45,124 nt of DNA. Source: Sulfurimonas sp. GTDB lineage: Bacteria > Campylobacterota > Campylobacteria > Campylobacterales > Sulfurimonadaceae. The notes beneath the pieces were generated by a model. It ran no database searches, had not been told where the DNA came from, and was given only the letters and a program-made list of their open reading frames with translations. The DNA lies in the NCBI GenBank assembly GCA_002899765.1, contig PPDH01000017.1, positions 1 through 45,124 on the forward strand, read 5' to 3'. Positions 1 to 45,124 of this stretch are shown here, piece by piece (within the stretch, counting starts at the first letter, position 1; each line of letters starts with the position of its first letter). Both the position numbers and the translations under genes were made by a program.

Positions 1-120
1 AAAACGAGCCGGAATCGACTCTTTGTATTTATGTTTAAATGAGAGATAAATCAAAAGCGGCAGTGCTACCAAATAGAGCACTACGCTTAAGATAAAGTAG
101 AGAAAAGTAAACGGCTTCAA
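1..120 (-). CDS. waaA: Kdo transferase KdtA/WaaA, N-terminal part only
   Basis: Only the first 40 codons lie in the window; the gene runs off the left edge. Reading leftward from a TTG start at 118-120, the protein begins LKPFTFLYFILSVVLYLVAL, a membrane anchor, followed by a KYKESIPARF stretch that matches the start of epsilonproteobacterial 3-deoxy-D-manno-octulosonic acid transferases. That enzyme adds Kdo to lipid A precursors at the inner membrane. No in-frame ATG exists upstream, so the TTG, two bases after the preceding stop codon, is the likely start, with a GAAGAA-type ribosome site inside the neighbour. The neighbour is the zinc-ribbon gene, an order I remember from Campylobacter. 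The identification rests on a short stretch but the context agrees. Confidence 0.75.
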   Translation of the reverse strand, partial: MKPFTFLYFILSVVLYLVALPLLIYLSFKHKYKESIPARF

Positions 121-122
121 GC

Positions 123-836
123 CTATTCTTCGTGAGCTTCCATGTAGAGAATACGTCCGCAATGTGGACAAGTTGTAATCTCCTCAGCTTTGATAACATC
201 CGCATAAATCTTATCGTTTATAACCATATGACAACCCATACATGCTTGCTCTTCAACAGGAACAACGGTTGTATTTTTAGCCCATCTGCGAATTTTTTGA
301 TAAAACGCAAGACCTTTTTGATTCATCTCTGAGATTAACTTCTCTTTTTTTACAAACACTTCTTGACGAGATTTGTTGATTACGTCTAATTTTGCATCAA
401 CCTCGGCTTTAATAGACGCCAAGTTTGCATCCAGCTCTTTTAGAGACTCTTTTGCAGCTTCTGCCTGCTCTGTCTTTAAAGCAATAACCCTCTCAAGTCT
501 TTCAATCTCTTCGTTTGCAAAAGTTACCTGCTCTTTTGCAATCTCCTCTTCAAGTTGAAGCGATTTCATCTCACGTTCAGTTTTAACTTCGTTGCTTTTT
601 CTAGAGTTGTCTTCTAATTTTTGAGAAAGTTCTTGCAGATGAAGTTCATTTTTTTTCTTTTTAACTTCTTCATCTTTAATCTCTTTTGTTAGATTTTCAA
701 TATCCGAATCTATACTTTGTTTTTTTGCTTGTGCTGCTTCAAGCTTATAGTTCGCCTCTTCTATCTGTGGCTCGAAAGCATCTATCTCTTTGTCAATTTG
801 CGATAGGTCAATTAGCTGTTTTAGGTGTAAGTTCAT
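123..836 (-). CDS. Zinc-ribbon coiled-coil protein, HP0958/FlgZ-like
   Basis: A 237-residue protein, almost entirely charged coiled coil from about residue 5 to 180, followed by a C4 zinc ribbon with C199, C202, C223 and C226 (CMGC and CPHC). This is the architecture of Helicobacter HP0958 and Campylobacter Cj0706. HP0958 is known as a chaperone for sigma-54 (RpoN) and a flaA mRNA-binding protein needed for flagella, so a similar role is an inference here. The ATG at 836 follows a clear AAAAGGAG ribosome site. It is followed after two bases by the kdtA start, so the two are probably co-transcribed. No flagellar gene is nearby. Confidence 0.85.
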   Translation of the reverse strand: MNLHLKQLIDLSQIDKEIDAFEPQIEEANYKLEAAQAKKQSIDSDIENLTKEIKDEEVKKKKNELHLQELSQKLEDNSRKSNEVKTEREMKSLQLEEEIAKEQVTFANEEIERLERVIALKTEQAEAAKESLKELDANLASIKAEVDAKLDVINKSRQEVFVKKEKLISEMNQKGLAFYQKIRRWAKNTTVVPVEEQACMGCHMVINDKIYADVIKAEEITTCPHCGRILYMEAHEE

Positions 837-872
837 TAATCTCCTTTTGGATTAAATAGTTGTACCGATTGC

Positions 873-1595
873 TTAAATATAAGTAAAAGGGTTTTTTGAT
901 GATGAAATTATAGCTTCTAAACCTAAATTTTTCAAATGTTTAAGCAAAATCTCTGCAAAAAAGTGTTCGCTCTCAAAATGTCCGATATCTATCAAGGAGA
1001 GATTTATGCTCTTTGCCTCCATGGCATCGTGATATTTGACATCTCCCGTTAAAAAACAATCAGCTTTTATAGACTTAATCAAAGAGCATCCAGAACCGGT
1101 TGTCAAAGCAACTCTTTTTACCCTCTGTGAACTCTTGACACATTTTGCATATGGCAAAGAAAAAGCAGCGGCAACTTTTGAAGCAAAAACATCAAAATCT
1201 TCATCTACGTCTAAATATGCTACAAATCCGTCTTTTTGGGCAATTTTATAGCCCAGAACCTCCGTTGCTACATACTCGTTTAAATGTGTTTGGTCAAAAT
1301 TTGTGTGCATTGAAATATTTGAAATATTTTTTTGTATCATCTTTTGAATGAGATTTGCAGGATACTTGCTAAACTGCAGCTGCTTAAGTCCGCAAAATAT
1401 AAGCGGATGATGCGTTATCAAAAGAGTATTTTCCTCTATAGAGTCCAAAAGCGACTCATCAACATCTATGCTAAGAACTATCTTTTGAACCTCTTGATTA
1501 AAATCTCCAAGCAGCAGACCTGAGTTATCCCAACTCTCTTGAAGTTCAAAAGGAGACAACTCATTTAAAAACTTATATATCTCGGAAATCTTCAT
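873..1595 (-). CDS. Nif3-like dinuclear metal-centre protein (YbgI family)
   Basis: A 240-residue protein of the Nif3/YbgI family, a toroidal hexamer with a two-metal site. The metal-binding signatures are visible: ITHHPLIF around residue 60, HTNFDQ around residue 97, GDVKYHDA around residue 190 and IGHFESEHFF around residue 205. The length is that of the short family form without the inserted PII-like domain. The family is often annotated as GTP cyclohydrolase 1 type 2 homologue, but its substrate is not established. It lies 36 bases before the zinc-ribbon gene and 8 bases after the TPR gene, which suggests one transcript. Confidence 0.88.
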   Translation of the reverse strand: MKISEIYKFLNELSPFELQESWDNSGLLLGDFNQEVQKIVLSIDVDESLLDSIEENTLLITHHPLIFCGLKQLQFSKYPANLIQKMIQKNISNISMHTNFDQTHLNEYVATEVLGYKIAQKDGFVAYLDVDEDFDVFASKVAAAFSLPYAKCVKSSQRVKRVALTTGSGCSLIKSIKADCFLTGDVKYHDAMEAKSINLSLIDIGHFESEHFFAEILLKHLKNLGLEAIISSSKNPFTYI

Positions 1596-1603
1596 TTTAA
1601 CTC

Positions 1604-2173
1604 CTAGTTCAACTTAAGAAGCTCTTCTTTTGCTTCTGTAAAATCAGGATTTATCTCAAGTGCTTTTTTATACATCTCTTTTGCCTCATCCAAATGTTTC
1701 ATATCTACTAAAAGGTTTCCGTAATTATAATATGTCAGTGCATTTTTGTCGTTAATATTTAAAGAAGCATTTAGATGCAGCTTTGCCGATACAAACTCCT
1801 CATTCGCTCTATAAATAGATGCTATTGCGTTTTGTATATACTCATTGTTTTTATCTTCCCCTGCAGCCTCTTTATAATAATTCAGCGCTTCGTCCGGTTT
1901 GCCGAGCTGCTCTAAAATATAGCCCATCTTAAACAATATATCGGCATCCTGAGCCTCTTTTGCGTTTGCTTCTACATAAAGAGAGAGTGCAGTTTGCATG
2001 TCGCCGCTCTCAAATGCCTCATCGGCTCTAAGAAGAAGTGATTCGGGATCGAATGAAGATGGTGAGTGCTTATCTTTTTTTGACTCTGGGTCTTGAAGCG
2101 TTTGAATATGTTCATAAACTTTAAATGCGAAAAATGCCGAAGCACCTAGCATCATAATCTGAAATAGTGTCAT
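1604..2173 (-). CDS. Membrane-anchored TPR protein
   Basis: A 189-residue protein with a single N-terminal transmembrane helix (about residues 3-22), a short charged linker and then about four tetratricopeptide repeats from residue 40 to the end, with spaced motifs such as ADILFKMGYILEQLGKPDEA and LTYYNYGNLLVDMKHLDEA. TPR proteins act as protein-binding scaffolds; no specific partner can be read from the sequence. Its start overlaps the stop of the M23 peptidase gene in an ATGA junction, so the two are translationally coupled and may work together at the cell envelope. That last point is inference. Confidence 0.8.
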   Translation of the reverse strand: MTLFQIMMLGASAFFAFKVYEHIQTLQDPESKKDKHSPSSFDPESLLLRADEAFESGDMQTALSLYVEANAKEAQDADILFKMGYILEQLGKPDEALNYYKEAAGEDKNNEYIQNAIASIYRANEEFVSAKLHLNASLNINDKNALTYYNYGNLLVDMKHLDEAKEMYKKALEINPDFTEAKEELLKLN

Positions 2174-3039
2174 TTTGTACCTTTTAATATATTTTCATTC
2201 ATCAACTCAATAAACTGAAGCGGGTCAACCTGCTGGGCAGCAACTCTGATTCCAAAATGAAGATGCGGACCCGTAACTCTGCCGCTGCTGCCTGAAAGTC
2301 CTATGATATCGCCTTTTTTTACCATAGTACCCTTCTTGACGTTAAGTTCACTCATATGAAAATAACAAGAGTATACCCCATGCCCATGGTCTATAACGAC
2401 AGAGCCGCCGGAATAAAATCTATCTTTTGCCAAAACTATTTTTCCGCTGTTACACGCCATCAAAGGTGTACCGTCGTTTGCTCTAAAATCTGTTCCGCCG
2501 TGATAACTCTTTAATGAACCGTTATAAACTCTCGCTTTTCCAAAATCACTCGTTATTTTACTTTTCAGCGGAACAATAAAATCAGACTCCATGTAACTTT
2601 TGTCTGTTATACTTTTGTATATCTCCATCGCCTCGACATATTCTTTTGAAGCTCTTTGTTTATCTTTTTTGTTTAAAACTACTTTTGAGTTATCGACACT
2701 TAACGTCTCTTTTTCATAGTTTGCATCCTCCACGCGAAAGAGAAGCGATTTGCTTTTTTGCTCACTCCCTTGCTTGTAGTAAATCTCTATTTTTTTGTCA
2801 GAGGGCTTCTCATAATAACTTATAGGAACAAGCGCGTAGAACATTTCGTCATTAAGCGGGTTTTTAAAGATTTTATATTTTTTATCTTCCAGCACTATCT
2901 CTTCATAACTGATATTTTTCTCTTTTTTAAACTCCAAAAGAGCAGTTTTTCCGTTTGAGACAGTTGCGTTTGCTATCTTTATGTTGAGTGCAAAAGCAGT
3001 ACATGTAAAGAGAGAAAATAGAAAAAAGAACCTCATCAA
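2170..3039 (-). CDS. M23 (LytM) family murein endopeptidase
   Basis: A 289-residue exported protein: signal peptide (residues 1-17, [14 protein letters not shown]), a beta-rich N-terminal domain, a helical linker and a C-terminal LytM/M23 domain. The zinc ligands are visible as H180 and D184 (HGGTD) and H261 in the GPHLHFG motif, with H228 (YFHMSEL) as the further catalytic histidine. All catalytic positions are intact, so it is probably an active peptidoglycan D,D- or cross-link endopeptidase in the periplasm. Helical members of the phylum use such enzymes (Csd/Pgp proteins) to set cell shape; which one this corresponds to cannot be told. It overlaps smpB upstream and the TPR gene downstream by four bases each. 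Confidence 0.88.
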
Positions 3040-3488
3040 TAATCCTTCATAGAACGTTCCATATCACGCTTAATGTCCTTCTCTTTGAGATCATTTCTTT
3101 TATCATGAAGCTGTTTTCCTTTTGCAATGGCAATTTGAATTTTTACAATGTTTCTATCGTTAAAATAGAGCTGCAGAGGAACTACCGTATACCCATCTTT
3201 CTCAACCGCTTTTATCATCTTCACTATCTGCTTTTTGTGCAAAAGAAGTTTTCTGCTCCCGCGTTCTTCATGCGAGTAAAAATGGTGAGTCGTCTCAAGT
3301 CTGCCTATGTGAGCATTAAAAAGAAATGCTTCACCTTGCACAAAACGGATAAAACTATCTTTTAGGTTTACACGACCGGCCCTTATGGCTTTGATTTCGC
3401 TACCCTTGAGCACCAAACCCGCTTCAAACTTCTCTTCTAAAAAGTAATCAAAATAGGCTTTTTTATTTTTTGCTATCGTCTCGCCCAT
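3036..3488 (-). CDS. smpB: SsrA-binding protein SmpB
   Basis: A 150-residue protein of normal SmpB length. SmpB binds tmRNA and carries it to stalled ribosomes for trans-translation. Family signatures are clear: [19 protein letters not shown] at the start, [18 protein letters not shown] around residues 29-46, and a basic C-terminal tail ([16 protein letters not shown] onward). The tmRNA gene itself is not in this window. The ATG at 3488 follows a GGAGAAG ribosome site and a TATAAT box at 3517-3522, so this gene probably opens the smpB-M23-TPR transcript. See the SspB-like candidate at 8661-9122 for a possible link to the same pathway. Confidence 0.96.
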
Positions 3489-3516
3489 TGCCTATTGCTT
3501 CTCCATATTTTTTTTT

Positions 3517-3522
3517 ATTATA
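3517..3522 (-). promoter_or_regulatory. Candidate -10 box for smpB
   Basis: On the minus strand a perfect TATAAT lies 29 bases upstream of the smpB ATG, inside the 218-base gap between ispE and smpB (3489-3706). The surrounding sequence is T- and A-rich, as expected for Campylobacterota housekeeping promoters, which usually lack a sharp -35 box. A second TATAAT-like stretch lies around 3630-3637. I see no hairpin terminator or RNA gene in the rest of this gap. Confidence 0.45.
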
Positions 3523-3706
3523 TCTACATTCTTTTACAATCTGATTAATGACGACTGAGTACTGACATTTTAAAATCTAGCTGTTAATAAAGTATAGCAA
3601 ATTGAAATAATTTTTTATTCTTTACTAAAATATTATATCATCTTTCTTATCTTTATCAGTCCATATTAGGTTTTCGCTCATACAATATAACGAAGAAAGA
3701 ATTCAT

Positions 3707-4489
3707 TTAATTTACAATCCTAAAAAAGCTGCTTCCGCTTCCGCTGAAATAGTATCCGTGTCTGTAGTGGTTTTTTAGCTCTTTGTATGCTTGTAGTGCG
3801 GGTTTAAAGAGGTCGTTTGCTTCATCTGCGCTCATCTGCTTTAGTATATCCGATGATGTGGTTTTTTTTAGGCGCTCAACTTCAAATCCGTCAATAGGAT
3901 TGTAAAACTGCTCTCTATAGAGCGTGTAGACCTTTGGCGTGCTTATCTCGATGCGAGGTGTAAAAATTTCAACTTCTAACAACTTCTCCCTAAACTCCTC
4001 AACAACTTCGCCTATTCCGCTAACGTTTGCGCTGTCGTAGCCGTAGATGAAAAAGGGAACATCTGCTCCTACTTTTATGCCGATGGCTGAGAGCTCATTT
4101 AAAGAAAGACCCAAGTGAAGAACCTCGTTGCACATCTTTAAATATGTCGCCGCATCGCTGCTTCCGCCGCCTAATCCTGCAAATGCGGGAATATGCTTCT
4201 TTACATGTACTCCATGTTTTCTCATCAAATTTTTAAGAGAATTAGCAGATGTTTCATCCAAAGTATCTAGCAGTGCCAGATATGCTTTATATATTGTATT
4301 TTGCTCAGTTTTACACGAAAAATGACCGATTATTTTAAAATCTTCACTCTCCTCTTTAGCGACAAAAGAGAGTTCGTCATAAAGAGAATCAACCCTCATA
4401 AACCTTGAGATAATCTCATGATAATTCCCGCGCTTGCCGGTAATTTTTAAAAATATATTTACTTTAGCATAAGCTTTATAAAGCTTCAT
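3707..4489 (-). CDS. ispE: 4-diphosphocytidyl-2-C-methyl-D-erythritol kinase
   Basis: A 260-residue GHMP kinase of the non-mevalonate isoprenoid pathway, phosphorylating CDP-methylerythritol. The N-terminal AYAKVNIFLKI, the ATP-binding glycine-rich loop PAFAGLGGGSSDAA at residues 101-114 and GADVPFF at 141-147 are intact, and the C-terminal SGSGSSFF motif is present. It is slightly shorter than the E. coli enzyme, as is usual in this phylum. It follows csrA after 11 bases in what looks like a rep-truB-csrA-ispE operon. Confidence 0.95.
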   Translation of the reverse strand: MKLYKAYAKVNIFLKITGKRGNYHEIISRFMRVDSLYDELSFVAKEESEDFKIIGHFSCKTEQNTIYKAYLALLDTLDETSANSLKNLMRKHGVHVKKHIPAFAGLGGGSSDAATYLKMCNEVLHLGLSLNELSAIGIKVGADVPFFIYGYDSANVSGIGEVVEEFREKLLEVEIFTPRIEISTPKVYTLYREQFYNPIDGFEVERLKKTTSSDILKQMSADEANDLFKPALQAYKELKNHYRHGYYFSGSGSSFFRIVN

Positions 4490-4500
4490 TTTTGTATCTC

Positions 4501-4731
4501 TTATTTTTTAATAATCGCACTAAGCATTGTCAAATCATCCAGCTGTGTCTCTTTTGATGATGCTATATTTTCATCTTTGACATCTTCAAGAAGTTCTTGT
4601 CTAACTATAGAGACATTTTTGGGTGCGTCGATACCAATCTTTACAACCCCTTTATCTACGGAGATAATCTTTAGGACAATATCATCTCCTATAACAATAG
4701 ACTCATCTGTTTTTCTTGATAGTACTAGCAT
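4501..4731 (-). CDS. csrA: Carbon storage regulator CsrA
   Basis: A 76-residue RNA-binding regulator beginning MLVLSRKTDESIVIGDDIVL, the canonical CsrA start, with the RQELLEDV segment near residues 45-52. CsrA dimers bind GGA motifs in mRNA leaders and repress or stabilise targets; in this phylum it is usually antagonised by FliW. It is longer than the 61-residue E. coli protein through an acidic C-terminal tail, as in Campylobacter. Its ATG overlaps the end of truB by seven bases. Confidence 0.95.
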   Translation of the reverse strand: MLVLSRKTDESIVIGDDIVLKIISVDKGVVKIGIDAPKNVSIVRQELLEDVKDENIASSKETQLDDLTMLSAIIKK

Positions 4732-5546
4732 TCAATCCTGCCTAATTCGTAATTTACTTCTGCATTTGTTATGTTTATAACCGAGATGAAACTGCCGCTA
4801 TCAAGCCAATAGTGCCCATCTTCTTTTATCTCTAAATCATCTAAAGCAAGAACTCTTCCATATCTTAGATTATCTTTATCTCCATGATAAAAATTCTCAG
4901 GGATATTAAGAGATTTTTTAATATCGAGCGACTTTTCCTCATCATATCTAAACTGCCCCTCACTCAGCCTCTCTAAAGCGCTAAGGCTTCCAAACTCTAC
5001 ACCTAGCTTCTTTGCTATGATAAGACCGAGTGAGCGGATATAAGTTCCCTCCGATACGGTTGCTTCAAATGTAACAAACGGATGGCAGTAACTTATGAGT
5101 TTTGTTTTATAAATCGTGGAGTTGATTTTATTAAGAGTAAACTCTTTCCCCGCTCTTGCCAAATCGTACGCTCTTTGTCCGTCTATATGTTTTGCGCTAA
5201 ATATCGGAGGTTCATACTCAAGACTGCCCTCCAAAGATGCAATGACATGTGAGACTTGGGCCTCTTCAAACTCTTTTAAAATCTCCACATGTTCAATCAG
5301 TTCAGTATCTAGGGAGTCTGATTTTGCGCCGAGCCAAAGAGTTGCACGATACGTTTTTGGTGTTTTGTTTAAAAAACGAAAAAGTTTTGTATGCGAGCCC
5401 GTTCCTATAAGCAGCACGCCCTTTGCAAACGGGTCAAGAGTTCCCGAAAATCCGGCTTTTTTCGTTTTGTATTTTCTTTTCAAGCTTGTTAAAAAGAAAT
5501 TTGAACTCACACCTGTTGGCTTATATGCGACAAAGAGCCTGTTCAT
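4725..5546 (-). CDS. truB: tRNA pseudouridine-55 synthase TruB
   Basis: A 273-residue enzyme that makes pseudouridine 55 in the T loop of tRNAs. The catalytic motif AGFSGTLDPFAKGVLLI places the nucleophile at D38. The start MNRLFVAYKPTGVSSNFF is typical of the family. A TYIRSLG motif lies in the middle of the protein. The gene starts inside the last codons of the rep helicase (ATGA-type overlap at 5543-5546) and its stop overlaps csrA, so rep, truB, csrA and ispE are probably one transcript. Confidence 0.95.
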   Translation of the reverse strand: MNRLFVAYKPTGVSSNFFLTSLKRKYKTKKAGFSGTLDPFAKGVLLIGTGSHTKLFRFLNKTPKTYRATLWLGAKSDSLDTELIEHVEILKEFEEAQVSHVIASLEGSLEYEPPIFSAKHIDGQRAYDLARAGKEFTLNKINSTIYKTKLISYCHPFVTFEATVSEGTYIRSLGLIIAKKLGVEFGSLSALERLSEGQFRYDEEKSLDIKKSLNIPENFYHGDKDNLRYGRVLALDDLEIKEDGHYWLDSGSFISVINITNAEVNYELGRIEC

Positions 5547-7609
5547 AGTCTTTCAACAAATGATGCCAAGATATCTCTTGAAGTACCGGCAAAATTAATA
5601 TTTAGCTTAAATTCTCTTCCTGCTTTGCTGATGCCGACTACTCTGCCCGTGCCGAAGATTTTGTGGCGTACCAAGTCGCCCTTTTTAAAAGCCGTGTTTT
5701 TCTCAACAATAAGTGAGCCTTCACAAAGTCCCGCCTCATTAAAAAATCTGCTCTTTTGCAAATCACTTCTTCTTCCTTTGTAAAATCTGCTGTCTACATG
5801 AGAGAGGGTCAATGTCTCTTTTGCTCTTGTAAAAGAGACGTATCCAAGCCTTCTCTCCTCTTCAAGGTCGCTGCCGTCACCCACAAGCGGCAAAAAGCCC
5901 TCTTCTAGTCAGATGATAAAAATATGGTCAAATTCCAAACCTTTTGAGGCGTGGATACTCATCATGTAGATACTCTCCCCCTCGACCTGATCCTGCTAGC
6001 TTTGAAGTGTGAGTTCATTTAAAAACTCATCAAGTGAAGACTCAGGAGAGTTCTTTACAAAGTCTCTAAAGAGACCGTAAAACTCATCCATGTTTAAAAT
6101 TCTCTCAGCCTCATCCGGCATACCTTTATAAATCTCTTTGAGATGAAAAGTATCTTCTAATACATCTATAAAGCTGTATGTCGATTCGGTTACGACTTTT
6201 GCCACGGCTTGAATATCTTTTATAAATTTTTTAAGCGTTTTTGCATTTTTTTGTCTAACAAGCCCCTCAAGTTCGGCAGATGAAGTTTTTGCGATATATT
6301 CAAATATAGAGCTGCCCTTTGCATGGGCCGCAAGCTCTATCTTGTCTACACTCGCCTTGCCCAAACCTCTCTTTGGTTTATTTACTATGCGTTTAAATGA
6401 AAAATCGTCATGAAAATTTGTAATCACTCTTATGTAACTTATAAGATCTTTTATCTCAGCTCTGTCGTAAAATCTCAGCCCTCCGACAAGTTTATAGGCA
6501 ATACCCGCGCGGTTAAGCCCCTCTTCGATAGAGCGGCTCAAAACATTGACGCGATATAACACGGCTATATTTTCGGCTTTAATCCCCGAATCCAAAAGCT
6601 TTGTGATTTTTGAAGCGATTTTTCTCGCCTCTTCATTCTCATCGCCTGAATTTAAAATAGTAATATCTTCACCGCTTCCGCGGGTAGGAATAAGTTTTTT
6701 TCCTAGTCTTGAGCGGTTGTGCTCTATGAGTGCATTTGCAACTTTAAGTATCGGTTCGCGTGAGCGGTAATTTTCATCAAGCTTAAATACTGCGGTATCT
6801 TTAAAGTCTTGGTCAAACTCCATGATGTTTCTTATATGTGCGCCTCTCCAGCCGTAAATACTCTGGTCGTCATCGCCTACAACACATATATTGTTGTGTG
6901 CGCTGCAGAGTTTTTGCAAGAGTTTTAGCTGCAGTTCATTTGTATCTTGATACTCATCTACCATGATATAGCGGTACTTCTGTGACGTTGTGCGGGCAAG
7001 CTCTTCATTTTCATTTAACAGTTTATATGTCAATGCTATGAGGTCATCAAAGTCTACCAAATTGTTCTCCAAAAGATAGCTCTCATACTCTTCATACACT
7101 TTTGCAATCTGCTGATAGTTATATATTTCCGCCTGCTTATAAGCATCATCAGGACTCAAAAGAGAACTTTTGTATCTTGATATTTCGCTGGCTATAAGAG
7201 GAGTTGCAATTTCACTGTTTATCTTTTTTATGATGCGTTTTTTATCGTACGTATCAATTACTACAAAGTTGTTTTCTCTGTTTAAAAGATGGATATGAAA
7301 CTTTAAAAAGAGCAGTCCGAACTTATGAAAAGTACATAAAAGCGGTGGATATGCAGAATCATTCATCATGAGAGACGCTCGCTCTCTCATCTCCTTTGCC
7401 GCTTTATTTGTAAAAGTAAGAGTTAATGTATTTGAAGCGGGAATCCCGACTCCCTCTATGAGATATGCCAAACGAGAGATGATAGTCGTAGTTTTCCCAC
7501 TTCCGGCACCTGCCAATATTAAGACAGGACCTTCCGTTTTTTTTACGGCATCTGCTTGCGACTCGTTTAATTTACTAAATATTTTTTTCATATCTCTATC
7601 ACTACTCAT
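5543..7609 (-). pseudogene. rep: UvrD/Rep superfamily 1 helicase, two in-frame stops
   Basis: A superfamily 1A 3'-5' DNA helicase of 689 codons. Walker A (AGAGSGKTT, residues 33-41), Walker B (VDEYQDTN), motif III (GDDDQSIYGWRGA) and QADAVKKTEGPVLILAGAG at the start are intact. The reading frame is cut by TAG at 5996-5998 (codon 538) and TGA at 5909-5911 (codon 567), yet continues in the same frame. Between the stops the translation is motif V (SIHASKGLEFDHIFII), and after the TGA it continues LEEGFLPLVGDGSD to the family's C-terminal basic tail. The TGA replaces the conserved Gly of IIGLEEG, one G-to-T step from GGA. A truncated product would lack motifs V and VI and be inactive. The start could also be the internal Met at codon 7. 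Confidence 0.85.
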
Positions 7610-7623
7610 ATTGATTTAAATCA

Positions 7624-7643
7624 TTATAACCAAAAAGTTATAA
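7624..7643. promoter_or_regulatory. Palindromic candidate operator upstream of the LysR gene
   Basis: A perfect inverted repeat with arms TTATAAC and GTTATAA separated by six bases lies in the 110-base divergent spacer between the helicase and the LysR regulator. LysR-type regulators typically bind T-N11-A sites with short dyads in such spacers and control themselves and the divergent gene. The dyad fits that pattern, though the spacer is very AT-rich and chance dyads are common. Confidence 0.4.
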
Positions 7644-7719
7644 ATTATTACAAAACTATTGCTTTAATTATAATAATGATTTATAATTTTGTTTATTATC
7701 TAAACTTATAGGAATTATT

Positions 7720-8622
7720 ATGTTAAAAGATTTTGCAAAATTACAAACTTTTTTAATGGTCATAAAAGAGAAAAGCTTTTCTAAAGCATCAGCAAAATTA
7801 GGTATTTCGCAGCCTGCCGTTACGCAGCAGATAAAGTTTATTGAAGATTATCTCGACACTAAAATAGTTGAGAGAAAAAAGAACGGTATACTCCTTACAA
7901 AAGAAGGTGAAGACCTTTTTAGAATCGCATCAAGGCTTGAAAAGACAATCATGAACAGTGAAAAAGAGCTTTTAAAGATAATAAATAAAGACTTCACTTT
8001 TGTTATCGGCTCATCACATACCATCGGAAACTATATATTGCCAAATTATCTTAGTGAAATAAAAAAGAGAATTAACAATAATGTCTATATGAATGTTGCA
8101 CTCTCAAGTGAAGTTATAGACCAGCTTGAAGATAAAAAAATAGACATTGCAATCATAGAGTCTCCCGTATTTAGAGACGGTATTATCTATAGAGAGTGGG
8201 TTTTGGACGAGCTGGTAGTTTTTTCAAATCAACCTTTAAAAAAACATTTAAATTCAGAAGATTTAATGGGATTTGACTGGATATGCAGAGATGAAAATTC
8301 TCATACAAGAAAATTAACAAGTGAAGTATTTGATGAAATGGGTGTACAGTGCAATAACTTTAACGTACTTGGTATTTTAACAAGTCCGACGGCAATAAAA
8401 GAGTCCATCTTACATGCAAGCCCGACAGCTTCAAGACCCATCGTCTCAATCATCTCAAAACATGCAATAGCAAGCGAAGTAAACGAAGGAAGGCTTTTTG
8501 AAGCAAGACTTAAAAACTATAAGATAGAGAGAAGTTTTTATATAGCTTATTTAAAAGACAAAAAACATGACGTATTTGTCGACAATGTCGTGAACTATCT
8601 ACTCTCATTAAATAAAGTATAA
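7720..8622 (+). CDS. LysR-type transcriptional regulator
   Basis: A 300-residue LysR family regulator. The winged helix-turn-helix occupies residues 1-65, with the recognition region SFSKASAKLGISQPAVTQQI and the linker helix following. Residues 90-295 form the periplasmic-binding-like effector domain (FTFVIGSSHTIGNYILPNYL, DIAIIESPV). The effector is not predictable; cysK and other sulfur or amino-acid genes are near but not adjacent. It is alone on the plus strand, with a strong hairpin terminator just after its stop. The ATG follows an AGGA ribosome site. Confidence 0.93.
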   Translation: MLKDFAKLQTFLMVIKEKSFSKASAKLGISQPAVTQQIKFIEDYLDTKIVERKKNGILLTKEGEDLFRIASRLEKTIMNSEKELLKIINKDFTFVIGSSHTIGNYILPNYLSEIKKRINNNVYMNVALSSEVIDQLEDKKIDIAIIESPVFRDGIIYREWVLDELVVFSNQPLKKHLNSEDLMGFDWICRDENSHTRKLTSEVFDEMGVQCNNFNVLGILTSPTAIKESILHASPTASRPIVSIISKHAIASEVNEGRLFEARLKNYKIERSFYIAYLKDKKHDVFVDNVVNYLLSLNKV

Positions 8623-8630
8623 AGTTCAAA

Positions 8631-8670
8631 CAACTTGTAGTATTTTACTGCAAGTTGCCTCTATTTTTTT
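8631..8670. terminator. Bidirectional intrinsic terminator
   Basis: A 12-pair hairpin with arms CAACTTGTAGTA and TACTGCAAGTTG around a three-base loop lies at 8631-8657, followed on the plus strand by CCTCTA and a run of seven T. It sits between the convergent LysR gene and the SspB-like gene, whose stop codon is at 8661-8663. On the plus strand it is a clear Rho-independent terminator. On the minus strand the same hairpin is flanked by a weaker T-rich stretch. Confidence 0.8.
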
Positions 8671-9122
8671 AAAAACTTTGAGTTCTCCGGATTTGACAAA
8701 AACGAAGCCATTGAGTTTTCAACTCCACCGTTGTTTGCTTTTTTAGAACTTTTTACGCTCTTTTTTTTATAACTTGCCAAATTTATCAAAAGCGGCGTCT
8801 CATCTACTATTATCTGCATGATACCCAAAAGCGGAACAGTTACTATACTGCCAAAATTATCGGCTCCAAAACCTGCTTCAAAAACCAATTTATCATCCTC
8901 TATACTCGCAGTATCAAAAGTATACCCCGCAAGAAAAAAAAGTGTCATAGGTCTAAACTCTGCACTTATATCATCCGGCAGAGGAGGCTCAAAAGTTATC
9001 TCTTCTATTCTGCATAAGATACCGAAATTTTGGTCTTTTTCAAAGAGAAAAATAATTAAGTTTTCTATATTTTTTTGCATTATTTTAGCAAAATCTTTAT
9101 TTTCTATTAAGTTGTCTAGCAA
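8661..9122 (-). CDS. Hypothetical protein, possible SspB-like ClpXP adaptor
   Basis: A 153-residue acidic protein without signal peptide or membrane segment. Residues about 45-115 read RPMTLFFLAGYTFDTASI, KLVFEAGFGADNF and VTVPLLGIMQIIVDETPLL. This order of strands and the VPL.GI..I end resemble the ssrA-tag-binding domain of SspB, in which a sheet ending in a VPF/VPL.A motif is followed by a variable tail. The tail here is a lysine/serine-rich linker (KKKSVKSSKKANNGG) followed by a short conserved-looking end SMASFLSNPENSKFLKK; true SspB also carries a flexible linker and a terminal ClpX-binding peptide. The match is by eye only, so the function is inference. It overlaps the pabC-like gene start region by seven bases. 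Confidence 0.5.
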   Translation of the reverse strand: MLDNLIENKDFAKIMQKNIENLIIFLFEKDQNFGILCRIEEITFEPPLPDDISAEFRPMTLFFLAGYTFDTASIEDDKLVFEAGFGADNFGSIVTVPLLGIMQIIVDETPLLINLASYKKKSVKSSKKANNGGVENSMASFLSNPENSKFLKK

Positions 9123-9715
9123 AAAATCTCCTTTATATTTTTTGTAATTATATCAAAATCTACCATCGCATTCATCAGTGCAACTTTAGAAAAATATTTC
9201 AAATCATCCACATAAATTTTCTCTTCAAAGATTTTTCCCTCTCGCAAAAGTCTCTCTCTGGTTGTACCCTTTAAAAGCGGAAATACTGGAGTTACCCATC
9301 TTTTTGAGTCATAAAAAGCTATGTTGGCTATAGTCGTATCCGTTATGAGAGAGTTCTTTACTATTAAGATATCATCGCACTTCTCTCTTAGCCCAAATAG
9401 AGCATCTAGTTCATCCCTGCATGCAGACTTTAACGAGTAGTCTATATTGTTATCATAAACAAGTTTTAAAGAGCCTACTTCTCTTTTTTTATATACATGA
9501 TAAGTTACGTTTAGAGTATGTGGTTCTTTAGATAAATCATATGTGAGACGACATCTATACGTTCCGATTTTAGGAGGTTTTATAAACTCTTTAAGATTTT
9601 GTTTATCCGAAATATTGAATTTTTTTAAAACATTCTCATATCTCTCTTGATGATAAGAGATGTTAAAAACCTCTCCGCCTACAGCTCTTATGGTTTCTAA
9701 AAATATCTTACTCAT
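9116..9715 (-). CDS. pabC: Class IV aminotransferase, PabC-like aminodeoxychorismate lyase
   Basis: A 199-residue protein of the PLP fold-type IV family, at the short end of its length range. Recognisable points are FLETIRAVGGEVFNISYH at the start, RCRLTYD near residue 55, LKSACRDELD near residue 95 and DTTIANIAFYDSKRWVTP near residues 125-142. The stretch LLKGTTRERLL is typical of PabC and branched-chain aminotransferases. PabC releases pyruvate from aminodeoxychorismate to give p-aminobenzoate for folate. A role in another transamination cannot be excluded. It overlaps cysK upstream by eight bases and the SspB-like gene downstream by seven. Confidence 0.75.
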   Translation of the reverse strand: MSKIFLETIRAVGGEVFNISYHQERYENVLKKFNISDKQNLKEFIKPPKIGTYRCRLTYDLSKEPHTLNVTYHVYKKREVGSLKLVYDNNIDYSLKSACRDELDALFGLREKCDDILIVKNSLITDTTIANIAFYDSKRWVTPVFPLLKGTTRERLLREGKIFEEKIYVDDLKYFSKVALMNAMVDFDIITKNIKEIFC

Positions 9716-10631
9716 TAAAAAGGTCTGTACTTAGATATCTCTCCCCCGTATCACACAAAATTGTTAAAAGAGTCTTTCCCTGAAACTCTTTTCTTGAAGC
9801 AATCTGCATCGTTGCAAAGACATTTGCTACTGCAGATATACCGACAAGCAGACCCTCTTCTTTTGCCAACATCTTTGCCGTATTTATCGCATCTTCATTG
9901 CTTACCGTTATGACTTCGCTATATGCGGTTGTGTCCAATATCTCAGGGATAAATCCGGCACCTATTCCCTGAATAACATGAGGACCTGCACATCCCCCCG
10001 ATAAAACCGCTGAACTTGCCGGCTCAACAGCAAATATCGCAATATTTGCTATCTCCTTTTTTAATACTTTTGATGTTCCGCTAAGCGTTCCGCCCGTTCC
10101 CACCGCTGCGACAAAAGCATCTAGCTTCTTGTCGGTATCACGCAATATCTCTTTTGCAGTTGTTAATTCATGAATCTAAGGATTTGAAGGATTTTTGAAC
10201 TGCTGCAATACTATAGAGTTTGGGATCTCTCTTCGAAGTTCATCGGCTTTATCAATAGCGCCGCTCATTCCTAAAACGGCAGGAGTCAGAACAAGCTCGG
10301 CTCCAAGTGCCTTTAAGAGTTTTCTTCTCTCAATACTCATTGATTCAGGCATAGTTAAAATAAGCTTTAAATTAAGCGCTGCACAATTTGCAGCAAGTGC
10401 AATTCACGTATTGCCGCTTGTGGGCTCAATGACGGTTGTAGCTTCCGTTATATCTCCTGCCTCCTGTGCGCGTCTAATCATATTAAAACCGATTCTATCT
10501 TTTACTGAGCTTGTCGGGTTCATAAACTCGCACTTTGCTATGATATTGGCACCCGTAAGCGCTGAGGCTTTATTTAATCTAATTAAAGGAGTATTTCCTA
10601 TTAACTCTGTTATATTTTTTGCGATTTTCAT
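9708..10631 (-). pseudogene. cysK: Cysteine synthase CysK, two in-frame stops
   Basis: An O-acetylserine sulfhydrylase (PLP fold-type II) of 308 codons, normal for CysK. The ATG at 10631 gives [21 protein letters not shown]44 in NPTSSVKDR is the PLP lysine. The universal PTSGNTG loop is broken: its last Gly, codon 76, is TGA (10404-10406), then IALAANCAA follows in frame. A second stop, TAG at 10176-10178 (codon 152), falls in NPSNP-stop-IHELTTAKEI, where family members often have Glu. The rest (AAVGTGGTLSG, CDTGERYLS) is intact in the same frame. Both stops are one coding-strand G-to-T change from the expected codon. As written, only 75 residues would be made. Confidence 0.88.
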
Positions 10632-10690
10632 AAACACTCTACAAATACATTTATGATATGCTACCAAAAATATTATTACAGGAGACTATA

Positions 10691-11047
10691 ATGTACCTAC
10701 ATAAACAGATTGATTCAATTGAAGCTGTTGCACAAAAAGCGGGAAAGGGAGTGTCAATGAAGATGCTTTTATCTCCTGATGAATCTCCAAATTTTGCGAT
10801 GAGAAACTTTATCATAGAAGCGGGAGGTTACATGCCTCTTCATACAAACAGCGTTGAGCATGAGCAGTATGTGCTATCAGGTCGTGCCATTGTACAAGTC
10901 GGGGAGGAGACTTTTGAAGCAAAAGCGGGCGACATTTTACTTATCCCCGCAGGACTTTCTCACAGCTACAAGACTCTAGGAGAAGAAGCTTACAGTTTTT
11001 TATGCCTTGTTCCAAAGGGTGAAGATTGCATTACAATTGTCAAATAA
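10691..11047 (+). CDS. Small cupin-domain protein
   Basis: A 118-residue single-domain cupin starting at the ATG preceded by AGGAGAC. The two conserved cupin motifs are visible: motif 1 around residues 52-70 (PLHTNSVEHEQYVLSGRA) and motif 2 around residues 83-100 (GDILLIPAGLSHSY). The histidines and glutamate of motif 1 and the histidine of motif 2 suggest a metal site. Cupins of this kind bind small ligands or act as dioxygenases or isomerases; no specific activity can be assigned. It is divergent from cysK and convergent with pglF, and is probably a single-gene transcript. Confidence 0.85.
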   Translation: MYLHKQIDSIEAVAQKAGKGVSMKMLLSPDESPNFAMRNFIIEAGGYMPLHTNSVEHEQYVLSGRAIVQVGEETFEAKAGDILLIPAGLSHSYKTLGEEAYSFLCLVPKGEDCITIVK

Positions 11048-11074
11048 ACCACAAATTTGGCACTTTTATCTTTG

Positions 11075-12835
11075 CTAATGAGTAAATTCGGGAACCATCT
11101 CTTTTAGTTTTTTGAGCTTATCGCCTGTAGCGATGAGTTCAAAAATATCTTGGTTGAGCTTTACTATGTCGTACTCTGTTTTTCCGGCAATCGTTATAGA
11201 TTCATAGTCCGTTTTTGCATCACTATCGTCCATAAGAAGTTCTTCATAGAGTTTCTCGCCCGCTCTTAAGCCGCTAAACTCTATGTCTATATCATCTCTT
11301 GCGCTTAGCTCTATCATTTTTCTGGCTAAATCTACTATCTTTATAGGCTCTCCCATATCTAAAATAAAAATCTCGCCGCCTTTTCCTATGCTCGCTGCTT
11401 GAAGTACAAGCTCACATGCCTCGGGAATAAGCATAAAATAACGTGTAATATCTGGATGGGTCACTGTTATAGGTCCGCCATGTTCTATCTGCGATTTAAA
11501 TTTTGGTATGACACTTCCGCTGCTTCCAAGAACATTACCAAACCTCACGGATACTATTTCGGTATTTATTTTTCTCTCGGTGTTCTCTGAAGAAACTGCG
11601 TTTTCTAAAGAAACTACGTTTTGAGCATAGAGCTCGCAGATACGTTTTGTAGCGCCCATGACATTAGTAGGCCGCACCGCTTTGTCGGTTGAGATAAAGA
11701 CAAATTTTTTAACGCTATGCTCAATTGCGCAATCAATTGTATTTTTTGTTCCTATGATATTGTTTATAATGGCTTCTGTAATATTTTCTTCCACCAAAGG
11801 CACGTGCTTGTATGCCGCGGCATGTATCACGATATCTGGTTTGTACTTTTCAAATGTCTTGTTGAGCAAGTCTTTATTTGTAACCGACTGCATGACATGA
11901 ACCGGGTTATACTTGCCAAGTTCTTCACTAATAGCATAAAGATTGTATTCGCTATGGTCAAGCAGTATAAGCTGCTTAGCCTCAAAAAAGGCACATTGAC
12001 GGCTTATCTCACTCCCTATACTTCCTCCTGCACCTGTTATAAGCACTTTTTTACCGCTTATGAAGTTTTTAATGATGTTTTTATCCAAATCTTTTGGGTG
12101 GCGTGCAAGCAGATCTTCTACTGATATATTTTGAAGCATCTGTGAATAATTCTCTTCCATAAGTACATTGTCGACATGCGGCAATATTTTTATCTGCTTA
12201 AAATATGTATTTAGTTTATCATGTACCTCTTTTATCCTTTGGCTTGACGCACTGGGAATAGCAATAACCAAAAGGTCATATTTAGGCTCTTTTTTTAGAA
12301 TATTTTTTAGGTAATCTTTAGATACGACTCTTACGCCGTCTATACTTCTGTCCTGGATAACCCTATCATCATCGACAAAATATTTCACCCTGTATTCACT
12401 GCCTCTAAACTCAGCTTCAAGCTTATTACCCGCTTTTCCTGCTCCATAAATAACCAATGACTTTGTTTTTATGACGCCTGTTCTGTTAATGTAGTGATAA
12501 TATGCGTACATGGCAAAGTTGATGGCGACCAAATAGGTAAAAAACTCATTGAGCATCACCGCGATTCTTACCTCGCCGTAAAAAAGAGGAGCGTACACAA
12601 GCAAAGGAACAAAAGCAACGATAGTTTTTATCAAAAATGTTTTTTGCGTGGCTTTAGACCAAGAGAGTGAATAATCCTAAAAAATAAACTTTGAAGCAAT
12701 CATCCTAAAAATAATGACAGTACCTACCAAAATCCAGTCAAATTCAATGTGAAATATAAAAAATGTCCACCAAAAAGTCCCTATGCTAAGACATATAATC
12801 ATAAGAAAATTTAGTATTCTTTTATCTAACCTCAT
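11075..12835 (-). pseudogene. pglF: PglF-like UDP-GlcNAc 4,6-dehydratase, one in-frame stop
   Basis: A membrane-anchored nucleotide-sugar dehydratase of 587 codons, close to the length of Campylobacter PglF (about 590). The full start is the ATG at 12835 (MRLDKRILNFLMIICLSIG), giving N-terminal transmembrane helices. TAG at 12677-12679 (codon 53) interrupts this region, in KFIF-stop-DYSLSWSKATQKTF, and the frame continues. The large soluble part has a first Rossmann domain (IYGAGKAGNKLEAE), then the catalytic SDR domain with TGAGGSIGSEISRQ, ISTDKA and a modified YxxxK-type site. PglF makes the 4-keto-6-deoxy intermediate used by PglE. A TTG restart at 12634 could yield an almost complete soluble enzyme without most of the membrane anchor. 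Confidence 0.85.
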
Positions 12836-12881
12836 GTTGTTCTCTTTTTTTTCTTTTTAATAGTTTTAAAATTATCCACTT

Positions 12882-14384
<1,503 letters not shown>

Positions 14385-14388
<4 letters not shown>

Positions 14389-14978
14389 TCACTCCCTTTA
14401 AATCTCTCCATTGTAGCATTTGTAGATGAACTTATATCTCTTTTATTTACCACTTTTAAAAGTGTAAGCCAAAGTATCTTCATATCAAGCCAAAAAGATT
14501 GATTCTCTACATGCCATACATCATGTTGAAATTTTTTCTCCCAGCTTATAGCGTTGCGTCCATTTATCTGCGCCCATCCAGTGATGCCCGGTTTGGCATC
14601 ATGTCTTCTTTTTTGCTCTTTATTATACAGAGGCAGATACTCTATAAGAAGCGGTCTGGGACCGACAAAACTCATCTCTCCCTTTAGTACATTAAAGAGT
14701 TGGGGAAGTTCATCTAAGCTGAGGCTTCTTATGAACTTTCCTATACCGACTAATCTTTTATCGTCGGGGAGTAAATTTCCAAGCTCATCTTCTTCGTTTG
14801 TCATAGTTCTAATCTTATAGATTGTAAATATTTTTTCTTTATACCCGGGTCTTTTTTGACTAAAGAGTATAGGTCTCCCCATTTTCAGCAAAATGAGCAA
14901 AGTGACTATAATATAAATAGGCAGAAATAGTATGATTAAAAGTAATGCCAGCGTTTTGTCAAAAAGTGATTTAAGCAT
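14385..14978 (-). CDS. pglC: PglC-type monotopic phosphoglycosyl transferase
   Basis: A 197-residue bacterial sugar transferase of the small monotopic type. It has one N-terminal reentrant membrane helix (residues 7-30, [20 protein letters not shown]), then [20 protein letters not shown], the catalytic Asp-Glu pair in [25 protein letters not shown] and [13 protein letters not shown]. These enzymes move phospho-sugar from a UDP-sugar to undecaprenyl phosphate, starting a lipid-linked glycan. With PglF/E and the acetyltransferase, the likely substrate is a UDP-diNAc-bacillosamine-type sugar. Whether it serves N-glycan, O-antigen or capsule cannot be decided. It overlaps the next glycosyltransferase by eight bases. 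Confidence 0.9.
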
Positions 14979-16182
14979 TAAATTTTTTTATCTCCTCTTT
15001 TAAAAGTTTTTCCAGTTTATGCGTTAAAATTTCTATTGAGTAATTTTCTTCTGCATACGCTCTTATTTTTTCTCCTATTTTGATTCTCTCTTCATCTGTT
15101 AAATTATAAATTTCTAAAATTGTTTTTTCTAATTGTTCCACATCATCAGGAGCTATGCTATACCCTGCATTTGCATCTTTTATAGGATTGTTTTTGGCAT
15201 TTGTTGAAAATATCACAACTCTTCCGCTTGCCATATAATCGAAAAGTTTATTTGAACTTATTCCATAATTAAATACGGGAGAGTCTTTTAAATTAAAATA
15301 AAGAACATCACTATTTTGCAATATTTTTGAAACATCACTTTTAGGTACCGAATTTTCTATGCTTACATTTTGCAGATTATTCTCTTTTACAAACTTTTTA
15401 AGCTTCTCTTTTTCGGCACCCTCGCCTACAATTCTAAAATAGATATCTTCTTTATCTTTAAGCTCTTTTGCTGCATGTAAAAGAGTTTGTAGATTGTTCG
15501 CGACCCCGATTGCTCCCGCATAGCTTATGACAAATTTTTCACTCTGCTCTTTTGGAGTGTATTTTATATTTGACAAATCTACCCCGTTTGATATCCAAAT
15601 AAATTTTTCTCTCTCTACAAACTGCCCTATATAGTCATGAGAATAGGGAAGATTAGAGATGATTTTGTCCGCTTTTTTATAGAGATATCGCTCAAGCCGT
15701 CCAAGCAGCAGTATAAACGGATGCCATTTTGAAATACCCATATCTATAAGCGTTTGAGGCCAAAGGTCTCTAACCTCCATGATAAAGGGGGTTTTATACC
15801 TGCATGAGAGTTTATAAGCAGCCCAAACTGCAAAAAGATGAACCGAAGAGCCTATGATGATATCAGGGTTTGAGAGATTTAACCTCGGCATGATTTTAAG
15901 AACTTTAAACGTGTAAAAAAGCATATTTATAACCCTGCCGATGCCGTTTCCAAAATAAGCAGGTGTTTTTATCCAGATAAAGTTTATGTCATCTATACTC
16001 TCTAAAAGATACTCTTTATCGCTGTACTCTTTCATCTCTTGATATTTAGAGTAGTGAAAACTAGATGCAATAATCGTAACTTTATGCCCTCTCTTTATAA
16101 GCTCTTTTGCAAAATCATAATGTCTGGTTCCTCCGCTCATATCCGGAGTTAGGTCATGATGATTGAAAATCCATATATTCAA
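14971..16182 (-). CDS. GT4 glycosyltransferase, WbuB-like
   Basis: A 403-residue GT-B glycosyltransferase. The start [20 protein letters not shown] with the SGGTRH nucleotide-sugar loop, [15 protein letters not shown] in the middle, and the C-terminal [16 protein letters not shown] and [15 protein letters not shown] motifs match WbuB-type fucosaminyl transferases of O-antigen clusters. It would add the second sugar on the undecaprenyl-linked acceptor made by PglC, at the cytoplasmic face of the membrane. The sugar donor cannot be read from the sequence. One base separates it from the epimerase gene upstream. Confidence 0.82.
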
Positions 16183-16183
16183 A

Positions 16184-17248
16184 CTAATACTCCGATAAAT
16201 ATTGCACTATCTTTTGACTTGCATTACCGCCGCCGTAAAGGTTTTGCGGCAGCTTGTCGGTAGTTAGAGATTTATAGTTTTTATAAGCTTCTAAAATCTT
16301 CTCTTTATCCGCTCCCGCTAAAATATTTGCTCCGCACTCAACAAGCTCCACCCACTCCGTCTCATCCCTAAGCGTAATACACGGTTTTTCAAAAAAATAT
16401 GCCTCTTTTTGAAGCCCGCCGCTGTCGGTCATAACCAAAGAGCAGTTATCTATAAGCCATATCATCTCAAGATATCCTACGGGGTCAATCAATGTTAAAT
16501 TTTGAATATTTAATTTTAAATTCTCAACTGTTTTTTTTGTTCTTGGATGAAGCGGTAAAATTACTTGTTTTTCATTTCCTATTCTCTTTAGAGCTTCAAA
16601 AATATTTCTGAGTCTTACCTCATCATCCGTATTTTCGGCTCTGTGTATAGTACAGAGTATAAAATCGTTCTTTATATCACATGACGGTTTGCGGGCAAAG
16701 TTTTTATAAAACATCGCACCCTCTTGCATAATATCACCGCTTTTTACTATCTTACATGTAAAGTTCTCGAAGCCTTCATTTTTAAGATTTTGCACCGCCG
16801 CATCGCTAGGGCAAAAAAGTATATCGCTCACTCTGTCGGTGAGTATCCTGTTTACCTCTTCAGGCATCTTCATGTTAAAACTTCTAAGCCCCGCCTCTAC
16901 ATGTGCGAGCTTTACATGTAGCTTGGCGGCGACCAGCGCGCCCGCCAATGTGGAGTCGGTATCGCCATAAACAATGACCCAATCGGGCTTTTCTTTTAAA
17001 GCCACTTCCTCTATCATCTGCATCATCTGCCCCGTCATGGCGCCGTGGCTTTTGCCGCCGATGCCCAGAAAATAATCAGGCTTTGGTATCTGCATCTCCT
17101 CAAAAAATATATCGCTCATGTTGGCATCATAGTGCTGACCCGTATGAACTATGACCTCTTGTATCTCATCATGCTTTTGTATCTCACGACTAAGTGAAGC
17201 AGCTTTTATAAACTGCGGTCTAGCACCCAAAATAGTAAGTATTTTCAT
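16184..17248 (-). CDS. Non-hydrolysing UDP-sugar 2-epimerase (WecB/WbpI family)
   Basis: A 354-residue epimerase of the WecB fold. Signatures are MKILTILGARPQFIKAASL, HTGQHYDANMSDIFFEEMQI, GDTDSTLAGALVAAK, HVEAGLRSFNMKMPEEVNR and a C-terminal TDSGGLQKEAYF. The FDANMSD-type start and IGGKSHGAMTGQM section are closer to Pseudomonas WbpI, which makes UDP-ManNAc(3NAc)A, than to WecB, which makes UDP-ManNAc. WbpB- and WbpD-like genes in the same cluster support the WbpI role. It overlaps the upstream glycosyltransferase by four bases. Confidence 0.88.
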   Translation of the reverse strand: MKILTILGARPQFIKAASLSREIQKHDEIQEVIVHTGQHYDANMSDIFFEEMQIPKPDYFLGIGGKSHGAMTGQMMQMIEEVALKEKPDWVIVYGDTDSTLAGALVAAKLHVKLAHVEAGLRSFNMKMPEEVNRILTDRVSDILFCPSDAAVQNLKNEGFENFTCKIVKSGDIMQEGAMFYKNFARKPSCDIKNDFILCTIHRAENTDDEVRLRNIFEALKRIGNEKQVILPLHPRTKKTVENLKLNIQNLTLIDPVGYLEMIWLIDNCSLVMTDSGGLQKEAYFFEKPCITLRDETEWVELVECGANILAGADKEKILEAYKNYKSLTTDKLPQNLYGGGNASQKIVQYLSEY

Positions 17249-18357
17249 CTCAACAAATCCTCATAAACTTTAAACAACTTCTGCTCTTCTATACCCCAAT
17301 TATACCTTTGTATTATAGTATTTTTGCCGTTTTGCCCCATTTGCTCGGCCTCTTTTGGATGTGAAATGATATATTGCACGGCATCGGCTATCTCTTTTGG
17401 TTCCAGCGGATTTACGCAGATTCCACAACTATTTCCTTCTATTATTTCTCTCCAAAGCTCAAAATCAGATGCTATAACAGGAAGTCCGGCACTCATATAT
17501 TCAAACATTTTTATAGCTAAAGCATCTAAATAATTGATTATAGGATGCAGCGTAACAAGACCTGCTTTAGAGCGGCTCATAACATCGTATACGCCTTCTC
17601 TTCCCAAAAAACCAAGCTCATTTACACTCTTCCAGCCATCATAGCTTTTTACTTCGTTTTCTACATCTTTTTGGCTAAACGTACCTGCAAGATTGAGTCT
17701 GATATTTGAAGTAAACTCCATAGCTTTTACTATCTCTTTTATGCCTCTTGTCTCTGATATCCCGCCTACATAGCAAACTTCGTCCTTTCTTTGGCTCCAC
17801 GGCGTATCGTTTGAGAGTTCACCTAAAATCGGAAAATTATTTATGTCACAGCTGTTTTTATTTATCTTTAAAAACTTGTCTCTTATATACGGTGTTGCCG
17901 TTAAGATATAGTCAAACTTACTACATGTAAGCTTTTCGTAAAGCTCAAACATATGAGAGAGCAAAAACTTTGCACTCTCCTTTAGATACGGCTTTGCTAG
18001 TATCTGTTTGGGCAAATCCTCATGAGCATCAAATATCACTTTAAAACCCAGTTTTTTTAACTTCACTCCTATGGGAATAAGCTCGGGATCATGCAGATGA
18101 TAGATATCGCCTCTTAGCTCTTTTGCTTTTTGAAAAACTTTTTTAACCGTAGTTGTCATGCGGGATATTCTGCCGCCGCTTCTTTCTCCGATATCAACTA
18201 TATTGACTCCGTTTTTGCTCTCATTACCCTTGCCGTCTGCTACAACTAAACTTACACTATAGTTTTCATTTTTAGCCAATGAACTGCACATCTTTAAAAA
18301 TATGCGAGTATCGTATCTTGCATGAACTGATGTTAAGTGAATTATTTTAATTTTCAT
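17245..18357 (-). CDS. GT4 family glycosyltransferase
   Basis: A 370-residue GT-B fold enzyme. The N-terminal half has HLTSVHARYDTRIFLKMCSS and IYHLHDPELIPIGVKLK; the C-terminal half has CYVGGISETRGIKEIVKAM and the GT4 donor-binding region KMFEYMSAGLPVIASDFELW with the following conserved EIIEGNSCG. It is retaining by family rule. Donor and acceptor are unknown. It overlaps both neighbours by four bases (ATGA-type), so it is coupled in the polysaccharide operon. Confidence 0.85.
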   Translation of the reverse strand: MKIKIIHLTSVHARYDTRIFLKMCSSLAKNENYSVSLVVADGKGNESKNGVNIVDIGERSGGRISRMTTTVKKVFQKAKELRGDIYHLHDPELIPIGVKLKKLGFKVIFDAHEDLPKQILAKPYLKESAKFLLSHMFELYEKLTCSKFDYILTATPYIRDKFLKINKNSCDINNFPILGELSNDTPWSQRKDEVCYVGGISETRGIKEIVKAMEFTSNIRLNLAGTFSQKDVENEVKSYDGWKSVNELGFLGREGVYDVMSRSKAGLVTLHPIINYLDALAIKMFEYMSAGLPVIASDFELWREIIEGNSCGICVNPLEPKEIADAVQYIISHPKEAEQMGQNGKNTIIQRYNWGIEEQKLFKVYEDLLR

Positions 18358-19451
18358 TTATATATATCTACCCAACTTTCTATTGTATTATCCCACAATG
18401 ATAACTCTGAAATAATCTTCTGATTTTTCAATGTATCATAAATTTTAATATCTGAATTAATTAATTCTGCTAACTTAAAAGATAATTTATCTATATTGTC
18501 TATTTTTATATATTCAACGCCCGCATCATCAAAAACTTCATAAGGTAACCATGAGCCAGTGATGATAATATTATTTGCGTATAAAAACTCTTGCATACTA
18601 CCAGAGAAACTATCAGTTTCAAGTATATTTATCATAATATCAGAAGCTAATTTTATATTTGCATTATCATCTCCATATAAAAATTCTTCAAGTACTATAT
18701 AATCTAAATTTGTCTGCTTTAAAATATTTTCTACCCTTTCTTTATTGAAATTATTGCCATATGTCATAGGAAAAATAAACTGTATTTTGTCTAATAATTC
18801 AGTTGGAAGTTTTAAAATATTATCAATTATTTTGTCATGCTGCTGCTCTTTTGTAGAGTTGTGCCCACAAGTAATTACTATTTTTTCTTTATTGTAGCCC
18901 AAAGATTCCCTTAAAAATTTTTTATCTATTTTTCTATTTTTATCTATAAAATCAAGTGTTTTAAGCCCAAACCTACATACATAGCTTTTGCTATCAAAAT
19001 CTTTGTAGTATTTTAAAAAGCTATTTTTTGTCAGTGGATTTGTAAATGTTATAGCATCTGCTTTTTTATATAAATTAGTTTGAATCTTTTTTATAAAGCC
19101 TGATGTGCGATAAAAATCACTTCCGTAAAATGTAACTATAAATCTTTGTCTAGTTAGCCAAGGTAAAATTATCAGGTAAAACCATCTTGACATATGAATA
19201 TTCACTATATTAAAACCATTTTCTTGTATAACTTTTTTTATGTACCACATTCTAAAAAACATACTTAGTTTTGGTATAGATTTAAACTTTATAAAAAATG
19301 AACTATATCTATCATTTTCGCAATGGTTTTTATCATATAAAGTCAATGATTCAAAATCCAATAAATTTACATCAAAATCTTTAGAAATCAATTCGCTTTT
19401 AATCTCTTTACCAAAAACTACTTTGGAATTTGCAATTATTAGAATCTTCAA
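18354..19451 (-). CDS. Putative GT4-like glycosyltransferase
   Basis: A protein of about 365 residues with GT-B layout: LKILIIANSKVVFGKEIKSE at the start, NIVNIHMSRWFYLIIL and VTFYGSDFYR in the N-terminal half, then VITCGHNSTKEQQHDKIIDN and a donor-site-like SFSGSMQEFLYANNIIITGS in the C-terminal half. I chose the TTG at 19451, which overlaps the flippase stop by four bases and has an AAAGG ribosome site; an ATG at 19481 would add ten residues that look non-native. Base composition is clearly more AT-rich than in the flanking genes, shared with the flippase gene upstream, which fits acquisition of this serotype-like centre by transfer. The sugar specificity is unknown. Confidence 0.7.
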   Translation of the reverse strand: MKILIIANSKVVFGKEIKSELISKDFDVNLLDFESLTLYDKNHCENDRYSSFFIKFKSIPKLSMFFRMWYIKKVIQENGFNIVNIHMSRWFYLIILPWLTRQRFIVTFYGSDFYRTSGFIKKIQTNLYKKADAITFTNPLTKNSFLKYYKDFDSKSYVCRFGLKTLDFIDKNRKIDKKFLRESLGYNKEKIVITCGHNSTKEQQHDKIIDNILKLPTELLDKIQFIFPMTYGNNFNKERVENILKQTNLDYIVLEEFLYGDDNANIKLASDIMINILETDSFSGSMQEFLYANNIIITGSWLPYEVFDDAGVEYIKIDNIDKLSFKLAELINSDIKIYDTLKNQKIISELSLWDNTIESWVDIYK

Positions 19452-20707
19452 TTTTCTACCTTTAAGGCATTTGTCATCCAAATAAAATTATAAGCCAACA
19501 CCAAACTATTTATTGCACACATTACAAACAATGATATATAAATATCATAATTTTTTGAAACAAAATATAATACTATCGATAATAAAATAAAATGAATTAT
19601 CGCGATTTTAAAAGCTTTACTTTGTAAGTTTAATAAACTTGGAATATAGGCTATGATTGACACAATTACGTTTAAGATTAAATATATAGATAGAATCTGT
19701 ATATATTTTCCTGAATCCATCCATTCTTCGCCAAATACTATTTCAAAAATTTGTGGTGCAAATACTATAAAAATAATAAATGGCACTAATATCTTTTTTA
19801 AAAGTGCTTTTATAATATTAAGACTGAAGATATAAGTATTCTCCTTCTTGTTATATAGTTCTACTAATCTTTGATTATACACTTTCGCTGTCGAAGTTGC
19901 AATTATAGACATTGGAGCTAATACTATCATCATAGCTAAAGAATATTTACCCACTATGGCACTTCCAAAAAATGGGGTAAATAGGTAAATAGGTAAATTT
20001 GATGATATATTTACAAGCAAAGCATGAAGCATATTGTATTTTGGAAAATTGATATATTTTTTTGCTAAAACTAACATGTTTTCAAACGAAATAGATGTTA
20101 ATAAAGTTTTATTTTTTATAATATTTTTTGCTAATTTTATATTTGCAAAAATCTGAGCCAATATTTGGCCTATAATCAAACCGGCAAATCCATTTTTTAA
20201 AAAACCTATCAAAATTTGAGTTATTGCTAATACAAGTTATTTAATAATGGTCGCTTTTGCTATATCTTTATAATGTTTTGTTCTATTGTTACAGTTTGAA
20301 AGTAAATTAAACAAAGCAACAAAAAAAACAGTAATAGGGACAAAATAAAGCCAATTTTCCAATAAGTCATTGTTGAGTAGTTGCAAAATTTCTTCTTTAA
20401 AAACAAATATCACAAAAAAACTAACTATTGAGGTAAAAAAAATCAATACCAAACTCAATGCAAAGATATTTATAGCATCTTTATCATATTTGAGAAGCAT
20501 TGTTACTTGTTCATACCTTCCTGAAGCAATAACAGCTACAAAGCCAACAATAGCCACAAAAAGTGCAAACACCCCAAAATCTTCAGGTGTATATATACGA
20601 GTAAGTATCGGGCTTATAGCTATAGGTATGGCTTGTGCTATAGCAGTGCCTGTCATAAGAGTTAAGACATTTCGGCTAAACTCGCCCTTTGGCTTAAAGA
20701 GTCCCAT
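19448..20707 (-). pseudogene. Wzx-type polysaccharide flippase, one in-frame stop
   Basis: A multi-span membrane protein of 420 codons in the MATE/Wzx (RfbX-like) superfamily. The start region FSRNVLTLMTGTAIAQAIPI with PILTRIYTPEDFGVFALFVA is the classic first-helices signature of O-antigen flippases. TAA at 20237-20239 (codon 157) falls after ATIIK and the frame continues LVLAITQILIGFLKNGFAGL to a normal C-terminus with ten or more helices in total. Ser is common at this place in relatives, so TCA to TAA is one possible origin; the lost residue is not certain. The flippase would move the lipid-linked repeat unit across the inner membrane. The gene is AT-richer than the cluster average. Confidence 0.8.
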
Positions 20708-20710
20708 CCT

Positions 20711-21364
20711 TTACTCTAAAAAAACTATATTTTCATCTTCAAGCTTGTATCTGCTGCCGTCATACGCATCAACTGCAAAGCCATCCGTATCAAACTCAAG
20801 TCTGTTTCCTGCGCGGCTTACCCAGCCTATCTGCCTTGCTGGCACACCCGCCATAAGCGCATAAGGCTTCACGTCCTTACTCACGACCGCTCCACTTCCT
20901 ATGAGCGCATATTCTCCGATTGTAACTCCGCAGACGACTGTCGCATTTGCTCCTATCGAACAGCCATATTTGAGAAGCGTTTTTTTGAACTCGCTTTTTC
21001 TGAGTATAAAAGCTCTCGGATTTACGACATTTGTAAAGACCGCGCTAGGCCCTACAAATACGTCGTCTTCAATCTCGATGCCCTCATAGATTGAGACATT
21101 GTTCTGCACTTTTACGCCGCTGCCAATCTTGACATTTGAACCGACCACGCAGTTCTGCCCAAAAGAGCAGTTTTGCCCTATTGTTGAGCCTGAAAGTATA
21201 TGAGAAAAATGCCATATCTTCGTACCGCTTCCGATATGCACATTATCATCCACAATAGAGCTTTCATGGACGAAGAAACTCCCGCCTGCTTCCTTTTTGG
21301 AAATCGGTTTTTCTTGTCTGAGGCGCTTTTTCCACTCTTGAGAAGAGATATATTTTTTTTCCAT
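20711..21364 (-). CDS. wbpD: WbpD/WlbB-like UDP-sugar N-acetyltransferase
   Basis: A left-handed beta-helix acetyltransferase of 217 residues from the ATG at 21364, which has an AAGGTG ribosome site and a TAATG overlap with the previous stop. The hexapeptide repeats ([20 protein letters not shown], then [20 protein letters not shown]) and especially [34 protein letters not shown] and [14 protein letters not shown] match WbpD, which acetylates the 3-amino group of UDP-GlcNAc(3NH2)A. An N-terminal extension of about 30 residues and a C-terminal tail ending NIVFLE are beyond the core. It is next to the WbpB-like dehydrogenase, as in Pseudomonas and Bordetella. Confidence 0.88.
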
Positions 21365-22320
21365 TACGTCACCTTTATGCAAAACGGATGATACTCGCCT
21401 CGTAATCCCAAAGGAGTAAGTTCTCGTATCTCCGACACGATATTGATAGAACCTCTGGCATCCTCAAGCCCGAATCCGCCGCCATCTAGTATATCTTGGT
21501 AAGATTTTGTATGCAGATCCGTGAAGCCTTCGCTGAACTCTATCTCTTCATCGTTTATCTTAATACTTCTGTATGTCCTCTGCCCTGCGGCTTTTAACTC
21601 ATTTGGTACATGTTCATAGTTTACGCTCAAAAACCATCTGACGTTCGCGTTTTTAAGCCTCATAAATCCCGCATTTATATCCGCTTGCTTTACATGTACG
21701 AAACTCTCTTTTACCTCTCCGAATATCCACGATAACATGTCAAAAAAATGCACGCCTATATTTGAAGCGATTCCGCCACTTTTTGCCTCATCACCTTTCC
21801 AACTCGCAAAGTACCATCTGCCCCTGCTTGTTATGTAGGTCAAGTCTATCTCGTAAATCTTGTTTGGATTTTGTTTCAGCTCATCGGCTATTTTTTTCTT
21901 CAGCGCGACTATAGAGTCGTGAAGCCTCAACTGCAGCACGGTATACACTTTTTTACCGCTACGACCCTCTATAGCAAGCAGTTCGTCAATCTCTTTTGGA
22001 TCTAGCACAAGAGGCTTTTCACAAATGGCATGTGAGGCGTTTTGAAGTGCGGCTCTTATATGGCTGTAGTGAAGATAGTTTGGAGAGGCTATGGAGATAT
22101 ACTCTATCTTTTGTTCTTCGCTTCTTTGGCATCTCTCTACAAAACTCTCAAAAAGTTCATACTCCGTAAAAAAATAGGCTTCAGGAAAATTGCTGTCTAT
22201 TATCCCTATGCCGTCATAAGGGTCAAACGCTGCAACAAGATTGTTTCTTGTCTCTTTTATGGCTTTCATATGTCTTGGAGCAATGTAGCCCGAAGCCCCA
22301 ATGAGTGCAAAGTTTTTCAT
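21364..22320 (-). CDS. wbpB: WbpB/WlbA-like UDP-GlcNAcA 3-dehydrogenase
   Basis: A 318-residue Gfo/Idh/MocA-family oxidoreductase. The start [20 protein letters not shown] is nearly diagnostic for WlbA/WbpB. Other conserved points are the CEKPLVL motif with its catalytic Lys near residue 100, [17 protein letters not shown] and [20 protein letters not shown]. The enzyme oxidises C3 of UDP-N-acetylglucosaminuronate with NAD, the step before transamination. The partner aminotransferase WbpE is not beside it. Its start is one base after the dehydrogenase gene stop. Confidence 0.93.
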
Positions 22321-22321
22321 A

Positions 22322-23587
22322 TTAAAGTCTCCATGTCGGTTTTTCTACAACACCTTTTACGTCTATGATAATCGGCTCGCCATTTGACATGCTCTCAAAT
22401 TGCTCCATTGTAATCTCTTTGAATGCGTCATGACCTACTGCTACTACTATAGAGTCATACTTTTTGCCGCTTTGCGGTAAATCTTCTATAAAATTCAGAG
22501 GTTTTGTCTCTTTGTCGCTTCTATCTACCCAGTAGTCGTACACTTCAACATGACACTCATACTCTTGCAATTCTTTAATAATATCAAGTACCTTGGAGTT
22601 TCTCATATCAGGGCAGTTCTCTTTAAAAGTAACACCCATTACCAAAATATTTGCACCTTTTAATTTTTTGTCGTTTTTAACCATATACTTAATGGTTTTG
22701 TCTGCGATTATTTTACTCATACCGTTGTTAATTTGCCTCGCACCCAATATAAGATTTGGCATATATCCGAGGCTTTGTGCTTTATGAGTCAAATAATACG
22801 GGTCAACACCTATACAGTGCCCTCCTACCAAACCAGGTTTTAGTCTAATGAAATTCCATTTCGTAGCTGCCGCTTCTATAACGTCATGAGTGTTTATGCC
22901 CATAAGGTCAAACATCATAGCCAGTTCATTCATAAGAGCTATATTTACATCTCTTTGGGTATTTTCTATCACTTTTGCAGCTTCTGCCACTTTGATACTA
23001 GGCGCCAAATAAGTTCCTGCCGTTATGATAGATTTATAAAGCGCATCAACTTTTTTTGCAATCTCAGAAGTAGAGCCGGATGTGATTTTAAGTATGTTAG
23101 TAACGGTATGCTCTTTATCACCGGGATTAATTCTCTCAGGAGAGTAACCGCAAAAAAATGCTTCATTGAACTTAAGTCCCGACTCTTTTTCAAGTATGTG
23201 TACGCATACCTCTTCGGTAACTCCGGGATAAACAGTCGACTCATATATAACAATATCGCCCTCTTTAAGTACTCTTCCTACCATCTGTGTTGATTTTATT
23301 ATCGGTGTTAAGTCGGGCTTATTTGTACTGTCTATGGGTGTTGGAACTGTAACTATATAAATATTACTCTCTTTTATCTCTTTGGTATCTAAAGTAAATT
23401 TCATACCGTTTTTTACCGACTCTTTGAGTTGTTCGTTTGTCAACTCCTGAGTTCTGTCAAAACCTCTGTTTAGCTCATCTATTCTGGCTCTGTTTATATC
23501 AAAACCTATTACTTTATATTTTTCGCTAAATGCGTGAGCAAGCGGCAACCCGACATATCCGAGACCGATGACGCATATTTTTATCAT
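22322..23587 (-). CDS. UDP-sugar 6-dehydrogenase (TviB/WbpA/WbpO family)
   Basis: A 421-residue UDP-glucose/GDP-mannose dehydrogenase superfamily enzyme. It has the NAD fold at the start (ICVIGLGYVGLPLAHAFSEK), DINRARIDELNRGFDRT, VPTPIDSTNKPDLTPI, YESTVYPGVTEEVC, the catalytic Cys in GLVGGHCIGVDPYYLTHKAQ and the C-terminal MGVTFKENCPDMRNSKV. It belongs to the TviB/VipA branch that oxidises C6 of UDP-HexNAc to the uronate. In this cluster it would supply UDP-GlcNAcA to the WbpB-like enzyme and perhaps UDP-HexNAcA to the adjacent epimerase. It overlaps the epimerase by four bases. Confidence 0.92.
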   Translation of the reverse strand: MIKICVIGLGYVGLPLAHAFSEKYKVIGFDINRARIDELNRGFDRTQELTNEQLKESVKNGMKFTLDTKEIKESNIYIVTVPTPIDSTNKPDLTPIIKSTQMVGRVLKEGDIVIYESTVYPGVTEEVCVHILEKESGLKFNEAFFCGYSPERINPGDKEHTVTNILKITSGSTSEIAKKVDALYKSIITAGTYLAPSIKVAEAAKVIENTQRDVNIALMNELAMMFDLMGINTHDVIEAAATKWNFIRLKPGLVGGHCIGVDPYYLTHKAQSLGYMPNLILGARQINNGMSKIIADKTIKYMVKNDKKLKGANILVMGVTFKENCPDMRNSKVLDIIKELQEYECHVEVYDYWVDRSDKETKPLNFIEDLPQSGKKYDSIVVAVGHDAFKEITMEQFESMSNGEPIIIDVKGVVEKPTWRL

Positions 23588-24696
23588 TTGGTATTTCCGT
23601 AAAAACTTTTATACCACTTCACAAATTTTTCAACTCCGACAGCTAAAGGAGTGTCAGGCTTATATCCAAAGTCATTTATCAAACCGCTTACATCTGCATA
23701 AGTTGAAACAACGTCACCGTCTTGCATCTCCATAAAGTTTTTCTTTGCCTCTTTGCCGAGTGAAATTTCAAGTGTTTTTATAAAGTCCAAAAGCTGAATC
23801 GGTGTGTTGTTTCCTATGTTGTAGATTCTATAGGGTGCGGTTGATCTATCGGCTGGAAGATTTTTAGATTGCTTCGCTTCGCTTGCAATGACAGAAGAAT
23901 CACTCGCAATCGCAGTTGCAGGATTGTCTATGACCTTTATAATACCATCGACAATATCGCCTACATAAGTAAAATCTCTGCTCATGTTGCCATGATTGAA
24001 AACTTTTATGGCTCTATCGTTTAAAATCGCATCGGCAAAAAGCATGGGAGCCATATCGGGTCTTCCCCACTCGCCGTAAACGGTAAAAAATCTCAGCCCC
24101 GTAGTCTGGATACCGTAAAGATGACTGTAGGTATGCGCCATCATCTCGTTTGATTTTTTAGTTGCCGCATAGAGGCTTATCGGGTGGTCGGTATGCTCAC
24201 TCGTCTTAAACGGCTGTGCTTTGTTTAGCCCGTACACGCTTGAACTGCTGGCATATGAGAGATTTTTTACGCCGAAGTTTCTACAGGCTTCAAGGATATT
24301 TAAAAATCCCACTACATTACTTTGAATGTATGCATGTGGATTTTCTATAGAGTATCTCACGCCTGCTTGCGCTGCAAGATTACATACAGCATCGAACTTT
24401 TCTTCTTCAAATAGTTTATCGATAGCTGCCGTATCTTCAAGACCAACTTTGATAAATTTATGTGTTGCGTAAATTGAAGATTGGATTGCTTGAGTATGTT
24501 TGCTATGACATTCATTTGTCACTGCGAGTGAAGCGCGGCAGTCTATCCCAAGTTCATTAAGTCTTGCGTATTTAATATTTACATCATAGTAGTCATTTAT
24601 ATTATCAATTCCAACTACTTCATCACCTCGCTCAAGAAGTTTTTTTGCCAAATGAAAACCGATAAAACCGGCTGTTCCTGTTACTAATATCTTCAT
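23584..24696 (-). CDS. UDP-glucuronate-type 4-epimerase (SDR), with repeat-derived inserts
   Basis: A 370-residue extended SDR epimerase. MKILVTGTAGFIGFHLAKKL gives the NAD loop; YDVNIKYARLNELGI, NLAAQAGVRYSIENPHAYIQ, the catalytic SASSSVYG-like segment and YAATKKSNE (catalytic Tyr and Lys) match UDP-glucuronate 4-epimerases (LspL/WcaG). Two variable loops contain peptides encoded by short palindromic repeats: CRASLAVTNECHSKHTQAI near residues 51-70 and SVIASEAKQSKN near residues 266-278. The frame and all catalytic motifs are kept, so it is probably active. The start overlaps by three bases the stop of a decayed upstream ORF. The substrate may be UDP-GlcA or UDP-GlcNAcA; not decidable here. 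Confidence 0.9.
   Translation of the reverse strand: MKILVTGTAGFIGFHLAKKLLERGDEVVGIDNINDYYDVNIKYARLNELGIDCRASLAVTNECHSKHTQAIQSSIYATHKFIKVGLEDTAAIDKLFEEEKFDAVCNLAAQAGVRYSIENPHAYIQSNVVGFLNILEACRNFGVKNLSYASSSSVYGLNKAQPFKTSEHTDHPISLYAATKKSNEMMAHTYSHLYGIQTTGLRFFTVYGEWGRPDMAPMLFADAILNDRAIKVFNHGNMSRDFTYVGDIVDGIIKVIDNPATAIASDSSVIASEAKQSKNLPADRSTAPYRIYNIGNNTPIQLLDFIKTLEISLGKEAKKNFMEMQDGDVVSTYADVSGLINDFGYKPDTPLAVGVEKFVKWYKSFYGNTK
23866..23893 (-). repeat. Short palindromic repeat inside the epimerase gene
   Basis: On the minus strand this reads CTGTCATTGCAAGCG then AAGCGAAGCAATCT, a member of the widespread TGTCATTGCGAG...GCAATCT small repeat family found scattered in many bacterial genomes, usually between genes. 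Here it is translated in frame as VIASEAKQS in a loop of the epimerase, comparable in kind to the coding palindromic elements of Rickettsia. Confidence 0.75.
24484..24549. repeat. Second, imperfect palindromic repeat in the epimerase gene
   Basis: The plus strand holds GATTGCTTGAGTATG and TGCTATGACA followed, after a short spacer, by TGTCACTGCGAGTGAAGCG and CGGCAGTCTATCC. The right half is a degenerate copy of the TGTCATTGCGAG...GCAATCT family and the left half is an inverted, more diverged copy, so the pair forms a head-to-head palindrome. It is translated in frame near residues 51-70, where homologues have a shorter loop. Confidence 0.6.
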
Positions 24697-24914
24697 TTTT
24701 TTCTCATATCTTTCATATTTTCAAGCTCAAGGGCAAGTTCATCATACTCTGTTTTTTTTCTTTGGATAAATTTTTGAGTAAGCTATAGTTTTTCGTTGAA
24801 ACCTTTTTCAGTCAAAAGGCATTTGTATTGGTTTTTTATTTGCTCATATTTTGAATATTACTGTTTTATATCTTCTGTGGTGCTTAAAGTGTAAAGAGTA
24901 ACTTTAACTAAATT
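24693..24914 (-). pseudogene. Remnant of a small coiled-coil ORF
   Basis: This gap between the epimerase and tRNA-Leu has no intact gene, but one minus-strand frame reads like protein: VKVTLYTLSTTEDIKQ, stop, YSKYEQIKNQYKCLLTEKG with FNEKL, stop, LTQKFIQRKKTEYDELALEL with ENMKDMRKK, ending in a TGA that overlaps the epimerase ATG. The internal stops are TAA at 24858-24860 and TAG at 24783-24785. Composition (charged, heptad-like) suggests a small coiled coil of about 70-75 residues. No start codon is visible at the 5' end; a TAAAAT box lies just upstream at 24912-24917. I do not recognise the family. It may be a dead gene or another victim of the stop-codon problem seen elsewhere. Confidence 0.4.
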
Positions 24915-24972
24915 TTAGTGTAATTACCGTAGCAAAAGAGATTTTTTTTGATTTTTTGAAGTAGAAATAAAA

Positions 24973-25057
24973 TGGTGCGATCGGAGAGATTTGAACTCTC
25001 ACACCCGTAAGGCACTACCCCCTCAAGGTAGCGTGTCTACCGTTCCACCACGATCGC
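24973..25057 (-). tRNA. tRNA-Leu (anticodon GAG)
   Basis: On the minus strand an 85-base class II tRNA folds with a seven-pair acceptor stem (GCGATCG with CGATCGC), discriminator A and an encoded CCA end. The anticodon stem CTACC/GGTAG encloses loop TTGAGGG, so the anticodon is GAG (leucine, CUC/CUU). A variable arm of leucine type and a T stem GAGAG/CTCTC with loop TTCAAAT are present. It follows the atpE terminator on the same strand. Confidence 0.96.
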
Positions 25058-25058
25058 A

Positions 25059-25090
25059 TAAAAATAAAAGTTGTCGGCAGAAGCCGACAA
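25059..25090 (-). terminator. Intrinsic terminator of atpE
   Basis: On the minus strand, 18 bases after the atpE stop, arms TTGTCGGC and GCCGACAA around loop TTCT form a strong eight-pair hairpin (25071-25090) followed by CTTTTATTTTTA. This is a textbook Rho-independent terminator and separates atpE from tRNA-Leu. Confidence 0.92.
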
Positions 25091-25108
25091 GAGGAATACT
25101 TAAGTTAA

Positions 25109-25423
25109 TTAACCTAAGTAAGGGTTTGCGTAAAGTGCGATTAGAGCAATTACAAGTGCATAGATAACTTGTGCTTCGATCATCGCAAGAGCGATAAACA
25201 TCGTAGTCATAAGTTTAGCACCTAAACCTGGGTTTCTTGCAGTACCTGCAATTGTAGCAGCAGCAGTATGACCCATACCGATAGCTCCACCAAGAGCAGC
25301 AAGACCAAGACCAAGACCTGCAGCGATCATTGAGTACGCTTTAAGTGTTTGGTTTGCAACATCACCATCAGCAGCTAGTGCAGCAGTAGCGAATGCTACC
25401 ATTAAGAAAAGAATTTTTTTCAT
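25109..25423 (-). CDS. atpE: F-type ATP synthase subunit c
   Basis: A 104-residue c subunit of the FoF1 ATP synthase rotor, starting at the ATG with a TGGAG ribosome site; upstream in-frame codons are not part of it. Residues 1-17 (MKKILFLMVAFATAALA) look like a cleavable signal peptide, an extension found in several Campylobacterota c subunits. Two helices follow (about 28-58 and 70-98) with the polar loop ARNP at 62-65 and the ion-carrying E83 in AMIEAQVIYALV. The residues around E83 lack an obvious sodium-binding set, so protons are the likely coupling ion. The gene stands alone, away from the other atp genes, with its own strong terminator. Confidence 0.94.
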   Translation of the reverse strand: MKKILFLMVAFATAALAADGDVANQTLKAYSMIAAGLGLGLAALGGAIGMGHTAAATIAGTARNPGLGAKLMTTMFIALAMIEAQVIYALVIALIALYANPYLG

Positions 25424-25583
25424 AGTTTCTCCATTAAAATTATTACAAACTTTTTCGGCTAGCGTAACCATATCCACAAAGATATAGCAACCCAAACATA
25501 AATGCAAGGATTTCCCTACTTAAATTTGATGGCGAATGATACATAAAAAGTGCTAAAAATTACTTTAATGTATACAATTTTAT

Positions 25584-27749
25584 TTACGCACGCCCTAAAG
25601 AAATTTTATTGCCTTTAAATTCTAAAATTTCAACATCAATCTCATCACCCTCACTAAGTACGTCACTGACTTTGTCTACTCTTTGATCTGATATTTTAGA
25701 GATGTGGATTAATCCGTCTGTTCCGTCAGGCAGCTCTATAAATGCACCGAAATCAACTATTTTTTTAACAATTCCCTTGTACTTATCGCCTACTTTGTAC
25801 TCTATCTTTGCAACTTTAGGAGCATTGACAATTCCCTCAATGTGTTCTCTAGCAGCCTGTACCCCGCTTTTGCTTTTGCCCGTTACTTTAACTTTGCCCT
25901 CTTTTTTATCTATGTCGATTGCTACTTCAAACTTCTCGATTATCTCGCGGATAGTTTTACCTGCTTGACCGATAATCTCACAGATAAAACTTGGGTGAAT
26001 ATGAAAAAAGTCGGTGCTAGGCAGTACGCCGTCGTTAAACTCAATTTTTTTCTCGGCTTCTTGCATAATATCTATAATATGCGCTCTTCCCTCTTTTGCT
26101 TGATAAAGTGCTTCTTTTAGTATATTTAAGCTAATGCCACCTAACTTAATGTCCATCTGCATAGCAGTAATGCCCTCTTTTGAACCTGTGACTTTAAAGT
26201 CCATATCGCCGTCATGATCTTCAAGACCCATAATATCCGAGAGAATTGCATACTTTTCACCTTCGCTAACCATTCCCATTGCAATCCCGGCAATTGTGTC
26301 GCTTGTCTCGATATCTGCCGCCTTAAGCGCCATAAAACCGCCGCAAACCGTTGCCATTGATGATGAGCCGTTTGACTCTAATATTTCAGAGACCAAGCGG
26401 ACTGTCTGTCCGTTAAGATCTACAGCAGGTTCTAAGGCTCTTTTAGCCAAATTTCCATGTCCTAGTTCTCTTCTTTTTGTACCCATAATCGGGGATGCCT
26501 CACCGACGCTAAATCCCGGAAAATTATAGTGAACCATAAAGTTCTCGTTTTGAATGCCGTCATCCGTAAGAGTTTCAAACATCTGTGCATCTTTGGGTCC
26601 GCCCATAGTAAGAACGACGAGAGCCTGCGTCTGCCCGCGGGTAAAGAGACATGAAGAGTGTGCGCGCGGAAGAACGTTTGTGCTTATAGATATCGGTCTT
26701 ATCTCATTTAAAGCTCTGCCGTCAGCTCTGATTTTATCATTTAAAATCTGTGCTCTTACCTGCTCTTTTTTTACCTTTTCAATAGCATCTTTAAGTTCTA
26801 CTTCATCCCAATGCTCTTGTGTTAACATGATTTTTTTTCTAATCGCTCTTAGAGCAGTAGAGCGCTCTGACTTTGCCATCTGATTCATAGCGGCTTTTAT
26901 ATCTAAAAAGTGATGCTCTTTTACATAACTGACCATCTCTTCATTTATCACATGTGCTTTATACTCTATGGCTTGCGTCTCTTTTTTAAACTCCCCAAAA
27001 GCCTCTTCATACTTAGCGTTGCTTTCAAAAAGTAGCTGCTGTGTCTTTTGTAAAATATTTACAAGTTCATCTTCCGCCAACGCATTTGAAATGTGTGTCA
27101 TGATAACAGGTGCACTCATTGTAGGATCTAGCAACGGGTCAATAACCAAAGTACTGTCTATCTTTTGCGAGCCGATACTTCTCATCTCTATCATCAAAAG
27201 CTCATCTTTCGTTCCCGATAGATATAAATCAAGTGTCGAGCTGTTTAACTGTGAGAGCGTAGGATTTAACACCAGTTCCCCATCTATTTTTGCAGCTCTT
27301 ACGGCAGAGACCGATTTGTTAATATCTATATCGCTCACATACAGAGCTGCAGATGCCGCATTGAGTGCCAGTACTTGTAAATCAGCTTCGGCATCAACAC
27401 TAAACGTCATGATAGTTATTTGTGTAGGGTGTCCAAAACCCTTAGGAAAAAGAGGTCGAAGAGAGCGGTCTACTATACGAGAAGTGAGCGTTTCAAAATC
27501 ACTTGGTTTTGTCTCACGCTTAAAAAATCCGCCTGGAATTTTACCCGCAGCATATGTTTTTTCAATATATTGTACCGTTAAAGGGAGAAAATCATCTTTT
27601 ACTATCTCTGTCTCATCTATTACGACCGTTGCTAAAATAACGGTATCGCCGCTCTTTATCCAAGCTGCTCCGTTAGCCTGTTTTGCGACTTCATGAAACG
27701 AGTACTCCTCACTTCTATTTTGTAAATCTACTTTTGCATCATATTTCAT
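25584..27749 (-). CDS. pnp: Polyribonucleotide nucleotidyltransferase (PNPase)
   Basis: A 721-residue PNPase with the full domain order: first RNase PH core (residues about 10-230, GAAWIKSGDTVILATVV), helical linker, second RNase PH core with the catalytic stretch TVCGGFMALKAADI and AGIAMGMVSEG, KH domain around residues 580-640 (FICEIIGQAGKTIREIIEKF) and S1 domain to the end (VGDKYKGIVKKIVDFGAFIE). It degrades RNA 3'-5' with phosphate and works in mRNA decay. The start overlaps the phosphoribosyltransferase-like gene by eleven bases. No interruption is seen along its whole length. Confidence 0.97.
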   Translation of the reverse strand: MKYDAKVDLQNRSEEYSFHEVAKQANGAAWIKSGDTVILATVVIDETEIVKDDFLPLTVQYIEKTYAAGKIPGGFFKRETKPSDFETLTSRIVDRSLRPLFPKGFGHPTQITIMTFSVDAEADLQVLALNAASAALYVSDIDINKSVSAVRAAKIDGELVLNPTLSQLNSSTLDLYLSGTKDELLMIEMRSIGSQKIDSTLVIDPLLDPTMSAPVIMTHISNALAEDELVNILQKTQQLLFESNAKYEEAFGEFKKETQAIEYKAHVINEEMVSYVKEHHFLDIKAAMNQMAKSERSTALRAIRKKIMLTQEHWDEVELKDAIEKVKKEQVRAQILNDKIRADGRALNEIRPISISTNVLPRAHSSCLFTRGQTQALVVLTMGGPKDAQMFETLTDDGIQNENFMVHYNFPGFSVGEASPIMGTKRRELGHGNLAKRALEPAVDLNGQTVRLVSEILESNGSSSMATVCGGFMALKAADIETSDTIAGIAMGMVSEGEKYAILSDIMGLEDHDGDMDFKVTGSKEGITAMQMDIKLGGISLNILKEALYQAKEGRAHIIDIMQEAEKKIEFNDGVLPSTDFFHIHPSFICEIIGQAGKTIREIIEKFEVAIDIDKKEGKVKVTGKSKSGVQAAREHIEGIVNAPKVAKIEYKVGDKYKGIVKKIVDFGAFIELPDGTDGLIHISKISDQRVDKVSDVLSEGDEIDVEILEFKGNKISLGRA

Positions 27750-28401
27750 TCTTTTCTCCTAATATTTTTTCTATCGTGTCTTCATCTACCTTTTTTAACT
27801 CTTCATAATATAAAGATGTTTCTACATAATCATCTATATTGTAAAGAAAGAAAATATTGTCGGTAAACTGCTCTAAAAATGCTAAAACATCACTCGGTAT
27901 CACAGGAACTGCAATATAAACTGCTTTTGGTTTCATCGCCAAAATCATTTTAAGAGCAGTTAAAAATTTCAATCCAGTTTCACTTCCTTCATCAACCAGC
28001 AAAACAACTTGATTATTCATTGGTGCGAAAGATCTTCCCTTTCTATATTGGTATATATAACTAAGAATCTTCTCTTCATGTTTTCTATGCGCTTCGCCGT
28101 AAATATAGTCATACTTGATTTCAAACGCGCTCACGAGGTTCTCATTTATAACTATTTCTTCACTCTCACAAACTCTGGCTATCTCGCACTCACTGTTGTT
28201 TGGTGCCATGATTGCCTCTGAGAAAAGAAAATCTACGCTGTTTTTATATTTTCCGCGCAGATAATAAGCTAACTCTAAACCGCCTCTTGATACCGCTACT
28301 AACTTCCAATTCTCATCTTTTAGTTTTTGCATAGGCACGACATCTTGAAGTTTTTTTGCCGCGTCTTCTCTGTCTTTGAGTATATTTTTATATTTTTTCA
28401 T
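27739..28401 (-). CDS. Phosphoribosyltransferase-like protein
   Basis: A 220-residue type I phosphoribosyltransferase-fold protein. WKLVAVSRGGLELAYYLRGK near residues 32-51 corresponds to the strand and loop with the PP-binding SRGG, and VVLLVDEGSETGLKFLTAL near residues 130-148 is the PRPP-binding loop with the acidic pair reduced to one D-E. The middle section (residues 60-125) is family-specific. It resembles uncharacterised PRTases of the phylum and not the known purine salvage enzymes; its base is unknown. It lies between lptD (three-base gap) and pnp (overlap). Confidence 0.7.
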   Translation of the reverse strand: MKKYKNILKDREDAAKKLQDVVPMQKLKDENWKLVAVSRGGLELAYYLRGKYKNSVDFLFSEAIMAPNNSECEIARVCESEEIVINENLVSAFEIKYDYIYGEAHRKHEEKILSYIYQYRKGRSFAPMNNQVVLLVDEGSETGLKFLTALKMILAMKPKAVYIAVPVIPSDVLAFLEQFTDNIFFLYNIDDYVETSLYYEELKKVDEDTIEKILGEKNEI

Positions 28402-28404
28402 GGC

Positions 28405-30579
28405 TTAATTTGTCTCCGATTTATCAGGTAGTCTATAGACAAATCCCGACAATCTGCCTTGGTCTTTCATAATCGGTTTAAGTCTGATTACCAGATATAC
28501 AAATCTGTCATATACAGAGTCTGAGAGTCCATTTTGGTTAAGAATAGGTCTGTTGTTTTCAACATAAGTAAGTCCAAAGTCCCAACATCTTTTTTTATAT
28601 AAAAATCCCACTTCAAAGCTCTTTTTTTCACTTCTCTCTAAATCATAGTCAAGTCTAAAATGGTAAGAGTAGTGTTTGTCATACTTATAGGCTATACTTG
28701 AAGTCATATAGCTTGTAATAGGTGTGTACGTAGCAGTTGGTACCAAAAAACTATCTTTGTACATGTGAGACAATCCTACATTTAAGTTCTCTGTATTGTA
28801 CGATATTTTGTTGAAATTTTTAGAAAAAGTATTCTCGTCATAGTTATAAAACATATTGTTATAAAAATTGATACTATCGGTAATCTGGTAGTTAAGCTCG
28901 TTCTCAAGTTCACCCGCTCCTCCACCGATCTCTTTATAAGAGATATTTTGTGCCAGCCTGTGATAAAGTATCTGATTTCCGGAAATATCATAGAGATAGT
29001 GAGAGAAATAGAGCTGTAGATTCTCCTCTATCTCTATAATATTGTAAAATTAACAAATCGGTTGTGATTGATTTGCTTTTACAGAGCAGTAATCCTTTTG
29101 CTCATCATAGTAACCGTTTTCATACTCCAAGCCTGCTACCTGATACTTTGCTCCAAAATCTACGACATGCGTCACTTCTTCATAAGCACGTGTTAACTGA
29201 GTAGACAATGAGAGGTTATGATAATTTCTTGCATATATTCCACTCTCATAATTATTTGTTGAAGGAGTTTTTTCTTCGCCTTTAAACCCCGTATGTTGTG
29301 CATAAAGGCTAGCTTCATAAGAGAGATTTAAAGTCTCATCAAAAAACGATTTTTGAAAAGCTAAAGGAATATTTATATCAGTTTGAACCGCACTCTTTCC
29401 AATCTCTCTATAATAGTTGTTACTTTTAATATCTAAGCTGTACAGAAAATGATCGTCTAGCAATGTATCTAAATAACTATGATAGTGAAGTGCAGGAAGG
29501 TTTTGAAGTGTCTCTTTATTACTGTCGAGAGTTAAATTTTTATAATGTTTAAAATATGCTCCGAAATAGTCCTCATCCGTATTGTAAAAAAGATTTACTC
29601 TTGAGAGAAGTTGTGTAGCGGTAGCATTTTTTGTAGTATCATTTGTCGAGAGGTTGATGTAATCGACATCATTCATATTGACAATATCGGCATAAAGAGC
29701 TGACTGACCTTCAAAACTTGTGCCAAACCACTCATTTATTACATCACTGTTTTCATATAGAAAATCAAAGCCGTAATGCTTTTTATTTGCCAACTCATTT
29801 TCAAGAAAATATTTCTCTTTTTCTTTAAAATAACCCGCACTTAAAGAGCCTTTTGAAACTTTTGAGTCTATAAATCTGAGTGTAGTGTAAAGTCCTGAAC
29901 CGCGATTTGTTCGTATTTGAGGTTTAACCTCAAGATCCCACCAGTTTTGTTCAGCTATATAAAGCGCCTGTTCGTAGTAAAGCCCCTCTTTTGAAGAAAG
30001 ACCCACCATAGGAGGCAAGAGACCGCTTCTTCTCTTTGTATCTAGCGAATACCCGAAATATGGCGTATAAAATACAGGAATATCATATATATAAATCCTA
30101 GCATTATAGAGGTTTAGCCACATCGTATCCGTGTTATAGTACGATGACGTAAACTCCATTTTCCATATAGGATTATTTGGGTCACATCCGCTTGTAACTC
30201 CGGTCTCAACATCTACTTGAGTATCCTTTGCATAAGAACCTTCACCGCTAATCCATACATCTGCTGTTTGTTCCTGCATGTAAAAGGGTTTAAATGTTCT
30301 CTCTTTGTTCGCTATATTTAGTTTTGCGTACTCTCCAAGAAACTTAATACTTTCGCCTTTATTTGCTCTAATATTTCCAAAAAGTTCAAGCTCTGCGTTG
30401 TTTCTATCATACACAGCTTTTTTTGCACGCAGATAATAGTCTTGATAAATGACAACAACTTCTCCATCAGCTATTACGATATTATCTTTTGTATCCATAC
30501 TCGTTGCATAAACTTCAACCTTGTCATTGCCAATAATGCCGGTAGCAAAAATGGTTAAAAGAAGGAGCAGCTTAAACAT
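28405..30579 (-). pseudogene. lptD: LPS-assembly protein LptD, one in-frame stop
   Basis: An outer-membrane LPS translocon protein of 725 codons: signal peptide (residues 1-17), OstA/LptA-like beta-jellyroll (about 20-110, EVYATSMDTKDNIVIADGEV), then the barrel with YTPYFGYSLDTKRRSGLLPP, a strongly conserved motif, and ending in repeated beta strands to SGFVYRLPDKSETN. TAA at 29050-29052 (codon 510) interrupts after NQSQPIC; the frame then runs on as FYNIIEIEENLQLYFSHYLY through 28405 with no shift. Glu or another residue one step from TAA would restore it. LptD is essential where LPS is made, so a real truncation would be hard to tolerate. It overlaps the RDD gene by eight bases. Confidence 0.88.
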
Positions 30580-31021
30580 TGACTACCAAAGTTTTAGCGC
30601 TTTTGTCATGCCATGTCTGTCTTGCAGGGTCCATTAACCCCCATACAAATCCAAAGTAAAAAAGCATCTCACTTATAACCCTGACAATTGCACGATTAAG
30701 AGAGACAATAACATTGGGTTTTTGCATAGTATCAATCTCTACAACCCTTATCTTCATGACAATTTTGCCTAAAGTCGCGCCGTACTGCATTACAAAAAAA
30801 GCTTGATAAACAACTTTCATAACCATATATTCTAAAACAAACGTATTTGTAAGAATAATCATCTCTTCAACCGTTTTAGCATTGAAAAAAGAGTCTCCGA
30901 GTGCAATAATAAGCAAAAGAGAAAGCAGCATCTCATCTATAAAAAATGCCATACCTCTCTTTTTTATAGGGGCTAACGTCATTCCCTCTTGATAAAGTCT
31001 GCTATTAATCTCTTCGTTCAC
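30572..31021 (-). CDS. RDD family membrane protein
   Basis: A 149-residue protein with three predicted transmembrane helices (about residues 27-45, 52-73 and 112-132). The Arg and the two Asp-type residues that name the family are around KKRGMAFFIDEMLLSLLLI, and YGATLGKIVMKIRVVE is the typical second motif. RDD proteins are mostly uncharacterised; some help ion exchange at the membrane. It sits between purD (11-base gap) and lptD in the same transcript. Confidence 0.85.
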   Translation of the reverse strand: MNEEINSRLYQEGMTLAPIKKRGMAFFIDEMLLSLLLIIALGDSFFNAKTVEEMIILTNTFVLEYMVMKVVYQAFFVMQYGATLGKIVMKIRVVEIDTMQKPNVIVSLNRAIVRVISEMLFYFGFVWGLMDPARQTWHDKSAKTLVVNV

Positions 31022-31032
31022 TTTACTTCTTT

Positions 31033-32298
31033 TTAAAGCGCTTGATAGGCTATGTCTGTTCTGAGTTTTTTACCTGCAAAATGAACCTGTCCGCATCTCA
31101 TGTATGCTCTGTCTCTTGCCTGCTTTATACTCTCTCCGATACCGACACAAACCAAAACTCTCCCGCCATCTGCGTACAATATACCATCAATCATGCTTAC
31201 ACCCGCATAAGAGATATGTGTATACTTCTCAATCTCTTCATGATGTACATCATCAATTATAATTTCAGCCGGTGTTGAACTTGAGTAGGGATAGTTTGCG
31301 CTTGCCATAACTACGCCTACTGCATATTGGTTTGAAAACTCTACTTTTATTTCGCCGAGTCTGTTTGTAGCAGCTTTATAAAACATATCGCTTACGCTTG
31401 AAGTCATAAGCGGCATAAGAATTTCACACTAAGGGTCTCCAAAACGAACATTGAACTCCAGAGTAATAGGCTCGCCGTTTACAACCATAATCCCGATAAA
31501 AAGAACACCCTCAAAAGGTGCGAGCTCTTTTTTCATTCCATCAAGCGTAGGACGGATTATCCTCTGCTTTACTTTTTCATAAAGTGCTTCATCAACTAAA
31601 GGAGTAGGAGCATAAGCACCCATTCCCCCCGTATTTGGTCCCTCATCGTTATCTTTAAGTCTTTTATGGTCTTGCGCGGCAGGAAGCAAAATATAGTCAT
31701 CTCCGTCACAAACGGCGAACATGGAGAGCTCATAACCATCTAAAAACTCTTCTACTACGACTTTATGTCCTGCATCGCCAAAGCTTTTTCCGCTTAACAT
31801 CTCAGATATCGCAACTTTTGCCTCATCATGATTTTGCGCGATTATAACGCCTTTACCGCCGCAGAGTCCATCTGCTTTGACAACGATTGGAGCAGTTAGG
31901 GTATCTGAAAATTTAAAAGCATCCTCAATTGAAGCCGTCTCAATGTAGCGCGCTGTAGGGATATTATACTTTGCCAAAAAGTTCTTCATGTAGACTTTTG
32001 AACCCTCAAGCTGAGCCGCTTCTTTGCTTGGTCCAAAAATAGTAAGTCCTAGTGATTTAAAAATATCGACAACTCCGTCTACTAGCGGGGCTTCAGGACC
32101 GACAATAGTCAAATCAATACCACTCTCTTTTGCATAAGCAGCTAAATCGTTATAATCTTTAATGTTTAGATTTGTTCCCAAGGAGCTTGTTGCACCGTTT
32201 CCGGGCATAAAAAAAAGTTCATGAACCTCTTCTTCGTTTAATATTGCTCTGGCAATAGAGTACTCTCTGCCACCGCTGCCCAAAATTAAAATTTTCAT
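31033..32298 (-). pseudogene. purD: Phosphoribosylamine-glycine ligase PurD, one in-frame stop
   Basis: The second enzyme of purine synthesis, joining glycine to phosphoribosylamine, with 422 codons. The ATG at 32298 follows [19 protein letters not shown], the ATP-grasp segments [16 protein letters not shown] and [17 protein letters not shown], and FNVRFGDP are intact. TAG at 31429-31431 (codon 290) replaces the near-invariant Glu of RFGDPE, a Mg/ATP ligand region; GAG to TAG is one G-to-T step. Translation then resumes CEILMPLMTSSV in the same frame to the normal end. As written the protein would lack the C-terminal domain and be inactive. A 6S RNA candidate lies directly upstream. Confidence 0.92.
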
Positions 32299-32371
32299 CA
32301 ACACTCCATAAATAAGTTAAAAAATATCTGCTCAATCTATCAAAATAGACTAAACATATATCTCTGTTAAA

Positions 32372-32570
32372 GCAGCCCGGACAGCCGTCTCGCATTTGGC
32401 TTGGTTCTAAAAGCCGAATTTGGGCGAAGAGAGTATTTTATAACGGCGGCATTGTCTCGACAGAGTTAACGTATCTCAAACGACAACACCGACACACAAA
32501 AATCCTACGTGTTCGCTACTTGAAAATGTAGAACCCTCATTGGTGCGGTTTCTCGAACTATCCAGACTAC
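32372..32570 (-). ncRNA. ssrS: Candidate 6S RNA (ssrS)
   Basis: This 309-base stretch between hemD and purD contains no ORF but a structured RNA on the minus strand. The 5' segment GTAGTCTGGATAG pairs with the 3' segment CTGTCCGGGCTGC over 13 consecutive pairs (including G-U), closing a transcript of about 199 bases. Inside, arms GTTCTAC and GTAGCGAAC form a side hairpin, and CGGCTT pairs with AAGCC near the 3' side. A perfect TATAAT box lies eight to thirteen bases before the 5' end. Length, closed long-stem shape and, from memory, location next to purD in Campylobacterota all fit 6S RNA, the regulator that binds housekeeping RNA polymerase. The 3' end is not certain, as no strong T-run follows. 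Confidence 0.72.
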
Positions 32571-32577
32571 TTATATG

Positions 32578-32583
32578 ATTATA
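32578..32583 (-). promoter_or_regulatory. -10 box of the 6S RNA candidate
   Basis: A perfect TATAAT on the minus strand, preceded by eight A/T bases (TTTTTTTG) and placed at the right distance from the predicted 5' end at about 32570. No clear -35 box, as is usual in this phylum. It could also drive purD by read-through past the RNA. Confidence 0.6.
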
Positions 32584-32607
32584 CAAAAAAAATTCTTGAA
32601 TTTTCTT

Positions 32608-33243
32608 TTAAAGGCTCAGTGCAAGCTCGATACAGCTCTCTATTGATGTTTTTTCACTGATTATATATTTTATACCCTCTGGCAAACTTTTTGCAGTTGT
32701 CGTACCTATAACTATGATTTTGGCATCAGGGTGTATAGAGTTGTTTTTCAAAAAGCACTCTACCGATGAGGGAGATGTAAAAATCAGAGTAGAATCATCA
32801 TTTACTCTTGTATCCAGAATCTCTTTTGAACACTCACTTACATAAAGAATTTCATAATCTATTTTATACCCCTCATCTTGACTTCTTTTAACAAAATCAG
32901 AGGCTATAAGCTCAGCTCTTAGATAGAGCCATTTTGTCTCTTTGGGAAACTCTTTTATATTTTTAGCAAGATTATCCCCATATCCGTCGCCGACTGCCAA
33001 AACTATGCCGCCAAACTCTTTATAGGCAACTGCAGTCTTTATAGAAACACAAAGTGCAGGAATATTTATAAAATCTTTTTTATCATGCTGCTCCAGTGCT
33101 TTTACGGTCTGTTTGGATGTAATGATAAGATGGTCGTATTTTGAAAAATCGATATCAGGTTTCAAATACCTGACATCTAAAGATTTAACATTGATTGCAT
33201 ATTTGCTTTTAGAAGTAGCAAAAAGATAGATTTTTTTTGTCAT
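32608..33243 (-). CDS. hemD: Uroporphyrinogen-III synthase
   Basis: A 211-residue protein of the HemD fold, a weakly conserved family. Supporting points are KYDHLIITSKQTVKALEQ near residues 37-54, ALCVSIKTAVAYKEFGG and VGDGYGDNLAKNI in the middle, WLYLRAELIASDFVKR, and LIFTSPSSVECFLKNN with KIIVIGTTTAKSLPEG in the C-terminal half. The last two are the best family signature. HemD closes hydroxymethylbilane to uroporphyrinogen III for haem and sirohaem. It follows guaA after nine bases. Confidence 0.85.
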   Translation of the reverse strand: MTKKIYLFATSKSKYAINVKSLDVRYLKPDIDFSKYDHLIITSKQTVKALEQHDKKDFINIPALCVSIKTAVAYKEFGGIVLAVGDGYGDNLAKNIKEFPKETKWLYLRAELIASDFVKRSQDEGYKIDYEILYVSECSKEILDTRVNDDSTLIFTSPSSVECFLKNNSIHPDAKIIVIGTTTAKSLPEGIKYIISEKTSIESCIELALSL

Positions 33244-33252
33244 ATCCTTAAA

Positions 33253-34803
33253 TTATTCCCACTCTATTGTAGCAGGCGGTTTAGAAGATATGTCGTATAC
33301 TACACGGTTTATGCCATCAACTTCATTTATAATTCTTCTGCTTATTCTCTCTAATAAATCATGCGGAAGATGAGCAAATGTAGCCGTCATTCCATCAACA
33401 GCTTCAACAACTCTAACACAAACAGTATTGTCGTACGTACGGTTATCGCCCATAACACCGACTGATTTTACGTTTAGTAAAACAACGAATGCCTGCCATG
33501 TTTTAGCATAATACCCGCTCGCTTTTAACTCATCTAACAAAATAACATCAGCTTCTCTAAGAAGGGTCAAATCAGCTTCATTTACATCACCCATGATACG
33601 TATTGCAAGCCCTGGTCCAGGGAATGGATGACGGTTAATCATTGATTCGGGAAGTCCTAATTCTAAACCGATTTTTCTCACTTCATCTTTAAAGAGCTCA
33701 CGAAGAGGTTCTATAAGTTGAAAATCCATCCAATCAGGAAGCCCGCCTACGTTGTGGTGCGATTTTATAACCTCAGAAGGGCCGTTTACAGAGATTGATT
33801 CAATAACGTCAGGGTAAAGAGTACCTTGAGCCAAAAATTTAATGCCGTCATGCTTTTTTGCCTCTTTTTCAAACTCTTCGATAAAAGTATGCCCTATAAT
33901 CTGACGTTTCTTCTCAGGATCGCTTACTCCTGCAAGTTTGCTTAAAAAGTTCTCTCTTGCATCTACTACAACCAAAGGAACTTTTAGGTTGATTTTAAAA
34001 ACCTCTTCAACCTGTTCTCTCTCGCCTTTGCGCAAAAGTCCGTTATCAACAAAAACCGGAACCAGCTGATCTCCGATTGCTTCATAAAGCATCGCCGCGA
34101 CAACAGAACTGTCAACGCCTCCGCTTAATCCGCAAAGAACTTTTCCGTTGCCCACTTTTTCGCGAATAATTTTAATCTGCTCTTTTAAAAAGTGTTCCAT
34201 CTTCCATTTTTCTGTGACCCCGCAAATATTTTTTGCAAAGTTACGAAGCATCAAATAACCCTCTTCAGAGTGTTGGACTTCAGGATGGTACTGCATTGCG
34301 TATATTCGCTTTTGTTCATTTGCAACCGCAGCGTAAGGAGAGTTTGCAGATGTTGCGATAGGTTCAAATCCCTCAGGCAGAACATCAACCTTATCGCTGT
34401 GACTCATCCAGACTACTCTTTCATCGTCACAATCTTTTAAAAGCGGTGAGCAGTTCTCACCTGCATTTATTATCTTGAGTTCAGCTTTTCCGTACTCATG
34501 ATGACTTGCTCTGATAACGCTTCCGCCAAAGTCAACCGCAATTCTCTGCATGCCATAACAGATACCAAGAACAGGAATGCCCATATTGTAAACACCCTGA
34601 TCTACCTGATATGCGTCTTTGCTGTATACTGAAGATGGACCGCCGCTTAGGATAATTCCTTTTGGATTTTTTGCTTTAATATCCTCCACGCTGACATGAT
34701 AAGGAAGAATCTCACAATAGATTTTATCTTCACGCAGGCGGCGAGCTATAAGCTGAGTATACTGAGAGCCAAAATCTAAAACTATGATGCTGACATTTGT
34801 CAT
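33253..34803 (-). CDS. guaA: GMP synthase (glutamine-hydrolysing)
   Basis: A 516-residue two-domain GMP synthase. The class I amidotransferase domain has the nucleophile C82 in [10 protein letters not shown] and the catalytic His-Glu in [13 protein letters not shown]. The synthetase domain has the ATP pyrophosphatase P-loop [15 protein letters not shown], and the C-terminal dimerisation domain ends [17 protein letters not shown], the invariant GuaA terminus. It aminates XMP to GMP. An AAAGG ribosome site precedes the ATG. All motifs are intact. Confidence 0.97.
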
Positions 34804-34861
34804 CTGATTACCTTTAAAAGAGTGTTTTGAAGTGCCAAAGAGGCGTTGAGTAGGGGGAGTA

Positions 34862-34882
34862 CCCTTTTCACAATGTGAAAGG
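34862..34882. repeat. Inverted repeat between nhaD and guaA
   Basis: Arms CCTTTTCACA and TGTGAAAGG with one bulged T form a hairpin in the 101-base spacer between the nhaD stop and the guaA start. It lies just after the nhaD stop on the minus strand side of guaA, so it may terminate an upstream read or act as an operator for guaA. No T-run follows on either strand, so I do not call it a terminator. Confidence 0.4.
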
Positions 34883-34904
34883 ATACAATAATTAAGATTA
34901 ATAT

Positions 34905-36281
34905 TTAATGATAGAAACCCAATACTTCATACTGAACGTACCAGATAGCGATAGAGACTACATAACCTATAAAGATAGTCCATGCATATTTCATATGAGA
35001 GCTAAAAGTATAGATACCCGGAAGTTTTCCCATAACACCGACTCCTGCAGCCGAACCAAAAGAGATTAGAGAACCGCCGACTCCTGCCGTGAGGGTTACA
35101 AGCATCCATTGATCAAGCCCCATGTCAGGATTTGCTTTTAGTACTGCCGACATGACAGGAACGTTATCTACGATTGCAGATAAAAATCCGACTCCTATAT
35201 TTGACCATGTAGGTCCAAGAACGGACGGATCGTAAACCACCGCTGCAAGTGCGAGCCAGCCTATGAAATAAAGTGCACCGACAGCGGCTAAGATACCAAA
35301 GAAAAAGAGAAGCGTATTGTTCTCTATTTTACTCATGGATTCAAAGATATTGAGATGTGAATTATACTTTCTCTTAAGTCTGTATTGGTAAATTTTAAGA
35401 AGCGCCAAACCAAACATCATACCCCACATAGCAGGAAGATGAAGAAGCTGGTGTGAAAGAACCGCCGATGCAATCGTAATTATACCAAGAGCGATTACTT
35501 TGTCTGCCCCCTTCATAAGCTCAGGAACCTTCTCTGTTGAGACATCAAAATCAGGCTGAGTCTCAGGAACGAACTTGCTTAACAAAAATGCAGTGACTAA
35601 ATAGCCTCCGATTGATGCCGGAAAAAGAAACATAAAGTCGGTAAATGCGCCTTTTCCTGCCGTCCATGCCATAAGTGTAGTAATGTCTCCAAACGGACTC
35701 CATGCACCGCCCGCATTTGCAGCGACAACAATATTTATTGCGCCCGGAACCAAAAACGAGATTTTTTCACGCTCAATTGTAATAAGCACTGTTGAGAGGA
35801 TAAGCGCCGTCGTCAGGTTGTCGGCAATCGGCGAGAGAAAAAATGCCAAAAATCCAGTCAACCAGAAAAGTTTTCTATAGCTGTACCCTTTTGAGATAAG
35901 ATTGTATTTTAACTTCTCAAATACATTCATGTGAATAAGAGTCTCAATGTATGTCATGGCAACAAACAAGAAGAAAAAGATCTCTGCTATCTCAAGGATT
36001 AGATGCTGCGCCTGCGTGTGGACGAGTTCCATGTTTAAATGATTTAACATGTAGTAAATTGCGATAAGAATAAACATAAACGTGCCGATAAAAAGAGCCG
36101 GTTTAGCTTTGTCTATATGATATTTCTCCTCCATCGCAACAAAATAATAACCTATAACAAATATTATAAGCGCCCCAAATCCGACCCATGTAAATGTCAA
36201 GTCCGGAATTACGTCAGTGCTGCCGCCCGAACTTGCAAATGCAAAACTAAAACTCAACATAATAATTAACAACTTAATCAT
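34905..36281 (-). CDS. nhaD: Na+/H+ antiporter NhaD
   Basis: A 458-residue inner-membrane antiporter with about 12-13 helices and a signal-like first helix ([16 protein letters not shown]). I chose the ATG at 36281, which follows AAAGGAT and overlaps nadB by eight bases; an upstream start would add 13 residues. Family motifs are [50 protein letters not shown] and [11 protein letters not shown], with the conserved Asp and Asn of the NhaD/ArsB ion-transport hairpins. It exports Na+ (or Li+), which fits a marine or saline habitat. Confidence 0.92.
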
Positions 36282-37725
36282 TACTATCCTTTTTAATAAA
36301 ATGTACCCCGATTGACTCATCTCTTGCTAACGCCGCAACGACAATCTCTCTTGCTGTCAGTAAACGAAATTTGAGAAGTTTACCAATTTTTTCATTTAAA
36401 AGAGCATTAATCTGACTCAATGCACTCTTCAAACCGCTTTTTGTTCTTACTATGGAGACATTTTCCCACATGATTTTACGCAGAAGATTTTTTTTCTCTT
36501 TGTCCTCTTTAAGACTAATTACCTCATCACTAACTTCAAACGTAACATCTTTTTTCGGGTGTCTTTTTTTAAGCATATCCTCTACGGCTCTTTTGCCAAA
36601 AACAAGACCTTCTAAAAGTGAGTTTGAAGCAAGCCTGTTTGCTCCGTGAACTTTCGTAGATGCGACTTCACCTATCGCATAAAGAGATTTAATATTTACA
36701 ACTGCACCGTTTATATCCGTCTTAATCCCGCCTATTGCATAGTGAAAAGCCGGGGAGATAGGAACTCTCTGTTTTGGTACGTTAAAGCCCAAAAGTTGCA
36801 GATTTTTATAAATATTTGGAAATCTTTGCGTAAAGTAGACATGGTCAAAATTTTTAAAAGAGAGGTAAGTCTGCATACCTGTTTTTTTGCTATGCTCATA
36901 TATCGCCTTGCTGACTATATCTCTAGAAGCAAGTTCACCCCTCTCATCATAATCAAAAAGGAATCTTTTACCCTTTTCATCCTCAACGGTAGCACCTTCA
37001 CCTCTTAGCGCCTCTGTCAAGAGAAGCTTTTGCGCAGAGTTATTGCCTACATATACGGTCGGATGAAACTGCATCATCTCCATGTCGGCAAGTTCTATCC
37101 CTTTTAAGACACAAAGCCCCTGCATATCGGCACTGATACATGGAGCGTTTGTATGGTACTCATAGAGTGAGCCTACCCCGCCGCTCGCAATAATTACGTT
37201 ATCGGCGTATATATTTCTGCTCTCTCTATGGTCCAGCACCGTAACACCGTAACATTCACCGTCTTTTATAAGCAGGTCTACAACCCTCGCATCACTTAAC
37301 ATGGGATGCGGATTTTGTTCTAGCAAAAAGTAGTGCATATGCCTGCCTGTCGCATCGCCGCCTGCATGAAGTATGCGCTCTTTTGAGTGCGCCGCCTCTT
37401 TTGTATAGAGCAGATTTCCATCTTTGTCTCTGTCAAAATGAAACCCGCGAGCTATCAAATCATCGATAATGGCTCTTGAATTTTCGCTTAAAACTCTCAC
37501 CGCTTCTTCATTACAAAGCCCTGCTCCTGCGTCAAGCGTATCTTGTACATGTAGAGGGATATCCTCCGCATCAATTGCCAAAGCTATACCGCCCTGCGCA
37601 TAAAAACTATTGCATTTAAAGGTCTCTCTTTTGTTGATTATAAGAACTTTTTTTGTACGAGGAAGGTGCATTGCTGCGTAAAGTCCGGCGACACCAGCAC
37701 CTATAATTATTACATCGTATTTCAT
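36274..37725 (-). CDS. nadB: L-aspartate oxidase
   Basis: A 483-residue flavoprotein of the succinate dehydrogenase/fumarate reductase flavoprotein superfamily. The FAD motif VIIGAGVAGLYAAMHLPR, FYAQGGIALAIDAED, HAGGDATGRHMHYFLLEQ, MMQFHPTVY and the catalytic region SPAFHYAIGGIKTDINGAVV, followed by GEVASTKVHGANRLASNSLL, are all present. It oxidises L-aspartate to iminoaspartate for NAD synthesis. nadA and nadC are not in the window. It overlaps the small lipoprotein gene by four bases. Confidence 0.95.
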   Translation of the reverse strand: MKYDVIIIGAGVAGLYAAMHLPRTKKVLIINKRETFKCNSFYAQGGIALAIDAEDIPLHVQDTLDAGAGLCNEEAVRVLSENSRAIIDDLIARGFHFDRDKDGNLLYTKEAAHSKERILHAGGDATGRHMHYFLLEQNPHPMLSDARVVDLLIKDGECYGVTVLDHRESRNIYADNVIIASGGVGSLYEYHTNAPCISADMQGLCVLKGIELADMEMMQFHPTVYVGNNSAQKLLLTEALRGEGATVEDEKGKRFLFDYDERGELASRDIVSKAIYEHSKKTGMQTYLSFKNFDHVYFTQRFPNIYKNLQLLGFNVPKQRVPISPAFHYAIGGIKTDINGAVVNIKSLYAIGEVASTKVHGANRLASNSLLEGLVFGKRAVEDMLKKRHPKKDVTFEVSDEVISLKEDKEKKNLLRKIMWENVSIVRTKSGLKSALSQINALLNEKIGKLLKFRLLTAREIVVAALARDESIGVHFIKKDSND

Positions 37726-37907
37726 CTATTTTCGTTACTGCTTTCATGGTTGTCGCTTTTTTTGATAATAAACTTTACGTTCTCATCACTTTGCGGCGTT
37801 TCTTGATAATATGGATCTGCTTTGTATCCACATCCACTCAAACTTAATAAAAACATTGTTATAATTATTGAATGAAAAACGCCAGTCAAATTATAAATTC
37901 TCTTCAA
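37722..37907 (-). CDS. Small lipoprotein, LptM-like candidate
   Basis: A 61-residue lipoprotein: basic n-region (LKRIYNLTG), hydrophobic stretch and lipobox LSLSGC followed by GYKADPYYQ. I chose TTG at 37907 because GAGG lies six bases upstream and because the ATG at 37856 would leave only eight residues before the lipidated Cys. The pattern GCGYKADPYY resembles the short LptM/YifL lipoproteins (GCGQKGPLYLP), which help LptD mature. This is a short motif, so the link is a suggestion. The 5' end overlaps the divergent DciA-like gene by 36 bases on the opposite strand. Confidence 0.55.
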   Translation of the reverse strand: MKRIYNLTGVFHSIIITMFLLSLSGCGYKADPYYQETPQSDENVKFIIKKSDNHESSNENR

Positions 37908-38330
37908 AGTAGACCTCAACTCTCTAAGTTATCTTATTATAAATGCATAAAAATAGTGCAATCAATGTTTACGCCGCCTGTACAGAAAATGATTAATTTT
38001 GCCTATATAAAAAACAGAACCCTGTTTTTCGTCTTTAACCACCCCATCGGGAAACAAGAGTTTGATAATAATATACAAAGCATTAAAAGTGCTTTAAAGT
38101 TTCATATGCCGCTCGAGTGCGAAGAGTGCGGCGCGCCTCTTTTTGATGAAATAAAAGCTTTTGTAACACATACGCCAAAAAAAAACATACAAGAGTATAA
38201 AGAGATAAAACATGTCTACCAAGAGCGCTCAAGCGGGAATTTTGAGATAAATGTACATGACGAAAAACTAAACTCCCTTATCCGCTCCATCCAAGAGATT
38301 ATAAAAAAAGCAAACAAAAATGAATCTTGA
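37872..38330 (+). CDS. DUF721/DciA-like candidate
   Basis: A 152-residue basic protein. Residues 15-75 ([20 protein letters not shown], then [20 protein letters not shown]) have the helix-strand-strand-helix order of the KH-like DUF721/DciA fold: a helix holding a position like WPEIVG, then a strand with a turn and LFFVFNHP, then a helix binding LKSAL. DciA loads the replicative helicase in many bacteria that lack DnaC. The similarity is weak and by eye. The ATG at 37872 lies seven bases after a TATAAT box (37860-37865), so the mRNA may be leaderless. It overlaps uvrC by eleven bases. Confidence 0.45.
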
Positions 38331-40161
38331 AGAGACTATAAAACAGCTGCCCGACTCTGCGGGAATCTACCAATATTTCGACAAAGAGGGACATCTGCTC
38401 TACGTCGGCAAAGCAAAGAGTCTTGCAAAAAGGGTAAAAAGCTACTTTAGTTTCACGCCTAACTTAAAGCCAAACACAAACCTCTCAAGCAGAATCACAA
38501 AGATGATTTCACAAACCGTCTCGATGAACTACATAATCGTAAACTCCGAACATGACGCGCTTATTTTGGAAAATTCGCTTATAAAACAGCTTGCACCCAA
38601 ATACAACATTCTTCTTCGCGACGATAAAACATACCCTTACATCTACATAGACAACTCATGTGAGTATCCGCGTTTTGAGATAACGCGAAAAATCATAAAG
38701 TCTCCAAACATAAAGTATTACGGTCCCTACTCCGTGGGTGCGAGAGATATTTTAGATTCTGTTTATGAGTTGTGCCGTCTTGTGCAAAAAAAAGGCTCTC
38801 TCAAATCAAAAAAACTCTGTCTCTACTACCAGATAGGAAAATGTCTGGGTCCATGTGAGAAGGATGTCTCAAAAGAGGAGTACGCAAAAGAGTTGGATTT
38901 AGCAAAAGAGCTGATTCAAAACAAAAAAGCACTCTTAAAAAAGCTACAAGAGAAGATGCACTTTTATGCAAAAAATCTAAGGTTTGAAGAGGCCGGAGTG
39001 CTAAGAGACAGATGTGAGAGAATCGGCCGTTCAGAGATTAAGAGCGAGATAGATTTTGCAAGTGATGAAAATTATGACATCTTTGTTATTGGGCATACTG
39101 AGCATAAAGCCGTTGTCGTGCGTATTTTCATGAGAGAGGGCAAAATAATCTCATCATCCCATGACTATATACAGCTGCATGAAGGGTATGATGAAAATGA
39201 GCTTTACCAAAGAGTGCTTATGGAATTTTACTCTAGCGGCAAACCGCCAATTGTTGCACCCATTTTAGTTGCATCTGATTTTGAGGGCAGAGAGATAATT
39301 GAGAGCTATCTCACAACTCTTTTTGAGAAAAAAGCAGAGATACGAGTGCCCAAAAGAGGAGATAAAAAACAGCTTATCGACCTCGCACTCATCAATGCAG
39401 CGGAACTTTTAAAACATGAACGCAAACAAAATTCAGATGAGATACTCCCTCAACTCAAAGAGCTTTTTTGTTTGCAAAAACTTCCGCTAAGAGTAGAAAT
39501 ATTTGACAACTCTCACATGTCAGGCGTTGCAACCGTCGGTGCCATGGCAGTATATGAAGAGGGTAAATTTGATAAAAAAAGTTACAGAACTTATCATCTT
39601 CAAGCCAGAGACGAATACTCACAAATGAGAGAAACACTCACAAGAAGAGTCCAAAGCTTTTCAAAAAACCCTCCTCCGGATTTATGGATAATTGACGGCG
39701 GAGCAACGCTTTTAAGTCTCGCTCTTGAGATTTTACAATCAAACGGCACTTTTTTAGACGTCATTGCTATATCAAAAGAGAAGATAGATGCTAAAGCACA
39801 TCGTGCAAAAGGAAAGGCGAGCGACATCATCCACATAAAACTAGCAAGTAGCGATTGCGAAGCAAAGTTTCCTCAAAAAGATGATATTTTCAGGCTCAAA
39901 GATAGTGACAAAAGGCTTCAGTGGGTGCAAAAACTAAGAGACGAAGCGCACCGATGTGCCATAAATTTTCATAAAAAAACAAAACTAAAACTAGACCAAG
40001 AGAGCAAGCTTTTAGAGTTAAAAGGCATATCTCAAGCAAAAATAATCAAGCTGCTAAAACATTTCGGTACATTTGAAACACTAAAAACAGCAACTCTCGA
40101 TGAGATAAATTCTGTTTTAAATATGAAAGATGCAAATACGATAAAGAATATTTACAAATAA
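38320..40161 (+). CDS. uvrC: Excinuclease ABC subunit C (UvrC)
   Basis: A 613-residue UvrC of full length. The N-terminal GIY-YIG nuclease ([20 protein letters not shown], then [15 protein letters not shown]) is complete, with the second Tyr-Gly pair at YYGPYSVG. The Cys-containing zone ([13 protein letters not shown]) and a UVR motif around residues 205-235 follow. The C-terminal RNase H-like nuclease has [11 protein letters not shown] and [14 protein letters not shown], and two HhH motifs close the protein ([20 protein letters not shown]). UvrC makes both cuts of nucleotide excision repair. It starts inside the last codons of the preceding gene. Confidence 0.96.
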
Positions 40162-40233
40162 GTTTTTTTTTAAATTATTAATGCTATATTTAGCGTAACT
40201 TGTAGCGGCTGTTATATCAAGTAAAGGTTTTTT

Positions 40234-40626
40234 ATGAACAAAGTAATACCAAAAGATGAAGAGAAGATTTTCAAAGGCAAAGTTGCTATTAGCCAAACTG
40301 ATTTAGAAGGCAACATAACTTTTGTAAATAGAAAATTTTGCGAGATATCAGGCTACACTACCGATGAGTTGCTGCTCAGTAATATTAATATAATCAAACA
40401 TCCTGATGTTGAGACGGCTACTTTTGAAAAAATGTACAAAACCCTCCATGACGGTCAAGTTTACAACGGCATGCTTAAAAATCTTCGCAAAGACGGTCGC
40501 TATTATTGGGTAGATATAGAGATTGCCCCGATTTTCGACAATAATTTGCAGATAACGGGTTTTATCTCTCTAAGCAAACCCTCTGCACGAAAAAATATTC
40601 AACAAAAAACCGATAGAACAAACTAA
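40234..40626 (+). CDS. PAS-domain sensor protein
   Basis: A 130-residue protein that is essentially one PAS domain, like the N-terminal part of Aer. Residues 15-115 contain AISQTDLEGNITFVNRKFCE, SGYTTDELL, NIIKHPDVE and LRKDGRYYWVDIEIAPIFDN, the usual PAS strand order with the NIIKHPD helix found in redox-sensing PAS domains. There is no output domain, so it must act on another protein. It opens the signalling set that continues with the Hpt protein (11-base gap) and hybrid kinase. FAD or haem binding is possible but cannot be read directly. Confidence 0.88.
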   Translation: MNKVIPKDEEKIFKGKVAISQTDLEGNITFVNRKFCEISGYTTDELLLSNINIIKHPDVETATFEKMYKTLHDGQVYNGMLKNLRKDGRYYWVDIEIAPIFDNNLQITGFISLSKPSARKNIQQKTDRTN

Positions 40627-40637
40627 AAAGGGTTAAA

Positions 40638-42140
40638 ATGTTAATCTATAATCATAAAAAAGAATTTTTAGGAATCGATGAGAGCTATTTAAAAGCTCTC
40701 GGTCTATCCAGCCTGGCAGAACTTCAAAACGAAGCGGATGATTTTGCCGATCTTTTTGTAAAATCTCCAGGTTATATTCATAACTTTAAACATGTGCACT
40801 GGATTGATTACATTACATGTAATGATGAAGGTGTTGACTCTAAAGCCATAATAAATGTTAAGGGCAAGGACTACTCTACTTCCATAGATATCAAGACAAT
40901 CTATCTAGTTGATAATCCTTCAAAGAAAGCCTATAGAATAAACCTCCCAAATATAAAAGCTTTATCAGACGAACAAAGCCAACAAATTTCTGCAAAAATC
41001 ACTCAAAAAAACCCGCCTCAAATCTCTTTTGACCCGTATGAGTTAGATTATAATGAAACTGAATCTATAACGCAGCAGAGACAAGATAGCGCACCAAAAG
41101 CGGATTATGAAAATCTCTCTTTAGATGCCCAAATAGACGAAGATGAAAACAACTTTATGCCTGAACCTATCCTTGAACAGAGTAAGGAAATTCCAAAACA
41201 GCAGCCTAATCAAGAAGAAGATATTCCCAAAGATGAAGAAAAAAACTCTTTTATAAACTATGTTTATAATCCGATAACAGCTTCAGAAGAGCTTGGTCTG
41301 CCTGTTGACTTAGTTGAGGAATTTATTCAAGACTTTATTGCTCAAGCAAACAGTTTTAAAAGTGCCCTATATGAATCTGCAAAAAATAGAGATTTAGACA
41401 GTTTAAGGATACGCTCTCATAAGCTAAAAGGTGTTGCGGCTAATCTAAGGATAGAAGACGCTTTTGATGCCCTAAGCAAAGTAAATTCACTGGAGGATTA
41501 TGAGGGGATTAAAGCAAATCTTGACAGGCTCTATAAAATTATAAACAAACTTTCAAATAAAACTCATTTGATAATCGAAGAATCTGCTTTAGCAAAAGAT
41601 GTAGAAGAAGAGTTTGAAGATGAGTTTGTTTTATCGATTAAAGAAGATATACCAAGCACAAATGCCGAGGACTCTTTAGTTCCCGATTCTATAGAGCTTC
41701 CTGAACTCGCTGATGACGAATTTTTAAATAACCATCTAGCAACGGATGAAGACATTTCAATAGAAGATGAGATTATAGATGAAGACTTAAGGGCATTTGA
41801 AGAGAACTATAATACTACTGAAATTTTATTTAAATACGATAAAAAAAGAATAGCTCATGAGATGGGTTTAAGCATACAAAACTTTAATGAACTCTTTGAA
41901 GATTATGTAAATGAAGCAAAAAACCTCTGTGATTCTATGCTTGAGTCTCTCCAGAAAGAAAATAGAGATGCGTGCAAAAATGCGGCAGTTAAACTAAGCG
42001 GCATGAATGAAAATATGAGAATCCATGATTTTGATGACGAATTAAAGGCTATAATCAGCCATTCTGATGATATAGATTCTAAAGCTCTTGTCCAAAAAAT
42101 AGTTTCGAAATTAAATATAATTTCAAACCATATAGGATAA
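40638..42140 (+). CDS. Two-Hpt-domain phosphorelay protein
   Basis: A 500-residue cytoplasmic protein. Residues 1-115 resemble a small sensor-like domain (FLGIDESYLKALGLSSLAEL). An acidic low-complexity linker runs from about 130 to 205. The first Hpt domain (about 210-300) has RSHKLKGVAANLRIEDAFDA with phospho-acceptor H261. A second acidic linker (about 310-390) leads to a second Hpt-like domain (about 395-495), where the same place reads AAVKLSGMNENMRIHDF: the histidine is replaced by Val 451, so it cannot be phosphorylated. The domain probably keeps the four-helix fold as a docking module. The gene ends three bases before the hybrid kinase, which suggests that the two work in one relay. 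Confidence 0.82.
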   Translation: MLIYNHKKEFLGIDESYLKALGLSSLAELQNEADDFADLFVKSPGYIHNFKHVHWIDYITCNDEGVDSKAIINVKGKDYSTSIDIKTIYLVDNPSKKAYRINLPNIKALSDEQSQQISAKITQKNPPQISFDPYELDYNETESITQQRQDSAPKADYENLSLDAQIDEDENNFMPEPILEQSKEIPKQQPNQEEDIPKDEEKNSFINYVYNPITASEELGLPVDLVEEFIQDFIAQANSFKSALYESAKNRDLDSLRIRSHKLKGVAANLRIEDAFDALSKVNSLEDYEGIKANLDRLYKIINKLSNKTHLIIEESALAKDVEEEFEDEFVLSIKEDIPSTNAEDSLVPDSIELPELADDEFLNNHLATDEDISIEDEIIDEDLRAFEENYNTTEILFKYDKKRIAHEMGLSIQNFNELFEDYVNEAKNLCDSMLESLQKENRDACKNAAVKLSGMNENMRIHDFDDELKAIISHSDDIDSKALVQKIVSKLNIISNHIG

Positions 42141-42143
42141 GTT

Positions 42144-45092
42144 ATGGAGCTTGGATTAAAAAACAGACTAAAACTCATAAGCCTTCTGCCAATTATTGTA
42201 CTCTTTACAATTAGCAGCTACCTTGTTTACAGCTCATATGTGCAATACAAAGAGGCACAGCAGCTGCAAATCAAGCTGGAGGAAAACAAACTTCTAAATG
42301 AAGTGGTCGGTAACCTCGCGCGAGAACGCGGCATGAGCGCCATGTATCTTGGAGGTAAAACAGAACACCTCTTAGAATCTCTTAATAAACAAAGAAAAAT
42401 TATTGATAAAAAAATAGAAAATTATATCAAAAGCGCAAAACAGAACGAAACTCTGAATCTTGAGAACTTTATAACATCTATGCGAAAGATAAAAGACACA
42501 AGAGCACTTATTGATAACCACACGATTGAGTTTGAAGAGATGTTTATGGACATATATTCTGCGACTCAAAAAAAGCTGATTAAACACTTAGAAGAACTTA
42601 GCCAAAATCAGCGCGACAAAGAAATCGGCGAACTCTACTCTTTATATATCTCGATGGTTTATGCCAAAGAAGCATCGGGTGTTGAGAGAGGGTACATGTC
42701 CTATATTATCTCCAGCTCTACACACTTAATAGGCAGGGATTTAAATAACTGGTTTTCTATTATCGCTAAAGCAGACTCTCTAAATTACGAAGGAATACAA
42801 AACAAAGAACTGGTACAGAAACTAGATGTTATTTTTAAGACCAAAAAAAACCAAGAGCTATCAGATGATATAAACAGCCAAAGAACAGCGATTATTGCGC
42901 TTGCGAACAGCGGCAAATACGAAATATCTTCTGAGGTTTGGTTTAAAATGCTCTCAGACAAAATCAGCATTATTTCTGAAGCTGAAGATCTGCTTCTTAA
43001 CGCAATTGATATCAGAGCGGAGGAAGTACAAAAAGAGTCTCTGCAAATGTTATCAATAATTCTTGGAATTTGGCTGATAGCTATTATCCTTGCCGCTCTT
43101 GGCTATATACTTTCTAATGAAATTGCAAATAACATTAAACATCTAGAGAGCATCTTGAAAAAAGTTGCTCAAGATTATGACTCGCAGGATAGAAAAATCA
43201 ACCTCCAAACAGTTCAAGGCACCGACCTTGCATATGCACTATTAGAAGAGATAATCGAGCAGACCAAAAAAGATAAAATTTCTGCTCAAGAAGCCAGTGA
43301 AGCAAAATCTATGTTCTTGGCGAATATGTCGCATGAGATTCGTACTCCGCTAAACGGTATTGTTGGATTTACCGAACTTCTCAAAGATTCGGGACTGCAA
43401 GAGGAGCAGAGTGAGTTTGTAGACATTATTGAAAAAAGTTCTGAAAATCTTCTTGAAATTATCAACAATATTCTTGATTTGTCTAAAATAGAGAGCAATA
43501 AACTGGAAATCGAAAACATTGCTTTTAATCCTGTAGTTGAATTTGAGAGTGCAGTTGAAGTATATGCGGTTCGTGCAAGTGAAAAAAATATCAATCTCGG
43601 CTGTTTTATAGACCCAAGCCTTGAATTTCCACTCAAAGGAGACCCTACAAAACTTAAAGAAGTTATCATAAACCTTCTTTCAAATGCTGTTAAATTCACA
43701 AACAATGCAGGCTCAATAGATGTAAACATAAGAAGAGTAGAGTCCGGTGAAATTGCAAAAGCACGTATCAAATTTGAGATTCAAGACAACGGTATCGGTG
43801 TGAGTGAAGAACAAAAATCCAGAATTTTTGAAGCATTTTCACAAGCTGACACTTCCATTACCCGCAAATATGGCGGTACCGGTCTAGGACTTACAATTTC
43901 TAGCAGCTTTATCAATTTAATGGGCGGTAAACTTGACCTTGATAGCAAAATCGGTGAAGGCACTACATTCTTTTTTACTCTTGATTTTGATGAAGTTGAA
44001 ACACTTACAGAAGGTTATAAAGATAGTTTTAACAACTTAAAAGCACTCATATTAAGCGACCCTCTAAAGATTAAAAAACAGGATAAGTATTTAAGAGAAT
44101 ATCTTGATTATTTTTGTATCGGTTACACTACATTTAAAGATATAAACAAAATAAATTCTCTTCAAAAAGATATAAACTACAACCTCCTTTTTGTCGATTA
44201 CGATTATGTGGATGACAAAGCTCTTGAAGAACTCTCAAAACTGTCTCCTGAACTTATAGTTTTAACTAAATCAAACTTGATGAAAAAAGTAGATGCTTTG
44301 GGTCTTGATATATTTAAAATTCTATATGAACCTCTACATGTATCAAAAATAAAACAGATGTTGGAAAACTACATTTCAGCAAACGCTTCTATACAAGTTC
44401 TTAAAAAACAACCTCACAAAAAATTTGACTTAAACACCTCAAGATTTGTTGCGAATGTTTTAGTGGCGGAAGACAATATTATCAACCAAAAACTTATAAA
44501 AAGAACACTTGAAGATTTGGGACTTACCGTCACTATCGCAAATAACGGTCTTGATGCATTCCAAAAGAGAAAAAACGGCAATTTCGATATGATTTTTATG
44601 GATATCCAGATGCCGTTTTTAGACGGTGTTGAAGCTACGGCGGAAATTTTAGAGTGGGAAGAGGACTATGACCGACCTCATGTTCCTATAGTCGCCTTAA
44701 CGGCAAATGCACTCAAAGGAGATAGAGAAAGATTTCTCTTGGCCGGTCTTGATGAGTATACCACTAAACCGTTGGTACGCTCAGAAATCATCTCTGTTTT
44801 AAATAAATTTTTTGCAAATCACATAATAGATGTTAGCGATTTGACAAAAATTGCCAATGATAAAAAAGAACAAAACAGTACTGATGCAATACAAGAGGCA
44901 ATTATAGAAAAATTAGCTGAAACGGTAGAGAACCCATCTAAACCACTCTACAGAGCAGATATTCTTATCGCTAAGAAAAGTGATTTTGAAACAAGACTAT
45001 ACACAAAAATCATAGAGGGAATCGGTCTAACTGAGCTTTCGCACCTAATTTTAATCGATATGCTTTCTAAAACAACTGTAAGTAGGGCATAG
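42144..45092 (+). CDS. NIT-domain hybrid histidine kinase
   Basis: A 982-residue membrane-bound hybrid sensor kinase. TM1 spans residues 12-30 and TM2 about 300-325, enclosing a helical periplasmic NIT domain (NLARERGMSAMYLGGKTEHL), linked with nitrate/nitrite sensing. HisKA has FLANMSHEIRTPLNGIVGFT with H397, then HATPase_c (NLLSNAVKF, DNGIGVSEEQKSRIFEAF, GGTGLGLTIS). Next comes a degenerate receiver (LKALILSDPLKIKKQ, LLFVDYD) and a true receiver with VLVAEDNIINQKLIKRTLED and acceptor D820 (MIFMDIQMPF), TALTANALKGD-like Thr and KPL. The last 45 residues look like a shortened third receiver. It is the likely donor or partner for the preceding Hpt protein. Confidence 0.9.
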   Translation: MELGLKNRLKLISLLPIIVLFTISSYLVYSSYVQYKEAQQLQIKLEENKLLNEVVGNLARERGMSAMYLGGKTEHLLESLNKQRKIIDKKIENYIKSAKQNETLNLENFITSMRKIKDTRALIDNHTIEFEEMFMDIYSATQKKLIKHLEELSQNQRDKEIGELYSLYISMVYAKEASGVERGYMSYIISSSTHLIGRDLNNWFSIIAKADSLNYEGIQNKELVQKLDVIFKTKKNQELSDDINSQRTAIIALANSGKYEISSEVWFKMLSDKISIISEAEDLLLNAIDIRAEEVQKESLQMLSIILGIWLIAIILAALGYILSNEIANNIKHLESILKKVAQDYDSQDRKINLQTVQGTDLAYALLEEIIEQTKKDKISAQEASEAKSMFLANMSHEIRTPLNGIVGFTELLKDSGLQEEQSEFVDIIEKSSENLLEIINNILDLSKIESNKLEIENIAFNPVVEFESAVEVYAVRASEKNINLGCFIDPSLEFPLKGDPTKLKEVIINLLSNAVKFTNNAGSIDVNIRRVESGEIAKARIKFEIQDNGIGVSEEQKSRIFEAFSQADTSITRKYGGTGLGLTISSSFINLMGGKLDLDSKIGEGTTFFFTLDFDEVETLTEGYKDSFNNLKALILSDPLKIKKQDKYLREYLDYFCIGYTTFKDINKINSLQKDINYNLLFVDYDYVDDKALEELSKLSPELIVLTKSNLMKKVDALGLDIFKILYEPLHVSKIKQMLENYISANASIQVLKKQPHKKFDLNTSRFVANVLVAEDNIINQKLIKRTLEDLGLTVTIANNGLDAFQKRKNGNFDMIFMDIQMPFLDGVEATAEILEWEEDYDRPHVPIVALTANALKGDRERFLLAGLDEYTTKPLVRSEIISVLNKFFANHIIDVSDLTKIANDKKEQNSTDAIQEAIIEKLAETVENPSKPLYRADILIAKKSDFETRLYTKIIEGIGLTELSHLILIDMLSKTTVSRA

Positions 45093-45124
45093 TAATAAAA
45101 TACTCCATGGTACTTGACACTAGT

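Follow-up and report, generated by a model that had tools for sequence, protein, structure and literature searches.

On the minus strand of the window (by which we mean the whole 45,124-nt stretch of Sulfurimonas DNA analysed here) the genes run in the order guaA, hemD, RNA, purD, the RNA being a predicted transcript of ~199 nt that a preliminary description of this DNA had put forward as a 6S RNA. The gene downstream of the RNA is identified as purD by Pfam GARS_N and GARS_A, and guaA, which had been described as nearby, does lie beyond hemD on the same strand, where it is recognized by Pfam GATase and GMP_synt_C. The features of the locus are as follows.

31429–32298, minus strand: purD, 5′ part; starts 73 nt past the 13-pair stem, with an in-frame stop after residue 289
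32370–32386, minus strand: closing stem, 3′ strand (32372–32384 in the preliminary description)
32373–32571, minus strand: predicted 6S RNA, ~199 nt; both ends (5′ ~32571, 3′ ~32373) inferred from the spacing of the −10 box and the closing stem
32375–32508, minus strand: match to Rfam RF01069 ‘purD RNA’, covering the apical arm, the 3′ hairpin and the 3′ strand of the closing stem
32397–32416, minus strand: hairpin GGCTT/AAGCC on the 3′ side of the central bubble, its loop with TAGAACC at 32409–32403; from the RF01069 alignment
32529–32535, minus strand: GGTTCTA, complement of the 3′ hairpin loop, on the 5′ side of the central bubble; covarying, with mixed controls
32556–32572, minus strand: closing stem, 5′ strand; 17 pairs in total, of which 13 (32558–32570) were described previously
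32578–32583, minus strand: TATAAT, −10 box of the predicted 6S promoter, from exact sequence and conservation among relatives
32608–33243, minus strand: hemD (uroporphyrinogen-III synthase; Pfam HEM4), directly upstream of the RNA
33253–34803, minus strand: guaA (GMP synthase)

The gapless 13-pair stem on which the preliminary description was built is present as claimed, GTAGTCTGGATAG (32570–32558) pairing with CTGTCCGGGCTGC (32384–32372) on the minus strand with four G-U pairs, and it extends to 17 pairs (32572–32556 with 32386–32370). At least 13 ungapped end pairs were found in 16 of 20,000 random 203-nt stretches of the window; the candidate has 17. The perfect TATAAT (32583–32578) likewise stands at the right distance, placing the predicted start at ~32571, and the predicted span from there to 32373 is 199 nt, the transcript length given earlier. 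Between purD and hemD we found no ORF among those of at least 60 aa, in agreement with the statement that the gap has none. As a single sequence the RNA folds with −61 kcal/mol (z −2.18, equalled by 6 of 200 shuffles), a modest value taken alone, and a sigma70 scan returned three sites (shuffle mean 1.8) that do not include the TATAAT at 32583–32578, presumably for want of an accompanying −35 match.

We note that purD of the window is split by a single in-frame stop after residue 289, with the C-terminal part continuing in the same frame at 31033–31416 on the minus strand (TIGR00877 match); the gene is intact at 421 aa in relatives (L113, L114, L122 and L186), and the window copy is 97% identical over 289 residues to purD of a Sulfurimonas metagenome-assembled genome. 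The stop may be a sequencing error or a real mutation. Elsewhere on the minus strand of the window lie an LptD-like ORF (29050–30579; NF002997, 77.2 bits, below cut-off), followed by a 149-aa ORF with no NCBIfam match (28405–28854) that is possibly the remainder of the LptD-like gene, which would make that gene the second to be interrupted in the draft contig, and a tRNA-Leu (GAG; 24973–25057), the sole tRNA that ARAGORN finds in the window.

Covariation of the stems and conservation of the promoter

Lack of conservation of the stem in relatives had been named as an observation that would speak against a 6S RNA. We aligned the window with 40 relatives, picked to spread over genera among the stronger matches, those listed with positions (281 other genomes matched), using MAFFT, which yields an alignment not fitted to any structure. 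The closing stem is kept and covaries across these 41 genomes: its 17 pairs are standard in 80.3% of cases versus 32–50% when the two strands are slid against each other, the covariation score is 0.42 versus 0.11–0.19, and 12 of the 17 pairs have changes on both sides. None of 500 shuffles reached the observed percentage paired, covariation score or number of cells with two-sided changes; less clear are the number of pairs with two-sided changes, which was equalled in 7 of 500 shuffles, and the number of pair types, equalled in 39. Over the inner nine pairs (columns 15–23), 366 of 369 cells hold a standard pair; the outermost positions are often unpaired. RNAalifold, run unconstrained, recovered the closing stem together with the apical arm (39 pairs, 30 of them with a two-sided change in at least one sequence); neither the 3′ hairpin nor a helix between bubble and hairpin appears in this consensus of the 41 sequences. 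For 16 further sequences outside the alignment, found with a full-length model (R1) that itself favours paired ends, the end-to-end helix sum is 367; 300 partner swaps averaged 270 and reached at most 315.

The −10 box is conserved along with the stem. In 39 of the 41 genomes an exact TATAAT precedes the stem’s CCTG by no more than 40 nt, and in 38 (the exceptions being L043, L049 and L064) the distance is 6–12 nt, against a background of 100 in 8000 random 14-nt slots.

A further pairing is suggested within the central bubble, where GGTTCTA (32535–32529) on the 5′ side complements the TAGAACC (32409–32403) of the 3′ hairpin loop; in relatives the two segments read GGTCC/GGGCC, GGTCC/GGACC and AGTCT/AGGCT. 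When the register was left free, the score of this helix over the 41 sequences was 585, above the maxima of 562 in 200 partner swaps and 517 in 200 shuffles of the 3′ side, with another helix scoring best in L057, L058 and L062 and a shifted register in L045 and L068. In the MAFFT columns the outcome is mixed. The percentage paired, covariation score and two-sided-change cells beat 500 of 500 shuffles, and the number of pairs with two-sided changes was equalled in 196 and the number of pair types in 344; the helix is 80.8% paired with a covariation score of 0.283, where a slide of −1 gives 68.2% and 0.269 and a slide of +1 gives more two-sided-change cells (20 versus 17). We think that a one-base misalignment of one group accounts for part of this mixed result, and that the covarying pairing of the 5′ bubble strand with the 3′ hairpin is likely real, judging from these sequence comparisons. 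Our searches of open-licence papers found none on this pair in the group, which is weak evidence of its newness.

Taken together, the element shows structural and promoter features of the 6S class, namely a covarying rod of ~200 nt with a closing stem, an open central bubble and an apical arm and, at the level of sequence, a promoter of its own for the housekeeping polymerase.

Rfam classification and distribution across the phylum

Among 4227 Rfam families, RF01069 (‘purD RNA’) alone exceeds its cut-off anywhere in the window, scoring 84.1 bits (E 9.5e-15; cut-off 41), so the RNA is a member of that family; two snoRNA matches on the plus strand, far below cut-off, were discarded as chance. 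The check proposed in the preliminary description, a search with the Rfam 6S model RF00013, came out negative, with no match in the stretch 32250–32700 at E values up to 10 and none in the whole genome. The RNA is thus not a member of RF00013, for which the library threshold is 46.4 bits, and is filed as RF01069. At that cut-off RF00013 was found in none of 298 genomes of the phylum (the filters used lose some weak matches) and in 4 of 14 control genomes, including those of E. coli and B. subtilis. Below the cut-off, full-length matches to RF00013 (positions 1–187) occur in 6 of the 298 genomes at 29.4–38.2 bits, and all six places coincide with an RF01069 match, the one in L091 scoring just below the RF01069 cut-off. 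These full-length matches, at the same place in six relatives, support the 6S assignment.

The RF01069 model, typed Cis-reg, has 125 positions and starts 63 nt downstream of the predicted 5′ end of the RNA. It does not include the 5′ strand of the closing stem, and it shows the 3′ strand as unpaired because the partner strand lies outside the model. Matches to RF01069 (E ≤ 0.001) are present in 282 of the 298 phylum genomes, one apiece, 271 of them above cut-off, and in none of the 14 control genomes. The full-length model R1, built from the 41-sequence alignment, was used to search the 16 genomes without an RF01069 match, the window’s own genome and G207. It matches the window at 32576–32368 with 168.3 bits (the window being one of the 41 model sequences) and finds the RNA in 15 of the 16 genomes that RF01069 missed (E 9.2e-7 to 5.4e-21), so that by one model or the other the RNA is present in 297 of 298 genomes.

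The sole genome with a match to neither model, G174, carries a remnant between hemD and purD (~1360–1505 of record L077) in which the promoter and 5′ arm resemble those of its sister G165; the remainder gives no convincing alignment, and the element is probably a decayed or rebuilt copy.

These results bear on annotation. With the Rfam 6S model at its cut-off, no 6S RNA would be annotated in any of the 298 phylum genomes sampled, and with RF01069 a 6S gene would be labelled a purD cis-element. The full-length model and copies of the RNA detached from purD help to resolve this conflict of labels.

Linkage to purD and the role of the RNA

We examined the position of purD in 89 genomes, comprising the window, L001–L030 (the best-scoring matches, all of genus g14), L031–L070 (with one shared genome counted once), four genomes from the RF00013 search and 15 from the R1 search. 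purD lies downstream of the RNA on the same strand in 84 of the 89, of which 30 come from one genus; L059, where purD is ~570 nt downstream, was counted as linked. The five others carry the RNA without an adjacent purD, as would be expected for 6S as a stand-alone gene. Four of them (G006, G028, G040 and G224) belong to group f5, in which linkage was examined in the four of seven genomes that have no RF01069 match; here the RNA follows guaA-hemD, with a single RNA match per genome, and purD is found at a distance above 100 kb or on a different contig. In the fifth, G186 (L036/L193), counted as not adjacent, the RNA and purD are separated by an ORF of 362 aa or more on the opposite strand; purD lies ~1.8 kb downstream and is preceded by an exact TATAAT, as seen in L136, evidently the same record. 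A count from the side of purD, not independent of the first because the loci partly overlap the phylum genomes, gave an R1 match at 74 of 80 purD loci of named records (mostly Sulfurimonas), every one upstream of purD; of the remaining six, L170 and L179 end at a contig edge, and L115, L122, L136 and L184 have other upstream sequence. The preliminary description had seen in this linkage a tie between control of RNA polymerase and purine synthesis. The linkage itself is common, and it is dispensable; any coupling of the two would be conjectural.

Could the inverted repeat have arisen by chance and have no function? The modest score of the single-sequence fold agrees with that, and the idea is refuted by the covariation in 41 genomes and by conservation to the extent of matches in 297 of 298, leaving it a negligible probability. 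That the RNA is instead a purine-responsive leader, a riboswitch controlling purD, is what the Rfam name and Cis-reg type imply; the frequency of a same-strand purD downstream (84 of 89 genomes, 30 of the 89 being from one genus) and the short gap between RF01069 match and purD, 14–26 nt in all 30 of L001–L030, agree with it. Against it, the obligate position ahead of purD that a cis-regulator would call for is missing in the four f5 genomes, each with its single RNA match after guaA-hemD, and in G186 with its intervening opposite-strand gene; one strand of the conserved closing stem, the 5′ one, lies outside RF01069; and the C. jejuni counterpart is made as a separate transcript of 185 nt and has a pRNA, according to the available part of PMC3847290. 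Since the RNA is kept where purD is not beside it, we argue that it is a gene of its own, and we rejected a purine riboswitch as the main reading, considering it very improbable. A cis role is possible where purD is linked (84 of 89 genomes), and a purine sensor accounts for the evidence less well than shared transcription does.

Shared transcription would be an addition to the assignment as 6S RNA and not a replacement for it: the 6S gene would also serve as the 5′ leader of purD, and expression of purD would depend on the 6S promoter as well as on read-through or processing. Where no RNA lies directly upstream, an exact TATAAT is found within 100 nt before purD in all eight genes (L115, L122, L136, L184 and L072–L075), and in linked loci it is found in the spacer between RNA and purD in 10 of 74 (Fisher p 1.2e-6 at face value, or 0.0007 or 0.02 if the eight represent four or two events); the window spacer has none. 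These figures are to be read with the caveats that relatives are not independent, that the slot searched, 100 nt, exceeds the spacers in length (median 69 nt), that promoters may lack an exact TATAAT or sit inside the 6S gene, and that L115, L122 and L184 may carry the RNA elsewhere in the genome. The 14–26-nt gap in L001–L030, all of one genus, leaves little room for a promoter, a terminator scan around the window RNA found no terminator-like site, and a run of six T near the 3′ end of the RNA occurs in 6 of the 74 linked loci. The scarcity of TATAAT in the spacer, the short gaps and the lack of a terminator-like site in the scan suggest that transcription from the 6S promoter may run on into linked purD genes, and that the free 6S RNA would then arise by processing or pausing. 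We put the chances of this addition at about even. The promoter pattern offers a testable case of a 6S promoter that also serves purD. In open-licence papers we found no report of purD read-through in this group, which is weak evidence that the idea is new.

The assignment as 6S RNA is supported by the covarying closing and apical stems, the conserved −10 box and persistence without an adjacent purD, and it agrees with the report of the C. jejuni and H. pylori orthologues as 6S RNAs with pRNA (available part of PMC3847290). We therefore conclude with high confidence that the RNA is the 6S RNA of a Sulfurimonas-type bacterium, encoded by a separate gene and not an obligate purD sensor. It would act as follows. 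The sigma70-type promoter with its TATAAT would start a minus-strand transcript of ~199 nt that folds into a rod with a closing stem, an open bubble and an apical arm. By analogy with the established 6S mechanism, the rod would imitate an open promoter and bind sigma70 RNA polymerase, until synthesis of a short pRNA by the polymerase, with the 5′ side of the bubble as template, sets it free; pairing of the 3′ bubble-side hairpin with the 5′ side could plausibly help refolding or release. In linked genomes purD would probably also be transcribed through the 6S gene, processing separating the two. The combined picture for Campylobacterota, in which the 6S gene doubles as purD leader from one promoter, processing sets the balance between the two products, a purine-synthesis enzyme is thereby tied to production of an RNA that polymerase lets go in a nucleotide-dependent way, and release may use a bubble-hairpin helix particular to the group, is speculative, and we regard it as rather unlikely to hold as a whole.

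Comparison with known 6S RNAs

The RNA upstream of purD is already known as a 6S RNA in this bacterial group. According to the available part of PMC3847290 (2013), the RNA ahead of purD in C. jejuni is transcribed as 185 nt and adopts a 6S-like fold, with a closing stem, a central bubble and a 13-nt antisense pRNA, a shorter version of it having been proposed earlier as a purine riboswitch, and the region upstream of purD in H. pylori carries a 6S RNA with two pRNAs. The accessible portions of other papers count 6S among housekeeping RNAs of C. jejuni that are not conserved in sequence outside Campylobacter (PMC3656092), list it in H. pylori (PMC8322730) and report a notably high proportion of 6S in C. 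jejuni (PMC8172932). The word purD is absent from the main text of Weinberg 2010 (PMC2864571). Like the C. jejuni and H. pylori RNAs, as far as the text available to us describes them, the Sulfurimonas RNA lies directly upstream of purD and shares their size class, sigma70 promoter, stem, bubble and apical part; it differs from that of C. jejuni in its length, ~199 nt predicted from sequence versus 185 nt, the C. jejuni pRNA having been detected.

With E. coli ssrS (RF00013) and B. subtilis 6S-1 the RNA has the rod architecture in common, and its closing stem shares GUUCG...CGGC with ssrS, whereas its score falls below the cut-off of the ssrS family. Applied to 1.2 kb of E. coli K-12, R1 gave its best match, a weak one of 10.7 bits, at 479–669, compared with the annotated ssrS at 484–666. 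For B. subtilis 6S-1, the available part of PMC8876501 describes how the 3′ side of the bubble forms a hairpin and how release is aided by a bubble-collapse helix. In that collapse helix the 5′ bubble pairs with the 3′ strand of P2, whereas the candidate partner in the Sulfurimonas RNA is the 3′ hairpin; by analogy, we infer that the bubble-hairpin pair may have a role similar to that of the collapse helix.
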